This document shows positions 1-48,630 of a DNA stretch of 48,630 bases, piece by piece. The notes beneath the pieces were generated by a model that was not told the origin of the DNA, ran no database searches, and saw only the letters and a program-made list of their open reading frames with translations. The number at the start of each line of letters is the position of its first letter. Position 1 is the first letter of the stretch. Position numbers and translations under genes: made by a program. Origin of the DNA: a virus; IMG/VR virus record IMGVR_UViG_3300041411_000097, positions 1-48,630 of that record; one strand, 5' to 3'.

Positions 1-103
1 CATTCTTGATAACCGCGTACTTCTCGCCAGCTACCTCCGTGCGCTCAATCTTGATCGAGTCAGCGTTAACCGCCGACAGGATATTCACACGCGTTTTTTT
101 CAC
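1..103 (-). CDS. Prohead protease/scaffold, 5' fragment (duplicate of the right-end gene)
   Basis: This is the first 34 codons of the gene that is complete at 47294-48619. It begins with GTG at position 103, preceded by a GGAGGG SD at about 112-117. It is truncated only because the window starts here. On the circle there is one copy, divergent from the portal gene, and the shared intergenic stretch 104-200 should carry the late minus-strand promoter. I could not identify that promoter convincingly. Confidence 0.85.
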   Translation of the reverse strand, partial: MKKTRVNILSAVNADSIKIERTEVAGEKYAVIKN

Positions 104-114
104 AGGGCTAGCCC
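1..114. repeat. Left copy of 114-bp terminal direct repeat
   Basis: These bases are identical to the last 114 bases of the window. The repeat covers the start of the prohead protease gene and its SD sequence. The simplest reading is that a circular or circularly permuted genome was opened at an arbitrary point and the assembly overlaps itself. A true short packaging repeat cannot be excluded from sequence alone. Confidence 0.95.
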
Positions 115-200
115 TCCAATAGATAGCCGATAGTTTACCACGCACTAATACCGCGTTTTGGCAAGTGATATCATATGGGTAATTTACGAGGCCCTATTTT

Positions 201-1571
201 ATGACTGTCAATGCACCACCTGAACTGATGATGGCGCTGAATAACCTGGCTGAACGGCAGATCGCTGCGTCTCGTCAGTTGGCTGCGTTCGGTACTGGCG
301 CGCTGGATACGAAGCGGCCCAGAGCATACTGCGAATACGGCTTCCCTGATAACCCTGGCTTTGACGAGTTCTATCGCGTCTATAAGCGTCATGGCGTTGG
401 TCATGGCGCACTTATGCAGATCCTCAATAAGACGTGGCAGACGAACCCTTGGATCATTGAGGGCGAAGACGAGTTCGACGAATCCCGCGATGAGACTCAG
501 TGGGAAAAGGACGTTAAGCGGCTATTTAAGAAGAAAGCTATCTGGTCTGCGATCAAGGAGACTGATAAGCGTAAGATGGTCGGTGGCTATGCTGGCCTGA
601 TTATTCAGGTTAAGGACTCGAAGCAGTGGAATGAGCCACTGAAAACAGTGAGCGCGGCCGCCATCGTAAAGTTTATCCCTACTTGGCGTGGCTCGCTTAC
701 CGTTTCCGTGTGGGACACCAATCAGGCTAGCCCGACTTACGGCGCCCCCCTGATGTTCACCTACAACGAACACAGCGAAGTATCTGGCAACTCGCCTCGT
801 CAAGTTGAGATGCACCCTAGCCGCGTGATTATCTTCGGCTCGATTACTGAGCCAGAGTCGGTGTACGAGCCCATCCTGAACGCACTGATCAGCCTGGAGA
901 AAGTTACTGGCGGTTCTGGTGAGGCATACATAAAGGCTGCTGCTCGGGCTATCCATATCGGATTCGAGAAGGACACAAATCTTTCTGATCTCGCCCGCGC
1001 CCATGGCATGCAATTGTCGGAAGTGGGTACGCTATACGATGAAGTGGTGTCGGGCCTTAACCGTGGCATTGACTCCGCAATCATCACACAGGGCGGAACT
1101 GTTAACGCAATCACGTCCGCTGTGCCTGATCCGGTTGGCCCGTTCGAAGTCAACCTGCAAGAGGTAGGCGCTGGCATCGGCGTAGGCTCTACGATCATCG
1201 TAGGTCGTCAGACTGGCACGCTAGCTAGCAACGAGGACATCAAGGCGTTCAACCGCTTCGGCCAAGGTCGCCGCCTGAATGAAGTCGGCCCTAATTCGCG
1301 ACTAGTGGTTGAATGGATGATGGATCACGGTGTCATTGAGCGCCGTGAAGACTTCGAAGTAATGTTCGATGAGCTGACTGAATCGACTGATGCAGAGAAG
1401 CTGCTGAACGTGAAGACCATGAGCGAGGTCAATGCTTCCAGCCTGGCGAGTGGCGATATGATCTTTAGTCCTGAAGAGATGCGGACAGCGGCGGGGTACG
1501 AAAACACGGAAGCGCTTACTCCGCTTCCCGATGTAGAGCCCGCGCCAGAAGATCCGGCAACCGTGCAATAA
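201..1571 (+). CDS. Portal protein (DUF1073 family)
   Basis: This 456-residue protein has the size and character of DUF1073-type phage portal proteins, the dodecameric head vertex through which DNA is packaged and to which the tail joins. Recognisable stretches include the conserved GGYAGLIIQ region near residue 130 and the C-terminal half containing TLASNEDIKAFNRFGQ. A GAGG SD lies about 10 bases before the ATG. It is on the plus strand, divergent from the protease, scaffold and capsid genes, whereas head genes usually run as one unit. It ends at an intrinsic terminator. Family assignment is from motif recognition. Confidence 0.85.
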   Translation: MTVNAPPELMMALNNLAERQIAASRQLAAFGTGALDTKRPRAYCEYGFPDNPGFDEFYRVYKRHGVGHGALMQILNKTWQTNPWIIEGEDEFDESRDETQWEKDVKRLFKKKAIWSAIKETDKRKMVGGYAGLIIQVKDSKQWNEPLKTVSAAAIVKFIPTWRGSLTVSVWDTNQASPTYGAPLMFTYNEHSEVSGNSPRQVEMHPSRVIIFGSITEPESVYEPILNALISLEKVTGGSGEAYIKAAARAIHIGFEKDTNLSDLARAHGMQLSEVGTLYDEVVSGLNRGIDSAIITQGGTVNAITSAVPDPVGPFEVNLQEVGAGIGVGSTIIVGRQTGTLASNEDIKAFNRFGQGRRLNEVGPNSRLVVEWMMDHGVIERREDFEVMFDELTESTDAEKLLNVKTMSEVNASSLASGDMIFSPEEMRTAAGYENTEALTPLPDVEPAPEDPATVQ

Positions 1572-1573
1572 GA

Positions 1574-1601
1574 AAGGCCCCTAGTTTGGGGCCTTGTTTT
1601 T
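1574..1601 (+). terminator. Intrinsic terminator after portal gene
   Basis: An AAGGCCCC / GGGGCCTT stem with a 6-base loop is followed by a GTTTTT tract. It begins three bases after the portal stop codon and touches the end of the converging minus-strand gene. Confidence 0.85.
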
Positions 1602-2007
1602 ACAAAAGATCCGTCGCCTCATGCAGCTTGTATTTCCACCTTCCAAGCGCCTCCAAGCAGATGCGCCGCTTCTCATTGAATAGGTGATCGCAAGAAAATT
1701 CAGGAAGCTCGCGATATATCCTGACTAGCCTGTAATCAGAATTAAGATATTCATAGCCAAGAGTTGCATCGAAATATCTGCCTTGGTCATCTAGATTTAT
1801 GTAGTGCAGCGTGCAGGTATTGTCGTGGATCATCACGCACTCGACAATAGCAACGCTTTCTCCTGAGGCTACAAGTGCAGCAGCGTTCATCTGGCATCTG
1901 TTGTTAACAAGCGGCTGGAATCGCTTGTCGTGAAAGATATCAATCTTTCTGTGATACGTCTTATCGCACCAGTCTCGCACCTTCTGTTTTAGCGTTTTCT
2001 TGAGCAT
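1600..2007 (-). CDS. Hypothetical phage protein inserted between portal and minor head genes
   Basis: A 135-residue protein starting at an ATG with a strong AGGAGGGG SD three bases upstream. It contains VNNRCQMNAAALV near residues 34-46 and a central stretch pairing HYINLDD with YFDATLGYEY, followed by a basic C-terminus. I have the impression of a recurrent small phage family but can name no function. It runs opposite to the two head genes flanking it, so it is probably a separately controlled accessory gene (moron). Confidence 0.7.
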   Translation of the reverse strand: MLKKTLKQKVRDWCDKTYHRKIDIFHDKRFQPLVNNRCQMNAAALVASGESVAIVECVMIHDNTCTLHYINLDDQGRYFDATLGYEYLNSDYRLVRIYRELPEFSCDHLFNEKRRICLEALGRWKYKLHEATDLL

Positions 2008-2071
2008 AACCCCTCCTATGTGGCGTACAATTTACGTCAAACCAAACGAATAGCGCAAGGATTATTTACAC

Positions 2072-2974
2072 ATGGGAGAACCCATAATTCCCCGTAGCGA
2101 AACTGACCCAACGGGGCAGCAGGCGAGAGTCCAGAAGGCTATCAAGGACTTCGATAGGCGCATTGACGCTGTGCAGAAAGGCGTTCTGGCGATCCTGAAG
2201 CGCATCCCGTACAAGGTCGTGACGCTTAACGCTGTCAACGCCGAGCAGAAGACGTACATCTTTGAGCTGGATGATTTCACGCTAGCCAACATGGATAATG
2301 AGATTTCCATGCTGATTGGCCAGCTTATTGATGATGGCACGCCGCAAACGAACTGGTTCCTATCCGGCTATGTCACTCCTGCCTATGTGCAGGGCACTGC
2401 TTTAACCATGTCCAACCTTGCAATCCAGTCTGAGGCTTATGCAGTCAGCAGGCCGCACCTTGACTCGCTGTTGACTAGTGCTCCTTATCGTCGCCGGCTT
2501 AGTCTGCTCCAGGCTCGCACGTTCAACGAGATGAAGAAGATCGCTGACGATATGACTGGCGATCTGGCGTCTACTCTGTCTCGTGGAATGGCTAGCGGTC
2601 TCAATCCACGTAAAATAGCGGAGAACATCGAGACAAGGATTGGAGTCAGCAAGTTTGACGCTAGCCGTATTGCACAGACAGAAGTTGTAGGTGCGATGCG
2701 TACAGCTAGGCGAGAAGAGGCGCAACAGGCGCAGACCGACCTAGGCATCAAGTCTAAATTGCTCCACCTGTCAGCGCTTAAGAGTACAAGCCGCGCATCT
2801 CATATCGCACGCCATGGTGAGCTTTTCACTATTCAGGAAGTTGCAACTTGGTATTCGATTGTTCCTAATATGATCTTTTGTTACTGTAGCCAAGTCGAAG
2901 TATTGGTTGACGACAAGGGAAACCCACTATCTACGGCAATCATCGAGCGAGCCAAGCGCAAGCTTGACAAATGA
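2072..2974 (+). CDS. Minor head protein, phage Mu gpF-like
   Basis: A 300-residue protein with the C-terminal Mu F-like head morphogenesis domain. The RIAQTEVVGAMRTARREEA stretch at about residues 202-220 matches the usual IARTE-type motif, and conserved HIARHGE and YCSQVEVL segments follow. In related phages this protein sits inside the head at the portal vertex and may be ejected with DNA. Its pairing with the portal is typical. It is separated from the portal by one opposite-strand gene and ends at a large terminator hairpin. Confidence 0.82.
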   Translation: MGEPIIPRSETDPTGQQARVQKAIKDFDRRIDAVQKGVLAILKRIPYKVVTLNAVNAEQKTYIFELDDFTLANMDNEISMLIGQLIDDGTPQTNWFLSGYVTPAYVQGTALTMSNLAIQSEAYAVSRPHLDSLLTSAPYRRRLSLLQARTFNEMKKIADDMTGDLASTLSRGMASGLNPRKIAENIETRIGVSKFDASRIAQTEVVGAMRTARREEAQQAQTDLGIKSKLLHLSALKSTSRASHIARHGELFTIQEVATWYSIVPNMIFCYCSQVEVLVDDKGNPLSTAIIERAKRKLDK

Positions 2975-3038
2975 AAAAACACCAAATCTCAAATGTCCAC
3001 GGTTTATGGATCGTGGACAGATTGGAAATGGTGTTTTT
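2975..3038 (+). terminator. Large intrinsic terminator after minor head gene
   Basis: An outer stem AACACCA / TGGTGTT and an inner stem GTCCACG / CGTGGAC form a long interrupted hairpin that starts at the stop codon. It is flanked by AAAAAA and TTTTT, so it can work on both strands and also bounds the minus-strand cluster on its right. Confidence 0.82.
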
Positions 3039-3061
3039 GTGTTTGTCAAGTCCTTGAGGTT

Positions 3062-3187
3062 TTATAAGTCTGCGAAAACTGCAAACCCAACTCTAAGACG
3101 GATTAAGTTAACTGTAAATCCGGCCCACTCAAGTTCGTCGGCTGCCGATCTTGCGTCATATAGATCATCGAATGTCTCTGCGTACAT
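3062..3187 (-). CDS. Small hypothetical protein, 41 aa
   Basis: This reading frame starts four bases after the preceding stop and ends just before the bidirectional terminator. The peptide has an ordered protein-like pattern (FDDLYDARSAADELEWAGF, then a basic segment). No good SD precedes the ATG, so translation would rely on coupling to the upstream gene. Function unknown. Confidence 0.42.
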   Translation of the reverse strand: MYAETFDDLYDARSAADELEWAGFTVNLIRLRVGFAVFADL

Positions 3188-3191
3188 ATTG

Positions 3192-3344
3192 CTACGACCA
3201 TATCTGAATGATGATGCCAACCGGAACGCACCAGAATGCAAGACCTCCGATAATCTTTACCCACTTTGGCGCCTCATCATAAAACAGGACTGCAAGCGCT
3301 GCTATAACAAGCGCCGTCATCGTAATCTGAAAGCCGATACCCAT
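3192..3344 (-). CDS. Small two-helix membrane protein, 50 aa
   Basis: A 50-residue protein with two hydrophobic stretches (about residues 6-21 and 31-48) separated by DEAPKWVK, which suggests a helical hairpin in the inner membrane. It has a GGAGG SD and its ATG overlaps the upstream stop as ATGA. No family recognised. A role in membrane exclusion or accessory lysis is possible but unsupported. Confidence 0.65.
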   Translation of the reverse strand: MGIGFQITMTALVIAALAVLFYDEAPKWVKIIGGLAFWCVPVGIIIQIWS

Positions 3345-3859
3345 CAAACCACCTCCCGCTTAAACCCAGCATCAACCAGTCGAGCCGCAGTAACCCGGCA
3401 ATCCACATCGGCAATATCCATGATCTCGCGGATTGCGGTTTCGCGGAGGTCGGCGGCTAGTTGTTCGGCTGTACGACTTGGGCGCCAGTACTGCGCAGCA
3501 CCTATGCAAATTTGACCATTGTCACCGGTCTGTCCGACCGCTGACGTACCGCCGACCATAGTGTGCGCCAGAACATTTATTTTCTTCCATCCGCTTTCAT
3601 CGGAGCCATACTCGCACTTAATTCCTACTGGCGGCAACCCATCTTGCGGGCCTGACCATTGCTTAGGCTTTGGGCGTGCAATCAAATCGTGACGTGCTAA
3701 CAGATCTTCCGAGCTGAAATAATGCTGCACCCACTTTCCAGTGATCGCATTAAAATACTTCCATGTATCACCAGTCAAATCGCGAAATCTCGTATTTAGA
3801 TCACCAGCGTCCAAATAGTGAGTTGCTTCCGGCGCCAAACTCCAATCAACCTTACTCAT
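3344..3859 (-). CDS. Hypothetical protein, 171 aa
   Basis: Begins with DWSLAPEATHYLDAG and contains QWSGPQDGLPPVGIKCEY near residues 67-84. This style is shared by many small Pseudomonas and enterobacterial phage proteins of unknown function. The C-terminal 50 residues are helical and charged. It is coupled to both neighbours by four-base or one-base overlaps, so it belongs to the operon started at about 4.17 kb. Confidence 0.7.
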   Translation of the reverse strand: MSKVDWSLAPEATHYLDAGDLNTRFRDLTGDTWKYFNAITGKWVQHYFSSEDLLARHDLIARPKPKQWSGPQDGLPPVGIKCEYGSDESGWKKINVLAHTMVGGTSAVGQTGDNGQICIGAAQYWRPSRTAEQLAADLRETAIREIMDIADVDCRVTAARLVDAGFKREVV

Positions 3860-4146
3860 AACTTAACCCCGTCCGCGTCGAATGATTTGTGGTGTTTCTT
3901 TACCTGAGCCAGCATTTTCTTTAGCTCGGGAATTGATTTCTTCTCTGTAAATACGTCACGTCGCCCGCTTAGGTAACAAGTTTCAGCGTAGTAAACCCAA
4001 TCGCTTGAGCCTCTCAGTGCAATTCGAACGTCAACAGCGTGGATATGACCGTGATAATCAACGCATACATTGTAATCGCCATCGCCCATCTCCATTGCCA
4101 GATCTGTAATCTCCGCAACCAGCGCCTTCTCTTTAACCGTCGCCAT
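3856..4146 (-). CDS. Hypothetical protein, 96 aa
   Basis: First gene of the small minus-strand operon, with an AGGAGG SD and a well-formed promoter just upstream. The N-terminal half holds an acidic, beta-rich stretch (DYNVCVDYHGHIHAVDV) and the C-terminus is lysine/histidine-rich. Function unknown. Confidence 0.68.
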   Translation of the reverse strand: MATVKEKALVAEITDLAMEMGDGDYNVCVDYHGHIHAVDVRIALRGSSDWVYYAETCYLSGRRDVFTEKKSIPELKKMLAQVKKHHKSFDADGVKL

Positions 4147-4173
4147 CTTTACCGCCTCCTATGAAGTGAGCCG

Positions 4174-4202
4174 ATTATTTCCGGTATTTGGCTCACCGTC
4201 AA
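4174..4202 (-). promoter_or_regulatory. Sigma70-like promoter TTGACG-N17-AATAAT
   Basis: On the minus strand a TTGACG -35 box is separated by 17 bases from AATAAT. It lies 28 bases upstream of the ATG at 4146. The -35 matches the class found before many other transcription units here. An operator-like palindrome lies about 10 bases upstream of it. Confidence 0.72.
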
Positions 4203-4211
4203 GCGCTAACT

Positions 4212-4225
4212 GTTCTCCGGAGAAT
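4212..4225. promoter_or_regulatory. Palindromic operator-like site, copy 1
   Basis: GTTCTCCGGAGAAT, with a perfect 12-bp palindromic core. It is one of six related sites and the only one in the terminase half of the genome. It lies just upstream of the 4.17-kb promoter, where a bound protein could activate or interfere. Confidence 0.7.
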
Positions 4226-4234
4226 CATTATTTG

Positions 4235-4265
4235 CGCACGGTAACAGGCTGGTTGATACCGTGCG
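4235..4265. repeat. 9-bp inverted repeat between HNH gene and promoter
   Basis: CGCACGGTA and TACCGTGCG form a perfect 9-bp stem with a 13-base loop, ten bases after the HNH stop codon. No U tract follows on the minus strand, so it may be a weak or factor-dependent terminator or an RNA-stabilising stem. Confidence 0.55.
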
Positions 4266-4274
4266 GGGATGGTG

Positions 4275-4877
4275 TTAGCCCTGGAATGCCCAAGGGTCGA
4301 ACTGGTTGAGTTTAGCGAGGTTCTGATGCTTCGTCAGGATCTGCATATTGCTCGGCACATGCAGGCCAGATACAAGGCGTCCAGCAATCGGGATGATGTG
4401 ATCGACGTGAAAGGCGATGCCGGTGATTGACTCAAGGCGCCTAGCCTCTCTATGCATAGCCCGGATGGTTTTCAGATCATCTTTGCTGCACCATGCAGGA
4501 ATACGGTTGTGAATCTTTGCTCTGCGCTGATGGCACAAGGCGCGGTATAGATCCTTGTTCGACTCGCGAAACGCTTTGCCTCGTTCGGCCATTAGCGGTC
4601 GATGCTTGGCGTAATGATTCCTTGCGTTCCGTCGGATGTCCTCTCGGTTTTCCTTTACGTATTCAGCCAGGTAGCCGGCCATGTACGCCTTGCGCTGATC
4701 GTCGTTACGGCGAGTCTCGTCATGCTTGCGGCCAAGTATCAGCCGGCAATCATCACACAAGCCGCTACCAATTACCCTTTCGCATACATGTCCGTGCGCG
4801 CATAGCTTGCCACTGAAATATCTCTTCAAGCCTATTGCTTTCGCGGTCTTCCTAGTGACAATATGCAGCATCTTCAA
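4275..4877 (-). CDS. HNH endonuclease adjacent to terminase
   Basis: A 200-residue protein. An N-terminal zinc-binding segment pairs C-x2-H-x-H-x-C (LCAHGHVC) with LCDDC, a lysine/arginine-rich middle follows, and the C-terminal HNH core reads HVDHIIPIAG ... VPSNMQILTKHQNLAKLN. The gene overlaps the large terminase stop by four bases. HNH proteins next to terminases often assist DNA cleavage during packaging. A homing endonuclease is the alternative, and the tight coupling favours the packaging role. Confidence 0.82.
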   Translation of the reverse strand: MKMLHIVTRKTAKAIGLKRYFSGKLCAHGHVCERVIGSGLCDDCRLILGRKHDETRRNDDQRKAYMAGYLAEYVKENREDIRRNARNHYAKHRPLMAERGKAFRESNKDLYRALCHQRRAKIHNRIPAWCSKDDLKTIRAMHREARRLESITGIAFHVDHIIPIAGRLVSGLHVPSNMQILTKHQNLAKLNQFDPWAFQG

Positions 4878-6280
4878 CGGCGCAACCTCGCTGGCAGAAA
4901 AACACCTCCTCCGGCTTGTTCGGTAGTAGCGAACGCCATTATAAGCGAATCAGCCAAGTTAGGGGACGGAATTCCTCGCTTTGCCATGTCTTTTTTGCTC
5001 TCAACTTTCGCCCTTCCGTTGTTGTCGTAGTCAACCATCGGGCGTGACAGCTCAGCCTTAAGCTGCTCAAGATGAGGCAGCATTGACGACAGACTGATAA
5101 GCTCGTCAGCTGGATAGACTGCGCCCTCTCTGACGGCCTTGTAGGTCTTGCTGAAGCGGTCGCGCATCTGCCACCAAGCTTGAGCCTTGATGTTCGAGAA
5201 CATGTCCTTGTTCTTCTTACCAACCATGTATTCAGAGTCAGGGCTAACGACTGATCCGCCAGCGTTGAAACCGGACACCTGCATCTGCCTGGATGACTGG
5301 CGCTGATCCATTAGGCGATTCGTTTCAGCCTTCACGCCAGCACCTACGCCAATGGAGTCATAGGTAAGCTGGTCGAATCCGTTCAGGTCGGCATATGCGA
5401 ATGCCTTGTTAGCGCTGAATATCACGTCGCCTTTGCGCCACTCTTCAAGGTCGAACACTACAGAGCCGTGACGAGCAGTCATTGCGTTACTGTCTGCACC
5501 CTCGTCGGCAACGTCCATGCCTACAACCTTGATGCCTTCTGGCTTGAAGCCCAAGACGATATGCGCGTCAATAGCTGCCTGAATCCACGACGGCTTGATG
5601 ATGGCGTGCTCGCTATCTGCCGTTGGCTCACCTAGCCAGATGTGCGGATAAGCGTCAGGGAAGCGGCTCAGGCACTCCAGTCGCTCAGTCTCAAGCACTT
5701 CAGGGAAGAACGGGTTGGAGTCATAGTTGATCTTGCGGTGAATGCTGCTCGATGGCGGATTAGCCACGAAGCGAACATAGCTCGCGTCCATGATGTTGCC
5801 GGGGTTCATGGATATAATGAACTTTGAGCCTGCGCCACGGATGGACGGGATCAGCACACTCCAACTGTCGTCAACAACCCCGTGCGCCTCCTCGATCCAT
5901 ACGCGGGTGATGCCTTCCATCGACTTAATGCTATCGATGTTGGATTGTAGGCCCTCGAACAGAAATACTGTGCCGTTCTTGCCGACGATCTGAGTCCGCT
6001 GTACGTCATAGAACCAAGACAGGCCGAGCTTGTCGATCTTGTCAGCCAGCAACTGGAGAACAGACGCCTTGATTGATTTCTGGATCTGGCGCGTACAGAG
6101 AATGCGCTGAGGCTGTAGATATCCCTCAACTACTAGCAGTTCGGCAATGAAGTGTGATTTACCCCCACCGCGCCCCCCTTCCATGATGTGATACCGCGCA
6201 TCACGCAGCAGTTCGCGCCTTGTGGCTACATTCTCAAGGTCAACGAACGGCAGGTAGGCAGATGAGATGTCAAACTGCAT
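4874..6280 (-). CDS. terL: Terminase large subunit
   Basis: A 468-residue packaging motor with N-terminal ATPase and C-terminal nuclease domains. The Walker A-type motif GGRGGGKS lies at about 35-42, the Walker B-like VWIEEA at about 127-132, and the nuclease metal-binding region GMDVADEGADSNA begins near residue 254. It translocates DNA through the portal and cuts it. The gene overlaps the small terminase by 11 bases and the HNH gene by four. Architecture resembles the PBSX/Terminase_3 group. Confidence 0.92.
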   Translation of the reverse strand: MQFDISSAYLPFVDLENVATRRELLRDARYHIMEGGRGGGKSHFIAELLVVEGYLQPQRILCTRQIQKSIKASVLQLLADKIDKLGLSWFYDVQRTQIVGKNGTVFLFEGLQSNIDSIKSMEGITRVWIEEAHGVVDDSWSVLIPSIRGAGSKFIISMNPGNIMDASYVRFVANPPSSSIHRKINYDSNPFFPEVLETERLECLSRFPDAYPHIWLGEPTADSEHAIIKPSWIQAAIDAHIVLGFKPEGIKVVGMDVADEGADSNAMTARHGSVVFDLEEWRKGDVIFSANKAFAYADLNGFDQLTYDSIGVGAGVKAETNRLMDQRQSSRQMQVSGFNAGGSVVSPDSEYMVGKKNKDMFSNIKAQAWWQMRDRFSKTYKAVREGAVYPADELISLSSMLPHLEQLKAELSRPMVDYDNNGRAKVESKKDMAKRGIPSPNLADSLIMAFATTEQAGGGVFLPARLRR

Positions 6281-6746
6281 CTTTAGGCTTAATGATGTTG
6301 AAGGTCAATTGCTGCGGGCTCATCGTGCCATCGCCGCTAGTCAGGTCAACGCTCGACTTCTCAACCAACCCAATATCCCGCGCAATCAGCGTAGGGTTCA
6401 TCAGACCCGCGACGGCATTCTCGAACTTGTACTGCTTCATGCGGTCTTCAATCTCATCACAGACTAGATCGAATTCTTCGCTGATACGGTAGTTCTGCCA
6501 AGTGTGGCGATGGATACCAAGATGCAGGCATAGGCCGACTATGGTTACGGCGCGGGGTTTGCTCACGTAAGCAGTGGTTATCTCACCCTGAAAGCAGAAG
6601 TGTTTCTCTTCTTGCAGCGGATGCGTATCTGCCCACTCAAGATAACCCAAGCAAGCCTCACGCAAATCATCAGGCGTCTCAAACATTCTTGAGCGCCCGA
6701 CAGTAGAGGTCTTATCCCCTGTGTGAACGATTGGTCTATTAGCCAT
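6270..6746 (-). CDS. terS: Terminase small subunit
   Basis: A 158-residue protein that recognises packaging-initiation DNA and loads the large subunit. The N-terminus (ETPDDLREACLGYLEWADT) and the following HTH-like segment (IVGLCLHLGIHRHTWQNYR) are typical of P22 gp3-like DNA-packaging proteins. A TGGAGG SD precedes the ATG. It is followed directly by terL. Confidence 0.85.
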   Translation of the reverse strand: MANRPIVHTGDKTSTVGRSRMFETPDDLREACLGYLEWADTHPLQEEKHFCFQGEITTAYVSKPRAVTIVGLCLHLGIHRHTWQNYRISEEFDLVCDEIEDRMKQYKFENAVAGLMNPTLIARDIGLVEKSSVDLTSGDGTMSPQQLTFNIIKPKDAV

Positions 6747-6776
6747 TAAAAAGCCTCCATTGTGGAAGCTAGTATA

Positions 6777-7106
6777 TCAGCTCGACTTCTTATCCAGCAG
6801 CCTACCCATGTACTCGCGGAACTTAATCACGCCGATGAAACCGACGAATGTGCCGATGAATACGCCTGAGTTTTCGGGTAGTCCGAAGTAAGCGCTGACC
6901 ATCGACAGACCAGTAGCCAGGCACGCACACAGCGCACCCTCAAGACCAACACGCTGCCAACTAGTCTCGGACTTGTCGTAGTAAACCCGCAACACCGCAG
7001 TGATGATAGCCGCCCCAAACGCTTGGAGTGGCCCCGGAAGGTTGGATAGCAGTGTAAACCAGCCGTTAGGAGAGTCGGGCATTTTATTTGGCTTCATAGT
7101 GGTCAT
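6777..7106 (-). CDS. Holin, lambda S-like family
   Basis: A small membrane protein with three predicted hydrophobic segments, matching the lambda-type holin pattern (PNGWFTLLSNLPGP, then AVLRVYYDK, LEGALCACLATGLSMVSAYFG and GTFVGFIGVIKFREYMGRLL). Holins permeabilise the inner membrane so endolysin can reach the wall. The start is uncertain because no candidate has a good SD: in-frame ATGs lie at 7127, 7106, 7097 and 7085, and a GTG at 7172. 7106 gives the usual short N-terminus. It sits with the terminases, 17 kb from the other lysis genes. Confidence 0.78.
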   Translation of the reverse strand: MTTMKPNKMPDSPNGWFTLLSNLPGPLQAFGAAIITAVLRVYYDKSETSWQRVGLEGALCACLATGLSMVSAYFGLPENSGVFIGTFVGFIGVIKFREYMGRLLDKKSS

Positions 7107-7376
7107 AGGTTTAGGAATGTACAACATTGGAGTAATGATATCAGTTTCAGTTCGGTGGCTTTGTGATATCACTTTTTGGCGGGCAATAAAAAGCCCCGAG
7201 TAGGATTGGACGTCCAGTCAGGGCTAGTACTGCATTTCGACCGGGTATCATCTCCCAATCCGATCCGGAAGCTAACAGGATTTCAAGTCCTGCGCTGGCA
7301 TTGTCGCCGGATGCAGGAATGATAACACGCGCATAAAACTGCACATATTCTGCCTGTTTTGCGTAAAAAATTGCAT
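7107..7376. other. Stretch without a confident gene; degenerate tRNA-like fold and weak frame
   Basis: The only sizeable frame is on the minus strand (7147-7428). It overlaps both neighbours out of frame and its product resembles nothing I know, so it is not called. On the minus strand, 7230-7316 can fold into a tRNA-Ser-like shape: terminal CTGCAT/ATGCAG, a GGC/GCC arm, and CAGGA-CTTGAAA-TCCTG with anticodon position UGA. A proper T-arm is missing. Confidence 0.4.
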
Positions 7377-7583
7377 TTAATGCATATGGCTGAATGTTAT
7401 GATAAATATGCTTTCTGCTAAAACCCATATTGTTCCGGCAGGCGCGTCTTTTGTTGGGTTTATATTTTCATATACCACCATAGGCCAAGAACAGTCCTGT
7501 GCGTGCCTTGCCAAATGCAGAACCCTAAAAAACAATCCACTTGGCGACCTATATATCAGACCTTCTTCTATGCTTTCAATCAT
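7377..7583 (-). CDS. DUF1653-like small protein
   Basis: About 68 residues. The pattern YRSPSGLFFRVLHLARH ... MVVYEN ... GTIWVLAESIF resembles the small SH3-like DUF1653 fold (a barrel with conserved V-Y and W-V positions). Function of that family is unknown. The start may be ATG 7583 or GTG 7598, neither with a strong SD. It lies just downstream of a minus-strand terminator, so it depends on readthrough or an unseen promoter. Confidence 0.6.
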   Translation of the reverse strand: MIESIEEGLIYRSPSGLFFRVLHLARHAQDCSWPMVVYENINPTKDAPAGTIWVLAESIFIITFSHMH

Positions 7584-7603
7584 AAAATCACTTTTCACTG
7601 ATC

Positions 7604-7636
7604 AAAAAAAGCCCATCGGACGGTTCACGATGGGCT
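7604..7636 (-). terminator. Strong intrinsic terminator ending the early small-gene operon
   Basis: On the minus strand the perfect 9-bp stem AGCCCATCG / CGATGGGCT is followed by TTTTTTT. It terminates transcription coming from the small-gene cluster before it reaches the holin-terminase block. Confidence 0.9.
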
Positions 7637-7718
7637 AAAGGTGTAGCAGCGATGGGAGGGGGATCATCGCTTGTCAACCGCTAAACGATGCAAGAGGTAG
7701 GATAGCGCGCTGACTGGG

Positions 7719-7937
7719 CTAGTATGCCATAGGTTTGTACATCGGCGCACATTTAATTCGTAGTTCTAGCTCATGCTCGCGATCAGCATTGGAATGCACG
7801 AACTGCCTAAGCTTCTCGCAAGCCTCATCATCCATCTTAAGCCCAGCACGAAACCGCTCATACCGCGCATAACCAAGCTCGCACATGGTCATCATCGCCA
7901 TTGTGTTGATTTGGTCTAGGTCGTTGATTGTGGTCAT
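7719..7937 (-). CDS. Hypothetical protein, 72 aa
   Basis: The start was taken at 7937 because a GGAG SD lies nine bases upstream and the ATG overlaps the upstream stop as ATGA. The protein is alpha-helical and charged, with a methionine-rich N-terminus. Last gene before the terminator. Function unknown. Confidence 0.62.
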   Translation of the reverse strand: MTTINDLDQINTMAMMTMCELGYARYERFRAGLKMDDEACEKLRQFVHSNADREHELELRIKCAPMYKPMAY

Positions 7938-8152
7938 GGTCTCGACTCCAATGTTTTGCGCCACTTGTTGCTTGGTGCGCATCTCTCAAGAAGAATACAG
8001 CGCCCGCAGTTGTCGAAAACGTTCGCTCCAATCCATCCCCACTCAGTTTCTAGGCTGTCCGGCTTGTTGTCGTAACCAAACCATACACCATCCTTATCCT
8101 GTGCTATCCACATAACCCAGTCTGGCGACTCCTTCCAATCTGGTTTAGTCAC
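7934..8152 (-). CDS. Small tryptophan-rich hypothetical protein, 72 aa
   Basis: Starts with GTG overlapping the upstream stop. The sequence (WKESPDWVMWIAQDKDGVWFGY) has the aromatic-rich pattern seen in many small phage proteins of unknown role, and a C-terminal pair of cysteines (NCGRC) with basic residues. Confidence 0.6.
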   Translation of the reverse strand: MTKPDWKESPDWVMWIAQDKDGVWFGYDNKPDSLETEWGWIGANVFDNCGRCILLERCAPSNKWRKTLESRP

Positions 8153-8337
8153 TTCTTAGCCCTCCACCAATACCAAGCATCTTGCGCATAACGAATAGGC
8201 CACAGGAAGGTCCATGCAGCCCAAGCAGCCAACCATTCGTACCATGCGCCTTTTGTATAGTCGCAATCAACAAGTGCCAAGGGCCAGAAACTGAATACGC
8301 CATAAGCGATGTACGCAAACACAATTAGCTCGATCAT
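8149..8337 (-). CDS. Small membrane protein, 62 aa
   Basis: Hydrophobic N-terminus (about residues 2-22) and a second tryptophan-rich hydrophobic stretch (about 33-46), ending in a basic tail, consistent with a two-helix inner-membrane protein. GGGGG-type SD and overlapping junctions on both sides. No family recognised. Confidence 0.6.
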   Translation of the reverse strand: MIELIVFAYIAYGVFSFWPLALVDCDYTKGAWYEWLAAWAAWTFLWPIRYAQDAWYWWRAKK

Positions 8338-8552
8338 TTCAACACCCCCAAACTCCGGTCAACCGCCATCGACTGCAACCAATCCAACTCATGTCCCTCA
8401 ATCAGCGTCGTATGCTTGGCGATCTTCTGCGTTGACGTGATAGCCGTATTGCTGCCTACAAGCGCATACTCGCCGGATTCGAAGACTAGGAATTGGCCTG
8501 GTTTGAATGCGGATGGTGCGCCTTTTGTCCAGCGCGGGATAACGTTGATCAT
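8334..8552 (-). CDS. Hypothetical protein, 72 aa
   Basis: The start at 8552 overlaps the upstream stop (ATGA). The central FKPGQFLVFESGEYALVGS suggests a small beta-barrel, SH3-like fold. Position in the run of overlapping early genes supports expression. Function unknown. Confidence 0.58.
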   Translation of the reverse strand: MINVIPRWTKGAPSAFKPGQFLVFESGEYALVGSNTAITSTQKIAKHTTLIEGHELDWLQSMAVDRSLGVLK

Positions 8553-8758
8553 TGAGTAACCACCACCAAGCAAATGAATAGAATCGCAGATATACACCAT
8601 CCCGCAATACATGCCATCTTCAATATCTGAGCCTTGAAATAATAGTCAATCAGGTTGTTCGTCGACTCAAAATATCTATCGGCGTACTGATTCGCGATAT
8701 CCGGCCAAGGCGCATCCCAGTCAATTTCTTTCTCTTGATCCCATGGGTATTTCTTCAT
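8549..8758 (-). CDS. Small tail-anchored membrane protein, 69 aa
   Basis: First gene after the 8.8-kb promoter, with a GGAGGTGG SD. Hydrophilic and acidic N-terminus (WDQEKEIDWDAPWPD) followed by one C-terminal transmembrane helix at about residues 49-68. Likely a C-tail-anchored inner-membrane protein. Function unknown. Confidence 0.62.
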   Translation of the reverse strand: MKKYPWDQEKEIDWDAPWPDIANQYADRYFESTNNLIDYYFKAQILKMACIAGWCISAILFICLVVVTQ

Positions 8759-8782
8759 TTTCCACCTCCGTTAATTTCAGCA

Positions 8783-8811
8783 AGATTAGACCTGCATTTT
8801 CAGCAGGTCAA
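8783..8811 (-). promoter_or_regulatory. Promoter TTGACC-N17-TAATCT with inverted repeat in the spacer
   Basis: A minus-strand -35 TTGACC and -10 TAATCT are 17 bases apart. The spacer plus part of the -35 forms the inverted repeat GACCTGC-N7-GCAGGTC (8789-8809), a likely operator because a bound dimer would block polymerase. The ten bases around the -10 resemble those of the promoter at 44884-44912. Confidence 0.68.
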
Positions 8812-8821
8812 TCTATTTATT

Positions 8822-9943
8822 TTAGTGAAGCATCGAAGGGTGAACGGTGTGGCGTGCTACCTCGCCGAACTCGCGGTGCAATACGACGCACTTCATGTTC
8901 TCCCGCGACCTCCAGCCGCCAGCAGTGGCGTAGGCATCACCAGGGGCTAGCGTGTTGAACGTCTCGACTGTGCAGCCTGGATACTCCTTCTTGCTCTCGT
9001 GGTGAACGTGACCAGTCCACCATGCCCGATGCTCTGTGCGGCCCCATGCTTGCGGTTGATCGGCAGCCATTACTTGGCCTAGCTTGTCAGCCTTGCACGA
9101 GTGCCCGTGATGCGTGCCAACGAGGTTCTTACCAAACTCAAAGTAGCTGAACAGGGCAGGACTCGTATCTACAGTCACACGAGGCTCGTTTGCGTAGATG
9201 TGATCCAGCGCAATCGATAGCCACAGAGCGCCAGTCTCATCATGGTTTCCGGGGACGTTGATGATATGCACCGTCTTGTGCTTTGTAAGCGCAGTCTCGA
9301 TGCACTGACGGATAACCTTGACCAGTACGCGCACCATCTTCGCGTAGCGACTGTCTGCATCCAAGTGGTGGCCGCTACGTGGTGTTACAGCAGCCATGGA
9401 ATCGTAATGCGCTGCATCCCCAAGGTTTACGATTGTGCAGCTCTCAGTGCGTGGTGCGGCCTCTACTAGCGCAGCCATTGCGCCGCAGTGCATGCGTTCG
9501 GCGATGCCCAAATCCCAGCTCTTGCCGCACTCTTCTGACCAGATGTACTCGCCGATGTGAGGATCGCCGATTGGATAGCACGCCATCAGGTCAGGCAGAA
9601 ACTCGCCGGCATATGCACGAGGCACTAGAACTGGCAGATCCTCCTTTAATGCCTGGCACGCCTCTACCATCATTTCGTAGCGGCGCTCGTTGTCTGCGCT
9701 GGTCTTAACCCACTGTCCAGACAGCTCGCCGTCGCGGTTGTAGTAAGAGCTGACACCTTTTACCTTGTAGCCGTCGGGACACTGCTTGGTCATGTCATGG
9801 CTAGGACTGTAGCCCGAGAGCGCAAGCCTAGCCTTCCATCGCCGCATAGTCCGCTCATGAACCCCTAGCGCCTCAGCCATAGCTGCGTTGGTGCCGAACA
9901 TCCCGACCACTTCCTTTACACGCTGCTCATCATATTGCTGCAT
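8822..9943 (-). CDS. Metallophosphoesterase with N-terminal HTH
   Basis: A 373-residue protein. Residues 1-45 form an HTH-like DNA-binding segment (MAEALGVHERTMRRWK). The rest is a calcineurin-like phosphoesterase: GDPHIG at 126-131, NLGDAAH at 173-179, PGNHDE at 231-236, GTHHGH at 276-281 and GHVHHES at 311-317 supply the expected metal ligands. The family includes nucleases such as Mre11/SbcD and nucleotide phosphatases. The HTH suggests a DNA-directed activity. It sits among early genes, just before the 8.8-kb promoter. Confidence 0.85.
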   Translation of the reverse strand: MQQYDEQRVKEVVGMFGTNAAMAEALGVHERTMRRWKARLALSGYSPSHDMTKQCPDGYKVKGVSSYYNRDGELSGQWVKTSADNERRYEMMVEACQALKEDLPVLVPRAYAGEFLPDLMACYPIGDPHIGEYIWSEECGKSWDLGIAERMHCGAMAALVEAAPRTESCTIVNLGDAAHYDSMAAVTPRSGHHLDADSRYAKMVRVLVKVIRQCIETALTKHKTVHIINVPGNHDETGALWLSIALDHIYANEPRVTVDTSPALFSYFEFGKNLVGTHHGHSCKADKLGQVMAADQPQAWGRTEHRAWWTGHVHHESKKEYPGCTVETFNTLAPGDAYATAGGWRSRENMKCVVLHREFGEVARHTVHPSMLH

Positions 9944-10009
9944 TGTGCCGCTCCGTATTTCAATAATTGTGCTGATTCAACGCACTGCTGAAATCCATTA
10001 TGCAATGAA

Positions 10010-10030
10010 AAGGCCCTGAATCCGGGCCTT
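10010..10030 (-). terminator. Hairpin terminator between early sub-operons
   Basis: AAGGCCC / GGGCCTT stem with a 7-base loop. On the minus strand it is followed by a short TTTT, on the plus strand by GATTGAATTTTT. Probably a partial terminator separating the 10.0-13.2 kb genes from the metallophosphoesterase. Confidence 0.65.
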
Positions 10031-10063
10031 GATTGAATTTTTAGCGCTGCTCGTTGTATTCGG

Positions 10064-10528
10064 TCATTGGGCTGTGCACGTTGGGCGGCGATATTTGGCG
10101 AGATCGCGAGGAGTCTCGTCAATTGTTTCCATATTTGTGTTTCCAGGATATTCCCATGTCTTGCCGTGAGGCTTCAGCTCTGGTTCTTTAACAAACCAAA
10201 ACGCCCCTTCTCTGTCAGTGGCTAGCCATTCATACTTATCATCTGCATCTTCCCAGTAAATCCCCTCTGGAATATCCGAAATAATATGTGAAGGCTCCTC
10301 AGCTTGAGCTAGCTTCTCCAGCCGCTCAACCTCAGCCTGAGCGTAGAAGCGGATCTTCTTAGCGTCGCGCATCTTGTCGCTGTGACTGACGATCCCGTAC
10401 CGATAGCAGGCTCGGAATATTTCACCAATTTGCGAATTCATATCGCGATGACTGATCAGATCCTGAAGCTGTGTAGCGCCTTCAGGGAGTACGTAGTAAT
10501 CTGCTGTGCTTCCGTCGCTGCGGCTCAT
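10064..10528 (-). CDS. DUF3310-like protein
   Basis: A 154-residue protein. The N-terminal part, ending in FRACYRYGIVSHSDKMRDAKKI and a helix with ERL, resembles the DUF3310 domain common in phages (sometimes labelled nucleotide kinase, without proven activity). The C-terminal half (GIYWEDADDKYEWLATDREG) is an aromatic-rich segment seen in other small proteins here. Start by a GGGGATGAG SD. Confidence 0.6.
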   Translation of the reverse strand: MSRSDGSTADYYVLPEGATQLQDLISHRDMNSQIGEIFRACYRYGIVSHSDKMRDAKKIRFYAQAEVERLEKLAQAEEPSHIISDIPEGIYWEDADDKYEWLATDREGAFWFVKEPELKPHGKTWEYPGNTNMETIDETPRDLAKYRRPTCTAQ

Positions 10529-10710
10529 TGCTCATCCCCAAGTGTATCGATGTCGATTTTTGCTTCGTTCGTCGCGATTTCATACAGCTTGCGCTCTTCG
10601 CGTACACCTAGATTACAGTCACGCAGACGGTTTTCCGAGATGCCCGTCCTTAGCGCTATGATCGGATAGGTCCAACCACGACTAATCATCTCCTGAATTA
10701 CTTCATGCAT
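10525..10710 (-). CDS. Small HTH-like protein, 61 aa
   Basis: Pattern YPIIALRTGISENRLRD is consistent with a compact helix-turn-helix of the type that senses self-assembly or binds DNA. An AAGGAAG SD precedes the start, which overlaps the upstream gene by eight bases. Possibly a small regulator. No operator can be assigned. Confidence 0.55.
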   Translation of the reverse strand: MHEVIQEMISRGWTYPIIALRTGISENRLRDCNLGVREERKLYEIATNEAKIDIDTLGDEQ

Positions 10711-10957
10711 GCAGTTCTTCCTTATGGGTTACGTCGAGCGGGTCACACTGGGGCTTGATCGGTAAGAGATGAGTCTTCAAGCAAAGAGCCTGATCTACCG
10801 TTCCACCGTGTTGATCCGTGATTGAGTCGCCTTTAACCAACGCTTGGTTGTCTGGCTCAATGGATATTACCTCAACCATCTTGCCGATATTGATCTGAGT
10901 GCCAGCGTAACGAGATCCAACGATAAGCGCCAACATCCCAGGCTGCAACTCGCTCAT
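10703..10957 (-). CDS. Hypothetical SH3-like small protein, 84 aa
   Basis: Begins ELQPGMLALIVGSRYAG and continues GKMVEVISIEP, a small beta-barrel pattern. A GGAGGATAAG SD supports the start. Several phages carry similar short barrels of unknown function. Overlaps both neighbours. Confidence 0.58.
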   Translation of the reverse strand: MSELQPGMLALIVGSRYAGTQINIGKMVEVISIEPDNQALVKGDSITDQHGGTVDQALCLKTHLLPIKPQCDPLDVTHKEELHA

Positions 10958-11235
10958 TTCTTATCCTCCGGGTATAGAGTCGAGGCTAGAGACCATATTG
11001 TCCCGTCTCTCTTGTAATCCTTAAGATTATCCATTGCCTGTTGAATAATTCCAAACTTGTCAGCGTCATTTCTTAGAGCCCTGTTCTCATTAACTATGAC
11101 CTCGAGTTCTTTTGAAATCTTTTCTGTTTTTCTAAAATAGGCAGTCGCAATGTTATAAAACTGAATTCTAGAAAGCTCTGATGACATTGCCAAATGATAT
11201 GGCATGTTCATAACACCAATAACAATATAGCTCAT
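10954..11235 (-). CDS. Hypothetical coiled-coil protein, 93 aa
   Basis: Start at 11235 because the ATG overlaps the upstream stop. A TTG at 11241 is the alternative. A short hydrophobic N-terminus is followed by a predicted coiled coil (ISKELEVIVNENRALRND). Local base composition is more A/T-rich than its neighbours, which may mark recent acquisition. Function unknown. Confidence 0.55.
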   Translation of the reverse strand: MSYIVIGVMNMPYHLAMSSELSRIQFYNIATAYFRKTEKISKELEVIVNENRALRNDADKFGIIQQAMDNLKDYKRDGTIWSLASTLYPEDKK

Positions 11236-11450
11236 GTCCAAAGCCCCTGAGTAACGAGAGCCGATTCTACCTCAGACAGGGAGTGCTTGAATTCGAGGCT
11301 GGTGCAGAATGCGGCGCAGGTATTCCAGAAGGTGTGGCGTGCATTGTCCAGGGTTTCTTTGGCGCTTGCTACGTCGTCGTGGTCGCACTGAATGTACGTT
11401 GCGTGTGCGGCCTCGAGTGCTTCCCGTGCGGATTTTACTGTGATGCTCAT
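11232..11450 (-). CDS. Hypothetical helical protein, 72 aa
   Basis: Start at 11450 with SD GAGGTGA. The upstream 58-residue gene ends over it (ATGA). The product is predicted all-helical (SAREALEAAHATYIQCDHDD). No family recognised. Confidence 0.6.
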   Translation of the reverse strand: MSITVKSAREALEAAHATYIQCDHDDVASAKETLDNARHTFWNTCAAFCTSLEFKHSLSEVESALVTQGLWT

Positions 11451-11623
11451 GATTTCACCTCGATTACTTTTATGCGCTTCATGCCAGTGTTTTTGCAGTG
11501 ACCAATTGCCTTGCTTGCGAATGATCCGTGAGCGCAGCACCAGTCATTGTATTTTGCATTCTTGTGATTCGGTGGCCAGCCAGCCTTGTGATGTGACAAG
11601 CAGCCTTTGCAGTGCTTATCCAT
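11447..11623 (-). CDS. Cys/His-rich small protein, 58 aa
   Basis: Starts at ATG 11623 after a GGGAG SD and ends overlapping the next ATG. It carries CKGC at 5-8, paired histidines (HHK), WCCAHG at 28-33 and GHC, a likely one-zinc knuckle. The C-terminus is basic. Such proteins often bind nucleic acid or host enzymes. Function unknown. Confidence 0.68.
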   Translation of the reverse strand: MDKHCKGCLSHHKAGWPPNHKNAKYNDWCCAHGSFASKAIGHCKNTGMKRIKVIEVKS

Positions 11624-11626
11624 TCC

Positions 11627-11851
11627 CTATCTCCCTATCTGCGCCCAAATAGCGCGTTCGATGTCACTTTGGAACTGGATCGAGATTAAGTCAAGCGATT
11701 CTTTTGAAATTGTTTCGCCTATTTCGTCGGTGCCGCTAGAGAGAGCCCACTCAAGCTCGCTGGAGCCGTTTGCGTGACGTGTGGCTGGCTCAGATATGGC
11801 GTAATGGATATCGAGTGCCAGCTTGAGCCCGTAGAGCTCCAGGTTGACCAT
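11627..11851 (-). CDS. Hypothetical acidic protein, 74 aa
   Basis: The start at 11851 overlaps the upstream stop as TAATG. Its SD (GGAG) is part of the palindromic operator-like site at 11857-11870, so binding there could directly control its translation or transcription. The product is helical and acidic. No family recognised. Confidence 0.6.
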   Translation of the reverse strand: MVNLELYGLKLALDIHYAISEPATRHANGSSELEWALSSGTDEIGETISKESLDLISIQFQSDIERAIWAQIGR

Positions 11852-12294
11852 TAAGGGTTCTCCGGAGAATCGTTTGCGTGATCGATGGCGTCTGATACGG
11901 TGCGTGCAAGTGTCTCGCAGCTATTCGGAAAATCGATCTCGCATCCATCTGGATCATATAGCTCTGCGTATCCAGCATCCTTCTCTACACACACGCGAAT
12001 CTCCCAACCATCCGGAAGGTCTTTGGCTGCGCGCTCTATCTGTCGATACAGCTTAGCATCCTTGCGCAGAGATTCGTTTTCGGCCATCAGGGCGAGCACT
12101 ACCTCAGGATTGGCGGCGGCGATGAATCGAAGGTTCGCCCGATGATCAACTAGCTCGAAATCAGAACCTTCATTGCACTCCATCAAGTGCTTGGTATAGC
12201 CATCCTCGTAAAAGAACAGATCATCTCGCTCCATTCGCCATTTTCCTGGCGTTGCAGCCTCAGCCAGCTTCTTCAGCTCAGAATAATCACTCAT
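11851..12294 (-). CDS. Ea22-like protein
   Basis: A 147-residue protein beginning SDYSELKKLAEAATPGKW, followed by NLRFIAAANPEVVLALMAEN at about 75-94, the hallmark of lambda Ea22-like early proteins of unknown function. A GGAGGGG SD supports the start at 12294. The last codons contain the palindrome at 11857-11870. Confidence 0.72.
   Translation of the reverse strand: MSDYSELKKLAEAATPGKWRMERDDLFFYEDGYTKHLMECNEGSDFELVDHRANLRFIAAANPEVVLALMAENESLRKDAKLYRQIERAAKDLPDGWEIRVCVEKDAGYAELYDPDGCEIDFPNSCETLARTVSDAIDHANDSPENP
11857..11870. promoter_or_regulatory. Palindromic operator-like site, copy 2
   Basis: GTTCTCCGGAGAAT lies in the last codons of the Ea22-like gene and overlaps the SD of the next gene. 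Together with its flank CGTTT it is identical over 19 bases to the inverted copy at 19352-19370, although the coding context differs, so protein coding cannot explain the conservation. Confidence 0.72.
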
Positions 12295-12371
12295 ACACCC
12301 CTCCAATAACTAATTTTCACCTTAACGGCAGGCATTTTGTAGACGAGAATGAAGTAAGTCAATGCAATCAC
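12291..12371 (-). CDS. 26-aa putative membrane micropeptide
   Basis: A GTG start overlaps the upstream stop (GTGA) and the stop overlaps the downstream ATG (ATGA), an exact fit between two genes. The peptide has a hydrophobic stretch (IALTYFILVY) and a basic tail. Length alone is weak evidence. The double coupling is what supports it. Confidence 0.4.
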   Translation of the reverse strand: MIALTYFILVYKMPAVKVKISYWRGV

Positions 12372-12694
12372 CACGTTAGCTCCTTGATTGATCCGAAATC
12401 GAAGTCCGCAAGCGCACTGGTGTCGTTCAGATAATCGGTCATGATTTGTACATCGCCCTGCGTGCAGGCCCCTGGACCTGACTGCCATAGACTCATTGGG
12501 TCGGTACTGTACATCGCGCCATAGCAAGAAACCCCATATCGGCAGTACATGCCATCGCGAACAACGCCTACACGTACCTTCCCCTTGTCTAAGTAGACGA
12601 TGCGGTATTTCCCGTCTTCATGGTTGATCAGCTTTGCCGCCTTTCGATTGCTGCGCTTGATCCATTTTTGAATGTCGTCATTGTAGGTGCTCAT
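12368..12694 (-). CDS. Hypothetical protein, 108 aa
   Basis: A basic N-terminus (IKRSNRKAAKL) precedes a beta-rich region (KYRIVYLDKGKVRVGVV) and a cysteine-containing loop. GGAG SD. No family recognised. Part of the 10.0-13.2 kb sub-operon. Confidence 0.6.
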   Translation of the reverse strand: MSTYNDDIQKWIKRSNRKAAKLINHEDGKYRIVYLDKGKVRVGVVRDGMYCRYGVSCYGAMYSTDPMSLWQSGPGACTQGDVQIMTDYLNDTSALADFDFGSIKELTW

Positions 12695-13020
12695 AGTGCG
12701 GCTCCGATCTTTGCGGCCTCTTTGATAATGGCCTGTCTTGTCGAAGAATAAAGCTCTTCTCCGTACAGTTCAATAGTGGGGCTAACTCCGTCGCCGCTTG
12801 ATACCTCCACGTGAACCTCCTGAAATCCGTTGTAGAAAGTAATATCCAAACGAAGCTTGACCGCCAACCTTAGCGCATCCCCGTCATCATGCTCAGGATC
12901 CCACCTGCGCAGCTTTACGCCGTCATAGTCCGCCAGGTAATGGCTACCGTCCGGATCGCTCCACAGGTCATAGCCGAGCGATCTGGCTGCGTTTTTTAGG
13001 GTTGTGGTTGAGATGGTCAT
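12691..13020 (-). CDS. Hypothetical protein, 109 aa
   Basis: Start at 13020 with an AAGGAG SD and ATGA overlap. Contains SLGYDLWSDPDGSHYLADYDG then long beta strands, ending in a helix. No family recognised. Confidence 0.6.
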   Translation of the reverse strand: MTISTTTLKNAARSLGYDLWSDPDGSHYLADYDGVKLRRWDPEHDDGDALRLAVKLRLDITFYNGFQEVHVEVSSGDGVSPTIELYGEELYSSTRQAIIKEAAKIGAAL

Positions 13021-13202
13021 TTTGTGCGCTCCTTGTAGTGTGCCCATGCGCCGTGATATACGCACCACCGATCCCAATTAATGCAGGATTCTTCATCAGT
13101 CTCTTCGCAATACCAGACGAAGTGACTTTCATCCAAAAGCAGCAGAGTGTAACCAGGCGGCATCTTGACGAATCCAAGCCTGTTCGTATAGTCGTGATGC
13201 AT
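13017..13202 (-). CDS. Hypothetical aromatic-rich protein, 61 aa
   Basis: Start at 13202 chosen by a GGAGGGG SD. Rich in Trp, Tyr and Cys (FVWYCEETDEESC). First gene after a terminator-promoter pair, so it heads the 10.0-13.2 kb unit. Function unknown. Confidence 0.62.
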   Translation of the reverse strand: MHHDYTNRLGFVKMPPGYTLLLLDESHFVWYCEETDEESCINWDRWCVYHGAWAHYKERTK

Positions 13203-13220
13203 AACCCCTCCAAAAATAAT

Positions 13221-13253
13221 ACAAAAAGAAAGGCTCACATTAGGAGCCTTTTT
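13221..13253 (-). terminator. Intrinsic terminator within the early cluster
   Basis: An AAAGGCTC / GAGCCTTT stem with a 7-base loop, followed on the minus strand by CTTTTTG. It can also work on the plus strand. It overlaps a promoter, so transcription ends and restarts here. Confidence 0.8.
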
Positions 13254-13265
13254 GTGTTGAGTCAA
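13237..13265 (-). promoter_or_regulatory. Promoter TTGACT-N17-TAATGT overlapping a terminator
   Basis: The -10 element lies in the terminator loop and the -35 just upstream of its stem. Spacer is 17 bases. It would start the transcript that begins with the 61-residue gene at 13202. Confidence 0.55.
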
Positions 13266-13272
13266 GCTGAAT

Positions 13273-13437
13273 TCATTCTCGATTTTCTTCCTTGGCAACC
13301 TGAGCGAAGATGCGTCGAAAAGCGTCTTCTAATCTCGCCTCGTCTTCTGGTGTAGGAGTTGGCAGTCTATAGCCCGGACATGCATGCAGCCCTGAGATTC
13401 CGCAAACCGAACACTCTGCAAATTTCAAATCACTCAT
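13273..13437 (-). CDS. Small zinc-knuckle-like protein, 54 aa
   Basis: Start at 13437 by a GGGAG SD and ATGA overlap. N-terminal CSVCGISGLHACPG could bind one zinc, followed by an acidic helix. Last gene before the terminator. Function unknown. Confidence 0.6.
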   Translation of the reverse strand: MSDLKFAECSVCGISGLHACPGYRLPTPTPEDEARLEDAFRRIFAQVAKEENRE

Positions 13438-13748
13438 TTCAATATCTCCCGCGCCAACCGCTGAATGTCGGACCACAATTGCGATGAAGGCTGATCGTCA
13501 TACTGACTTAGCATCTTAGCCAGGCGTATTCCTGCTGGTTTGTGGGTATCTTGCTTGCTGATATACAGAGGTAGCGGAGAACCTGGCGACTCGTCACCAT
13601 ACACAGCGACACCATCAGGGCAATAACCATTCAACTGAGCCAGCGCCCCTTCCCAGGTCCACGCTACAGGCTGATCAGCTACAGGGGGCCAAGCCTTCTT
13701 ATGATCAATCACGGTAGCCAATTCCAGCTGTCCGGGTAGTGCGTTCAT
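13434..13748 (-). CDS. Hypothetical protein, 104 aa
   Basis: Contains QPVAWTWEGALAQLNGYCPDG and PLYISKQD, the pattern of a short domain common in phage early proteins (W-E ... PLY). A GGAG SD and ATGA overlap support the start. Function unknown. Confidence 0.62.
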   Translation of the reverse strand: MNALPGQLELATVIDHKKAWPPVADQPVAWTWEGALAQLNGYCPDGVAVYGDESPGSPLPLYISKQDTHKPAGIRLAKMLSQYDDQPSSQLWSDIQRLAREILK

Positions 13749-14032
13749 TTCTTATGCTCCATGATTTGTTTGGCGCGATCAACACATTCAGGCATCACGC
13801 CATAAGCAGAGTAAGCATCCTCTACCTCTTTCACAAGCTCATCCACCAACGCCATAACCGGCGCCATAGTCTCCTGGCAGCGGGTGAAGGTGTCGAGGCG
13901 GGCGTTTCGCTCGTTGCAGATAGTCCCCCAGGCATTGTAGAAGGTGCGCACCCTGTACTCTCCGGCGCGCTCATTCCATTGGAGCCCATCAGGCACCGGC
14001 CAAATCTCTTCAAACTTTGCGCGGATGTTCAT
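13745..14032 (-). CDS. Hypothetical protein, 95 aa
   Basis: N-terminal aromatic segment (EEIWPVPDGLQWNERAGEYR) followed by a long helix (APVMALVDELVKEVEDAY). A 62-base A/T-rich gap separates it from the upstream gene and includes TATACAAT at about 14086-14093, a possible -10, but no -35 was found. Confidence 0.6.
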   Translation of the reverse strand: MNIRAKFEEIWPVPDGLQWNERAGEYRVRTFYNAWGTICNERNARLDTFTRCQETMAPVMALVDELVKEVEDAYSAYGVMPECVDRAKQIMEHKK

Positions 14033-14094
14033 ATTGTTCGTTTCCGTGTTCGTTATTGTTAAAAGGCGAATATCCGGTCAGGATTGTATACAAG

Positions 14095-14391
14095 TTATTG
14101 AATTGTTGTAGCTTTTGCGATAGCAGATCGTGCACGCTCTACGTAAATCTTTATGCCTGGATTCGTGCTTGGTGAATCCATGTCAAATCGATCTGAAATA
14201 TCGTCCACTAGATCAATCAGCGCGTCAAGCAAATCAGGCGAGGCGAGTACCAGTGTCAAGTCAGCATCACTAGGCGAGCACTCATCGCGAAACTGAAATA
14301 TCTGCTTGCCATATGGGTATTCAGCATCTGGCATATGAACTGAATCACTCTTGCCACGATACAGCCACGGCCCTTTCGTGTGCCCACTCAT
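14095..14391 (-). CDS. Hypothetical protein, 98 aa
   Basis: Begins SGHTKGPWLYRGKSDS and continues DADLTLVLASPDLLDALIDLVDD, similar in style to widespread phage early proteins (T-x-GPW at the N-terminus, then ASPDLL). GGAGAAGG SD. Function unknown. Confidence 0.68.
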   Translation of the reverse strand: MSGHTKGPWLYRGKSDSVHMPDAEYPYGKQIFQFRDECSPSDADLTLVLASPDLLDALIDLVDDISDRFDMDSPSTNPGIKIYVERARSAIAKATTIQ

Positions 14392-14615
14392 ACCTTCTCC
14401 CCCGTAGCCCGCTCAATCGCCCTATGCGCCATCTCAAACGCCTCCTTGATCGGTATTGCGTCGGGGCCGGAGTTGGTTATGGCTTTTAGCGCTGCGAGTA
14501 GGTCAGATTCGTGTGCGCGGGAAGCCTGCCAAGATTTCTCGGCAATGGTCATTTTGTTCTCTCTAAGGATCGGCGTTGAGCTCCACCACGCCTCAAACTC
14601 TTCTCTGCTGCTCAT
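14388..14615 (-). CDS. Hypothetical protein, 75 aa
   Basis: Pattern REEFEAWW ... KSWQASRA, a short helical motif repeated in many phage early proteins of unknown function. GAGGTGATGG SD. Overlaps the next gene by four bases. Confidence 0.65.
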   Translation of the reverse strand: MSSREEFEAWWSSTPILRENKMTIAEKSWQASRAHESDLLAALKAITNSGPDAIPIKEAFEMAHRAIERATGEKV

Positions 14616-14624
14616 TCCATCACC

Positions 14625-14798
14625 TCAATAAAAATCAACAAACAGCTCGCCCTTCTTACCAATCTCGCTCGTCTTCTCAAACTCGCTAACCAGCGCCCCC
14701 ACAATAGGCTTATGGTCGTCGAAGCCTGTAGCGAGTGGTAGGTCGCCGTGTTTTTCGTAGATGGCGATTAGGAGGGGGAGTAGGTCGGTTAGGGTCAT
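14625..14798 (-). CDS. Hypothetical protein, 57 aa
   Basis: Fills the gap between two overlapping early genes. Its ATG overlaps the upstream stop. The product starts TLTDLLPLLIAIYEKHGDLPL and is largely helical. Function unknown. Confidence 0.65.
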   Translation of the reverse strand: MTLTDLLPLLIAIYEKHGDLPLATGFDDHKPIVGALVSEFEKTSEIGKKGELFVDFY

Positions 14799-15145
14799 TT
14801 GTAATCCTTAGCAAATTCGCGTCGATCTTTCATGGATTGCAGTCGTGCGCAAGCCTCTTCATCTTGGTTTTTCGAGTCGTGGCACCAGTTGGCCAACTCG
14901 TCTTGAAGCTGAGTAAAGCATATTCCTTCATCTTGCAATATACCGAATGGCCCGTCTCGCAGTGATGCGTCAAGCCATGCGAATGTATTAGCGCAAGGAA
15001 TGCACATTTTGTAGGAACCGAAATCACCATCCCATACGCCAAAGTACCGCTTGTACTGACGGCCTTTCTCAATTACGCCTGAGCACTCGCAGCACTTATG
15101 CCGTTTCCTCGATAAAATAATCTCGTCACTCTGAAAATCACCCAT
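14795..15145 (-). CDS. Zinc-ribbon-like protein, 116 aa
   Basis: Start at 15145 by a GGAGGGG SD. KCCECSGVIEKGRQYKRY near 18-35 and MCIPC near 47-51 form two Cys pairs, a zinc-ribbon arrangement that usually binds nucleic acid. First gene of the unit started at about 15.2 kb. Confidence 0.68.
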   Translation of the reverse strand: MGDFQSDEIILSRKRHKCCECSGVIEKGRQYKRYFGVWDGDFGSYKMCIPCANTFAWLDASLRDGPFGILQDEGICFTQLQDELANWCHDSKNQDEEACARLQSMKDRREFAKDYK

Positions 15146-15173
15146 CACACCCCTCCAAACTCTCAATTTAACT

Positions 15174-15187
15174 GTTCTCTGGAAAAC
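15174..15187. promoter_or_regulatory. Degenerate palindromic operator-like site, copy 3
   Basis: GTTCTCTGGAAAAC differs from the consensus at two positions. It lies directly downstream of the -10 box of the 15.2-kb promoter, over the expected transcription start, the classical place for a repressor site. Confidence 0.6.
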
Positions 15188-15216
15188 AATTTACGGTGCT
15201 GCTGGGTTGGCGTCAA
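15188..15216 (-). promoter_or_regulatory. Promoter TTGACG-N17-TAAATT
   Basis: Minus-strand promoter 43 bases upstream of the ATG at 15145, with the degenerate operator just downstream of the -10. It would drive the 13.3-15.1 kb genes. Confidence 0.7.
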
Positions 15217-15222
15217 GCTATT

Positions 15223-15567
15223 TCAGAATAGAATATGCATGACTTTTACGTCTGACAGTTCGGCGATTCTGGTCATATCCCGCGTACCACTACCACCAGG
15301 AAACGCAATCACCCCATCAGGCTCTAGAGCGAGCATTGCCGCGTTTCGTTTCGGTCCTGCGCCATTTCCGTACAGCTTCCAGTTAGCAATCGCCGTAAAC
15401 ACCTGCACGCCTTTCTCTAGCGCCCATTCTCTAGCAAGTCGATCCGCCCCATTAGCGCCACCCTCGATAATCGCGTGGATGGTGCATTTCTTGTGTACGC
15501 CGTCAAGTACCTGATTCAGTCGGGCTCTGTCTGCGTAATCACGTCCGCCGCATACGATGAATTTCAT
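15223..15567 (-). CDS. SLOG-fold protein (YspA/DUF2493-like)
   Basis: A 114-residue protein. N-terminal KFIVCGGRDYADR, IIEGGANGADRLAREWA at 33-49 and the C-terminal VIAFPGGSGTRDMTRIA match the SLOG superfamily (YpsA-related), a Rossmann-like fold thought to bind nucleotide-derived ligands. Function in phages is unknown. A GAGGATG SD and ATGA overlap support the start. Confidence 0.82.
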   Translation of the reverse strand: MKFIVCGGRDYADRARLNQVLDGVHKKCTIHAIIEGGANGADRLAREWALEKGVQVFTAIANWKLYGNGAGPKRNAAMLALEPDGVIAFPGGSGTRDMTRIAELSDVKVMHILF

Positions 15568-15914
15568 TCGACATCCTCATAGATTTTCACCACGACCTTT
15601 CCGCCTGGTACTGGCTCGCGAACGCGAACCCTTAGCTGGAATCTCACATCGTCGATGCCCAATGCCTCTGCAATCCCATCTCTTTGCGATTTGCTCGCGC
15701 CAACCATATTATCGTCGTCACGTCGCCTCTTGTCAGGCGGGTAGAAGGTCATGTCGTACACCAGGTCACCCGATGGTACTGGCTCAGTGTTTTCGAGCGC
15801 TATATCGCGGCACAGGCCCCTATAGAGTTTTACCCATTTGGCCTTAGCTGCCCAGTGAGTCTTGGCGTTCGGGTTCAGTTCCTTTGGTGGGTAAGGCACG
15901 GTCAGTTCAATCAT
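15564..15914 (-). CDS. RusA-like Holliday junction resolvase
   Basis: A 116-residue protein, close to the usual RusA length of about 120. The acidic motif RRRDDDNM (63-70) followed by RDGIAEALGIDD (78-89) carries the expected metal-binding aspartates. RusA resolves branched DNA after recombination or before packaging. Start at 15914 by ATGA overlap. Confidence 0.86.
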   Translation of the reverse strand: MIELTVPYPPKELNPNAKTHWAAKAKWVKLYRGLCRDIALENTEPVPSGDLVYDMTFYPPDKRRRDDDNMVGASKSQRDGIAEALGIDDVRFQLRVRVREPVPGGKVVVKIYEDVE

Positions 15915-16294
15915 TCGGCTGAATCCATCTTGACCAGATAGTATTTGCACCAGAACACGTCTTGTCGTTCGCCTGCCTCATAGACGATGAATGGCGTCTG
16001 ACCTTCCTCTGGCAGAGTCAAGTCGCCGATAACTTCTGCAATCGCTTCCTCGATAAGCTCAAAGTCGCCAGACTCAAGGAACGAGTCGAACATATTGATG
16101 ATCGTTACGCCGTACTCGCCTTCCTCAATGTCGCAGCCGCATTCGGTTGTGATGAACACCTGAAAGACCTTCTTGTAGCCCGCGATGCCTGGCAGGGTTG
16201 CCCGATCAGGACAATCAGCGTTCTTTATGTCGAGGCACTGCTTTAGATATTCAATTTCTGCATTGGCATATTCAAGATCGTCTGCCATTTTCAT
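15911..16294 (-). CDS. Hypothetical acidic protein, 127 aa
   Basis: N-terminal helix (LEYANAEIEYLKQCLD), then beta-rich acidic sequence with CGCDIEEGEYG. AAGGTGAAG SD. Lies between the resolvase and helicase genes. No family recognised. Confidence 0.6.
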   Translation of the reverse strand: MKMADDLEYANAEIEYLKQCLDIKNADCPDRATLPGIAGYKKVFQVFITTECGCDIEEGEYGVTIINMFDSFLESGDFELIEEAIAEVIGDLTLPEEGQTPFIVYEAGERQDVFWCKYYLVKMDSAE

Positions 16295-16545
16295 TTCTTC
16301 ACCTTCAGCAATAAGTTCAGTTGGCGCCGGGTTTCGGCTTCGATCTCGGGCTTAGTCTTCAATTCGCGCTCAGCCCACAATCTACCGCGATTCGACTTCA
16401 ACCCCAAATAGATCGCGCTGGCATGGTCCCGAGCTAGCTTCCATCTCTGGAGACAGTCCGCTTTGTGGCTCTCTATGGCTTCGATCTCGGCAATTGACAG
16501 GATCGCCAAATTGTGTGACGAAGCAGGTTCCGCATATGAAGTCAT
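16291..16545 (-). CDS. Hypothetical protein, 84 aa
   Basis: Helical and basic, with RWKLARDHASAIYLGLKS and a C-terminus of KTKPEIEAETRRQLN. GGAGACC SD. Its place beside the helicase suggests a small DNA-metabolism accessory. Function unknown. Confidence 0.6.
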   Translation of the reverse strand: MTSYAEPASSHNLAILSIAEIEAIESHKADCLQRWKLARDHASAIYLGLKSNRGRLWAERELKTKPEIEAETRRQLNLLLKVKK

Positions 16546-16557
16546 CTTCGGTCTCCA

Positions 16558-17937
16558 TTAGAATTTCATGCCGCGAACTTTCTCTGTTTGCTTGGGAGTG
16601 TCCTTTTCTTCAGGAATATATGCGCCGGCCTCAAGTGGTGCAAAGCGCGCGTATCGCCCCTGGAACATCGCATAGAAAGTCTTTGCTTCACTCTCGCGGG
16701 AGATGGACAGGATGATCTCAGCAATGCCCTTGCGGTCGCTATTCTCGTTGTAAACTTCGTCACGGTAAACGAAGATAACCATGTCTGCGTCCTGCTCAAT
16801 CGAACCAGAATCTCGCAAGTCAGATGGAACGGGGCGCTTGTTTGGCCTTTGTTCAAGAGAGCGGTTCAACTGAGATAGAAGAATTACAGGGATTTTCATC
16901 TCTTTTGCAAGAAGTTTTGCTTGTCGTGAAATCTCAGTGACCTTGGCCACCTGATTCATTTTAGGATCATCAGCATCAAGCAAACCTAAGTGGTCGATCA
17001 TTACCAAGTCGAGCCCATGTTTGCGCTTGTGCCGGCGACACATTGAGCGAATCCGACGCATGGTTAGCCCAGGCCTGTCAGACAGCGTCATCCTAGATTT
17101 TTGCACGCGGTGTGCTGTTGCTGTAAGCGCAGAGCCGTGCTCAGTTAATGCAGAACCGTCTTTCATTGAGTCAAGAGGAATTGACGACTCAGCGGCAAGC
17201 AGCCGATCCATAAGCTGTCGATTGCTCATCTCAAGGCTAATCACCAGCACCTCTTTACCTTGACGTATAGCGGCATTTCGGACGATATCCATAGCTAGAG
17301 TCGTCTTGCCCATCTTAGGACGGCCAGCGATGATCACGAGCTGTTCTGGCTGCAATCCGCCAGTGTGTTCGTCGAACTCTTGCATTCCGGTGCGAATTCC
17401 AGAGATTGAATTCCCTTGATTCATTCGCTTCTCAAGCAAATCCATGTGCTCTACCAGAACATCAAATGCATCAACCGTTTCGGCAGTAGCTGATTCCCCG
17501 TCGATAGACAGAATCTCAGACTGCGCGGCGGCAATCTTGTCTGGAGTGTCCATCGTGCTGTGAGCTATCTGGTGGATCTCTTGAGCAGCCGCAATCAAGC
17601 AACGATCAAGCGAGCGCTCACGAACAATTCGTGCGTATTGCTCAGAGTTAGAAACGCTCGGTGTTCCGTTCTGGATCTCTGCCGTGTAGGCAAACGCCGG
17701 GCTGCCACTATCAAGCGTGCCTATGTGCTCGCCAACAGTCAGAAAGTCAATCTTTCGGTTAAGCGAGTTGAGCTCAATTATTGCCGTGAACACGTCGGCG
17801 TTATCTTGCCAGTAGAAGTCCTTAGCCTCAAGGTCGGCTGCCAGCAGGTCAATCAGTGCCGGGTCAATCATCATTGCGCCAAGGACGCTTTGTTCCGCTT
17901 CTAGGCTGAATGGGTCACGCATTGTATTTTCCCTCAT
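16558..17937 (-). CDS. dnaB: Replicative DNA helicase, DnaB-like
   Basis: A 459-residue hexameric helicase. The N-terminal domain begins RDPFSLEAEQSVLGAMM; Walker A GRPKMGKT lies at 205-212; LDLVMIDHLGLLD is Walker B; QLNRSLEQRPNKRP and DLRDSGSIEQDADMV complete the RecA-fold core. It unwinds the fork, and since no phage polymerase was seen it must work with the host replisome. Two starts fit (17937 with AAGGA, 17922 with GAGGG). Upstream is the initiator gene. Confidence 0.93.
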   Translation of the reverse strand: MRENTMRDPFSLEAEQSVLGAMMIDPALIDLLAADLEAKDFYWQDNADVFTAIIELNSLNRKIDFLTVGEHIGTLDSGSPAFAYTAEIQNGTPSVSNSEQYARIVRERSLDRCLIAAAQEIHQIAHSTMDTPDKIAAAQSEILSIDGESATAETVDAFDVLVEHMDLLEKRMNQGNSISGIRTGMQEFDEHTGGLQPEQLVIIAGRPKMGKTTLAMDIVRNAAIRQGKEVLVISLEMSNRQLMDRLLAAESSIPLDSMKDGSALTEHGSALTATAHRVQKSRMTLSDRPGLTMRRIRSMCRRHKRKHGLDLVMIDHLGLLDADDPKMNQVAKVTEISRQAKLLAKEMKIPVILLSQLNRSLEQRPNKRPVPSDLRDSGSIEQDADMVIFVYRDEVYNENSDRKGIAEIILSISRESEAKTFYAMFQGRYARFAPLEAGAYIPEEKDTPKQTEKVRGMKF

Positions 17938-18760
17938 CGTAATTTCCTTCAATGATTTTTCTGAAGTTCTTTGGCGCCATGATCCAGTCAAAGCAGCATG
18001 CCTTCCATCCGGTCTCACCTAAAAGGAAAGGCGATTTTGAGATGTGCTGGAAGTAGTTATCAAAGAACTCAATAGAACCGTACTCAGGCTCCCTAGTCCA
18101 TATCAATCTGACCGCCTTTTGTCTATCAGGGTCGAGCTTCCTTGGCTGCGGAAATGATGGGAGCCTTTGCCGAAATGAAGCTAGGATCTTGTCATACGGA
18201 ATCCTTAATGTCGACGTTTTTTCCTCTGATCCATCACCGAGCAAGTCTCGTGACTCAGCTTGCTGATCACAAGGCTTTTGATCTCTTCTCTTCTCTTCTC
18301 CTTCTAATCCTAATACTACTTCTATATGACATTTGCTTGCATTTGGTAAGCAAGTGCTTGCATTTGCTTGGCTTGTGCTTTCTTGAGCCTCTGATTCCGT
18401 GGTTTTAGTCTTTGCTATGCCGCCCTTTCTTCCTGCCTCTGATCGTTTGACGCGCTCAGAATCCTTTTCTGTACGCTCAATATTTAGGCGGGTGTTTACC
18501 ATTTTCCCGTCAGAATCCATGTCAAAGCACTTTTCAAGGCGCGGCCAGGCATCCTCCATCACATCAATAGGGCAATCACAGATATCTGCCAAGACCTGCA
18601 AATCTGTCGGAATAAATCCTTCTGCCCAGCATTCATCAAGAAGCTCCCTGTAAAGCCCGCGCTCAACGTAGGTCATGCGCTGTACATTCCTATTGGCTCT
18701 CCAGTCCTGCCAGAACCATCTGTAATACGGAAGAGGCCTATATGGTGCAGTTCGGATCAT
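17915..18760 (-). CDS. Replication initiator/helicase loader, DUF1376 family
   Basis: A 281-residue protein. The N-terminus (YYRWFWQDWRANRNVQRMT ... YRELLDECWAEGFIP) is a DUF1376-type domain. A low-complexity Ser/Thr/Gln linker spans about 110-180, and the C-terminal part (residues about 195-275) resembles phage replisome organisers. The linker-coding DNA contains iteron-like repeats, as in lambda O, where the initiator gene holds its own origin. It overlaps the helicase gene it would serve. Confidence 0.82.
   Translation of the reverse strand: MIRTAPYRPLPYYRWFWQDWRANRNVQRMTYVERGLYRELLDECWAEGFIPTDLQVLADICDCPIDVMEDAWPRLEKCFDMDSDGKMVNTRLNIERTEKDSERVKRSEAGRKGGIAKTKTTESEAQESTSQANASTCLPNASKCHIEVVLGLEGEEKRRDQKPCDQQAESRDLLGDGSEEKTSTLRIPYDKILASFRQRLPSFPQPRKLDPDRQKAVRLIWTREPEYGSIEFFDNYFQHISKSPFLLGETGWKACCFDWIMAPKNFRKIIEGNYDEGKYNA
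18270..18380. other. Candidate replication origin inside the initiator gene
   Basis: TGCTTGCATTTG occurs at 18334-18345 and 18355-18366, exactly 21 bases apart (two helical turns). The imperfect palindrome AAGCA-AG-TGCTT lies between, and further TGCTTG/GCTTG copies follow to about 18380. A pyrimidine tract (18282-18310) and A/T-rich sequence flank it. The design matches lambda-type origins. Inference only. Confidence 0.55.
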
Positions 18761-19131
18761 TGCGCGAGCCTCGCTTTGTAATTTTCGAAATCTATGTCAA
18801 CGCGAGACCAAAGGTAATACTGAGACTCTGCAAATGCGCTGCTCTCGATTTGCGCAATGTCATAAATCCAATGATGGATCTCCTTCACATAAACCTTGAA
18901 GAATTCACGGTTTCCGGAAACGCGCTTATCTGCCATGGCATCATGAATCATTAGCTCGTAATGCGCAGGGTTTGGCACGTCGGCATAAAAAAGCACAATG
19001 TACGGAGACGGCACGCCAGTTCCTTTGGATAGCTGGATGGCGCGCTCATAAGGAGATGCGCGAGTAAACCCGATCTTGTACATCCCAGGCATTGACTCGT
19101 TAGCCATGCAGTAAACGAAACCCCAGCTCAT
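18757..19131 (-). CDS. T5orf172/GIY-YIG-like protein
   Basis: A 124-residue protein. GFVYCMANESMPGMYKIGFT, PYERAIQLSKGTGVP and the later HYELMIHDAMADKRV ... GNREFF match the T5orf172 (MUG113-like) branch of the GIY-YIG superfamily. Members are often predicted nucleases, with little biochemistry. It lies between the regulator and initiator genes with overlapping junctions. Confidence 0.78.
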   Translation of the reverse strand: MSWGFVYCMANESMPGMYKIGFTRASPYERAIQLSKGTGVPSPYIVLFYADVPNPAHYELMIHDAMADKRVSGNREFFKVYVKEIHHWIYDIAQIESSAFAESQYYLWSRVDIDFENYKARLAQ

Positions 19132-19301
19132 AGCTTGCCCTCAAGGTAATCGGAAAGCTTCTTGATCGTTTTGTACTGCGGGTTCTGCTCCGGCTCATTT
19201 GCGATGCGCCACATCATAGAGGGGTGAATCCCCGTCTCCCTGGCTGCTTCAGACAGGTTCGTTCCCTTCAGTTTCTCTTGGATCTCTGGAAGCGTTAGCA
19301 T
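19128..19301 (-). CDS. Small HTH regulator, Cro-like, 57 aa
   Basis: Start at 19301 by an AAAGG SD. The segment LSEAARETGIHPSMMWRIANE (about 16-36) is a Cro/CI-type helix-turn-helix. The C-terminal helix may dimerise. It has a TATGAT -10 and an operator-like palindrome where the -35 should be. It is the best candidate for the protein that recognises the dispersed palindromes and would control its own operon. That pairing is inference. Confidence 0.75.
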   Translation of the reverse strand: MLTLPEIQEKLKGTNLSEAARETGIHPSMMWRIANEPEQNPQYKTIKKLSDYLEGKL

Positions 19302-19334
19302 TCGACACCTTTGCGTTATGACTTGAGAGTGAAG

Positions 19335-19370
19335 ATCATACCACAAACTAAAAACGATTCTCCGGAGAAC
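19335..19370 (-). promoter_or_regulatory. Promoter (TATGAT) and operator-like site, copy 4
   Basis: A TATGAT -10 box (19335-19340) is preceded at the -35 position by the palindrome ATTCTCCGGAGAAC (19357-19370). No TTGACA-like -35 is visible, so a protein bound at the palindrome might activate here or block weak transcription. It feeds the HTH gene and the replication operon. Confidence 0.65.
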
Positions 19371-19421
19371 ACTTAGATTTTGATAGCTATAAAACGTAGC
19401 CCGCTTATTCCTAATTCGTCT

Positions 19422-19449
19422 TTGACGCCGGCCATGGGTCAGCTAGCCT
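19422..19449 (+). promoter_or_regulatory. Promoter TTGACG-N16-TAGCCT for the recombination operon
   Basis: Plus-strand promoter about 90 bases upstream of the ATG at 19541. The leader then contains a G/C hairpin (CAGGGG / CCCCTG, about 19462-19492) without a U tract. Confidence 0.6.
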
Positions 19450-19540
19450 TACAAACAGGCAGGGGCAAACGCCACTAGCGGCGCCCCCTGTCCTGAGGAT
19501 TACAGCATAGGAAGCTTTTGACTATTACGAGGCAACGATC

Positions 19541-20104
19541 ATGACTACTACTACCACCCCAAGCAAGCAAGGCATCGAACTGAAGAAAATTGCCGATCAG
19601 GCAAATAAGCTGGACGATGTGGCAGGCGGGTTTTTGCAGTTAGTCAAGGACGAGAACATAGACAGCCTGGAGAAGTTTGATCCATGGCTGGCACAGGGCT
19701 ACGAGGACAACGGCTGGAATAGCGTTCAAGGTAGGCCGGCAGTCGGCATCAATGTGACGCCAGCCCCTAGAGCTATCAAGCAGTACGCATCTGCATTCAG
19801 AGCAGCGTTCGGCTACAAGATGGATATCAAGGAATTCAAAAGCGTTCGCCAGATTGTTGACGCGGTAGCTGAAAAGCGTAAGGCGCTGACCAAGCCTACT
19901 GAGGTTATTAAAGACCCAGAGCTTAAAGGCGTCCTAGTCAAAGCCGGAAACCACATGAACGGCGCCCTATGGCATGACGCGATTGTGGTCATCGAACACC
20001 TGAACGACGACGACCGCGACGAGTTTGAGCAGCGCCTACGTAAGCTCGTAATGCGTTTCCAGTCCAAGGTTCCGAAAGAGATCCGGAAGCCGAAAGCCGC
20101 TTAA
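19541..20104 (+). CDS. Hypothetical early protein, 187 aa
   Basis: First gene of the rightward early region with a GAGG SD. A Thr-rich start is followed by a soluble alpha/beta protein with GWNSVQGRPAVGINVTPAPRA near 58-78 and a basic C-terminus. It has its own promoter and terminator, so it is expressed as a single gene. The setting suggests DNA recombination or host takeover, but I recognise no domain. Confidence 0.75.
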   Translation: MTTTTTPSKQGIELKKIADQANKLDDVAGGFLQLVKDENIDSLEKFDPWLAQGYEDNGWNSVQGRPAVGINVTPAPRAIKQYASAFRAAFGYKMDIKEFKSVRQIVDAVAEKRKALTKPTEVIKDPELKGVLVKAGNHMNGALWHDAIVVIEHLNDDDRDEFEQRLRKLVMRFQSKVPKEIRKPKAA

Positions 20105-20106
20105 TC

Positions 20107-20120
20107 GTTCTTCGGAAAAC
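20107..20120. promoter_or_regulatory. Degenerate palindromic operator-like site, copy 5
   Basis: GTTCTTCGGAAAAC starts three bases after the preceding stop codon. It differs from the consensus by symmetric C-to-T and G-to-A changes, so the dyad is kept. Confidence 0.55.
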
Positions 20121-20122
20121 AG

Positions 20123-20153
20123 AAAGGCCAGCTAGAAATAGTTGGCCTTTTTT
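20123..20153 (+). terminator. Intrinsic terminator with GAAA tetraloop
   Basis: An 11-bp stem (AAGGCCAGCTA / TAGTTGGCCTT, one G-T pair) closed by a GAAA tetraloop and followed by TTTTTT. The next promoter begins immediately after it. Confidence 0.92.
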
Positions 20154-20154
20154 G

Positions 20155-20183
20155 TTGACGCAAGGAAAGTGGCGGGCTAATCT
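20155..20183 (+). promoter_or_regulatory. Promoter TTGACG-N17-TAATCT
   Basis: Its -35 starts two bases after the terminator T tract, a terminator-promoter arrangement like the one at 13.2 kb. It would drive the exonuclease-SSB operon. Confidence 0.68.
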
Positions 20184-20211
20184 CTGGCTTACAAATAAAG
20201 CGGAGGTGGTT

Positions 20212-20370
20212 ATGAGTAGAAATGAGCAGGCAATAAGGCTTTCAAAGATGTGCGAAGACGCTTATGATGCGGCCTCTTATCTTGATTACCTGATCAATGA
20301 CTTGCACTTCGAAAAAAGCGTAATGCTTTGGTGTGGCGCCGGGAGGGGTTATGCAGTTTTCGCATGCTAA
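20212..20370 (+). CDS. Small hypothetical protein, 52 aa
   Basis: Start at 20212 chosen by a GGAGGTGG SD. Helical N-terminus (QAIRLSKMCEDAYDAASYLDY) and a short C-terminal GAGRGYAVF. It overlaps the next gene by 20 bases. Function unknown. Confidence 0.6.
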   Translation: MSRNEQAIRLSKMCEDAYDAASYLDYLINDLHFEKSVMLWCGAGRGYAVFAC

Positions 20371-20497
20371 AACGACCTACCGCGACGCACTCTGGACAGC
20401 AATAATCGGCGAGGCTGATAAGTTTGGGCATCGCATAACGAAGGCTAAGCGGGATCGGTATATGAAATTGACACGGTATTGGGAGAAAGCACAGTGA
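20351..20497 (+). CDS. Small basic protein, 48 aa
   Basis: GGGAGGGG SD. Lysine/arginine-rich (HRITKAKRDRYMKLTRYWEK). Its stop overlaps the GTG start of the exonuclease gene. Possibly a recombination accessory. Function unknown. Confidence 0.65.
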   Translation: MQFSHAKTTYRDALWTAIIGEADKFGHRITKAKRDRYMKLTRYWEKAQ

Positions 20498-21357
20498 CAG
20501 CAATCGCACAATGGACAATGAAACCAGGCATCTACACAGCAGAGCAGCTTTCAAACGCTGCTTACCACTCAGGACTAGGCATTAGCTGCACAGGCCTAAA
20601 GAAGATCGCGGTAAGTCCTGCGCACTTCAAGTACGGTGAATTCAAGCAGACCGCCGCAATGGCTATGGGTAGCGCGACACACTCAGCGATCCTTGAGCCT
20701 GAGTCGTTCGCCAAGCAGTACGTCAAGTTGCCGGCTGGTAAAGATCGGCGCTCAGCAGAGTACAAGGTTCTCTGTGCGACTCACGGCACTGATAACGTGC
20801 TTGTGTCTGCCGATGCTAGCCAGATCAACGCCATGCAGTCAGCAGTGCGAGCCAACCCAGTCGCGAACAAGTGGCTATATCAGGAGCAAGGCCGCAACGA
20901 GCTGTCGGTATACGCTAAAGATCCAGAGACAGGCATTCTCGTTAGATGCCGATTCGACCGCCTGCTTGATCGTGGGTTCTCGCCGGACCTGAAGACGACG
21001 ACTGATGCCAGTCCGCGTGGATTTAGTAATGCTATTGCTAAATACGGGTATGCATTCCAGGCTGCGTTCTACATGGATGTGTACTACTGGGCTACAGGCC
21101 AGCGCCTTGAAGGCTTTGGATTTATTGCATGCGAGAGCAAGGCCCCGCACAACGTCATGTGCTATCGGTTGGATGATGAGTCGATTGATATTGGTCGTGG
21201 CCAGTATCGGGCTGCGCTAAATACCTATGCGAATTGTCTTGAAACAGGCGTGTACGAAGGGTACGATGGCGCCTCAGAAGAACAGGTGATCGGGCTTCCT
21301 CACTGGATGCTTGATCAGCAAGATGAAGTCGACTTAAGCGATCTGGAGGAGATGTAA
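20494..21357 (+). CDS. PD-(D/E)XK exonuclease, DUF3799/RecE-like
   Basis: A 287-residue protein starting at a GTG coupled to the previous stop, with a GGGAG SD. YHSGLGISCTGLKKIAVSP near the N-terminus, the RCRFDRLL strand and PDLKTTTDAS (catalytic D-x-K), then the helix GYAFQAAFYMDVY, are characteristic of DUF3799-type nucleases. Such enzymes resect double-stranded ends to leave single strands for annealing. An SSB follows two genes later. Confidence 0.86.
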   Translation: MTAIAQWTMKPGIYTAEQLSNAAYHSGLGISCTGLKKIAVSPAHFKYGEFKQTAAMAMGSATHSAILEPESFAKQYVKLPAGKDRRSAEYKVLCATHGTDNVLVSADASQINAMQSAVRANPVANKWLYQEQGRNELSVYAKDPETGILVRCRFDRLLDRGFSPDLKTTTDASPRGFSNAIAKYGYAFQAAFYMDVYYWATGQRLEGFGFIACESKAPHNVMCYRLDDESIDIGRGQYRAALNTYANCLETGVYEGYDGASEEQVIGLPHWMLDQQDEVDLSDLEEM

Positions 21358-21936
21358 ATGGAAGAGATGAATATTCGTGAGTTTGTCAAGATCAAAAGTG
21401 ACAGGCTAAATTTCGAGGACTTTATAATGGGTTCTCAGGATTTCACGATTGCCAAGCTAGGCCGTAAGGTTGATCAAGGCAACGTGCGACTGCTAATGAT
21501 CTTTGAAGGTCGCGAGGCTACTCCTTACTGGGTTCCGAAAGGCATGGTCAAGTGCCTGTCAAATCCGGAAGGCTGGGGCGAGTCGGAATTCTCGGAATGG
21601 ATCGGTCGCAAGGTTCGCTTGTTTGGCGAGCCGACGGTTGTGTACGCAGGCAAGGAGTTGGGAGGGATCAGAATCAGCCACATCAGCCATATTCCGGCAC
21701 CGTACTCAACCAAGATCACTGAGCGTCGTGGTGTTCGGATTGACTACCTGATTTCTCCGCTGGAAGAGGTTATGTATCCTGTCGAGCGCTTCAATACCAA
21801 CCTTCCAGCCTGGCACGCAGCAATTCTCAAAGGCCCAACAACAGCCGAACAAATCATTGCAAAAGTTCAGCAGTCTGGTAAATTGACGCCTGAGCAAATC
21901 TCGAAAATCAAAACTCCACAAGAGGCGGCACAATGA
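21358..21936 (+). CDS. Hypothetical recombination-operon protein, 192 aa
   Basis: GGAGGAG SD. Sits between exonuclease and SSB, the usual place of a single-strand annealing protein, but shows no recognised RecT, Erf, Redbeta or Rad52 signature. The middle contains GRKVRLFGEPTVVYAGKELG and IRISHISHIPAP, a beta-rich OB-like pattern; the C-terminal 40 residues are a helical tail. A new or highly diverged DNA-pairing protein is possible. Confidence 0.75.
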   Translation: MEEMNIREFVKIKSDRLNFEDFIMGSQDFTIAKLGRKVDQGNVRLLMIFEGREATPYWVPKGMVKCLSNPEGWGESEFSEWIGRKVRLFGEPTVVYAGKELGGIRISHISHIPAPYSTKITERRGVRIDYLISPLEEVMYPVERFNTNLPAWHAAILKGPTTAEQIIAKVQQSGKLTPEQISKIKTPQEAAQ

Positions 21937-22352
21937 ACCTGCTATGCATGACGGGCAATATCGGCGGTGATGTAAAGGTAAACAACGTAGGCGGCACTGC
22001 TGTTGCGAATTTTAGTGTCGCAATGACCGCAGGCTTTGGAGACAAAAAGACCACTATTTGGCTACAAGCTAGCCTTTGGGGCAAGCAAGCAGAATCGAAG
22101 CTGGTCGACTACCTAGTAAAAGGTCAGCAGGTAGCGTTGAGCGGCGAGTTCTCTATGCGCGAGTACGAGGGCAAGCAGTACCCGCAATTACGGATCTCCA
22201 CTATCGATCTGGTTGGTGGCAAGAAAGACGGTGATGCGCCACAGCAACAACAGTCGCGTCCAGCGCCACAGCAAAGCCAGCAAGCCGCGCCACCAGACAG
22301 CTTCGAGGATTCTATACCTTTTGCCCCAGCTCACTACCTGACGGGAGCTTGA
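21933..22352 (+). CDS. ssb: Single-stranded DNA-binding protein
   Basis: A 139-residue protein with an OB fold at about 1-100 (LCMTGNIGGDVKVNN, FSVAMTAGFGDKKTTIWLQASLWGK, LVKGQQVALSGEFSMREYEGKQYPQLRI). A Gln/Pro-rich linker precedes EDSIPF. In cellular SSBs the acidic DDIPF tip is terminal and docks partner proteins; here nine residues follow it. Overlaps the preceding stop by four bases. Confidence 0.92.
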   Translation: MNLLCMTGNIGGDVKVNNVGGTAVANFSVAMTAGFGDKKTTIWLQASLWGKQAESKLVDYLVKGQQVALSGEFSMREYEGKQYPQLRISTIDLVGGKKDGDAPQQQQSRPAPQQSQQAAPPDSFEDSIPFAPAHYLTGA

Positions 22353-22353
22353 T

Positions 22354-22509
22354 ATGACAGACGAACAAAAATCCGAATTCGAATACCTACAATGGTTTCA
22401 CGGTAACGCCGACTTCGGTCCTGCTGATGGTGATGTCCGATACATCATGAATCAGCAGTACACCAAGCGAACCGGTAATCCAGTTCCGCCAGGCTACGAC
22501 GAAGAGTAA
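22354..22509 (+). CDS. Small hypothetical protein, 51 aa
   Basis: Begins two bases after the SSB stop with a GGGAG SD. Acidic, with QWFHGNADFGPADGDVRY. Function unknown. A G/C hairpin follows at 22517-22533. Confidence 0.65.
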   Translation: MTDEQKSEFEYLQWFHGNADFGPADGDVRYIMNQQYTKRTGNPVPPGYDEE

Positions 22510-22516
22510 CAACAAA

Positions 22517-22533
22517 GCCCCGCTAACCGGGGC
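22517..22533 (+). other. Short G/C hairpin after the SSB operon
   Basis: GCCCCG / CGGGGC stem with a 5-base loop but no U tract. Possibly a weak terminator or RNA 3'-end stabiliser before the HTH gene set. Confidence 0.45.
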
Positions 22534-22565
22534 AATCCACAGAAAGTTACCAGGAGTGAAACCTT

Positions 22566-22757
22566 GTGCGGAAATTAAACAATAACGCAAAGCTGACACC
22601 TGAAGATGTTGAGCATATTCGCATGATCCATCGCTGGAAAGAGGACGCGATCATTAGTATTAACGAGATTGGAGGGCAGAGGGCGCTAGCTGAAAAATAC
22701 GGGGTTTCAACAACCTGCATCTCGCATCTTGTTAACTATAGGACTTGGGACAAATGA
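22566..22757 (+). CDS. HTH protein 1 of 3, 63 aa
   Basis: GTG start with an AGGAG SD. The C-terminal half (GGQRALAEKYGVSTTCISHLVN) is an HTH of the type seen in phage DNA-binding proteins that recognise short repeats. Overlaps the next HTH gene by four bases. Confidence 0.68.
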   Translation: MRKLNNNAKLTPEDVEHIRMIHRWKEDAIISINEIGGQRALAEKYGVSTTCISHLVNYRTWDK

Positions 22758-23158
22758 CTTGGGCGTTCGAGCTGTACAAAGAAATCGGAAGGCCGGCAGT
22801 CGAAGTCGTTCGTGAGCTGTTAATGGAAAACAGCGTGACAGCAACGGCGCAGATCGTTGGTACTTCGCATAACACGCTAAAGAAATGGGTGCTAGAACGT
22901 TCAATCCCATTCACTCCAAGGATGGCGCCGAAAGAGCCAGCGCCACGAAAGGCCAAGCGTCCTGATTCGCGATCTAGGTTTATCGAGCTTGACGGGCGCA
23001 CTCAGTCGATCAGTCAATGGGCCAAAGAGCTTGGCGTCACTCGCTGCAAGATCTCCAAGAGGCTTGCGAAAGGAATGACTCCGCGCCAGGCATTGCAACC
23101 AGGATCGGAGCGTCACAAATTTCCAGTAAACAACGTTAAGGGTAAAGCTCGTGGCTAG
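22754..23158 (+). CDS. HTH protein 2 of 3, 134 aa
   Basis: Two HTH-like segments: TATAQIVGTSHNTLKKWV near 30-47 and SISQWAKELGVTRCKISKRL near 83-102, joined by a basic, proline-rich linker (KEPAPRKAKRPDSRSR). The first half resembles the start of the next protein, so the pair are probable paralogues. Probable DNA-binding regulator or homing-type accessory. Confidence 0.7.
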   Translation: MTWAFELYKEIGRPAVEVVRELLMENSVTATAQIVGTSHNTLKKWVLERSIPFTPRMAPKEPAPRKAKRPDSRSRFIELDGRTQSISQWAKELGVTRCKISKRLAKGMTPRQALQPGSERHKFPVNNVKGKARG

Positions 23159-23696
23159 GTCAGTAATCAAAGAGGTCGAGCAGGAATACGGCGAGCCGTT
23201 TTGGGATGTAGTCGCTGCATATGCGGCTGACGGTAACTCAATGACCATGACCGCAAAGATCCTCGGCTACAAGGACGGATCAACTCTTTGGTATCTGCTG
23301 CGATACCACAAGAAGGATATCCAGTTTCCAAAGATGGGTTATTGCAATGCCGTGCAGAACCCTGACCCGATGACCACAGCCGACAAGCAGCGGATTAGTG
23401 ATGTCAAGCGCTCACAGAATAGGAGCGCGGCGGGAGAGTACGAGCGCAAGACTGGCGAATCAGCAGAGGCGGCTATCAAGCGTATGTCGCCATTCAGTAC
23501 TGTCATTGACACTGCTAGAGCCATAGGATGGAAGAACGCCTCATGCATGCGCGCCTGGATGAAGATTCGCGGGATTGAGATCGAGTTCAAGAAGTACAAT
23601 CCAGTTCCGCCACGCACTCGATCTGGATGGGCTGATATTAATCTTGGCGGGCGGAAGCAGCAGCCAAAGCCTTATGCCGCTCAGAACACTCTCTAA
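23151..23696 (+). CDS. HTH protein 3 of 3, 181 aa
   Basis: GTG start overlapping the previous gene. N-terminal YGEPFWDVVAAYAADGNSMT ... AKILGYKDGSTLWYLL parallels the second HTH protein, and a second HTH-like unit (TVIDTARAIGWKNASCMRAW) follows. The C-terminus is basic. Its last 59 bases lie antisense to the o-spanin gene. Candidate late regulator because it ends the rightward early operon, but unproven. Confidence 0.7.
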   Translation: MARSVIKEVEQEYGEPFWDVVAAYAADGNSMTMTAKILGYKDGSTLWYLLRYHKKDIQFPKMGYCNAVQNPDPMTTADKQRISDVKRSQNRSAAGEYERKTGESAEAAIKRMSPFSTVIDTARAIGWKNASCMRAWMKIRGIEIEFKKYNPVPPRTRSGWADINLGGRKQQPKPYAAQNTL

Positions 23697-23910
23697 GGGC
23701 CGCACCCCATTCAGTCAGTGCAGTCAGTGCTGCTTCACCTGTTACGCCTTCCAGATCACTTGGAATCCGGCAAGGCGTCAGCAGGCTTGCTTGTGATACG
23801 CCCGTTCTTTGCGTCGTTGGCGAGCTGCACCCCAGCAGGATCAAGACAGACGTTGCGATAGACAGGGCGATCAACAATCTTTTCGCGCTCACGGACAATA
23901 GTTGTTTCAT
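23638..23910 (-). CDS. o-spanin (Rz1-like outer-membrane lipoprotein)
   Basis: A 90-residue lipoprotein precursor. Basic N-terminus, hydrophobic segment and lipobox LLGC with lipid-bearing Cys28. The gene starts inside the i-spanin gene in another frame and extends 118 bases past it, the overlapping Rz/Rz1 plan. It pairs with the i-spanin to fuse inner and outer membranes at lysis. Its end is antisense to the last HTH gene. Confidence 0.83.
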   Translation of the reverse strand: MKQLLSVSAKRLLIALSIATSVLILLGCSSPTTQRTGVSQASLLTPCRIPSDLEGVTGEAALTALTEWGAALRECSERHKALAAASARQD

Positions 23911-24127
23911 TACTTCGCAACTCCGAAAGGCGAATTTCCCACGCCTTAGCTATTGATTCGTCTGCCTTGTTCGCGGCGATCACTGAGAATGCCGATTCAA
24001 GCTTCTCTCCTGCGCGCTCAGTAGTAATCCTCGACACCCTCGCATCATGCCAAAGGAAAACAACGAACGCGCCGCATGCGAGACCTGAGAGGAATCGCCA
24101 TGGTAGCGCGGTTAGCCAAGTCGGCAT
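23756..24127 (-). CDS. i-spanin (Rz-like)
   Basis: A 123-residue protein with one N-terminal transmembrane helix (about 9-26), a long periplasmic coiled coil (ITTERAGEKLESAFSVI onward) and the Rz-like C-terminal VYRNVCLDPAGVQLANDA. Start at 24127 because the ATG overlaps the endolysin stop (TAATG). Its SD lies in the palindrome at 24131-24146. Confidence 0.85.
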   Translation of the reverse strand: MPTWLTALPWRFLSGLACGAFVVFLWHDARVSRITTERAGEKLESAFSVIAANKADESIAKAWEIRLSELRSNETTIVREREKIVDRPVYRNVCLDPAGVQLANDAKNGRITSKPADALPDSK

Positions 24128-24588
24128 TAGTGTTCTCCGGAGAACATTTTGAACTTGGCCAGCAGCGTTCCCATCTCGTGCTCGTGCTGACCATAACCGG
24201 AGCCAGGCAGAGAGGCCCATCGCGATTTGCATTTAACCAGCGCATCATGAATGTTTCCGCTCTCAATATCACCAAGCGCCTTGCACTCCTTGATCAGCTG
24301 GATTGCAATCTTGTCTTGGCTGGATGGAGAGAAGTCAGGCAGCTTGAGTAGAACCTTATAGGCGTCATAGAAGCGAGCAAGGATCTGATAGCGACCGGCA
24401 GCGGTTGACTTGATGCCTAGATTCGGCAGATATACGAGCTTGCGAGGATGGTCCTTGTAGCCGCTGAATAGCGTTCCTCCCACTACCACATCGTAGCCGC
24501 GATCTTTCGTTGGCTGCTTACCATTGTCTGTACCCTCGGAAAATGCCAGCGTATCCAAGAAGGCCGAAAGGTTTTTTGAGTTAGCCAT
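24127..24588 (-). CDS. Endolysin, lambda R-like transglycosylase
   Basis: A 153-residue enzyme close to lambda gpR: AFLDTLAFSEGTDNG with catalytic Glu18, GYDVVVGG, DHPRKLVYLP, STAAGRYQIL and ASLPGSGYGQHEH. It cleaves the glycan backbone of peptidoglycan without water, leaving anhydro-muramic ends. No signal peptide is seen, so export depends on the holin, encoded 17 kb away. First gene of the endolysin-spanin unit. Confidence 0.92.
   Translation of the reverse strand: MANSKNLSAFLDTLAFSEGTDNGKQPTKDRGYDVVVGGTLFSGYKDHPRKLVYLPNLGIKSTAAGRYQILARFYDAYKVLLKLPDFSPSSQDKIAIQLIKECKALGDIESGNIHDALVKCKSRWASLPGSGYGQHEHEMGTLLAKFKMFSGEH
24131..24146. promoter_or_regulatory. Palindromic operator-like site, copy 6 (perfect 16 bp)
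   Basis: TGTTCTCCGGAGAACA is a perfect 16-bp palindrome, the most symmetric copy. It is in the last codons of the endolysin and contains the SD of the i-spanin gene, the same arrangement as copy 2. Confidence 0.75.
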
Positions 24589-24713
24589 AGTCTAATCCGG
24601 TATTTTTTCGTTCTCTATTGTACAATGGATGCGCGGATAGGACGGCCATCCGAAAGCCACCTTGTCAGTGGTTTCCGCAAATCCCTCGACAGCTACTAGA
24701 CAGGTACGCCTCT

Positions 24714-25328
24714 TTGAAAATTTGCACGAAATGCAAGATCGAAAAATTCACTTCAGAATTTAATAAGAATTCAGGATGCGGCGACGGCCTTAGGCCTGAC
24801 TGCAAGTCATGCGTAAAAGAAAGAGACGCGAAATACAGAGCACAAAACAAAGAGAAAATAGCTAAAAGCAAGGCGTCCTATCAGAAGGAAAATAGAGAGA
24901 AGCTAAGGATTTATGGGTCGGCTTGGCGTGCTAAAAATCCAGAGAAGGCAGCTGCGCCGAAAGCTAGATGGTCTCAAAAAAACAAGGAGTCAGAGGCGGC
25001 GCGACTTGCTATGTGGAGACGTAATAATCCAGAAGCAAAGAAAGCTAGTAATCATGCAAGGCGCGCTCTTTCCGCTGGAGCTGAAGGCATCCATACGAAG
25101 CATGACATCTCAAATCTTGTTCGCCTTCAAAAATTTAGGTGTGCGTCATGTCGTCTAAAGATCATAAAGTCTGGAAGGCTGAAGTATCACGTAGACCACA
25201 TAATCCCCTTGTCAAAGGGAGGCTCTAACTGGCCTACAAACCTGCAAATCCTTTGCCCTGGATGCAATCTTAGAAAATACGCTAAGGATCCTTTCGATTG
25301 GGCGAAAGAAAATGGCAGGATTTTGTGA
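24714..25328 (+). CDS. HNH endonuclease with N-terminal zinc finger
   Basis: A 204-residue protein using a TTG start (24714); the open frame extends upstream but lacks ATG. CTKCKIEKF ... CKSC forms an N-terminal zinc site; a long lysine-rich helix (60-130) follows; CASCRLKI, YHVDHIIPLSKGG and LQILCPGCNLRK make the HNH core with two more zinc pairs. Lone, promoter-proximal position and A-rich base composition suggest a mobile homing-type nuclease. Confidence 0.8.
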   Translation: MKICTKCKIEKFTSEFNKNSGCGDGLRPDCKSCVKERDAKYRAQNKEKIAKSKASYQKENREKLRIYGSAWRAKNPEKAAAPKARWSQKNKESEAARLAMWRRNNPEAKKASNHARRALSAGAEGIHTKHDISNLVRLQKFRCASCRLKIIKSGRLKYHVDHIIPLSKGGSNWPTNLQILCPGCNLRKYAKDPFDWAKENGRIL

Positions 25329-25336
25329 AAAATATC

Positions 25337-25365
25337 TTGACCTATTTCCTTTTGGCGAATACCAT
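25337..25365 (+). promoter_or_regulatory. Promoter TTGACC-N17-TACCAT
   Basis: Lies nine bases after the HNH stop and 27 bases before the ATG at 25392. Would start the rightward accessory operon. Confidence 0.55.
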
Positions 25366-25391
25366 TTGTTTAAGCCAACAGGAGCAACCCA

Positions 25392-25646
25392 ATGCATACC
25401 AATAATCAAGCCGAATTCACGAAGACCATCCACAAAGCCATCTCATTCGCAGACGACAAATTCCAGCGTTCCCGTACCAGCGAATACAAGCACATCTTCG
25501 GAATGCTGCGTGGCGCCTTGTTGGTCGGTGGTATCAGCTACGAAATGTACTCATCTCTCTACTCGCACGTTTGGGAGTGCAAATTCGACTCCGACGCGGT
25601 AGACATGGAAGATCCAGAGCAAGCCGAATTGAGCATGGAGGATTAA
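25392..25646 (+). CDS. Hypothetical protein, 84 aa
   Basis: AGGAG SD. Helical, with a glycine-containing segment (FGMLRGALLVGGISYEMYSS) and an acidic C-terminus. First gene of the accessory operon. Function unknown. Confidence 0.65.
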   Translation: MHTNNQAEFTKTIHKAISFADDKFQRSRTSEYKHIFGMLRGALLVGGISYEMYSSLYSHVWECKFDSDAVDMEDPEQAELSMED

Positions 25647-25648
25647 TT

Positions 25649-25822
25649 ATGAGGCCTCGCACAATAGCCGTTATTCTAGTTTTCATTATTACTGGCTTCG
25701 TCATCTCAAACCGCATGAGCTACCAAGACGGCCTGGATGATCAGGCGTTCAAGTGCAAAATGATCTCGGAAGGCGTATGGCCGGATGTTGATAGCTACTT
25801 TGAAAAGGTGTGCAAGTCGTGA
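25649..25822 (+). CDS. Small single-pass membrane protein, 57 aa
   Basis: Start at 25649 with SD GAGG. N-terminal hydrophobic helix (TIAVILVFIITGFVI, about 5-19) and a charged C-terminal domain with two cysteines. Either membrane-anchored or exported. Function unknown. Confidence 0.65.
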   Translation: MRPRTIAVILVFIITGFVISNRMSYQDGLDDQAFKCKMISEGVWPDVDSYFEKVCKS

Positions 25823-25896
25823 TCTGGCTAGCTGGCTATCTCGTCTTTCTGGCGCTGACGTGCCGCCTGTTTCATAACGGACTATCGGAGGTTTGA
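25819..25896 (+). CDS. 25-aa putative membrane micropeptide
   Basis: A GTG start overlaps the previous stop (GTGA). Sequence is one hydrophobic helix (WLAGYLVFLALTCRLF). The next gene's SD lies over its last codons. Coupling is the main support. Confidence 0.45.
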   Translation: MIWLAGYLVFLALTCRLFHNGLSEV

Positions 25897-25899
25897 AAA

Positions 25900-26028
25900 A
25901 TGAGTGAAGCAATTGTGCATTTTGCCGGAGACCTGGCAGAGGGTGAGCATGTCGTATTTCAGGGCGATTACGATTCCGTAGTATTTGATCTGGCTGCGCT
26001 GTGGGAAGAGCTGGCCCGCATCAAATAG
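25900..26028 (+). CDS. Small acidic protein, 42 aa
   Basis: GGAGG SD. Acidic, with VVFQGDYDSVVFDLAALWEE. Small acidic early phage proteins sometimes mimic DNA or bind host enzymes, but no such role can be read here. Confidence 0.6.
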   Translation: MSEAIVHFAGDLAEGEHVVFQGDYDSVVFDLAALWEELARIK

Positions 26029-26070
26029 ATCAGCGATAACTACTACGCAATATGCGTTGAGCGCGAATTG

Positions 26071-26337
26071 ATGATCGAAGAACTGAGAAAACAACTTTTT
26101 GATCAAGGCTTATCGGCAAGAGACTTGCGAATCGGTTATCAGGATCTCTCAAAGCGCCTGACAGCCGCCGAGCAGCGGAATGCGGATCTGTGCGGGCTTC
26201 TCGTTCGAACGCTTCCAGTGGTGCGCATGGTCGGGCGTCAGGACCACCTTTGCGATTACGCCATGGCCGGCAACATTCAGGCCGAGATCGAAACGACACT
26301 GAATCCCAAACCCACCGAATCGGGAGCAAGCAAATGA
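26071..26337 (+). CDS. Hypothetical coiled-coil protein, 88 aa
   Basis: Starts at ATG 26071. N-terminal coiled coil (IEELRKQLFDQGLSARDLR, then a Leu/Ala heptad region) and a short acidic end. Overlaps the next gene by four bases. Function unknown. Confidence 0.6.
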   Translation: MIEELRKQLFDQGLSARDLRIGYQDLSKRLTAAEQRNADLCGLLVRTLPVVRMVGRQDHLCDYAMAGNIQAEIETTLNPKPTESGASK

Positions 26338-26549
26338 GCCTGAGAATGTGTGCGCAGAGCGCAGTGAACGGTGAGTTCACTCTATGCGGGGATGCTTTCG
26401 ATGCTTTCGCCAGTGGCGATGCGGAAGAGGAGCACGACTGCGCAGCCTCCGGCGGGGTGATCACTTGCCCGAAGTGCTGCAAGGTAATCCAAGACATTCG
26501 AGATATGCGTTATCGACTGAAACCAAGGGAGCAAGCGAATGAGCAGTAA
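26334..26549 (+). CDS. Cys-rich hypothetical protein, 71 aa
   Basis: ATGA-coupled start. Contains HDCAASGGVITCPKCCKVIQD, a probable zinc knuckle typical of small phage early proteins. Function unknown. Confidence 0.6.
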   Translation: MSLRMCAQSAVNGEFTLCGDAFDAFASGDAEEEHDCAASGGVITCPKCCKVIQDIRDMRYRLKPREQANEQ

Positions 26550-27135
26550 AATTGAAGATCGCCATGACGCCGTAAAGTTGCTGCACGACATCATGCAATC
26601 GGTTCCGTGCAACTCGCTGTACTCGCTTGCCGAGGCCGTGTTTGATGCCGGATACGCCGCCCCTGTCGTCGAGCGCCAGCCTGATCTAGTCGAATGTGAC
26701 GCGTGCCCGACAAGTGGCGGATGCGTAGGCAAGTGCATGAAAAGCAATGATAGCGTTCAGCTATGGTCGGCGAACTGGCATATGGAGGAGTTTTACCGAA
26801 GCCCATATGGTACTCACGTATCTGCCGAGGATCACAGCACTCGCGTCGCCGAACTGCAAGCCACCATCGCCCATTTGCGCAATGACCTTGAAGGTACGCG
26901 GCTACTGGCCGCTGATCAGCTTCTGAAAATCAACCGGCTGACGGCGGAGAACGAGCGGCTCGAAAAGGAAATTGATGGCGCCAATGAACCGGCTGGTGAA
27001 GATGTCAGGGGGCGCCTTGTTGCTGCCTACGGTAAAGGCCGCTGGTTGATGGAATACGATGCATTGGTTGCTGAGCGCGATCAGTTCAAGGCCGAAATCG
27101 AGCGGCTGAAGGGTGGGAAGGGTGAGGCGAAATGA
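26539..27135 (+). CDS. Hypothetical coiled-coil protein, 198 aa
   Basis: Starts inside the previous gene. The first 75 residues include CDACPTSGGCVGKC, a four-Cys cluster. The C-terminal half is a long coiled coil (VAELQATIAHLRNDL and later IERLKGG). Similar modular proteins are common in Pseudomonas phage early regions. Function unknown. Confidence 0.65.
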   Translation: MSSKIEDRHDAVKLLHDIMQSVPCNSLYSLAEAVFDAGYAAPVVERQPDLVECDACPTSGGCVGKCMKSNDSVQLWSANWHMEEFYRSPYGTHVSAEDHSTRVAELQATIAHLRNDLEGTRLLAADQLLKINRLTAENERLEKEIDGANEPAGEDVRGRLVAAYGKGRWLMEYDALVAERDQFKAEIERLKGGKGEAK

Positions 27136-27692
27136 TCGACAAACGAAAAGCCAAGGAGACGCCAGAGAACAAAGCGCTTGTCCTCGCGTCGCTCTCATAT
27201 GACCCGGTCACCGGTGAATTCCGATGGAAGGCGACCAGAAAGAACGGCGCGCAGGCCGGTACTATTGCGGGCTGTCTCCATCGGTCTGGGTACATGCTCA
27301 TATCGGTCTCGCGGATTAAATTCCCAAGCCATCGCCTCGCATGGCTTTTTCACACAGGAGAGTGGCCGAAGGATCACATTGACCACATAAACGGGGGGAA
27401 GTCAGATAACCGAATATGCAACCTGAGGGAAGCAACGCAATCGCAGAATCTATTTAATAGCCGTAAGCCAATCTGCAATACGTCGGGATTCAAAGGGGTC
27501 AGCTGGTACGAAAGATCTAACAAATACAGGGCGCTAATTACTGTACGTGGTGCTCGCCACTATCTAGGTCTTTTTGATGACCCAGCCACTGCCCATGAAG
27601 CTTACAAATCCGCTTCAATTCGGCTTCATGGCGAGTTCTATAGGCCTGATAGCGACGCCTGCCTCGACAAGGTCAAGGAGCTGAATCAATGA
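27132..27692 (+). CDS. HNH homing endonuclease with AP2 domain
   Basis: A 186-residue protein: SYDPVTGEFRWK at the N-terminus, HRLAWLFHTGEWPKDHIDHINGGKSDNR (the HNH_3 core, about residues 67-94), then an AP2 DNA-binding domain (GFKGVSWYERSNKYRA ... HYLGLFDDPATAHEAYK). This HNH-AP2 combination is typical of phage homing endonucleases that spread by cutting unoccupied sites. No interrupted gene is seen around it. Overlaps both neighbours by four bases, so it is integrated in the operon. Confidence 0.9.
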   Translation: MIDKRKAKETPENKALVLASLSYDPVTGEFRWKATRKNGAQAGTIAGCLHRSGYMLISVSRIKFPSHRLAWLFHTGEWPKDHIDHINGGKSDNRICNLREATQSQNLFNSRKPICNTSGFKGVSWYERSNKYRALITVRGARHYLGLFDDPATAHEAYKSASIRLHGEFYRPDSDACLDKVKELNQ

Positions 27693-27922
27693 GATCAGTC
27701 TACGGCAAGGAGTGCGAGAAACATCCAGAGTTAGCAGGTCGTCGCTACCTGCCGAATCTTGCCTGTATCAAGTGTCACAGCATCCAGAACAAGGATCGTC
27801 ACGCAGCACGCAAGTTAGCACTAAACGAATTAATCGCAGCAGCTATCGAGGCGCCACAAACGCCAAGATTGACTGCTGCGCTGAAAGCAATGGGTAAATC
27901 ATTATGCAACATAAAGCCTTAA
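27689..27922 (+). CDS. Hypothetical protein with Cys pairs, 77 aa
   Basis: N-terminal ECEKHPELAGRRYLPNLACIKC resembles a small zinc-binding module found next to HNH proteins. A basic helix and an alanine-rich tail follow. It overlaps the HNH-AP2 gene and the RMF-like gene. Confidence 0.6.
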   Translation: MRSVYGKECEKHPELAGRRYLPNLACIKCHSIQNKDRHAARKLALNELIAAAIEAPQTPRLTAALKAMGKSLCNIKP

Positions 27923-28092
27923 GTAACCGTTATTACCTAGAGGGCAAAGTAGCCTATCTGGAGGGAAGGAATGACTGTCCATACCAAAATGGAGAACAAA
28001 AGAACTACTGGCTTGCAGGAATTGTCGAAATGCGCGAAGAACTTAGAGTTCTCAGAGAAAGCTTGTCATTGCAAGCACGAGATCAGCGGTAG
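27904..28092 (+). CDS. Ribosome modulation factor-like protein
   Basis: A 62-residue protein with the RMF core: Y-x-E-G-x(3)-Y-x-EGRNDCPYQ (10-28), then K-x2-YWLAG (33-39) and a charged helix. Bacterial RMF (about 55 residues) binds near the 16S 3' end and helps dimerise 70S ribosomes into inactive 100S particles. A phage copy could slow host translation or protect ribosomes in starved cells. The C-terminus is longer than in RMF. Recognition is by motif only. Confidence 0.7.
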   Translation: MQHKALSNRYYLEGKVAYLEGRNDCPYQNGEQKNYWLAGIVEMREELRVLRESLSLQARDQR

Positions 28093-28177
28093 CGGTGGAG
28101 TGTTTCTAAGGAGTTACGGGGTGATTTACTGTAACGAATGTTCTGGATTGCAGGAAATACGGAAGCCGATTAAATGA
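27971..28177 (+). CDS. Cys-rich protein overlapping the RMF-like gene, 68 aa
   Basis: A strong GGAGGGAAGG sequence precedes ATG 27971, but that sequence also encodes the RMF EGRN motif, so it may be fortuitous. The first 122 bases overlap the RMF-like frame. The unshared part holds CHCKHEISGSGG and YCNECSGLQ, a two-pair zinc site. The true start could be a later GTG. Confidence 0.55.
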   Translation: MTVHTKMENKRTTGLQELSKCAKNLEFSEKACHCKHEISGSGGVFLRSYGVIYCNECSGLQEIRKPIK

Positions 28178-28368
28178 AAAGAATCAAAATAAGCTATCCA
28201 GAATTCAAGATTCTAGCTGGCGATCTTTTTGATCATGATGTTGAGAATGAGCATCTTGGCGTGATGGGCGCGACTTACGTTAATAGACATCATTGTTTAA
28301 CTGGTGGAGTCGTAGAAGAGCGTGGCGGTAATGGCGGTTGTGATTATTTTTTGGAGCGAGACGAATGA
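28174..28368 (+). CDS. Hypothetical protein, 64 aa
   Basis: ATGA-coupled start. Beta-rich N-terminus (KRIKISYPEFKILAGDLFDHD) and Gly-rich C-terminus. Function unknown. Confidence 0.58.
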   Translation: MKRIKISYPEFKILAGDLFDHDVENEHLGVMGATYVNRHHCLTGGVVEERGGNGGCDYFLERDE

Positions 28369-28559
28369 GCCAACGAATCAAACTGAAATTCTTCCCGTTT
28401 CCTGACATGGTTTCGGATCTGGTTGTTAACCTGGCTGAGTCTGGATTCAATATCGAGATGAGCCCATGCGAAGGTGGTGACTTCAGCGTGTTGATTGCCG
28501 AGCGTTGTTATGAGGGGGAAGAGCCGATGGTTCTGCCGACTGGACCAACCATCCACTAA
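28365..28559 (+). CDS. Hypothetical protein, 64 aa
   Basis: Last gene of the accessory operon, coupled by ATGA and followed by a terminator. Sequence (IKLKFFPFPDMVSDLVVNLAE ... GFNIEM) suggests a small alpha/beta fold. Function unknown. Confidence 0.6.
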   Translation: MSQRIKLKFFPFPDMVSDLVVNLAESGFNIEMSPCEGGDFSVLIAERCYEGEEPMVLPTGPTIH

Positions 28560-28562
28560 AAG

Positions 28563-28590
28563 AAACCCCGCTGATTAGGCGGGGTTTTTG
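28563..28590 (+). terminator. Intrinsic terminator between converging units
   Basis: CCCCGC / GCGGGG stem with a 7-base loop and TTTTTG. The A-rich left side (minus strand TTTCTTTT) makes it usable from the tail operon too. Confidence 0.9.
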
Positions 28591-28593
28591 TTA

Positions 28594-28665
28594 TTATGGA
28601 GTCCTGATAATCTCATCAAGACGCTCGTTCGCCCCGTCGTTTACTTCCGCCAGGATAATGCTCAC
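28594..28665 (-). CDS. 23-aa possible micropeptide after the tail spike
   Basis: A GTG start overlaps the spike stop (GTGA) and the frame ends just before the terminator. Sequence is hydrophilic and protein-like (LAEVNDGANERLDEIIR). Only position and coupling support it. Confidence 0.3.
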   Translation of the reverse strand: MSIILAEVNDGANERLDEIIRTP

Positions 28666-30572
28666 GCGAAATACCAACTAAGATTCGGGGCTGAAGTATA
28701 AACAACGGTGTAGCTGTCGCCAGGTTCAAGGGATATCTGTAGGTTTGCTATAACTGGCGTACCCTGGTCATAGACAGCCGTACCATTGATCAGCACGTTC
28801 TGCACCAAGCCGCCACGTAGATAACCGATCAGTTTTTGCCCCGTGGTATTGGTTACCTGCACCGATGATCCCCCTAGCGCAGGCCCGCTACGTAAAGCAA
28901 AGCCTCGGTAGCCACGGACGCCACTAATCTCCATGAGAGACGCACTCGGATCGTCTACGTTGACGTTTCCAACAACGCTAGTTTCCATGTTGTTATTCCG
29001 GAAAGTTAACGCGCCCGCCAAGAAAGCCTGTATCGACCCGGATCGCCCGCTAGTACCGTTAGAGAAGAATACACAATTTTCGATAATGGCGAGAACTGTC
29101 CTAGAACCGCTATTACAGCTAAAGGCTCTGTTTTTATTGTTGCGGAATGTAACTCCGCTGCACATCACTCGCCCGTACTGGTTTATCGACAGGCCATAGT
29201 TTTGGGAGGCCGCAACCATGTCCATGGCTCCCGCATTGAAGATAGTGCCGCCTGATAGATTTAGTACTGCAGCATCACTAGTAGGGGTGTAGTTTATGTT
29301 GGCGTTGGTACAGCTAGCCGCCCATACCCCGGTCCAGCTTACATAACTGCTGGAATCAGAAACGTCTAGCCCCGTGTTACAACTATCGAGGCAGGCCTCG
29401 ATGAGGAATATTTCTCTATTCGTAACGCCGGATGTTTGGTTGATAGATACGCCAGTGAGGTGGTTAATGATGTCGGTACCGGTAACCCAAACACCACCCA
29501 TCCCGCCCGTTAATTCGATACCTACAGATTGCGTCAGCGTCGGGAATCCACCTACGATACGACCACCGTGGACATAAACAGAGCTGCCGGCGCCAAGCCT
29601 GATACCGGCCCGGCTAACGAACATATAGCAGTTTACAAAGTTGACGCTGTCGTTAGACTTCCCAACGCCACAGACGTAGAAACTCGAGCCTGCTGTACTA
29701 GTGCCGAGGTCCGGGAGGTAGTGTACGTTGGTGAAATCCGTTTGACTGTTGCCTTCCGGAAAATAGAATATGGCGTTCTCTAGAACATTCGGCGCGGCCG
29801 TATTGTCCACAACGAAATCCCGAAACGACAACTCCGCGATCCCTGTGGCGCACGTGAACATAGGCTGCGCGCCAGCCCACTGAATCCTGCTGGCTCTGCC
29901 CTCTCCGTAAAAACATACGTTCACATAGCCACCAGACATGGGCAGGCTACCGGATATAACGTACAGGCCCGCTGGTATCTTAACGCCTACGTTCTTCGTG
30001 GCAGTGGCGTAAGCGACGGCGAGCTGGAAGGCTGCGGTGTCATCAGTAACGCCATCGCCAACCGCACCGAAATCCTTAACGCTAACAAATTCAGTCAGCT
30101 TGCTCCGAACTGTTTGACCGACTGCGCCTGTCGCGTTGATCCTGTGCCCGACCATTGTCGAGCCTTTAGCGAGGTCGACGGAGTTCGACAGGTCAAGGCG
30201 CAACGCCATGTCTGCGACATCTACCAGTACTGCGCTATCCGTGGCCCAGGTACCCGTGAGTGTCACCGGGAAACTCGCAGGCTGTTTGACTTTGTAGATC
30301 GAGCCGGCGCGGTCGATCAGTTGCGTTGGTCTAGAGACGATCAGAGGCGACCCGTCTACATAGGTTAGATGCGTCGCCTCGAAACCCATGTTCTCCAAGA
30401 AATCGGAGACTATTTTTTCCATCCCGGCCCAGGTTTCACGACGTCGGTTAAAACGATCGTAAAAGGAGGGGGAGAGCGAGTTCAACCCCTCGTCAAAATT
30501 CGAGGTGTTGTCGTATAAATCTTTAGCGGCTTTCGACCCAAGAGGATTGCCGGTCAGGTAGGTATTTGTCAT
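28662..30572 (-). CDS. Tail spike, pectate-lyase-type beta-helix
   Basis: A 636-residue receptor-binding protein; the ATG at 30572 is preferred over an in-frame TTG. Residues 1-55 form an adaptor domain shared with the neighbouring fibre. A conserved spike segment (SPLIVSRPTQLIDRAG) follows, then SVKDFGAVGDGVTDDTAAFQ, the start of a right-handed beta-helix typical of polysaccharide-degrading spikes. The helix runs to about residue 560, followed by a small C-terminal domain. Substrate unknown, probably host surface glycan. Confidence 0.85.
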   Translation of the reverse strand: MTNTYLTGNPLGSKAAKDLYDNTSNFDEGLNSLSPSFYDRFNRRRETWAGMEKIVSDFLENMGFEATHLTYVDGSPLIVSRPTQLIDRAGSIYKVKQPASFPVTLTGTWATDSAVLVDVADMALRLDLSNSVDLAKGSTMVGHRINATGAVGQTVRSKLTEFVSVKDFGAVGDGVTDDTAAFQLAVAYATATKNVGVKIPAGLYVISGSLPMSGGYVNVCFYGEGRASRIQWAGAQPMFTCATGIAELSFRDFVVDNTAAPNVLENAIFYFPEGNSQTDFTNVHYLPDLGTSTAGSSFYVCGVGKSNDSVNFVNCYMFVSRAGIRLGAGSSVYVHGGRIVGGFPTLTQSVGIELTGGMGGVWVTGTDIINHLTGVSINQTSGVTNREIFLIEACLDSCNTGLDVSDSSSYVSWTGVWAASCTNANINYTPTSDAAVLNLSGGTIFNAGAMDMVAASQNYGLSINQYGRVMCSGVTFRNNKNRAFSCNSGSRTVLAIIENCVFFSNGTSGRSGSIQAFLAGALTFRNNNMETSVVGNVNVDDPSASLMEISGVRGYRGFALRSGPALGGSSVQVTNTTGQKLIGYLRGGLVQNVLINGTAVYDQGTPVIANLQISLEPGDSYTVVYTSAPNLSWYFA

Positions 30573-30584
30573 AAAAATTCTCAA

Positions 30585-31388
30585 TTAGGCGATTGGGTAG
30601 AAGCCCTGCACGTTTATGTTGGTGCCGTCAGCCGTCAGCTCGCCACTGTCGTACCTGGTTATTTGGATTCCAGTTAACGCCGAGTTTATCTTGGCTTGCC
30701 CTAGCGCGAGCGGTCCCGTGCTGGAGCGGCACGGCAATAAATGCTCAGCTGACCCGCTGAGCGCTGGAAAGGGCAGGGACAATGTAGGGAACTCGCCGGT
30801 ACCTTTCGTCGTGACAGTCAAAACAATCTGCACATAGCAAATGCCGAAGACCACCAAATACCGAGCTGCGACAGAGGCCGACGTGAAGGAACCGGATAGT
30901 GGCGTAATCGTCGGAGTGTAAGGGGTCCACGCACGCGCGTTGGCTATTTCATCCTGGATCATCTCGGCGGTCGCTATCTGCGTGGTGCCCGTTCCTACAG
31001 CAGGCGTCGGGGCGGTAGGGGTACCAATAAAGGCTGGACTGTCCTTTGCAGCCGCCCATGATAACGCCGCCTGTTGTGCCGCCGCGTCTGCCGCCGCTGA
31101 CAAAGACCGCCCCGCCGAGCTGAGTGAATACGTAGACAGCGCCCCTAGACCGGTGAAGAAAAGACCCAAGTCCGCCGCGCCGGTCAACCCTGCCAGCGCA
31201 GATATGTTAGGGCTAAACAGCGCGGCCGCGTCTTGTTCCATCTGCCACCAAGTTTTTCGGGGAACACCTAGTCGGTCAGGGACGCTAGGAGTTGCCGACT
31301 GTAGAAGTTCGTCGAAAGTTGTCGCGTTGTCGTCAAGGTCTCGAGGATCTGTAGATGGTACGGGATTGCCCGTGTTGTAATTACTCAT
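30585..31388 (-). CDS. Tail fibre protein
   Basis: A 267-residue protein. Its N-terminus (GNPVPSTDPRDLDDNATTFD ... PRKTWWQME) is clearly related to the spike N-terminus. An Ala-rich middle (probable triple coiled coil) leads to a C-terminal beta-rich domain with TPYTPTITP. It may be the scaffold to which the spike attaches, or an alternative fibre. Overlaps the next structural gene by four bases. Confidence 0.78.
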   Translation of the reverse strand: MSNYNTGNPVPSTDPRDLDDNATTFDELLQSATPSVPDRLGVPRKTWWQMEQDAAALFSPNISALAGLTGAADLGLFFTGLGALSTYSLSSAGRSLSAAADAAAQQAALSWAAAKDSPAFIGTPTAPTPAVGTGTTQIATAEMIQDEIANARAWTPYTPTITPLSGSFTSASVAARYLVVFGICYVQIVLTVTTKGTGEFPTLSLPFPALSGSAEHLLPCRSSTGPLALGQAKINSALTGIQITRYDSGELTADGTNINVQGFYPIA

Positions 31389-31900
31389 GGCTGCGGCCAG
31401 TCCTCGTTAATTGCTGTATCCATGGCTTCGATGTAGACCTGCCAAGGGTTCAAAGGCCACTCGCGATTCATTGCCAAATCGAAAATAGACTGATCAAGAA
31501 TAAACTCGGGGAATTCACCCCATCCAGCATCCAAAATAGGTCTTTCCCTTAACTCAAGTTCAGCCGAGAACGACCAAAGAAGCGGACCCACTCTAGACGG
31601 GCCAGAGTAGATATCAGTGAATCTTGCGACGTAATCAAGTTCATATCCAAGCGGAGTTTCAAGAGGGCACTCAAACCATTGAGAGCCGTCGATTAGCGAG
31701 TCTCGCCACCATGCCTCAAATACCTGCGACTCAACAGAATTGAATATCCAGTTAATAGACGCCATTGTCGGAACACTAGTGAACCGACGACGCTGCCTAG
31801 CTCTACCGTTCTCAAGTCGTGAGCGCTGAATAGGGCTAACAGTCTGGTACGTTCGCCCGGAATGCAGCCCTCTTGGTAATCCTTCTGGATATTTAATCAT
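31385..31900 (-). CDS. Tail tip-associated protein
   Basis: A 171-residue protein between the tail tip J-like protein and the fibre. The middle (INWIFNSVESQVFEAWWRDSL) and WFECPLETPLG resemble a small family of tail proteins that accompany TipJ-like host specificity proteins. Structural by position; function not known. Confidence 0.65.
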   Translation of the reverse strand: MIKYPEGLPRGLHSGRTYQTVSPIQRSRLENGRARQRRRFTSVPTMASINWIFNSVESQVFEAWWRDSLIDGSQWFECPLETPLGYELDYVARFTDIYSGPSRVGPLLWSFSAELELRERPILDAGWGEFPEFILDQSIFDLAMNREWPLNPWQVYIEAMDTAINEDWPQP

Positions 31901-34575
31901 GGCGCAGTCTGGTCGTCCGATGCGTATACCAAACTATTATACCCCACACCATCTACTGAACATTTAGATATGCCTGATGGGCTAACGTCTGATACAAGCA
32001 CCGCATAGTGGTAACGAGTTGCCGGACCAAACAAGATATGAGGCGGCTCGTATTCCCAGCTAACATCGGGGGCGAAGTCCAGAGACGGGATCGTAAAGTT
32101 ATAGTCATCCACTCGGGTTGCTACATATGGGCCGGAGACTGTACCGTCCTGCTTACGAATGGCTGCCATGTAAGTTCCGCCTACAGACCAATCTAAAGGC
32201 TCGGATGATTCAACCGAGACATAGCCAATGCCAATAGTGAAGTCCAGCATCATTGCGCTTTGGCCGTAGCCGGGAACGTCGTCGGCAACCATGCAGTAAG
32301 ACATATACCGGCTATTCATAGCGTCCATTTCGGTAGACCATGAGTAGCGGTCGCGGCGATATCGCTGGATACGACGACGACGCATGCCAAGACGCCAGGC
32401 CTTGGTTCTGTCGATTACGCCAGTTGCCTTGATCTTTTCCGCTCTACGGCCTAGATCACCTGGAAGACGGCATTCGACAACCGTTTCAACCCAAGAGTCT
32501 TTATCGATATACGAGATGTCAACGCCATCGAAATCATCAGGCCCCGGCATCTGTACATCTCGTGTCAGGCCTTCAGTCATGTTCTGCGGTGTGTACATGT
32601 GCTCGAAAGTTGTGCAAGGCTCGTCGCGTACAGGGCGAATAACCCCGCGATCAAGAGCGAGTTCAGCAAATCCAGCGCCTAAAGCATCGTTTAGCGTATC
32701 TTTCGCGGTGCTGGCGTCGGTTATTTGCAGGTCAAAGTTGTCGTCACGCGCCTTCCATACAGTGTCGAGACGATCCATTTCCGCTAGATCTAGGTCAGAG
32801 TCGGTATAGCCAATACTTTTGGCGATGTATGCAGTCGCTGGAATAATATCCCGTGTCGGGATTGGCACAGTCCATGAGCCGCCAGATCGAGTCGGTAGGA
32901 TTCTGGTGCCGATAACCCATACAAGGCTTTCGGTTTGAGCTGCAATTCTGTCAGACGACTGAACCTTAACAGCGAGAGTCGTCACGCCGGCATAGCTTGA
33001 CGGCGAAGGAAGTAGCGAGCGCAATGCATACCATTGGATGGTGTTGTGATCTTGAATACTTTCCTCTGCGGGCGCAGTCTTGCGCATCCGCACTTCTGGC
33101 TGCATTGGATAGGGTAGCGAGATGGTTCTGGTAAAGCCTGTTTGGTCGAGAGTGTTGGCGGTATAGCTGAATGACTGGGATGTATAGGCGCCAGAAGATC
33201 CAGCCTCACGATACTGAACCTCGAAGCTAACGGTCCTCTCGTTTAGATCGCCCTTCCCGCCTACGTGCGTCAAACCTTCCGGCAAAAACATGTCGAACTC
33301 AACAAGCGACGCAAGCTCGTTCTCAGGGCAAGCAGGAAACGGGCCGCGCCATCCGCCTGAACCACTAAGGGCATCGACAGCTACGCTGCCTGACGACGTT
33401 GTGAGCGCATCAAAGCCTGGGAACGATACGTCATCAGTGCCGGCCGATGTAAGCCTAACAACCGTGATCGACGAAGCGCTATACGCAGCAATTCGGAAGC
33501 GCAATCCATCGGGACCGATAGCCGCAAGACCAGTGCCGACGTTCATGGAGTTAGCAGGATCGCCCCACTCATAGTTGAGCGTCATGCTAGGCGAGCCGCC
33601 GCCCGTATAGGAGTTTACGGTGTATTTCCCTTCGTTGTTTCCGGTAACTTCGATAGTGTCGCCAACAGTCGGGTTGAGCATGCCTAGCGGGCCAGTTATG
33701 ACGTCGCGAGCTGATCCACCGCCATCTGTAACGGTGTAGGTGTACGGGGCTACTACGCGCAGCACAAGTCCGACAGTCCAGTCAGCAGGGAATGTGCCTT
33801 GACCGGTAGGAATGCTGATGGTGTAGCCAGAGAACGCAAAAGCCCCGGCGGATGCGATAGGCGTAACGTCTGTCGTGAATGTAAGCTCAAGACCAGCCGC
33901 GCCCGTAGTGCTGGAGCCAACCTCTACCGCGTTATGCCAGTTGTTAGACGCGGAGTTGCCGGACACTATTTCCCCCGGCTCAAATATTTGATAGGAGGCT
34001 TCAGCACCAAGCGCGATCAATGGGGTATCGCCAATCCTGACGTTGCCTGCAAGAATGTCAAAGCTACCCTTGCCGACACACATAAACAGTTCAGTCCACT
34101 GCGTTCGAGGGCCACTGAAATACTTTCGCGGAGGGACCAGAAAGTCTGGATAGATTTTTTGCATGCCGAAAGATTCGCGGATTACGCCACCGAGCTTTAC
34201 CTTGTTGCCTTTTACACTGCTTTCAATCAGCGATTCGCCTTGACCTGGAGTCTTTGGAGTTCCAGGTAGCGCAGGCATGAGCATGCCAAATACAGCTTTG
34301 ACTGCGCCAACGATAGCAACAGCCATTGAGAACGGATCAGTACCCTTTGGCTCGATTCGGATTTCTACGTAATCGGAAGGCTTGAATACGAAGGTTGACC
34401 AGTCGCACTTATCAATGATCTCGCCTTCAACCTTCACGCTGATCGGCATATGGTCGCCGTCTTTGTAACCGTCCTTCGTATAACTATCGAGCCACGCAGC
34501 AATAGTCATGCGCCGTTCTGTGTATGCAGTCTCGCAAGGTCCGCCGTCAAGATGATTCGGGAAAATGTCTATCAC
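31897..34575 (-). CDS. Tail tip/host specificity protein, TipJ-like
   Basis: An 892-residue protein. N-terminus (KVEGEIIDKCDWSTFVFKPSD) with a short hydrophobic segment near 100-120, then tail-hub sequence (GGVIRESFGMQKIYPDFLVPP ... FMCVGKGSFDI). The long C-terminal part has repeated beta domains. It corresponds to lambda gpJ-type central tip proteins that anchor fibres and open the tube. Gene order (NlpC/P60 before, fibre after) supports this. Confidence 0.82.
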   Translation of the reverse strand: MIDIFPNHLDGGPCETAYTERRMTIAAWLDSYTKDGYKDGDHMPISVKVEGEIIDKCDWSTFVFKPSDYVEIRIEPKGTDPFSMAVAIVGAVKAVFGMLMPALPGTPKTPGQGESLIESSVKGNKVKLGGVIRESFGMQKIYPDFLVPPRKYFSGPRTQWTELFMCVGKGSFDILAGNVRIGDTPLIALGAEASYQIFEPGEIVSGNSASNNWHNAVEVGSSTTGAAGLELTFTTDVTPIASAGAFAFSGYTISIPTGQGTFPADWTVGLVLRVVAPYTYTVTDGGGSARDVITGPLGMLNPTVGDTIEVTGNNEGKYTVNSYTGGGSPSMTLNYEWGDPANSMNVGTGLAAIGPDGLRFRIAAYSASSITVVRLTSAGTDDVSFPGFDALTTSSGSVAVDALSGSGGWRGPFPACPENELASLVEFDMFLPEGLTHVGGKGDLNERTVSFEVQYREAGSSGAYTSQSFSYTANTLDQTGFTRTISLPYPMQPEVRMRKTAPAEESIQDHNTIQWYALRSLLPSPSSYAGVTTLAVKVQSSDRIAAQTESLVWVIGTRILPTRSGGSWTVPIPTRDIIPATAYIAKSIGYTDSDLDLAEMDRLDTVWKARDDNFDLQITDASTAKDTLNDALGAGFAELALDRGVIRPVRDEPCTTFEHMYTPQNMTEGLTRDVQMPGPDDFDGVDISYIDKDSWVETVVECRLPGDLGRRAEKIKATGVIDRTKAWRLGMRRRRIQRYRRDRYSWSTEMDAMNSRYMSYCMVADDVPGYGQSAMMLDFTIGIGYVSVESSEPLDWSVGGTYMAAIRKQDGTVSGPYVATRVDDYNFTIPSLDFAPDVSWEYEPPHILFGPATRYHYAVLVSDVSPSGISKCSVDGVGYNSLVYASDDQTAP

Positions 34576-34948
34576 GATAGAAGATGACCTTGGCGTATTG
34601 ATCTTTAAACTCGCGAACTCTTAGCCAGCGAGGTCCAGATTTAGGATTGGTTTCTAGTACCGATAGTCTACCATCGATACTGACAACAACCCCGACGTGG
34701 ATCAGCGCCTTGTTACGGAATACGCCTGCAATTGCGCCGACTTCAGGCTGGCACTCTTCTAGTTGGCCGACAGTCTCAGAATACCTATGCTGCATTGCGA
34801 TTGCGTTATGTCGCGTGATGCTGCCTACATCTGGAGGCGCTGCTAGCCCTAGCTCTTCCCTGATGCGGATAAGCAGGCCGTAACAGTCCAGCCCATCCAT
34901 GGACCGACCACCATCGACATACGGAATTAATAGGTATTTTTCGATCAT
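34547..34948 (-). CDS. NlpC/P60-family tail assembly protein (lambda K-like)
   Basis: A 133-residue protein; start at 34948 by ATGA overlap. MDGLDCYGLL carries the catalytic Cys, ALIHVGVVV the His, the NlpC/P60 papain-like pair. In siphophages this tail-tip peptidase can cut wall peptides during entry. It overlaps the TipJ gene by 29 bases. Confidence 0.83.
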   Translation of the reverse strand: MIEKYLLIPYVDGGRSMDGLDCYGLLIRIREELGLAAPPDVGSITRHNAIAMQHRYSETVGQLEECQPEVGAIAGVFRNKALIHVGVVVSIDGRLSVLETNPKSGPRWLRVREFKDQYAKVIFYRDRHFPESS

Positions 34949-35433
34949 GAGATGTACTTGATGCCTGGGGCGAATGCTGCCGTATAGACATCTCGCGGCC
35001 ATGACGCGTTAATCATGTCGAAGTAACCGGCGCTAATCTCGACAGTAGGCCCCTTCATGGTCGCACTGATGCATGTCATTCGATACGGTTTCTCGGCTGG
35101 AGCCGAAAGGTCAGACGCTAAGTAAGTACGGTAAGTGATAGTAATCCGCGCATCAACTGCCTGAGCCTGATCAATAAGCGCCTGAGCATCACCGCGAACG
35201 TTGTCAATAGCGAACAACAGCTTCTGAGTACCGTCGTTGTTCTTCTTCGGCAGCGATACGTCAATACCCGCCGCCAAAAATGTAACAGTTGCGCCAAGTT
35301 CCGTTACTGCCGTGATGTCTTCATAGCCGGCGCAGATGAATAGTGATGCCGCCCATACAGGGCAAGACAGTTCCAGGGTTGGAATGATGCAATCAGGGCC
35401 GCCGCTAGCCCGAACAATATCTAGAATACTCAA
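34945..35433 (-). CDS. Tail protein, DUF1833-like
   Basis: A 162-residue protein placed between tape measure and NlpC/P60, where minor tail proteins of the L/DUF1833 group are found. TLELSCPVWAASLFICAGYED and YRTYLASDLSAPAEKPYRM fit that family. Probably links the tube end to the tip complex. Confidence 0.72.
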   Translation of the reverse strand: MSILDIVRASGGPDCIIPTLELSCPVWAASLFICAGYEDITAVTELGATVTFLAAGIDVSLPKKNNDGTQKLLFAIDNVRGDAQALIDQAQAVDARITITYRTYLASDLSAPAEKPYRMTCISATMKGPTVEISAGYFDMINASWPRDVYTAAFAPGIKYIS

Positions 35434-37988
35434 CTGCCAGCCCTCTTTGTTCCAGTGATTTGGTTGACGGTGCGGCCAGAAGTGCCACCGCCTTGCATGT
35501 CACCAACAATAACATCCACGACCCAGCGCTTATCGGCCTCGCTGAACTTGCTAGCGGTTGTTGCTGCTTGTCCGGAATAGTTGTTGATGTTGATGACGGG
35601 CGGTGCAGATCCGCCACCACCCGCAGTTGCATCCTTGTTAGATACAACCTCGCCTCTGGTGTTTGGCATCATGTACTGACGACCGTTTGCCGCGTTGAAG
35701 ATCTCAGGCTTGCCGTTTTCGTTAACGCGGTGCATGTTTCCAGCGCTTACCGGGCCACCATTCAGACGACCACCACCGAACGAACTAGCGAGCGCCATGG
35801 TTGCCAACAGAGCGGCACCACCGATCACAGCGGCACCACCGAACGAAGCGATAGAAGACAGGCCAGCAGCAGGAGCCATGGACGATGCTACAGCCGTACC
35901 AGTGGTTGCCGCCGTAGCTGTAGTGGTTGCGGCGATTGCACCAGTAGCGCCAGCCTGAGCCGCTGCTACGGCTCCGATGCCGCCAATCTCTGCGGCCTTT
36001 GTTGCTTGGGTCGCAGCCTGCATCACGAATTGCTGTTTAACCCAGTCCGTACCCATCTGAACAAACGAGCCAATCACCGAATTAAGTACGGTATTGGCAA
36101 TATTGCCCATTGCATCCTGAAGACTCATCGTTCCGGAAAGCAAGCCGCCAAGAGCCTGTGTGCCGGATGCTGCAAGAGCGTCCATCCCTGCGACAAGAGC
36201 GGCATTGCCAGCAGACTGAGCAGCGAAACGGGCTGTTTCGATTTCGGTCATGCGAGCGTTGTAGTCAGTCTCAGCCTGCTCCTTAAATGTCAGATACTCG
36301 GTATCGCTGAGCATCTTGGCGGTCTTGAGCGTATCAAGGTCTTTCAGTTGCTGATCAAGGCCTTGCTGTGCGCCTGCTGCTGGATCAACTTGTCCAAGCA
36401 GGGCCTTATTCGACTTTGCCTGGTTCAGATCGTAAAGAGCGCCAGCCATCTCGCGAACAGTCTTGACTTGCTCTGGAGTCGCGTATTTGTTCAGGCTCAA
36501 TTCTGCCTGCCGCATCGCTACATCTCTGGCATTCTGGCCGACAGCAGCCATCTGCACGCCAAGTTCCTGAAACGCCTTGATGTTGTCATCAATACCCTTC
36601 TTCTCGGCTGCTGCTGCTCTAGTGGCTAGCTGCTCAGCCTCTGTCTTAACTTTCTTGTTTGTCGCCCCTTCTGTTTTTCGAGCAGTCTCAAGATTGTAGA
36701 TAGACGCTGCCAGCTCAGAAGCCTTTGCCTTCTCTGCATCCGTAGCATTGTCGCCAAGCTTCTGAATGGCCTGTAGTTTGGCGCGCTCGACGCCAACGAT
36801 CTTGGCTAGTTCTGCTTCTTTTGCCAGGGTTTCAAGAGCTTTCTGTGAGTCGCTAGCTGGAGCATTTGCAGGAGCGGTGATCTTTAGCTTGTCGTTCTCG
36901 GCCTTTTGCTCGGCCACCTTCCTGTCTTGAATAGCCTTAATCTGATCATTGATCGAAGACAGTTCTTTCTCTGCTGCCTTTCGTGTTGCGCTGCCGGTCA
37001 ACGGATCAGCCAGCTTGGTTTGCAGGTCAACACGCTTCTGCATGGCAACAGCTAGCTTTTGCTGTTGATCGAGATCGCCAGTAGACAAGCGTATGCCGGT
37101 AGCTACAGCATCCAGCGCAATAGCAAGAGCCCTTGATGCGCCCGCAGCCTGGTCAATCTTTGAGATTGCCGACCCCATTGCGTTAACGATTGCATTGGAA
37201 GCATCACCAGCAGAGCGAGGAACCTTCTTGAACTCCTCATTAACCTTACCTGTTTGCCCGTAAATAGCCTCAAGTACGCGATCAATCGTAAGCTTGCCGT
37301 CGAGCATCTGCTGGCGTAGTTCGCCAAACGGGATGCCAAGCCCGTCAGCGATCTTGCGGCCAAGCTCTGGCATCTGCTCAATGATCGAGTTGAACTCTTC
37401 AGCGCGCAGCGTACCGCCTGCTACAGACTGACTAAATTGACGCAGTGCAGCGCTAATCTCTTCGGCGCTGGACCCGCCGATCTTGCCAATCTTTTGCAGG
37501 GTGTCGGTAAGGCTAAGCACTTGATCGCGAGTAACGCCAAGACTAACGAGAGAAGCCGTCAGGCTCTCCCATAGCTTAATGGTGGTCGTCAGATCAGAGC
37601 CGCCAGCAGACGAGATCTGCAATAGCGCAGAATAGTTTGTCTTCGCATCGGAAGACGTTGCAGACAGACGCTTTACCCGAGATTCTAGAAGAGTGAATTG
37701 CTCACTAAGCTTTTGGAGATTGATTAAAGCCTGCGCGCTGACAACGCCAGCAATGGCAGTCGCCAGCGGCGTCATAGCCATAGAGAACTTTGACGCACTA
37801 GCGGCAGACGTGTTCATGTCCTTGCCGAGCACAGAGAACCGCTTTGTCGTATCCGATGCGGCTTTGTCGGTCTTCGCGATATTTTTCTGGAGTTCGTCAA
37901 GCTTTTTATTTACAGAATCAGACCCTTTGACCAGTCCGGCCGTCTCCACATCCACTTCATAAACGATGGATCCTACGTTAATGGTCAT
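35430..37988 (-). CDS. Tape measure protein
   Basis: An 852-residue protein. The N-terminal 250 residues carry a tape-measure domain (GGSSAEEISAALRQFSQSVAGG). Long coiled coils span about 300-560, and the C-terminal third has hydrophobic Ala/Gly-rich stretches and MQDAMGNIANTVLNS-like sequence. It sets tail length, roughly 130 nm if about 1.5 angstrom per residue applies, and is ejected ahead of DNA. Long plus-strand frames opposite it are shadows. Confidence 0.92.
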   Translation of the reverse strand: MTINVGSIVYEVDVETAGLVKGSDSVNKKLDELQKNIAKTDKAASDTTKRFSVLGKDMNTSAASASKFSMAMTPLATAIAGVVSAQALINLQKLSEQFTLLESRVKRLSATSSDAKTNYSALLQISSAGGSDLTTTIKLWESLTASLVSLGVTRDQVLSLTDTLQKIGKIGGSSAEEISAALRQFSQSVAGGTLRAEEFNSIIEQMPELGRKIADGLGIPFGELRQQMLDGKLTIDRVLEAIYGQTGKVNEEFKKVPRSAGDASNAIVNAMGSAISKIDQAAGASRALAIALDAVATGIRLSTGDLDQQQKLAVAMQKRVDLQTKLADPLTGSATRKAAEKELSSINDQIKAIQDRKVAEQKAENDKLKITAPANAPASDSQKALETLAKEAELAKIVGVERAKLQAIQKLGDNATDAEKAKASELAASIYNLETARKTEGATNKKVKTEAEQLATRAAAAEKKGIDDNIKAFQELGVQMAAVGQNARDVAMRQAELSLNKYATPEQVKTVREMAGALYDLNQAKSNKALLGQVDPAAGAQQGLDQQLKDLDTLKTAKMLSDTEYLTFKEQAETDYNARMTEIETARFAAQSAGNAALVAGMDALAASGTQALGGLLSGTMSLQDAMGNIANTVLNSVIGSFVQMGTDWVKQQFVMQAATQATKAAEIGGIGAVAAAQAGATGAIAATTTATAATTGTAVASSMAPAAGLSSIASFGGAAVIGGAALLATMALASSFGGGRLNGGPVSAGNMHRVNENGKPEIFNAANGRQYMMPNTRGEVVSNKDATAGGGGSAPPVININNYSGQAATTASKFSEADKRWVVDVIVGDMQGGGTSGRTVNQITGTKRAGS

Positions 37989-38608
37989 TTCTTCACCTGA
38001 TACTGACGCAATCTGTTGATTTCTGCGAGGCGCGACATTGCTTCGTCGTGTTCTTCTGGCGGCGGCAGGGTGTCAGGCTTGCCGAATTTGGATTGCATGG
38101 CGCCAGAGAACTCTGTCATTGTCATCTGCCAGGCTTCAGCGCTAGACAGGCCGAGATGCGCGACAGCCTGAGCAACAAACTCGCGAGGCTTGAACTCTGG
38201 CACGAATTCTTGCTTTGGCTTCTCGATTAGCCGGCCTTCTGGTTTCAGGCCAATGATCCCGTGACGCATGAGAGAGCGAGCAATATGCACCATGTCTTGC
38301 GAAGGCATGGCGCCTGTAACAAACGAGCCCCACTTGCTGCCCATGTGGCCGAGCAGGGGTGTTACATCATCATCACAGCAAGCCACGAGAACATCATATG
38401 CCGTAGCCATAACCTCACGCTCCCACGCCCTATACGCAGGCACAGGCCAAAATGGATTGAATTTTGGAGCAGAGAAAAGAAGGCTGAACTTTTCCACGAT
38501 CTCGGATGGAGAGCCTAGAGAATCCATTGCCTTGAGGGATGGCCGAAAAATGTAATCGGATTCGCCAAAACTGACGCCGACCTCTCCGATGCTGACAATC
38601 GCTCGCAT
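37985..38608 (-). CDS. Tail assembly chaperone (DUF6246-like)
   Basis: A 207-residue protein immediately upstream of the tape measure, the position of lambda G/T chaperones. FGESDYIFRPSLKAMDSLG at the start and a charged C-terminal tail fit phage proteins labelled DUF6246. I saw no slippery sequence or second frame, so a G/GT-type frameshift is not evident. Confidence 0.65.
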   Translation of the reverse strand: MRAIVSIGEVGVSFGESDYIFRPSLKAMDSLGSPSEIVEKFSLLFSAPKFNPFWPVPAYRAWEREVMATAYDVLVACCDDDVTPLLGHMGSKWGSFVTGAMPSQDMVHIARSLMRHGIIGLKPEGRLIEKPKQEFVPEFKPREFVAQAVAHLGLSSAEAWQMTMTEFSGAMQSKFGKPDTLPPPEEHDEAMSRLAEINRLRQYQVKK

Positions 38609-38651
38609 GATTTGCGCCCATAAATAATTGGACTATTTTACCATGAGGGTA

Positions 38652-38679
38652 TTGACGCGATCAGAACCATGGATATACT
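38652..38679 (+). promoter_or_regulatory. Promoter TTGACG-N16-TATACT
   Basis: The strongest match among the plus-strand promoters (-10 five of six). It lies antisense between two late tail genes and starts a single small gene. It overlaps an ATG at 38669, so that ATG cannot be the start. Confidence 0.75.
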
Positions 38680-38710
38680 CGGCCAACTCAAACGAATTCA
38701 AGGATGTGAA

Positions 38711-38920
38711 ATGCTTACTCTGATGCTAGTGATTGGCTTGTGTTCTGATGTTGGATGCGATTATATCGACGCAACGAATAGATTCGGCGTTTCTGATGAC
38801 GCAGGATGCTTTGAGATGGCGGAATTTCTGAATGGAAAGAACAGAGAGAGCGGCGAGCAACCTCGGTTCGCCTGCATTGAGCCAAGCAAGTACATATTGC
38901 TTGCCAAGAAGGAAATCTGA
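38711..38920 (+). CDS. Small exported or membrane-anchored protein, 69 aa (moron)
   Basis: Start at 38711 with an AAGGATG SD, downstream of the promoter. The N-terminus (LTLMLVIGLCSDVGC) is a short hydrophobic signal-like segment. Four cysteines could form disulphides, suggesting a periplasmic product. It is opposite to surrounding tail genes and has its own promoter and terminator: a classical moron, possibly acting in superinfection exclusion. Function unknown. Confidence 0.68.
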   Translation: MLTLMLVIGLCSDVGCDYIDATNRFGVSDDAGCFEMAEFLNGKNRESGEQPRFACIEPSKYILLAKKEI

Positions 38921-38925
38921 AGCAA

Positions 38926-38952
38926 TAAAAAAGGCCCCGTTTAGGGGCCTTT
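38926..38952. terminator. Bidirectional terminator between moron and tail tube gene
   Basis: GGCCCC / GGGGCC stem with a 5-base loop. The minus-strand side has TTTTTT, so it mainly terminates late transcription after the tail tube gene. The plus side has TTTGTG and ends the moron. Confidence 0.85.
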
Positions 38953-38967
38953 GTGTATCTACTGCAT

Positions 38968-39699
38968 TTAAGCCACGACTGTAACCACAGTAGTGTCACT
39001 CTTGGTCGGATCAACCACAGAGGTTGCCGTAATGGTAGAAGTACCGACTGCCACACCAGTAACACGACCGCTAGAGTTCACGGTGGCATTTGCTGGCGTG
39101 CTGGAAGTCCAGACCACTGCTTGGTTAGCGGCGGCAGGAAGAACAGAAGAGTCGATGTTGGTCACATTACCAACGGCTACAGTTGCAGTGGCTGGAGTTG
39201 TTACGACGGATGTAACGGCTATTGGAGTATCTTCAACAATTACGCTAGCCAAACCACCAGGGCGCGATGTTGCGCTTGCAGTGATGGAGTAAGTAGCGAT
39301 ATCGTCGTAAGGGAACTCTTGGCTGAATTCGGTAAGAATGCAGAAGCCAATAACAGTGTTGATTGGACCGGTAAGGCGCAACCAGATGTACGGTTGTGGA
39401 TCGGTAACGAAGTGATCAAACAGCAACTGTTGATTCGAGGTGGTGCCGTCGTCTCGCTTGGTAACGCCATCGATAGACACTTCGAAGGTTTTGTAGGTGA
39501 TCAAGGTGTCACGGAAGCCGCCTACAGAATCATCTGCGGTAGCGTCAACGGTATCAGCGCTCATGGTGAGCGATTTGTTGCGAGCGGCGCCCAACGGAAG
39601 CCATGTCAGCGTCATCGGATCAACATCACCGCAAGCTAGAGCAAATTCTGCGAGAACGCTCTTACCTACGAATTTAGAACTTGCACAGTTAAGGGCCAT
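38968..39699 (-). CDS. Major tail (tube) protein with Ig-like domain
   Basis: A 243-residue protein: tail tube domain at about 1-155 and a C-terminal BIG2-like bacterial immunoglobulin domain at about 160-243 (TTPATATVAVG, VVWTSSTPANATVNSSGRVTG). Ig-like additions decorate tail tubes and may bind host surfaces. AGGAGG SD, suited to high expression, and the terminator after it would raise its level relative to downstream genes. Confidence 0.85.
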   Translation of the reverse strand: MALNCASSKFVGKSVLAEFALACGDVDPMTLTWLPLGAARNKSLTMSADTVDATADDSVGGFRDTLITYKTFEVSIDGVTKRDDGTTSNQQLLFDHFVTDPQPYIWLRLTGPINTVIGFCILTEFSQEFPYDDIATYSITASATSRPGGLASVIVEDTPIAVTSVVTTPATATVAVGNVTNIDSSVLPAAANQAVVWTSSTPANATVNSSGRVTGVAVGTSTITATSVVDPTKSDTTVVTVVA

Positions 39700-39764
39700 T
39701 CTCGGCGCCTCCTATAAGGTTGTTGAGTATCGCCCACAACTGAGCGTATATTTCAAGCAATAGT

Positions 39765-40151
39765 TTAACACGTAAGCTCGAAATTAATTTCTAGCCACGG
39801 TCGGTTTGTCTCTGTGTAATAAGGCCCCTGAATACTTCCAAGCGCTCGAATCTGCATCATGCAGCTAGTTTCGAAGTTGGCGATTGCAGCATCAAATAGA
39901 GATTCAGCAAACAACTCTGCGGCCTCTGTGTCGCCCAGCGCCCGACCATTTGCCCGGCCAGTAACAATCACGCGAATATGCGGATACTGGATTTCACCAT
40001 TTGGCGAGCGTCCAGAGTCAGACCATACGGCCACGAATTTTTTCGCACTGTTATTTACCTCTTCCCACATCCCGCGACTAATCGTATAGCCAGCAGTCGA
40101 AACGTAAGCCTCTAGCCAGTCGCGGAACAGGTTGATTGGTGTGTGGCTCAT
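39765..40151 (-). CDS. Tail terminator protein (DUF4128-like)
   Basis: A 128-residue protein upstream of the tail tube gene. Contains NSAKKFVAVWSDSGRSP and ends ETNRPWLEINFELTC, as in tail terminator/DUF4128 proteins that cap the finished tube for joining to the head. Confidence 0.75.
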   Translation of the reverse strand: MSHTPINLFRDWLEAYVSTAGYTISRGMWEEVNNSAKKFVAVWSDSGRSPNGEIQYPHIRVIVTGRANGRALGDTEAAELFAESLFDAAIANFETSCMMQIRALGSIQGPYYTETNRPWLEINFELTC

Positions 40152-40564
40152 TAGACTTTCATCCCGCGTTGAATGGCTGCGTCTATATCGGCTCTGGCAT
40201 CAGAGTCTTCGAATGCTTTTCGTAGGAATTCAGGCTCAGCATCAGGATCCCAGAAGTTGCCGCGTGACGGATCTGATCTAGAGCGAGGCGTGTTTGTGCC
40301 TTTAAGAGTTCCTTTCGCGTCGTGTACGGCGGCAGCATAAGCAGCCGTGTAACCGATAGCGCCGACAACGCGAGTCCCGTATGCAGTGATCTTTCGATAC
40401 TGACTGTTAATCAGGTTGCTCGTATCGATTGGCGTCATCGTCGCAGCATATCCAGCCGCGATAATCAGGACTTCAGTCAGCGTCTTTTCTGCTTTAGGTC
40501 CGGAGATATCGCCGAACACCCTGCGTAGTTGCTGGCGAACCTCCTTCAGCCCCTTAACCGGCAT
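40151..40564 (-). CDS. Head-tail joining protein, HK97 gp10-like
   Basis: A 137-residue protein; start at 40564 by TAATG overlap. Typical gp10 pattern: helical N-terminus (VKGLKEVRQQLRRVF), TPIDTSNLINSQY and VGAIGYTAAYAAAVHDAKG near the middle. Joins portal-connector to tail. Confidence 0.78.
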   Translation of the reverse strand: MPVKGLKEVRQQLRRVFGDISGPKAEKTLTEVLIIAAGYAATMTPIDTSNLINSQYRKITAYGTRVVGAIGYTAAYAAAVHDAKGTLKGTNTPRSRSDPSRGNFWDPDAEPEFLRKAFEDSDARADIDAAIQRGMKV

Positions 40565-40908
40565 TAGACAGTCTCCAGCTCGTACTCGTCTTCGTACCCA
40601 AACGCGGACATGCCGTGACGGGCGATCTTGCGAATCTCTGCGGCTGATACTGCATCCCATGCTTGAGCGGTTGTGTCTCCGTATGCGATTCGGTCCAAGT
40701 AAGCGGGCCTAGTGTCTCCTGTGTAATAGATGTCGCGAGTCACGAACTCTGCGCCTTCAGTGTCGCGTGATTGGCGCGATACGCCTTCGTGACCGCACAG
40801 GATTAGATAAGGCGTTCCGTATGTGACAGCGCCGCCCCAATCGTCACTGGCGAGGCGAGGATAGATCGTCGCGGTGTCGATCATGTACCACGCGGACATG
40901 AAGGCCAT
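40564..40908 (-). CDS. Putative head-tail connector protein, 114 aa
   Basis: Start at 40908, TAATG-coupled. DTATIYPRLASDDWGGAVTYG and YYTGDTRPAYLDRIAYG are the stretches to search with. Position between gp10-like and small connector genes suggests a stopper or joining protein. I do not recognise a named family. Confidence 0.65.
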   Translation of the reverse strand: MAFMSAWYMIDTATIYPRLASDDWGGAVTYGTPYLILCGHEGVSRQSRDTEGAEFVTRDIYYTGDTRPAYLDRIAYGDTTAQAWDAVSAAEIRKIARHGMSAFGYEDEYELETV

Positions 40909-41120
40909 TACGATTCCTCCATCATGTAGCATGGGTCAGCATCAGGCCAGCCGTATAGCTTCACGTCTTTATCCCAATCAGATTCGGCGCGGGAGAATGT
41001 GCGATTCTGCACGCAATAGCCACAGCTTCCATGATGACGGCATCCACCAGCGGAATACTGGAATACGCCGTCACGCACGGTATCGCTACTTCTGCGCTTA
41101 GCACGCAACGTCCTAGCCAT
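40908..41120 (-). CDS. Small Cys/His-containing head-tail region protein, 70 aa
   Basis: TAATG-coupled start with a GGAAG SD. Basic N-terminus (RTLRAKRRSS), GGCRHHGSCGYC cluster and an acidic end. May bind a metal. Morphogenetic by position only. Confidence 0.58.
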   Translation of the reverse strand: MARTLRAKRRSSDTVRDGVFQYSAGGCRHHGSCGYCVQNRTFSRAESDWDKDVKLYGWPDADPCYMMEES

Positions 41121-41509
41121 TAACAGCACTTCCCGCCAGTAGAAACCCATAGACCGGCACTAGCGCCAGGCTCAGGCGGAATCACTGAGCTGGTACAGCC
41201 AGAAGTGTCCAGCGTATTAAGAAGAGAACGCAGAGAGCGATACCGGTCAACAAAAGAGCCCCAACGAAAAGACTGAGAAGCACCAGACGGAGCAGTTTGC
41301 GAGCTAATCTGACGATCCGCATTCACGTACCCCGTTAAGCCGAGCAGATACAGGTAGATTAGCGTCTGCGTTGCCTCTGGATAACCGGCACCATCTAAGC
41401 ACGGCTGAATTACTTCGACAGAATCAATCCAAAGCTGCAAGATGAAGTCAGGCGGAACCGGAATGCCGTACGCCAGAAAGTAAGCCTTAATTTGCTCGAT
41501 ACTAGGCAT
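41120..41509 (-). CDS. Head-tail adaptor-like protein, 129 aa
   Basis: N-terminal helical bundle (PSIEQIKAYFLAYGIPVPPD, then a Tyr/Leu-rich helix) like small adaptor proteins that bind the portal. The C-terminus is unusual, ending in GGKCC. Confidence 0.65.
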   Translation of the reverse strand: MPSIEQIKAYFLAYGIPVPPDFILQLWIDSVEVIQPCLDGAGYPEATQTLIYLYLLGLTGYVNADRQISSQTAPSGASQSFRWGSFVDRYRSLRSLLNTLDTSGCTSSVIPPEPGASAGLWVSTGGKCC

Positions 41510-41808
41510 CAGCGATCCTTAATCTTCAAGTAAATAGACCTAACAGCCGTGCGACCTTCTGTTGTGGTGATTGCGCAGGTTACGTATGCGGTAGTGCCGT
41601 TCGTGCCACCAGACACCCATGCAGTTGCGGATGTTGTTGTATTGCTGAACGAATCGACCACAACGCCAACAGGCTCGAACACTACAGAGGCAATCGTATC
41701 AGTGATATCAGCCAGATATGCAGACCAATCGAACGTGTAATCCAGAACCTCTTCAGGATCTTTCACAATCGTAGGCTTATCCGGGCCTCCAGTGTATGTC
41801 TCTGTCAT
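41509..41808 (-). CDS. Putative virion decoration/adaptor protein, 99 aa
   Basis: Beta-rich: LDYTFDWSAYLADITDTIAS and ATAWVSGGTNGTTAYVTC are widely found in small phage structural proteins of Ig-like fold. Overlaps the repeat protein gene by four bases. Confidence 0.65.
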   Translation of the reverse strand: MTETYTGGPDKPTIVKDPEEVLDYTFDWSAYLADITDTIASVVFEPVGVVVDSFSNTTTSATAWVSGGTNGTTAYVTCAITTTEGRTAVRSIYLKIKDR

Positions 41809-43370
41809 TCTGCGATATTCCTATTCTGAGGCTCTGGAGCTACTGTTCTGTTCTGCGCGACCAGTGTTTGCTGTCTGCGCTGAGGCTCTAAGGCTACAAC
41901 TCTTGACTGGCTAATCTGCGCTGACGATCTGTTCTGCGAATCTATTGCCAGGCTGCGAACTTGCGCACCAATAAATAGTGTGCGTTCTGGTGATGGCGTT
42001 AATTCTCCACCTACAGAAACTGATGCGGACATTATATCAGCAGCGACAATCGATTCTGACTCTGCGGATATTGCAGTTGCTGATTCAGACTCAGAAGAGT
42101 CGTCGAATTCCTGATTGGCTGCTTCAGCTGTAATTGATACAGTTCCGACTGACAGCGGCGAGTCATCACCAGTCACGGCAGACAACGACGAGTCAACCGC
42201 AACAGCTGATGACGATTGAGCCTGATCGTCAGCAAGCTGAGCAGACAACGCCCCCGATGACCCAACTCCAGCGCTAGAAGATACGCTATCAGCCTGCACA
42301 GGCAGCGAAGACGAAGCAGCAATAGATGAGCCGGCATGAGCGCTTATCAAGTCGCCAGCGTTGGTTGTGGAAGAGATAGAAAATATCGCAGCAAGTGCCT
42401 GCGCTGATACCGAGTCACCTTGTAGCGTGATCGATGCCTCTGCGCTGACCGAGGCTGTCTGCGAGGCGGTTGCAGATATCGAATCACCAGCCAGCGAGAC
42501 AGACGACTGTGCGGACACTTTAACTACAGACGCAGAAGACGCTGAGTCATTCTGAATCGACAGCGAGCTACTGGCAGACACGCCGATAGCTGAAGATCCT
42601 GAAGCCGAATCATTCTGCGCCGTAATGGCGGATTGCGTAGATACGGCAACAACCGAGGCAGACGAAGCGGTATCGGCAGCCAGAGTCAGCACAACCGTTG
42701 CGCCAATGTCAGTGCTTGGCGTGCCGAATGTCAGAGTGTCAGCGCTGAAGCTAAGAAACGAGGCGTGATCAGTAACGACGACGTTTGACGTCAATGTTTC
42801 TGTGGTGCCGGATGCCCACACGTCGCCGGTATAGCTTGTTGCCGCTGCCTGCGTATGGAACTGCCATATCTCGCAGATGATCACGTCACCAGCGAGCGCG
42901 CTTACGGTTGATGTGCTTACGGTAGAGGCGCTGTTTGAGCGCTCAGAGTTTGCAGCTCCAGGCTCTACGCTGCCAGTCATTGCCAGACAGTCGCCAATCG
43001 TGCCGACCTTTGTGCCGGTGGACGGACGCCAGACATAGACGTTGCACCGTAAATCAGACCCGAAGTTCATACTCAGGTTAGATTCGCGGTTAGCAACGTT
43101 GATTGTTACGGTGTTCGAACCACCACCAACACTCTGAGCGGTATTCAGTGTGTCAGATGCGAAGTGCGCACAGAAGGCCCGCTGCAAAGAGGTGTTTGCA
43201 AGGCTTGATCCGGCGAGGGATACCTGCGCTCCACCCTTGGTAGTGCGCATCGTGTACAGATTTGACGCGCCAGTGAGCGACCAGCTAGGCGTCAGAGACG
43301 ACTGTTCTCCAGTGGGAAATGTGCCGCTTAGAGAATTACCTATCCCTATAAGGTATAGCTTGGTCGCCAT
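41805..43370 (-). CDS. Virion protein with ten 21-residue repeats
   Basis: A 521-residue protein. Residues 1-230 are a beta-rich structural domain (LYLIGIGNSLSGTFPTG at the start). Residues about 233-444 consist of ten tandem Ser/Ala-rich repeats, each opening with Asp, nine of 21 residues and one of 23. The last 75 residues hold Q-N-R/E-P-Q units (LEPQRRQQTLVAQNR) typical of some phage structural proteins. Probably a head fibre or decoration protein. Function not known. Confidence 0.72.
   Translation of the reverse strand: MATKLYLIGIGNSLSGTFPTGEQSSLTPSWSLTGASNLYTMRTTKGGAQVSLAGSSLANTSLQRAFCAHFASDTLNTAQSVGGGSNTVTINVANRESNLSMNFGSDLRCNVYVWRPSTGTKVGTIGDCLAMTGSVEPGAANSERSNSASTVSTSTVSALAGDVIICEIWQFHTQAAATSYTGDVWASGTTETLTSNVVVTDHASFLSFSADTLTFGTPSTDIGATVVLTLAADTASSASVVAVSTQSAITAQNDSASGSSAIGVSASSSLSIQNDSASSASVVKVSAQSSVSLAGDSISATASQTASVSAEASITLQGDSVSAQALAAIFSISSTTNAGDLISAHAGSSIAASSSLPVQADSVSSSAGVGSSGALSAQLADDQAQSSSAVAVDSSLSAVTGDDSPLSVGTVSITAEAANQEFDDSSESESATAISAESESIVAADIMSASVSVGGELTPSPERTLFIGAQVRSLAIDSQNRSSAQISQSRVVALEPQRRQQTLVAQNRTVAPEPQNRNIAE
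42039..42674 (-). repeat. Diverged 63-bp tandem coding repeats
   Basis: The DNA encodes the ten repeats of the preceding entry, about 63 bases per unit. Units share a D-S-x-S ... S-A-x-S-S-x-S pattern but their nucleotide sequences have diverged, so the array is old or has been selected for protein pattern rather than recently amplified. Confidence 0.75.
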
Positions 43371-43381
43371 AACGCATTTCC

Positions 43382-43780
43382 TTATGCGTTACCGGTCGTC
43401 AGCGAGAAGGAGTTGACGGTTACGACTTGGGAGACGGCAATGCTGGTGTTGTCGAGCGACATATCACCGCTACCGAGGCCGCAAGTGCCTTGAGCGTGCG
43501 CAGTTGTGCCAGCAGTATCGACGATGCGGAAATAGCCAGCGGTACCAGCAGCAGCGCCAGTGCCAGACCATGTGCCGGTCTTAGCCTTAGCGCCAGCAGA
43601 AGCAGCCGACATCCAATCAGACGGCAGCGCCATCTCAACCAGCAGCGTACCCGTAGCAGCAGCCGCACAGTTAGCCGGAACAGAGCCGGTATAGATTCGC
43701 AGCTTGGCCGAAGTACCGGCAGCAGTTTCGAATGCGTCAAGACGTGCGTTGTTCACTGCTACCGAGTATTGGAGTGTCAT
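43382..43780 (-). CDS. Putative virion structural protein, 132 aa
   Basis: Contains LRIYTGSVPANCAAAATGTLL and YFRIVDTAGTTAHAQGTCG, a pattern frequent in small phage structural proteins between head and fibre genes. Beta-rich. Last late gene before the phaZ cassette. Role unknown. Confidence 0.68.
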   Translation of the reverse strand: MTLQYSVAVNNARLDAFETAAGTSAKLRIYTGSVPANCAAAATGTLLVEMALPSDWMSAASAGAKAKTGTWSGTGAAAGTAGYFRIVDTAGTTAHAQGTCGLGSGDMSLDNTSIAVSQVVTVNSFSLTTGNA

Positions 43781-43824
43781 TTTTCAGGCCTGGAAAATAG
43801 TTTCCCATATTTTAGCACGGGCTA

Positions 43825-43853
43825 TTGACGTAGAATCTGCGAGGGAATAGCCT
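43825..43853 (+). promoter_or_regulatory. Promoter TTGACG-N17-TAGCCT for the phaZ cassette
   Basis: Plus-strand promoter ahead of the 48-residue gene and phaZ, pointing against the late operon. Its -35 and -10 equal those of the 19.4-kb early promoter, hinting at early expression of the cassette. Confidence 0.62.
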
Positions 43854-43886
43854 ACGAATCACGCAACAAAACCAAAGGAAAACGAC

Positions 43887-44033
43887 ATGACATTCACCGT
43901 AAACAAAGCCCGTAACACCTTCACCGTAACCAGCGGCGAAATGATCATCGGCAGCTTCAAGACCGAACAGGAAGCTCAAGCCGAAGCGGATCGCATGACA
44001 GCAGAATACGAACGCGTCCTGAGTTTCCTGTAA
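43887..44033 (+). CDS. Small acidic protein upstream of phaZ, 48 aa
   Basis: AAAGGA SD. Beta-hairpin-like start (FTVNKARNTFTVTSGEMIIG) and a helical acidic end (EQEAQAEADRMTAEYE), the form of small single-sheet proteins common in phage genomes. It begins the cassette that continues with phaZ. Function unknown. Confidence 0.68.
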   Translation: MTFTVNKARNTFTVTSGEMIIGSFKTEQEAQAEADRMTAEYERVLSFL

Positions 44034-44059
44034 TCCTGCCGACACACAAGGGAATGACA

Positions 44060-44887
44060 ATGAGCTGCTTAACGGAAATAAAAACAACACCATTCGTTTA
44101 TCGCACAGTCATTATCGACGGACAGACAATCCGCACGGCTGTACGTCCTGGTAAATCAACCATTACGCCGCTACTGATATTCAACGGTATCGGCGCATCA
44201 CTGGAGCTTGTATTTCCATTAGTAGCTGCGCTTGATCCGGATCTTGAGGTGATTGCGTTCGACGTGCCTGGCGTTGGTGGATCGGCAACACCTCTGTTGC
44301 CGTACACCTTCAGCAGCCTAGGACGACTCGTAACCAGAATGCTTGATGTGCTGGATTACGACGAGGTAACAGTTGCGGGAGTCTCATGGGGCGGATTCCT
44401 TGCTCAGCAGTTCGCCTATGACCATCCGACGCGCTGCACTAAGCTCATCCTAGCCGCCACCTCTTCAGGAGTAACGATGGTTCCGCCGTCGATGAAGGTT
44501 CTGATGCTGATGGCTAGCCCTGAGCGCTACACGAACCCTGAGCATATGGCTGCGATTGCTCCGGAGATCTACGGCGGGTCGTTTCGGAATAATCCAGAGC
44601 TATGCGCAAGTTACGCCAGCAAAATGAAGGCGCCAACCTCGCAACTCGGATACAAGCTCCAAGGTATGGCGGTCTGGTGGTGGTCGTCCGCATTCTGGCT
44701 GCACAAGATCAAGCAGCCGACTCTTGTCCTAGCTGGAAATGACGATCCGATCATTCCGCTAGTCAACATGGAATTCATCGCCAGACGCATTCCTAACGCT
44801 GAGATGCACATTATTGACGACGGGCATTTGTTTCTGGTGACTAAGGCTAAGGAGATTTCGCCGAAAATAATGAAATTTCTTGCTTGA
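44060..44887 (+). CDS. phaZ: Medium-chain PHA depolymerase, alpha/beta hydrolase
   Basis: A 275-residue intracellular esterase that splits polyhydroxyalkanoate granules into hydroxy-fatty acids. DLEVIAFDVPGVGGS and RTAVRPGKS match Pseudomonas PhaZ as I remember it. Ser109 in GVSWGG is the nucleophile, Asp228 in GNDDP and His256 in DDGHLF complete the triad. Start 44060 fits the AAGGGA SD (six-base gap); ATG 44054 is too close. It ends about ten residues short of bacterial PhaZ. It is flanked by its own promoter and lies against the late strand: an auxiliary metabolic gene. Confidence 0.9.
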   Translation: MSCLTEIKTTPFVYRTVIIDGQTIRTAVRPGKSTITPLLIFNGIGASLELVFPLVAALDPDLEVIAFDVPGVGGSATPLLPYTFSSLGRLVTRMLDVLDYDEVTVAGVSWGGFLAQQFAYDHPTRCTKLILAATSSGVTMVPPSMKVLMLMASPERYTNPEHMAAIAPEIYGGSFRNNPELCASYASKMKAPTSQLGYKLQGMAVWWWSSAFWLHKIKQPTLVLAGNDDPIIPLVNMEFIARRIPNAEMHIIDDGHLFLVTKAKEISPKIMKFLA

Positions 44888-44912
44888 CGTGGATTGATTG
44901 CAGGTCTAGTCT
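44884..44912 (+). promoter_or_regulatory. Promoter TTGACG-N17-TAGTCT after phaZ
   Basis: Its -35 overlaps the phaZ stop codon. Drives the leader peptide, a terminator and the Ser-rich protein gene. Its GCAGGTC just upstream of the -10 recurs in the 8.8-kb promoter. Confidence 0.65.
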
Positions 44913-44973
44913 CTGAATTAAGCAAGACAAGCGCCCTGAACATCAGGCCCACAAACAAACCGAGGACACGACC

Positions 44974-45006
44974 ATGCTATGGCTCCTGCTGCTTATCCTG
45001 ATCTGA
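44974..45006 (+). CDS. 10-aa hydrophobic leader peptide
   Basis: MLWLLLLILI, preceded by a GAGG SD and followed six bases later by an intrinsic terminator. This is the layout of an attenuation leader. The peptide could also act alone in the membrane. Length makes it tentative. Confidence 0.4.
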   Translation: MLWLLLLILI

Positions 45007-45011
45007 TTCAC

Positions 45012-45034
45012 AGGCCCTTGACTGGGCCTTTTTA
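45012..45034 (+). terminator. Terminator/attenuator before the Ser-rich gene
   Basis: AGGCCC / GGGCCT stem with a 6-base loop followed by TTTTTA. A second AGGCCC at about 44945 could compete for the 3' arm, so the structure may be conditional. Confidence 0.72.
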
Positions 45035-45058
45035 CTGCCAATAACTGAGGGTAAAGAA

Positions 45059-45406
45059 ATGTTCAAATGGCTAGCATCACTATTCAAGCGGAAACAACCA
45101 GAACATAAACCATCGATAAGTGAGCGGATGGCTGCTCGCGATATGTACGATGGCGCTTTTGCAGCTCCTTTGCGCACAAGCAAGGCGCGGGCATCTTCGC
45201 CAACCCGTCACGCTACCTCTTCGCGTAGTCAGCCTGATGACGTGTTGTCTAACCCGCTGAATCCAATGAGTCCGATTGGCTTCAATAGTCCTGTCTACTA
45301 CGATTCGACGCCGTCTTACTCGTCGAGCTCTTCATGTGACAGCGGTAGCAGCTATAGTTCTAGCGACAGCAGCAGCTCTTCATGCAGCAGTAGTGGTGGC
45401 GATTAA
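45059..45406 (+). CDS. Ser/Cys low-complexity protein, 115 aa
   Basis: GAGGGTAAAG SD. Amphipathic basic N-terminus (FKWLASLFKRKQ) that may touch the membrane, a middle with NPLNPMSPIGFNSPVYY, and a C-terminal 30 residues made almost wholly of Ser, Asp, Gly and Cys. Similar tails occur in bacterial proteins of unknown function. Accessory gene with its own promoter and terminators. Confidence 0.68.
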   Translation: MFKWLASLFKRKQPEHKPSISERMAARDMYDGAFAAPLRTSKARASSPTRHATSSRSQPDDVLSNPLNPMSPIGFNSPVYYDSTPSYSSSSSCDSGSSYSSSDSSSSSCSSSGGD

Positions 45407-45422
45407 ATCTCGCGCACAAAAC

Positions 45423-45449
45423 AAAGCCCTCCAAGTGAGGGCTTTTTTA
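45423..45449 (+). terminator. Terminator between Ser-rich gene and converging late gene
   Basis: AGCCCTC / GAGGGCT stem with a 5-base loop followed by TTTTTT. Ends the plus-strand cassette just before the minus-strand stop at 45450. Confidence 0.9.
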
Positions 45450-45617
45450 TTACTTCCGCTTTACCTTTGGCTTAGGACTCGCCACCTCAAGCACCTTCAC
45501 GGCTTCATCAGGCAGCGACACACACTTACCTCTAAGCCATTGCGGGCATGAGTCGGCTTCTACGATGTCGCCAGCCTCAAGGCCGTTCGTTGGATATGTG
45601 ACGCGGAATCTGGCCAT
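45450..45617 (-). CDS. Small structural-region protein, 55 aa
   Basis: TAATG-coupled to the preceding gene. Begins ARFRVTYPTNGLEAGDIVEAD, with a basic C-terminus (PKPKVKRK). Found after capsid genes; small proteins of this kind may be completion or decoration factors. Function unknown. Confidence 0.65.
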   Translation of the reverse strand: MARFRVTYPTNGLEAGDIVEADSCPQWLRGKCVSLPDEAVKVLEVASPKPKVKRK

Positions 45618-45793
45618 TACTCTTTATCCTTTGGCGGGCGACCACGGCGAGGGGCTTCTACTTCTACCGATTCAACTTCGATAGCCTTGTTAACCAGCGT
45701 TACAGGCAAGGACTCAGCTTTGATACGCGCACCAACCTCTTGCCGAACGCCGTCTACGTAGTAACCGCCACTAGTAATCTCGAACTCTTTCAT
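45617..45793 (-). CDS. Small structural-region protein, 58 aa
   Basis: Start at 45793 by a GGAGTGA SD. Short beta-rich N-terminus and a basic C-terminus RRGRPPKDKE resembling an AT-hook. Sits between capsid terminator and the next small gene. Function unknown. Confidence 0.62.
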   Translation of the reverse strand: MKEFEITSGGYYVDGVRQEVGARIKAESLPVTLVNKAIEVESVEVEAPRRGRPPKDKE

Positions 45794-45804
45794 TTTCACT
45801 CCAA

Positions 45805-45830
45805 TAAAAAAGGGGCCCGCTAAGGCCCCC
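45805..45830 (-). terminator. Terminator after the major capsid gene
   Basis: GGGGCC / GGCCCC stem with a 6-base loop followed by TTTTTT on the minus strand, 17 bases after the capsid stop. Partial termination here would give capsid messages in excess over downstream genes. Confidence 0.88.
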
Positions 45831-45846
45831 ATTCTAACTCAGGCGG

Positions 45847-46857
45847 TTATGCGCCTTTAACGAACTGCGCTACGCCGGTCGAACCGTTCGCATCACGCTT
45901 GAACTGTGGAGCAACTGCGGTCATGATCTGGAAGCTGTACTCGTCGGTGAAGTTTTTACGTTCAATCGGCATAGTAGTGATCGGCATCGCAGTCAGCAAC
46001 TCAACCACACGGCGTTCTTTAACGACGGCGAGGATTTCGTTAACTGGAACAGCAGTGGATGGAACGATGGACACGATACCTGGAATCGCCATCAGACGAG
46101 CCAGAATAGTGTTCTGAGGCGCGGCGGTCACGTAATCGTTAACCGATGCAGCGAACCAGTCACCGTAGTTCAGGTAGACGGTAGCGCCGCCGTAGTAGTT
46201 CTCGCCTTGCAGGCCGATCAGTACACGCTTAAGAGCTTCAACCCACTGAGCGCCGGTAGCAGTTACCAAGTCGACGTTACCGAAGTTACCGGTAGCGCGG
46301 CCTGGAGCAGTACGCAGACCGTAGATTTGGTTGCCGGCAACGTTGAACTTGGTGTCACCGTTAATTACCAGGTCTTCCAATTTTTCAACAATTTTTCTGT
46401 TGCCGTTGTCACGAGTAGCAGCGTCCAGATACTGCCAGCCGCCATCTTGACGAGCAGCTTCAACATCGCGCCAGCCGAAGGTGAAGGTGGTGTCGTAGAT
46501 TGGAACTGGAGTACCTTCGTAGTCGATAACTGGAGCATCGGCCTTCGCACGGCTGCGACCATCCATCGAGCTGTTCACTTCGCCAGAGTCAGTGACTTTG
46601 GAGAAGTAGTGCAGGACTTTGCCAATCGGCACGTTGCGTTGCAGGCTAGCCAAGTCAGTGAACACACCCAGCGCCGCACGCTGCAAGGTGATCAGGTCGT
46701 TGTCGTAGGTAGCCCAAGCATCACGAGGGATGGTGTAGGCGTTACCAATCATCTCGCCTTCGCTATCACGCGCAAGACGCTCTTGACGGGCGTTATGAGC
46801 GCGACGCTTGCCAATAACGGCAGCCTCTTGCTCTTTGTTAAAAGTCAGAATAGGCAT
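45847..46857 (-). CDS. Major capsid protein (DUF2184-type, HK97 fold)
   Basis: A 336-residue protein. IPRDAWATYDNDLITLQRAALGVFTDLASLQR near 43-75 and WRDVEAARQDGGWQYLDAATRDN match the DUF2184 capsid family that assembles the icosahedral head. It follows the protease-scaffold and a small decoration gene, as usual. Confidence 0.87.
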   Translation of the reverse strand: MPILTFNKEQEAAVIGKRRAHNARQERLARDSEGEMIGNAYTIPRDAWATYDNDLITLQRAALGVFTDLASLQRNVPIGKVLHYFSKVTDSGEVNSSMDGRSRAKADAPVIDYEGTPVPIYDTTFTFGWRDVEAARQDGGWQYLDAATRDNGNRKIVEKLEDLVINGDTKFNVAGNQIYGLRTAPGRATGNFGNVDLVTATGAQWVEALKRVLIGLQGENYYGGATVYLNYGDWFAASVNDYVTAAPQNTILARLMAIPGIVSIVPSTAVPVNEILAVVKERRVVELLTAMPITTMPIERKNFTDEYSFQIMTAVAPQFKRDANGSTGVAQFVKGA

Positions 46858-47294
46858 TATGCAGGCACCACGTAGGAGTTAGCGAGGATACGAACGTCAC
46901 CAAGACCGTTTGCACTGATTGCGCGAGATGCGGCCTCGTCGAATACAGCTACAGCGACTTCACCGGTTACTGCGGCTTTGAACTGGCCGGCAGCGATGCT
47001 GAGGACGGCACCCGGCGCGTAGGTAGCAGCGGCAAAGCGAACGTTGAATTCGTACTGCGGAACAGGCTTGAATGCTTCGCCAGTTTCGCCGGACGGAACA
47101 GCGGTATCCACGGTTTCGCCGATGTATGCACGGTTGTGCATGATGAAGTAATCGACCTTGGAGGTTGCGGCCAACTGAAACACGCCAGCGGTCACGGTAA
47201 CAGCCAGACCAGGCAGAATGCTTGCGCCAGTCTTCAGAGTGCGCGAATCAGGCTGTGCGAGATGCACAGGACCACGCCAGATAACGTTAGCCAT
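46857..47294 (-). CDS. Head decoration/minor capsid protein, 145 aa
   Basis: Beta-rich protein (ILPGLAVTVTAG and YEFNVRFAAATYAPGAVLS) between scaffold-protease and major capsid, where head stabilisation proteins are encoded. One-base overlaps on both sides. Name from position and character. Confidence 0.72.
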   Translation of the reverse strand: MANVIWRGPVHLAQPDSRTLKTGASILPGLAVTVTAGVFQLAATSKVDYFIMHNRAYIGETVDTAVPSGETGEAFKPVPQYEFNVRFAAATYAPGAVLSIAAGQFKAAVTGEVAVAVFDEAASRAISANGLGDVRILANSYVVPA

Positions 47295-48619
47295 TATTTG
47301 GCCTCCTGATCAGCTTGGTTCAAGCTATAGCCTTCGAACTCGTCTTTGGCGTTGGTTGCAACGGAGCCAGACAAGATGCCAGCGGCGGTTTGAACACCAA
47401 CATACATTGCATCCAGAGCTTCACCGCTCAAGGCGTTTGCAACAACTTCGCCGTGAACTTTGGCTACTGCGGCGCGTTTGTCTTTCAGGCCGGATTCGGC
47501 ATTGGCAGCGATGGCTGCGTTTGCGGAAATCACATCCTGTTTGAGTTTTTCATTTTCGGCCTGCACAGAAGCGAGAGAAGCATTGGTTGCTTCGAGCGCT
47601 TTATCTACAATGGCCCGAACTTCATCCGGAGTCATATCTACTTCCTCAATTGCGTTTGCCTGTACAGGCTGTTTAGGTTTGGTACTGAACAATTGTACCA
47701 TGGCCTTTAAGTTAGCCATGAGCGTATTGGTTTTCACCTTATAAGACGTTTCCGCAACTACTGTACGCGCATCGCCAGTTAGAATCGGGTTGTCGCCTTC
47801 AAAGTGATAGTCAATCGAATACATGCCTTCTGGAGTGCAATACACCAACGCACGATCATCGAAGTCCTGCACGTATGCGTAAGAATCCGAAGTGGCAAAC
47901 CGCTCCTTGACTGCCTCGCTCAAGATGGCAAGCTTCTCGCCGTATGAGTCGTCTAGCGCGTCTTCGTTGATAGTTGGCAGCACAGAGTTAATGACCGACT
48001 CACAGTTAACCGCGATTGCAACCTCGTCACCGCCAGCTCCTTGTTCGTGGAACAGGATCGCCAAGTGGTCATAGGACTGCTGAGTTGCGATCCAACTATA
48101 CGACTTGCCGCGAGACTCTCCCTTAGCATTGACGCGAGCAGTCATAAGGCCGGTCGACATATGCACTGGCTCAGGCTTAGCGGCGCCGTTAACTTGGTAG
48201 TCTTCAGCCTTGCCAACCCAATTCAGCAGCATTTCACCGTCTGGATGTGACTTGGCTACGCGCTCGTTGATCATTACGTCAGCAAAGTACTCTTCGCCAG
48301 CCTGTCGCACGTTCTGAGCGTGAACGCCGCCATAGTGCTTGCCTAGTGCCACTGCAACATCAGCGTTGTCTAGCGAGCTGATAGCGACGTACTGGCCATT
48401 AACCTCTGGGTGCCCAAAAGGCATGACGCGGCCATCCATCGAGGAATAACCTTTGGCGTTCTCGGACGAAGAGTACAGGCCATCGTTGAGCACAATGTTG
48501 TCTTTCATCCACAGCACATTCTTGATAACCGCGTACTTCTCGCCAGCTACCTCCGTGCGCTCAATCTTGATCGAGTCAGCGTTAACCGCCGACAGGATAT
48601 TCACACGCGTTTTTTTCAC
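47294..48619 (-). CDS. Prohead protease fused to scaffold (DUF2213)
   Basis: A 441-residue protein with GTG start. N-terminal DUF2213-type protease region (DGRVMPFGHPEVNGQYV and later HMSTGLMTARVN, SYDHLAILFHEQ) processes head proteins. The C-terminal 110 residues (from about 330) are a coiled coil rich in Ala/Glu (LEATNASLASVQAENEKLKQD), the scaffold that shapes the prohead. First gene of the late minus-strand operon; its start lies in the terminal repeat. Confidence 0.85.
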   Translation of the reverse strand: MKKTRVNILSAVNADSIKIERTEVAGEKYAVIKNVLWMKDNIVLNDGLYSSSENAKGYSSMDGRVMPFGHPEVNGQYVAISSLDNADVAVALGKHYGGVHAQNVRQAGEEYFADVMINERVAKSHPDGEMLLNWVGKAEDYQVNGAAKPEPVHMSTGLMTARVNAKGESRGKSYSWIATQQSYDHLAILFHEQGAGGDEVAIAVNCESVINSVLPTINEDALDDSYGEKLAILSEAVKERFATSDSYAYVQDFDDRALVYCTPEGMYSIDYHFEGDNPILTGDARTVVAETSYKVKTNTLMANLKAMVQLFSTKPKQPVQANAIEEVDMTPDEVRAIVDKALEATNASLASVQAENEKLKQDVISANAAIAANAESGLKDKRAAVAKVHGEVVANALSGEALDAMYVGVQTAAGILSGSVATNAKDEFEGYSLNQADQEAK

Positions 48620-48630
48620 AGGGCTAGCCC
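48517..48630. repeat. Right copy of 114-bp terminal direct repeat
   Basis: Identical to 1-114. Together they show that the sequence closes on itself, with a unique length of 48,516 bp. Confidence 0.95.

Follow-up and report, generated by a model that had tools for sequence, protein, structure and literature searches.

A predicted mcl-type polyhydroxyalkanoate depolymerase encoded in an accessory cassette of a long-tailed phage genome

The window, by which the whole stretch of 48,630 nucleotides analysed here is meant, carries at 44060-44887 a gene, phaZ, whose product is supported by family assignment as a phage-borne intracellular polyhydroxyalkanoate (PHA) depolymerase of the mcl type. The reading we prefer, with a probability of about 0.6, is that this depolymerase is borne on a moron-type cassette and would cleave host PHA in infection to fuel phage replication. 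Many bacteria store PHA as a main reserve of carbon and energy, which they mobilise by means of PhaZ.

The phaZ gene and the family of its product

The phaZ open reading frame is real, encodes 275 aa without an internal stop and has two in-frame ATG codons, at 44054 and 44060. The second is the better start, because an AAGGGA motif is located six bases upstream and because it is the sole start kept in several relatives. The gene and its motif are as follows.

44060-44887 (alternative start 44054), plus strand: phaZ, mcl-type intracellular PHA depolymerase, as assigned by TIGR02240, alignment, tree and structure model
44048-44053, plus strand: AAGGGA, Shine-Dalgarno-like motif of phaZ, from the sequence

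Over residues 11-275 the protein scores 408.9 bits against TIGR02240, the NCBI equivalog for poly(3-hydroxyalkanoate) depolymerase, and exceeds the cut-off of 250.6 bits by about 158 bits, while it stays far under the cut-off of all other equivalogs listed. The separation is wide, since sub-cut-off matches to TIGR02240 in four bacterial genomes reach only 20-87 bits. The labels scl-PHA depolymerase (NF050089; 61.3 bits, cut-off 300) and PcaD (107 bits, cut-off 256) were rejected, as were haloalkane dehalogenase and macrolide esterase with scores under their equivalog cut-offs. The best Pseudomonas PhaZ proteins are 64-68% identical over nearly the full length, and no hydrophobic leader is visible in the sequence of the window protein, which fits an intracellular PhaZ without signal peptide.

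The catalytic triad is Ser109-Asp229-His256 in the 275-aa numbering, with Ser109 within the lipase box GVSWGG (G-x-S-x-G), and is invariant in 24 aligned phage and bacterial PhaZ sequences; it is equivalent to the triad S102/D221/H248 of the characterised P. chlororaphis PhaZ (PMC10003648). The AlphaFold2 model (pLDDT 86.8, pTM 0.88) displays the canonical alpha/beta-hydrolase fold, and the PDB entries that match it best are alpha/beta hydrolases with E-values down to 3.6e-21, among them the acyl-homoserine lactone (AHL)-degrading esterase 5egn, the phospholipase 6i8w and the Bacillus thuringiensis PhaZ 8ynv. The last, an scl-PHB depolymerase, is alike in fold (TM about 0.75) and in its PHA depolymerase role, but is only about 20% identical, and the scl model fails for the window protein. 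A library of predicted viral structures returned distant hydrolases only, mostly from giant viruses.

The sequence-only reading had proposed an intact alpha/beta hydrolase of the Pseudomonas intracellular mcl-PHA depolymerase family that starts at 44060 and has its Ser-Asp-His triad in place, and had named a profile search and a phylogeny as the way to check it. These points are borne out: the frame is intact and the model has the hydrolase fold, the upstream motif and the starts of relatives favour 44060 over 44054, and the triad is unbroken on alignment. Likewise, the best family in the profile search is TIGR02240 and not an unrelated esterase, the protein groups with PhaZ and not with other hydrolases in the phylogeny described below, and equivalog model, phylogeny and confident structure model agree on the family.

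The phage genome and its hypervariable cargo site

The window corresponds to a single viral record, carries a direct terminal repeat of 114 bp and encodes portal, head morphogenesis, large and small terminase, capsid, head decoration, tape measure, major tail, J-like and tail-spike-like proteins together with a DnaB helicase and recombination genes. Because of the terminal repeat and this full structural and replication gene set it reads as a complete long-tailed phage genome, in which phaZ, by its predicted product, is a gene of cellular metabolism and a candidate auxiliary metabolic gene. With respect to the host, the J protein has its nearest relatives in Pseudomonas phages (51-58%), and the helicase resembles those of Leptolyngbya phages and of P. 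syringae phages to about the same extent (54-55%). No relative of the capsid gene was found in 300 Pseudomonas genomes, which is a weak host clue as the search had no positive control, and no tRNA genes were found that could serve as a host clue. We infer that the host is likely Pseudomonas or a close relative that stores mcl-PHA.

Two further regions of the genome may be mentioned. The divergent intergenic region at 19132-19540, which separates leftward replication from rightward recombination genes, is probably an early control region. The product of 41805-43370, a protein of 521 aa in which Ser, Ala and repeated segments abound, has no Pfam or PHROG match and is replaced by a different protein of 281-287 aa at the equivalent position of several sister phages.

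The gene phaZ is located on the plus strand, while the surrounding capsid and head-tail/tail genes are all on the minus strand. The features around it are the following.

43382-43780, minus strand: virion structural gene left of the cargo site (phrog_3758)
43823-43864, plus strand: 42-bp conserved element before the phaZ cassette, possibly a promoter (TTGACG at 43825), from conservation
43887-44033, plus strand: 48-aa microprotein with the C-terminus YERVLSFL, directly upstream of phaZ, from conservation
45012-45029, plus strand: terminator-like hairpin downstream of phaZ, from the sequence
45059-45406, plus strand: 115-aa Ser-rich open reading frame, second cargo gene (weak DUF7206 match, phrog_13684)
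45423-45445, no strand assigned: bidirectional terminator-like hairpin at the right edge of the cargo region, from the sequence
45847-46857, minus strand: major capsid protein gene right of the cargo site (phrog_771, DUF6260, match to annotated major capsid protein genes)

The same gene is found in 18 further viral contigs with nine metagenome IDs, at 82-97% identity and, wherever the position can be verified, at the same site. As gene and surroundings recur in contigs of other metagenomes, the presence of phaZ in the phage is neither chance nor chimera. A search with the capsid protein gave 36 loci, 31 of which cover the cargo site (some contigs being fragments or near-duplicates); phaZ is present in 11/31 and lacking in 20/31, and is therefore not essential. 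In the sister phage L127 the match to the window is unbroken over 41116-44033 and picks up again at 44958-45004 and 45627-47173; exactly phaZ is therefore lacking, and the gap opens directly downstream of the microprotein, while in L128 and L135 the site comprises about 200 bp. Alternative cargo includes TerB (L120), a Band_7/SPFH protein (L133, near-identical in L138) and T5orf172/MUG113-type proteins (L137, and beside phaZ in L125), together with several small open reading frames without assignment, mostly antisense to the structural genes. Window positions 43781-45846 and their equivalents in L111-L143 can, from these comparisons, be described as a hypervariable cargo site of the phage genus.

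The 42-bp element occurs once in the window, and exact matches to its 30-bp core were found in 15 IMG/VR stretches, all on contigs with this phaZ. No sigma-70 consensus site is present before the cassette, the element itself included, and a sigma-70 promoter was rejected for this position. The microprotein, for which neither Pfam nor the cultivated phages gave a match, is kept in sister phages with and without phaZ (present in L111, L120, L127, L132, L134 and L139) and also lies, at 9653-9799, upstream of phaZ in L021; over the stretch compared, this 54-kb record has little else in common with the window. Between microprotein and phaZ this record has a small open reading frame (9840-10010) resembling ribosome modulation factor, with 26.6 bits at a Pfam cut-off of 27.9. 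The 115-aa open reading frame reaches 24.1 bits against DUF7206, below the cut-off of 25.6, and is common to few sister phages (present in L117); the bidirectional hairpin is also kept close to the empty sites in L128 and L135. Cumulatively, of the features by which morons are recognised, absence from syntenic relatives and opposite orientation are seen and terminators are found, while the promoter is represented by the conserved element only. An accessory, moron-type cassette with candidate signals of its own is the best explanation for this arrangement.

Spread and ancestry of viral phaZ

A profile scan of IMG/VR recovered PhaZ relatives at 51 viral loci, the contigs measuring up to 307 kb, and TIGR02240 has the best E-value of any family for 29/29 viral sequences scanned, the window included. 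The 27 phaZ records outside the genus of the window (9-307 kb, several of them fragments) encode a recognisable large terminase in 14/27 and a tyrosine integrase in 4/27 cases. As phaC, phaD, phaF and hslU were found near none of the tested loci outside the genus, these loci are not host pha clusters. The window gene itself lies outside a pha cluster (phaC1-phaZ-phaC2-phaD), a context that is usual in Pseudomonas though not definitional.

In the tree, a viral PhaZ clade (support 99/96) stands beside the chromosomal Pseudomonas PhaZ (99/97), with a joint node of 96/95; the very divergent copy L242, which an earlier tree had left unplaced, was omitted from this final tree. Two megaplasmid proteins, of P. 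serbica (L030) and P. silesiensis pPL1 (L275), nest inside the viral clade next to the group of the window (96/91). They are thus of viral type, but are encoded on plasmids of about 1.1 Mb, and P. serbica possesses its copy in addition to a canonical PhaZ. With these two copies inside, the tree does not support a strictly monophyletic group of all viral PhaZ; a topology that holds the viral sequences apart from them is disfavoured yet not rejected (p-AU 0.062). The simplest reading of the tree would be that phaZ was captured long ago from a Pseudomonas-like lineage, then spread among phages and moved to or from megaplasmids, while repeated capture from unsampled bacteria is possible.

Among 15 phage phaZ copies dN/dS is 0.018-0.163 with a median of 0.068 (105 pairs), which indicates that the gene is under strong purifying selection and kept by selection in phages. 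Its GC content of 51.6% nearly equals that of the genome (51.5%) and compares with 62-70% in four Pseudomonas phaZ genes. Low dN/dS and phage-like GC suggest that phaZ is functional and long resident in phages, and mark it as a long-established phage gene and not a stray host gene. A recent transfer from present Pseudomonas chromosomes was rejected on account of GC content, a divergence of about 33% and the separate clade. Two of the 18 sister copies look damaged, with a stop codon in L015 and a short in-frame deletion near residue 67 in L014; an assembly error is possible in both.

The window protein resembles the PhaZ of P. putida and P. chlororaphis in equivalog match, triad, lipase box and overall identity, but differs in being phage-borne, in its clade, its lower GC content and its location outside phaC1-phaZ-phaC2, as well as in a changed cap and the lack of a C-terminal tail. 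Phage-borne alpha/beta hydrolases are also known as the esterase/lipase of mycobacteriophage TM4 and relatives (PHROG 789), but these are about 30% identical to the window protein over less than half of its length, and the match to PHROG 789 is far inferior to that to TIGR02240. Among 50,697 records of cultivated phages, no protein above about 32% identity was found, and a nucleotide search of cultivated phages with the 1.65-kb region gave no match. Phage auxiliary genes that serve PHA synthesis, phaC and phbB among them, have been reported in a paper the text of which is without phaZ or a depolymerase (PMC12013262); these genes likewise touch host PHA metabolism, but on the side of synthesis. 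No paper combining phage auxiliary genes with PHA depolymerase, phaZ or K05973 came up in full-text searches of open-licence papers, where absence is no proof. We thus found no earlier description of phaZ in phages in the open-licence literature, phage phaC having already been reported, and these literature and phage-database searches agree with the statement of the sequence-only reading that no established phage role is on record.

Role in infection and alternative explanations

According to the preferred reading, the cassette would have its own transcription during infection, independent of the late genes, and PhaZ, as its family membership suggests, would hydrolyse the polyester of host PHA granules via a Ser-His-Asp mechanism to (R)-3-hydroxyalkanoates. 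Host enzymes would subsequently activate these to acyl-CoA, and beta-oxidation would provide acetyl-CoA and reducing power for phage replication. Of the original PhaZ proposal as a whole, the enzyme family and the triad hold, and the fuel role we continue to infer. An anti-phage-defence role was rejected, as no PADLOC match was found.

The same family, triad and tree evidence is equally at hand for a depolymerase that serves granule removal or host control, by clearing crowding granules or by disturbing the PHA cycle and granule-bound proteins. In favour of granule removal, the annotated genes of the window include no further gene recognisable as acting on fatty acids or PHA, but host beta-oxidation of the products would need no further phage gene. 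Nothing separates this role from the fuel role, and we consider it unlikely.

To a similarly low degree, phaZ may encode a PhaZ-derived esterase or lactonase that has come to act on other compounds, for example acyl-homoserine lactones, host lipids or a toxic ester. Alpha/beta hydrolases switch substrate easily, 5egn and 6i8w are structural neighbours, and on alignment the cap region of the window clade reads GYKLQGMAVWWWSS where chromosomal PhaZ has GYYWQLFAG-GWTS. Because of these changed cap residues and the absence from the window clade of the short C-terminal tail of chromosomal PhaZ, the substrate may have shifted. Nevertheless, the wide margin over the TIGR02240 cut-off with no other cut-off passed, the best match of all 29 viral members scanned to this family and the position of the viral clade as sister to functional Pseudomonas PhaZ argue for a PHA depolymerase.

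The moron-like position and orientation of phaZ, along with the tyrosine integrase in some of the other phaZ-bearing viral records, would also suit a lysogenic-conversion gene, which is expressed from a prophage and alters the PHA turnover of the lysogen. This is improbable, however, as the large open reading frames of the window are all accounted for without an integrase, six records of its genus have no tyrosine integrase, and the search of Pseudomonas genomes for the capsid gene, run without positive control, found no relative. It is known that host genes contaminate collections of viral contigs, but host DNA misassembled or misbinned with the phage contig, or a recent neutral pick-up, was rejected as barely credible in view of conserved junctions in independent metagenomes, a dN/dS of 0.07, phage-like GC, the distinct viral clade and no pha cluster nearby.

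Beyond the window, we lean slightly towards a dedicated viral branch of PHA depolymerases, which would be exchanged among unrelated tailed phages with and without integrase, shared with Pseudomonas megaplasmids, and mobilise the carbon reserve of PHA-storing bacteria in infection. Photosynthesis and nucleotide auxiliary genes are known in phages, and viral PhaZ, if the preferred reading is true, would be their storage-polymer counterpart. Burst size is then predicted to depend on host PHA content and on phaZ, for which the sister phages that naturally lack the gene are ready comparisons. With a PhaZ of their own, viruses would draw on storage granules to meet the cost of replicating in starved cells with ample reserves, with a bearing on soil carbon flow and on phage losses in PHA-producing cultures.
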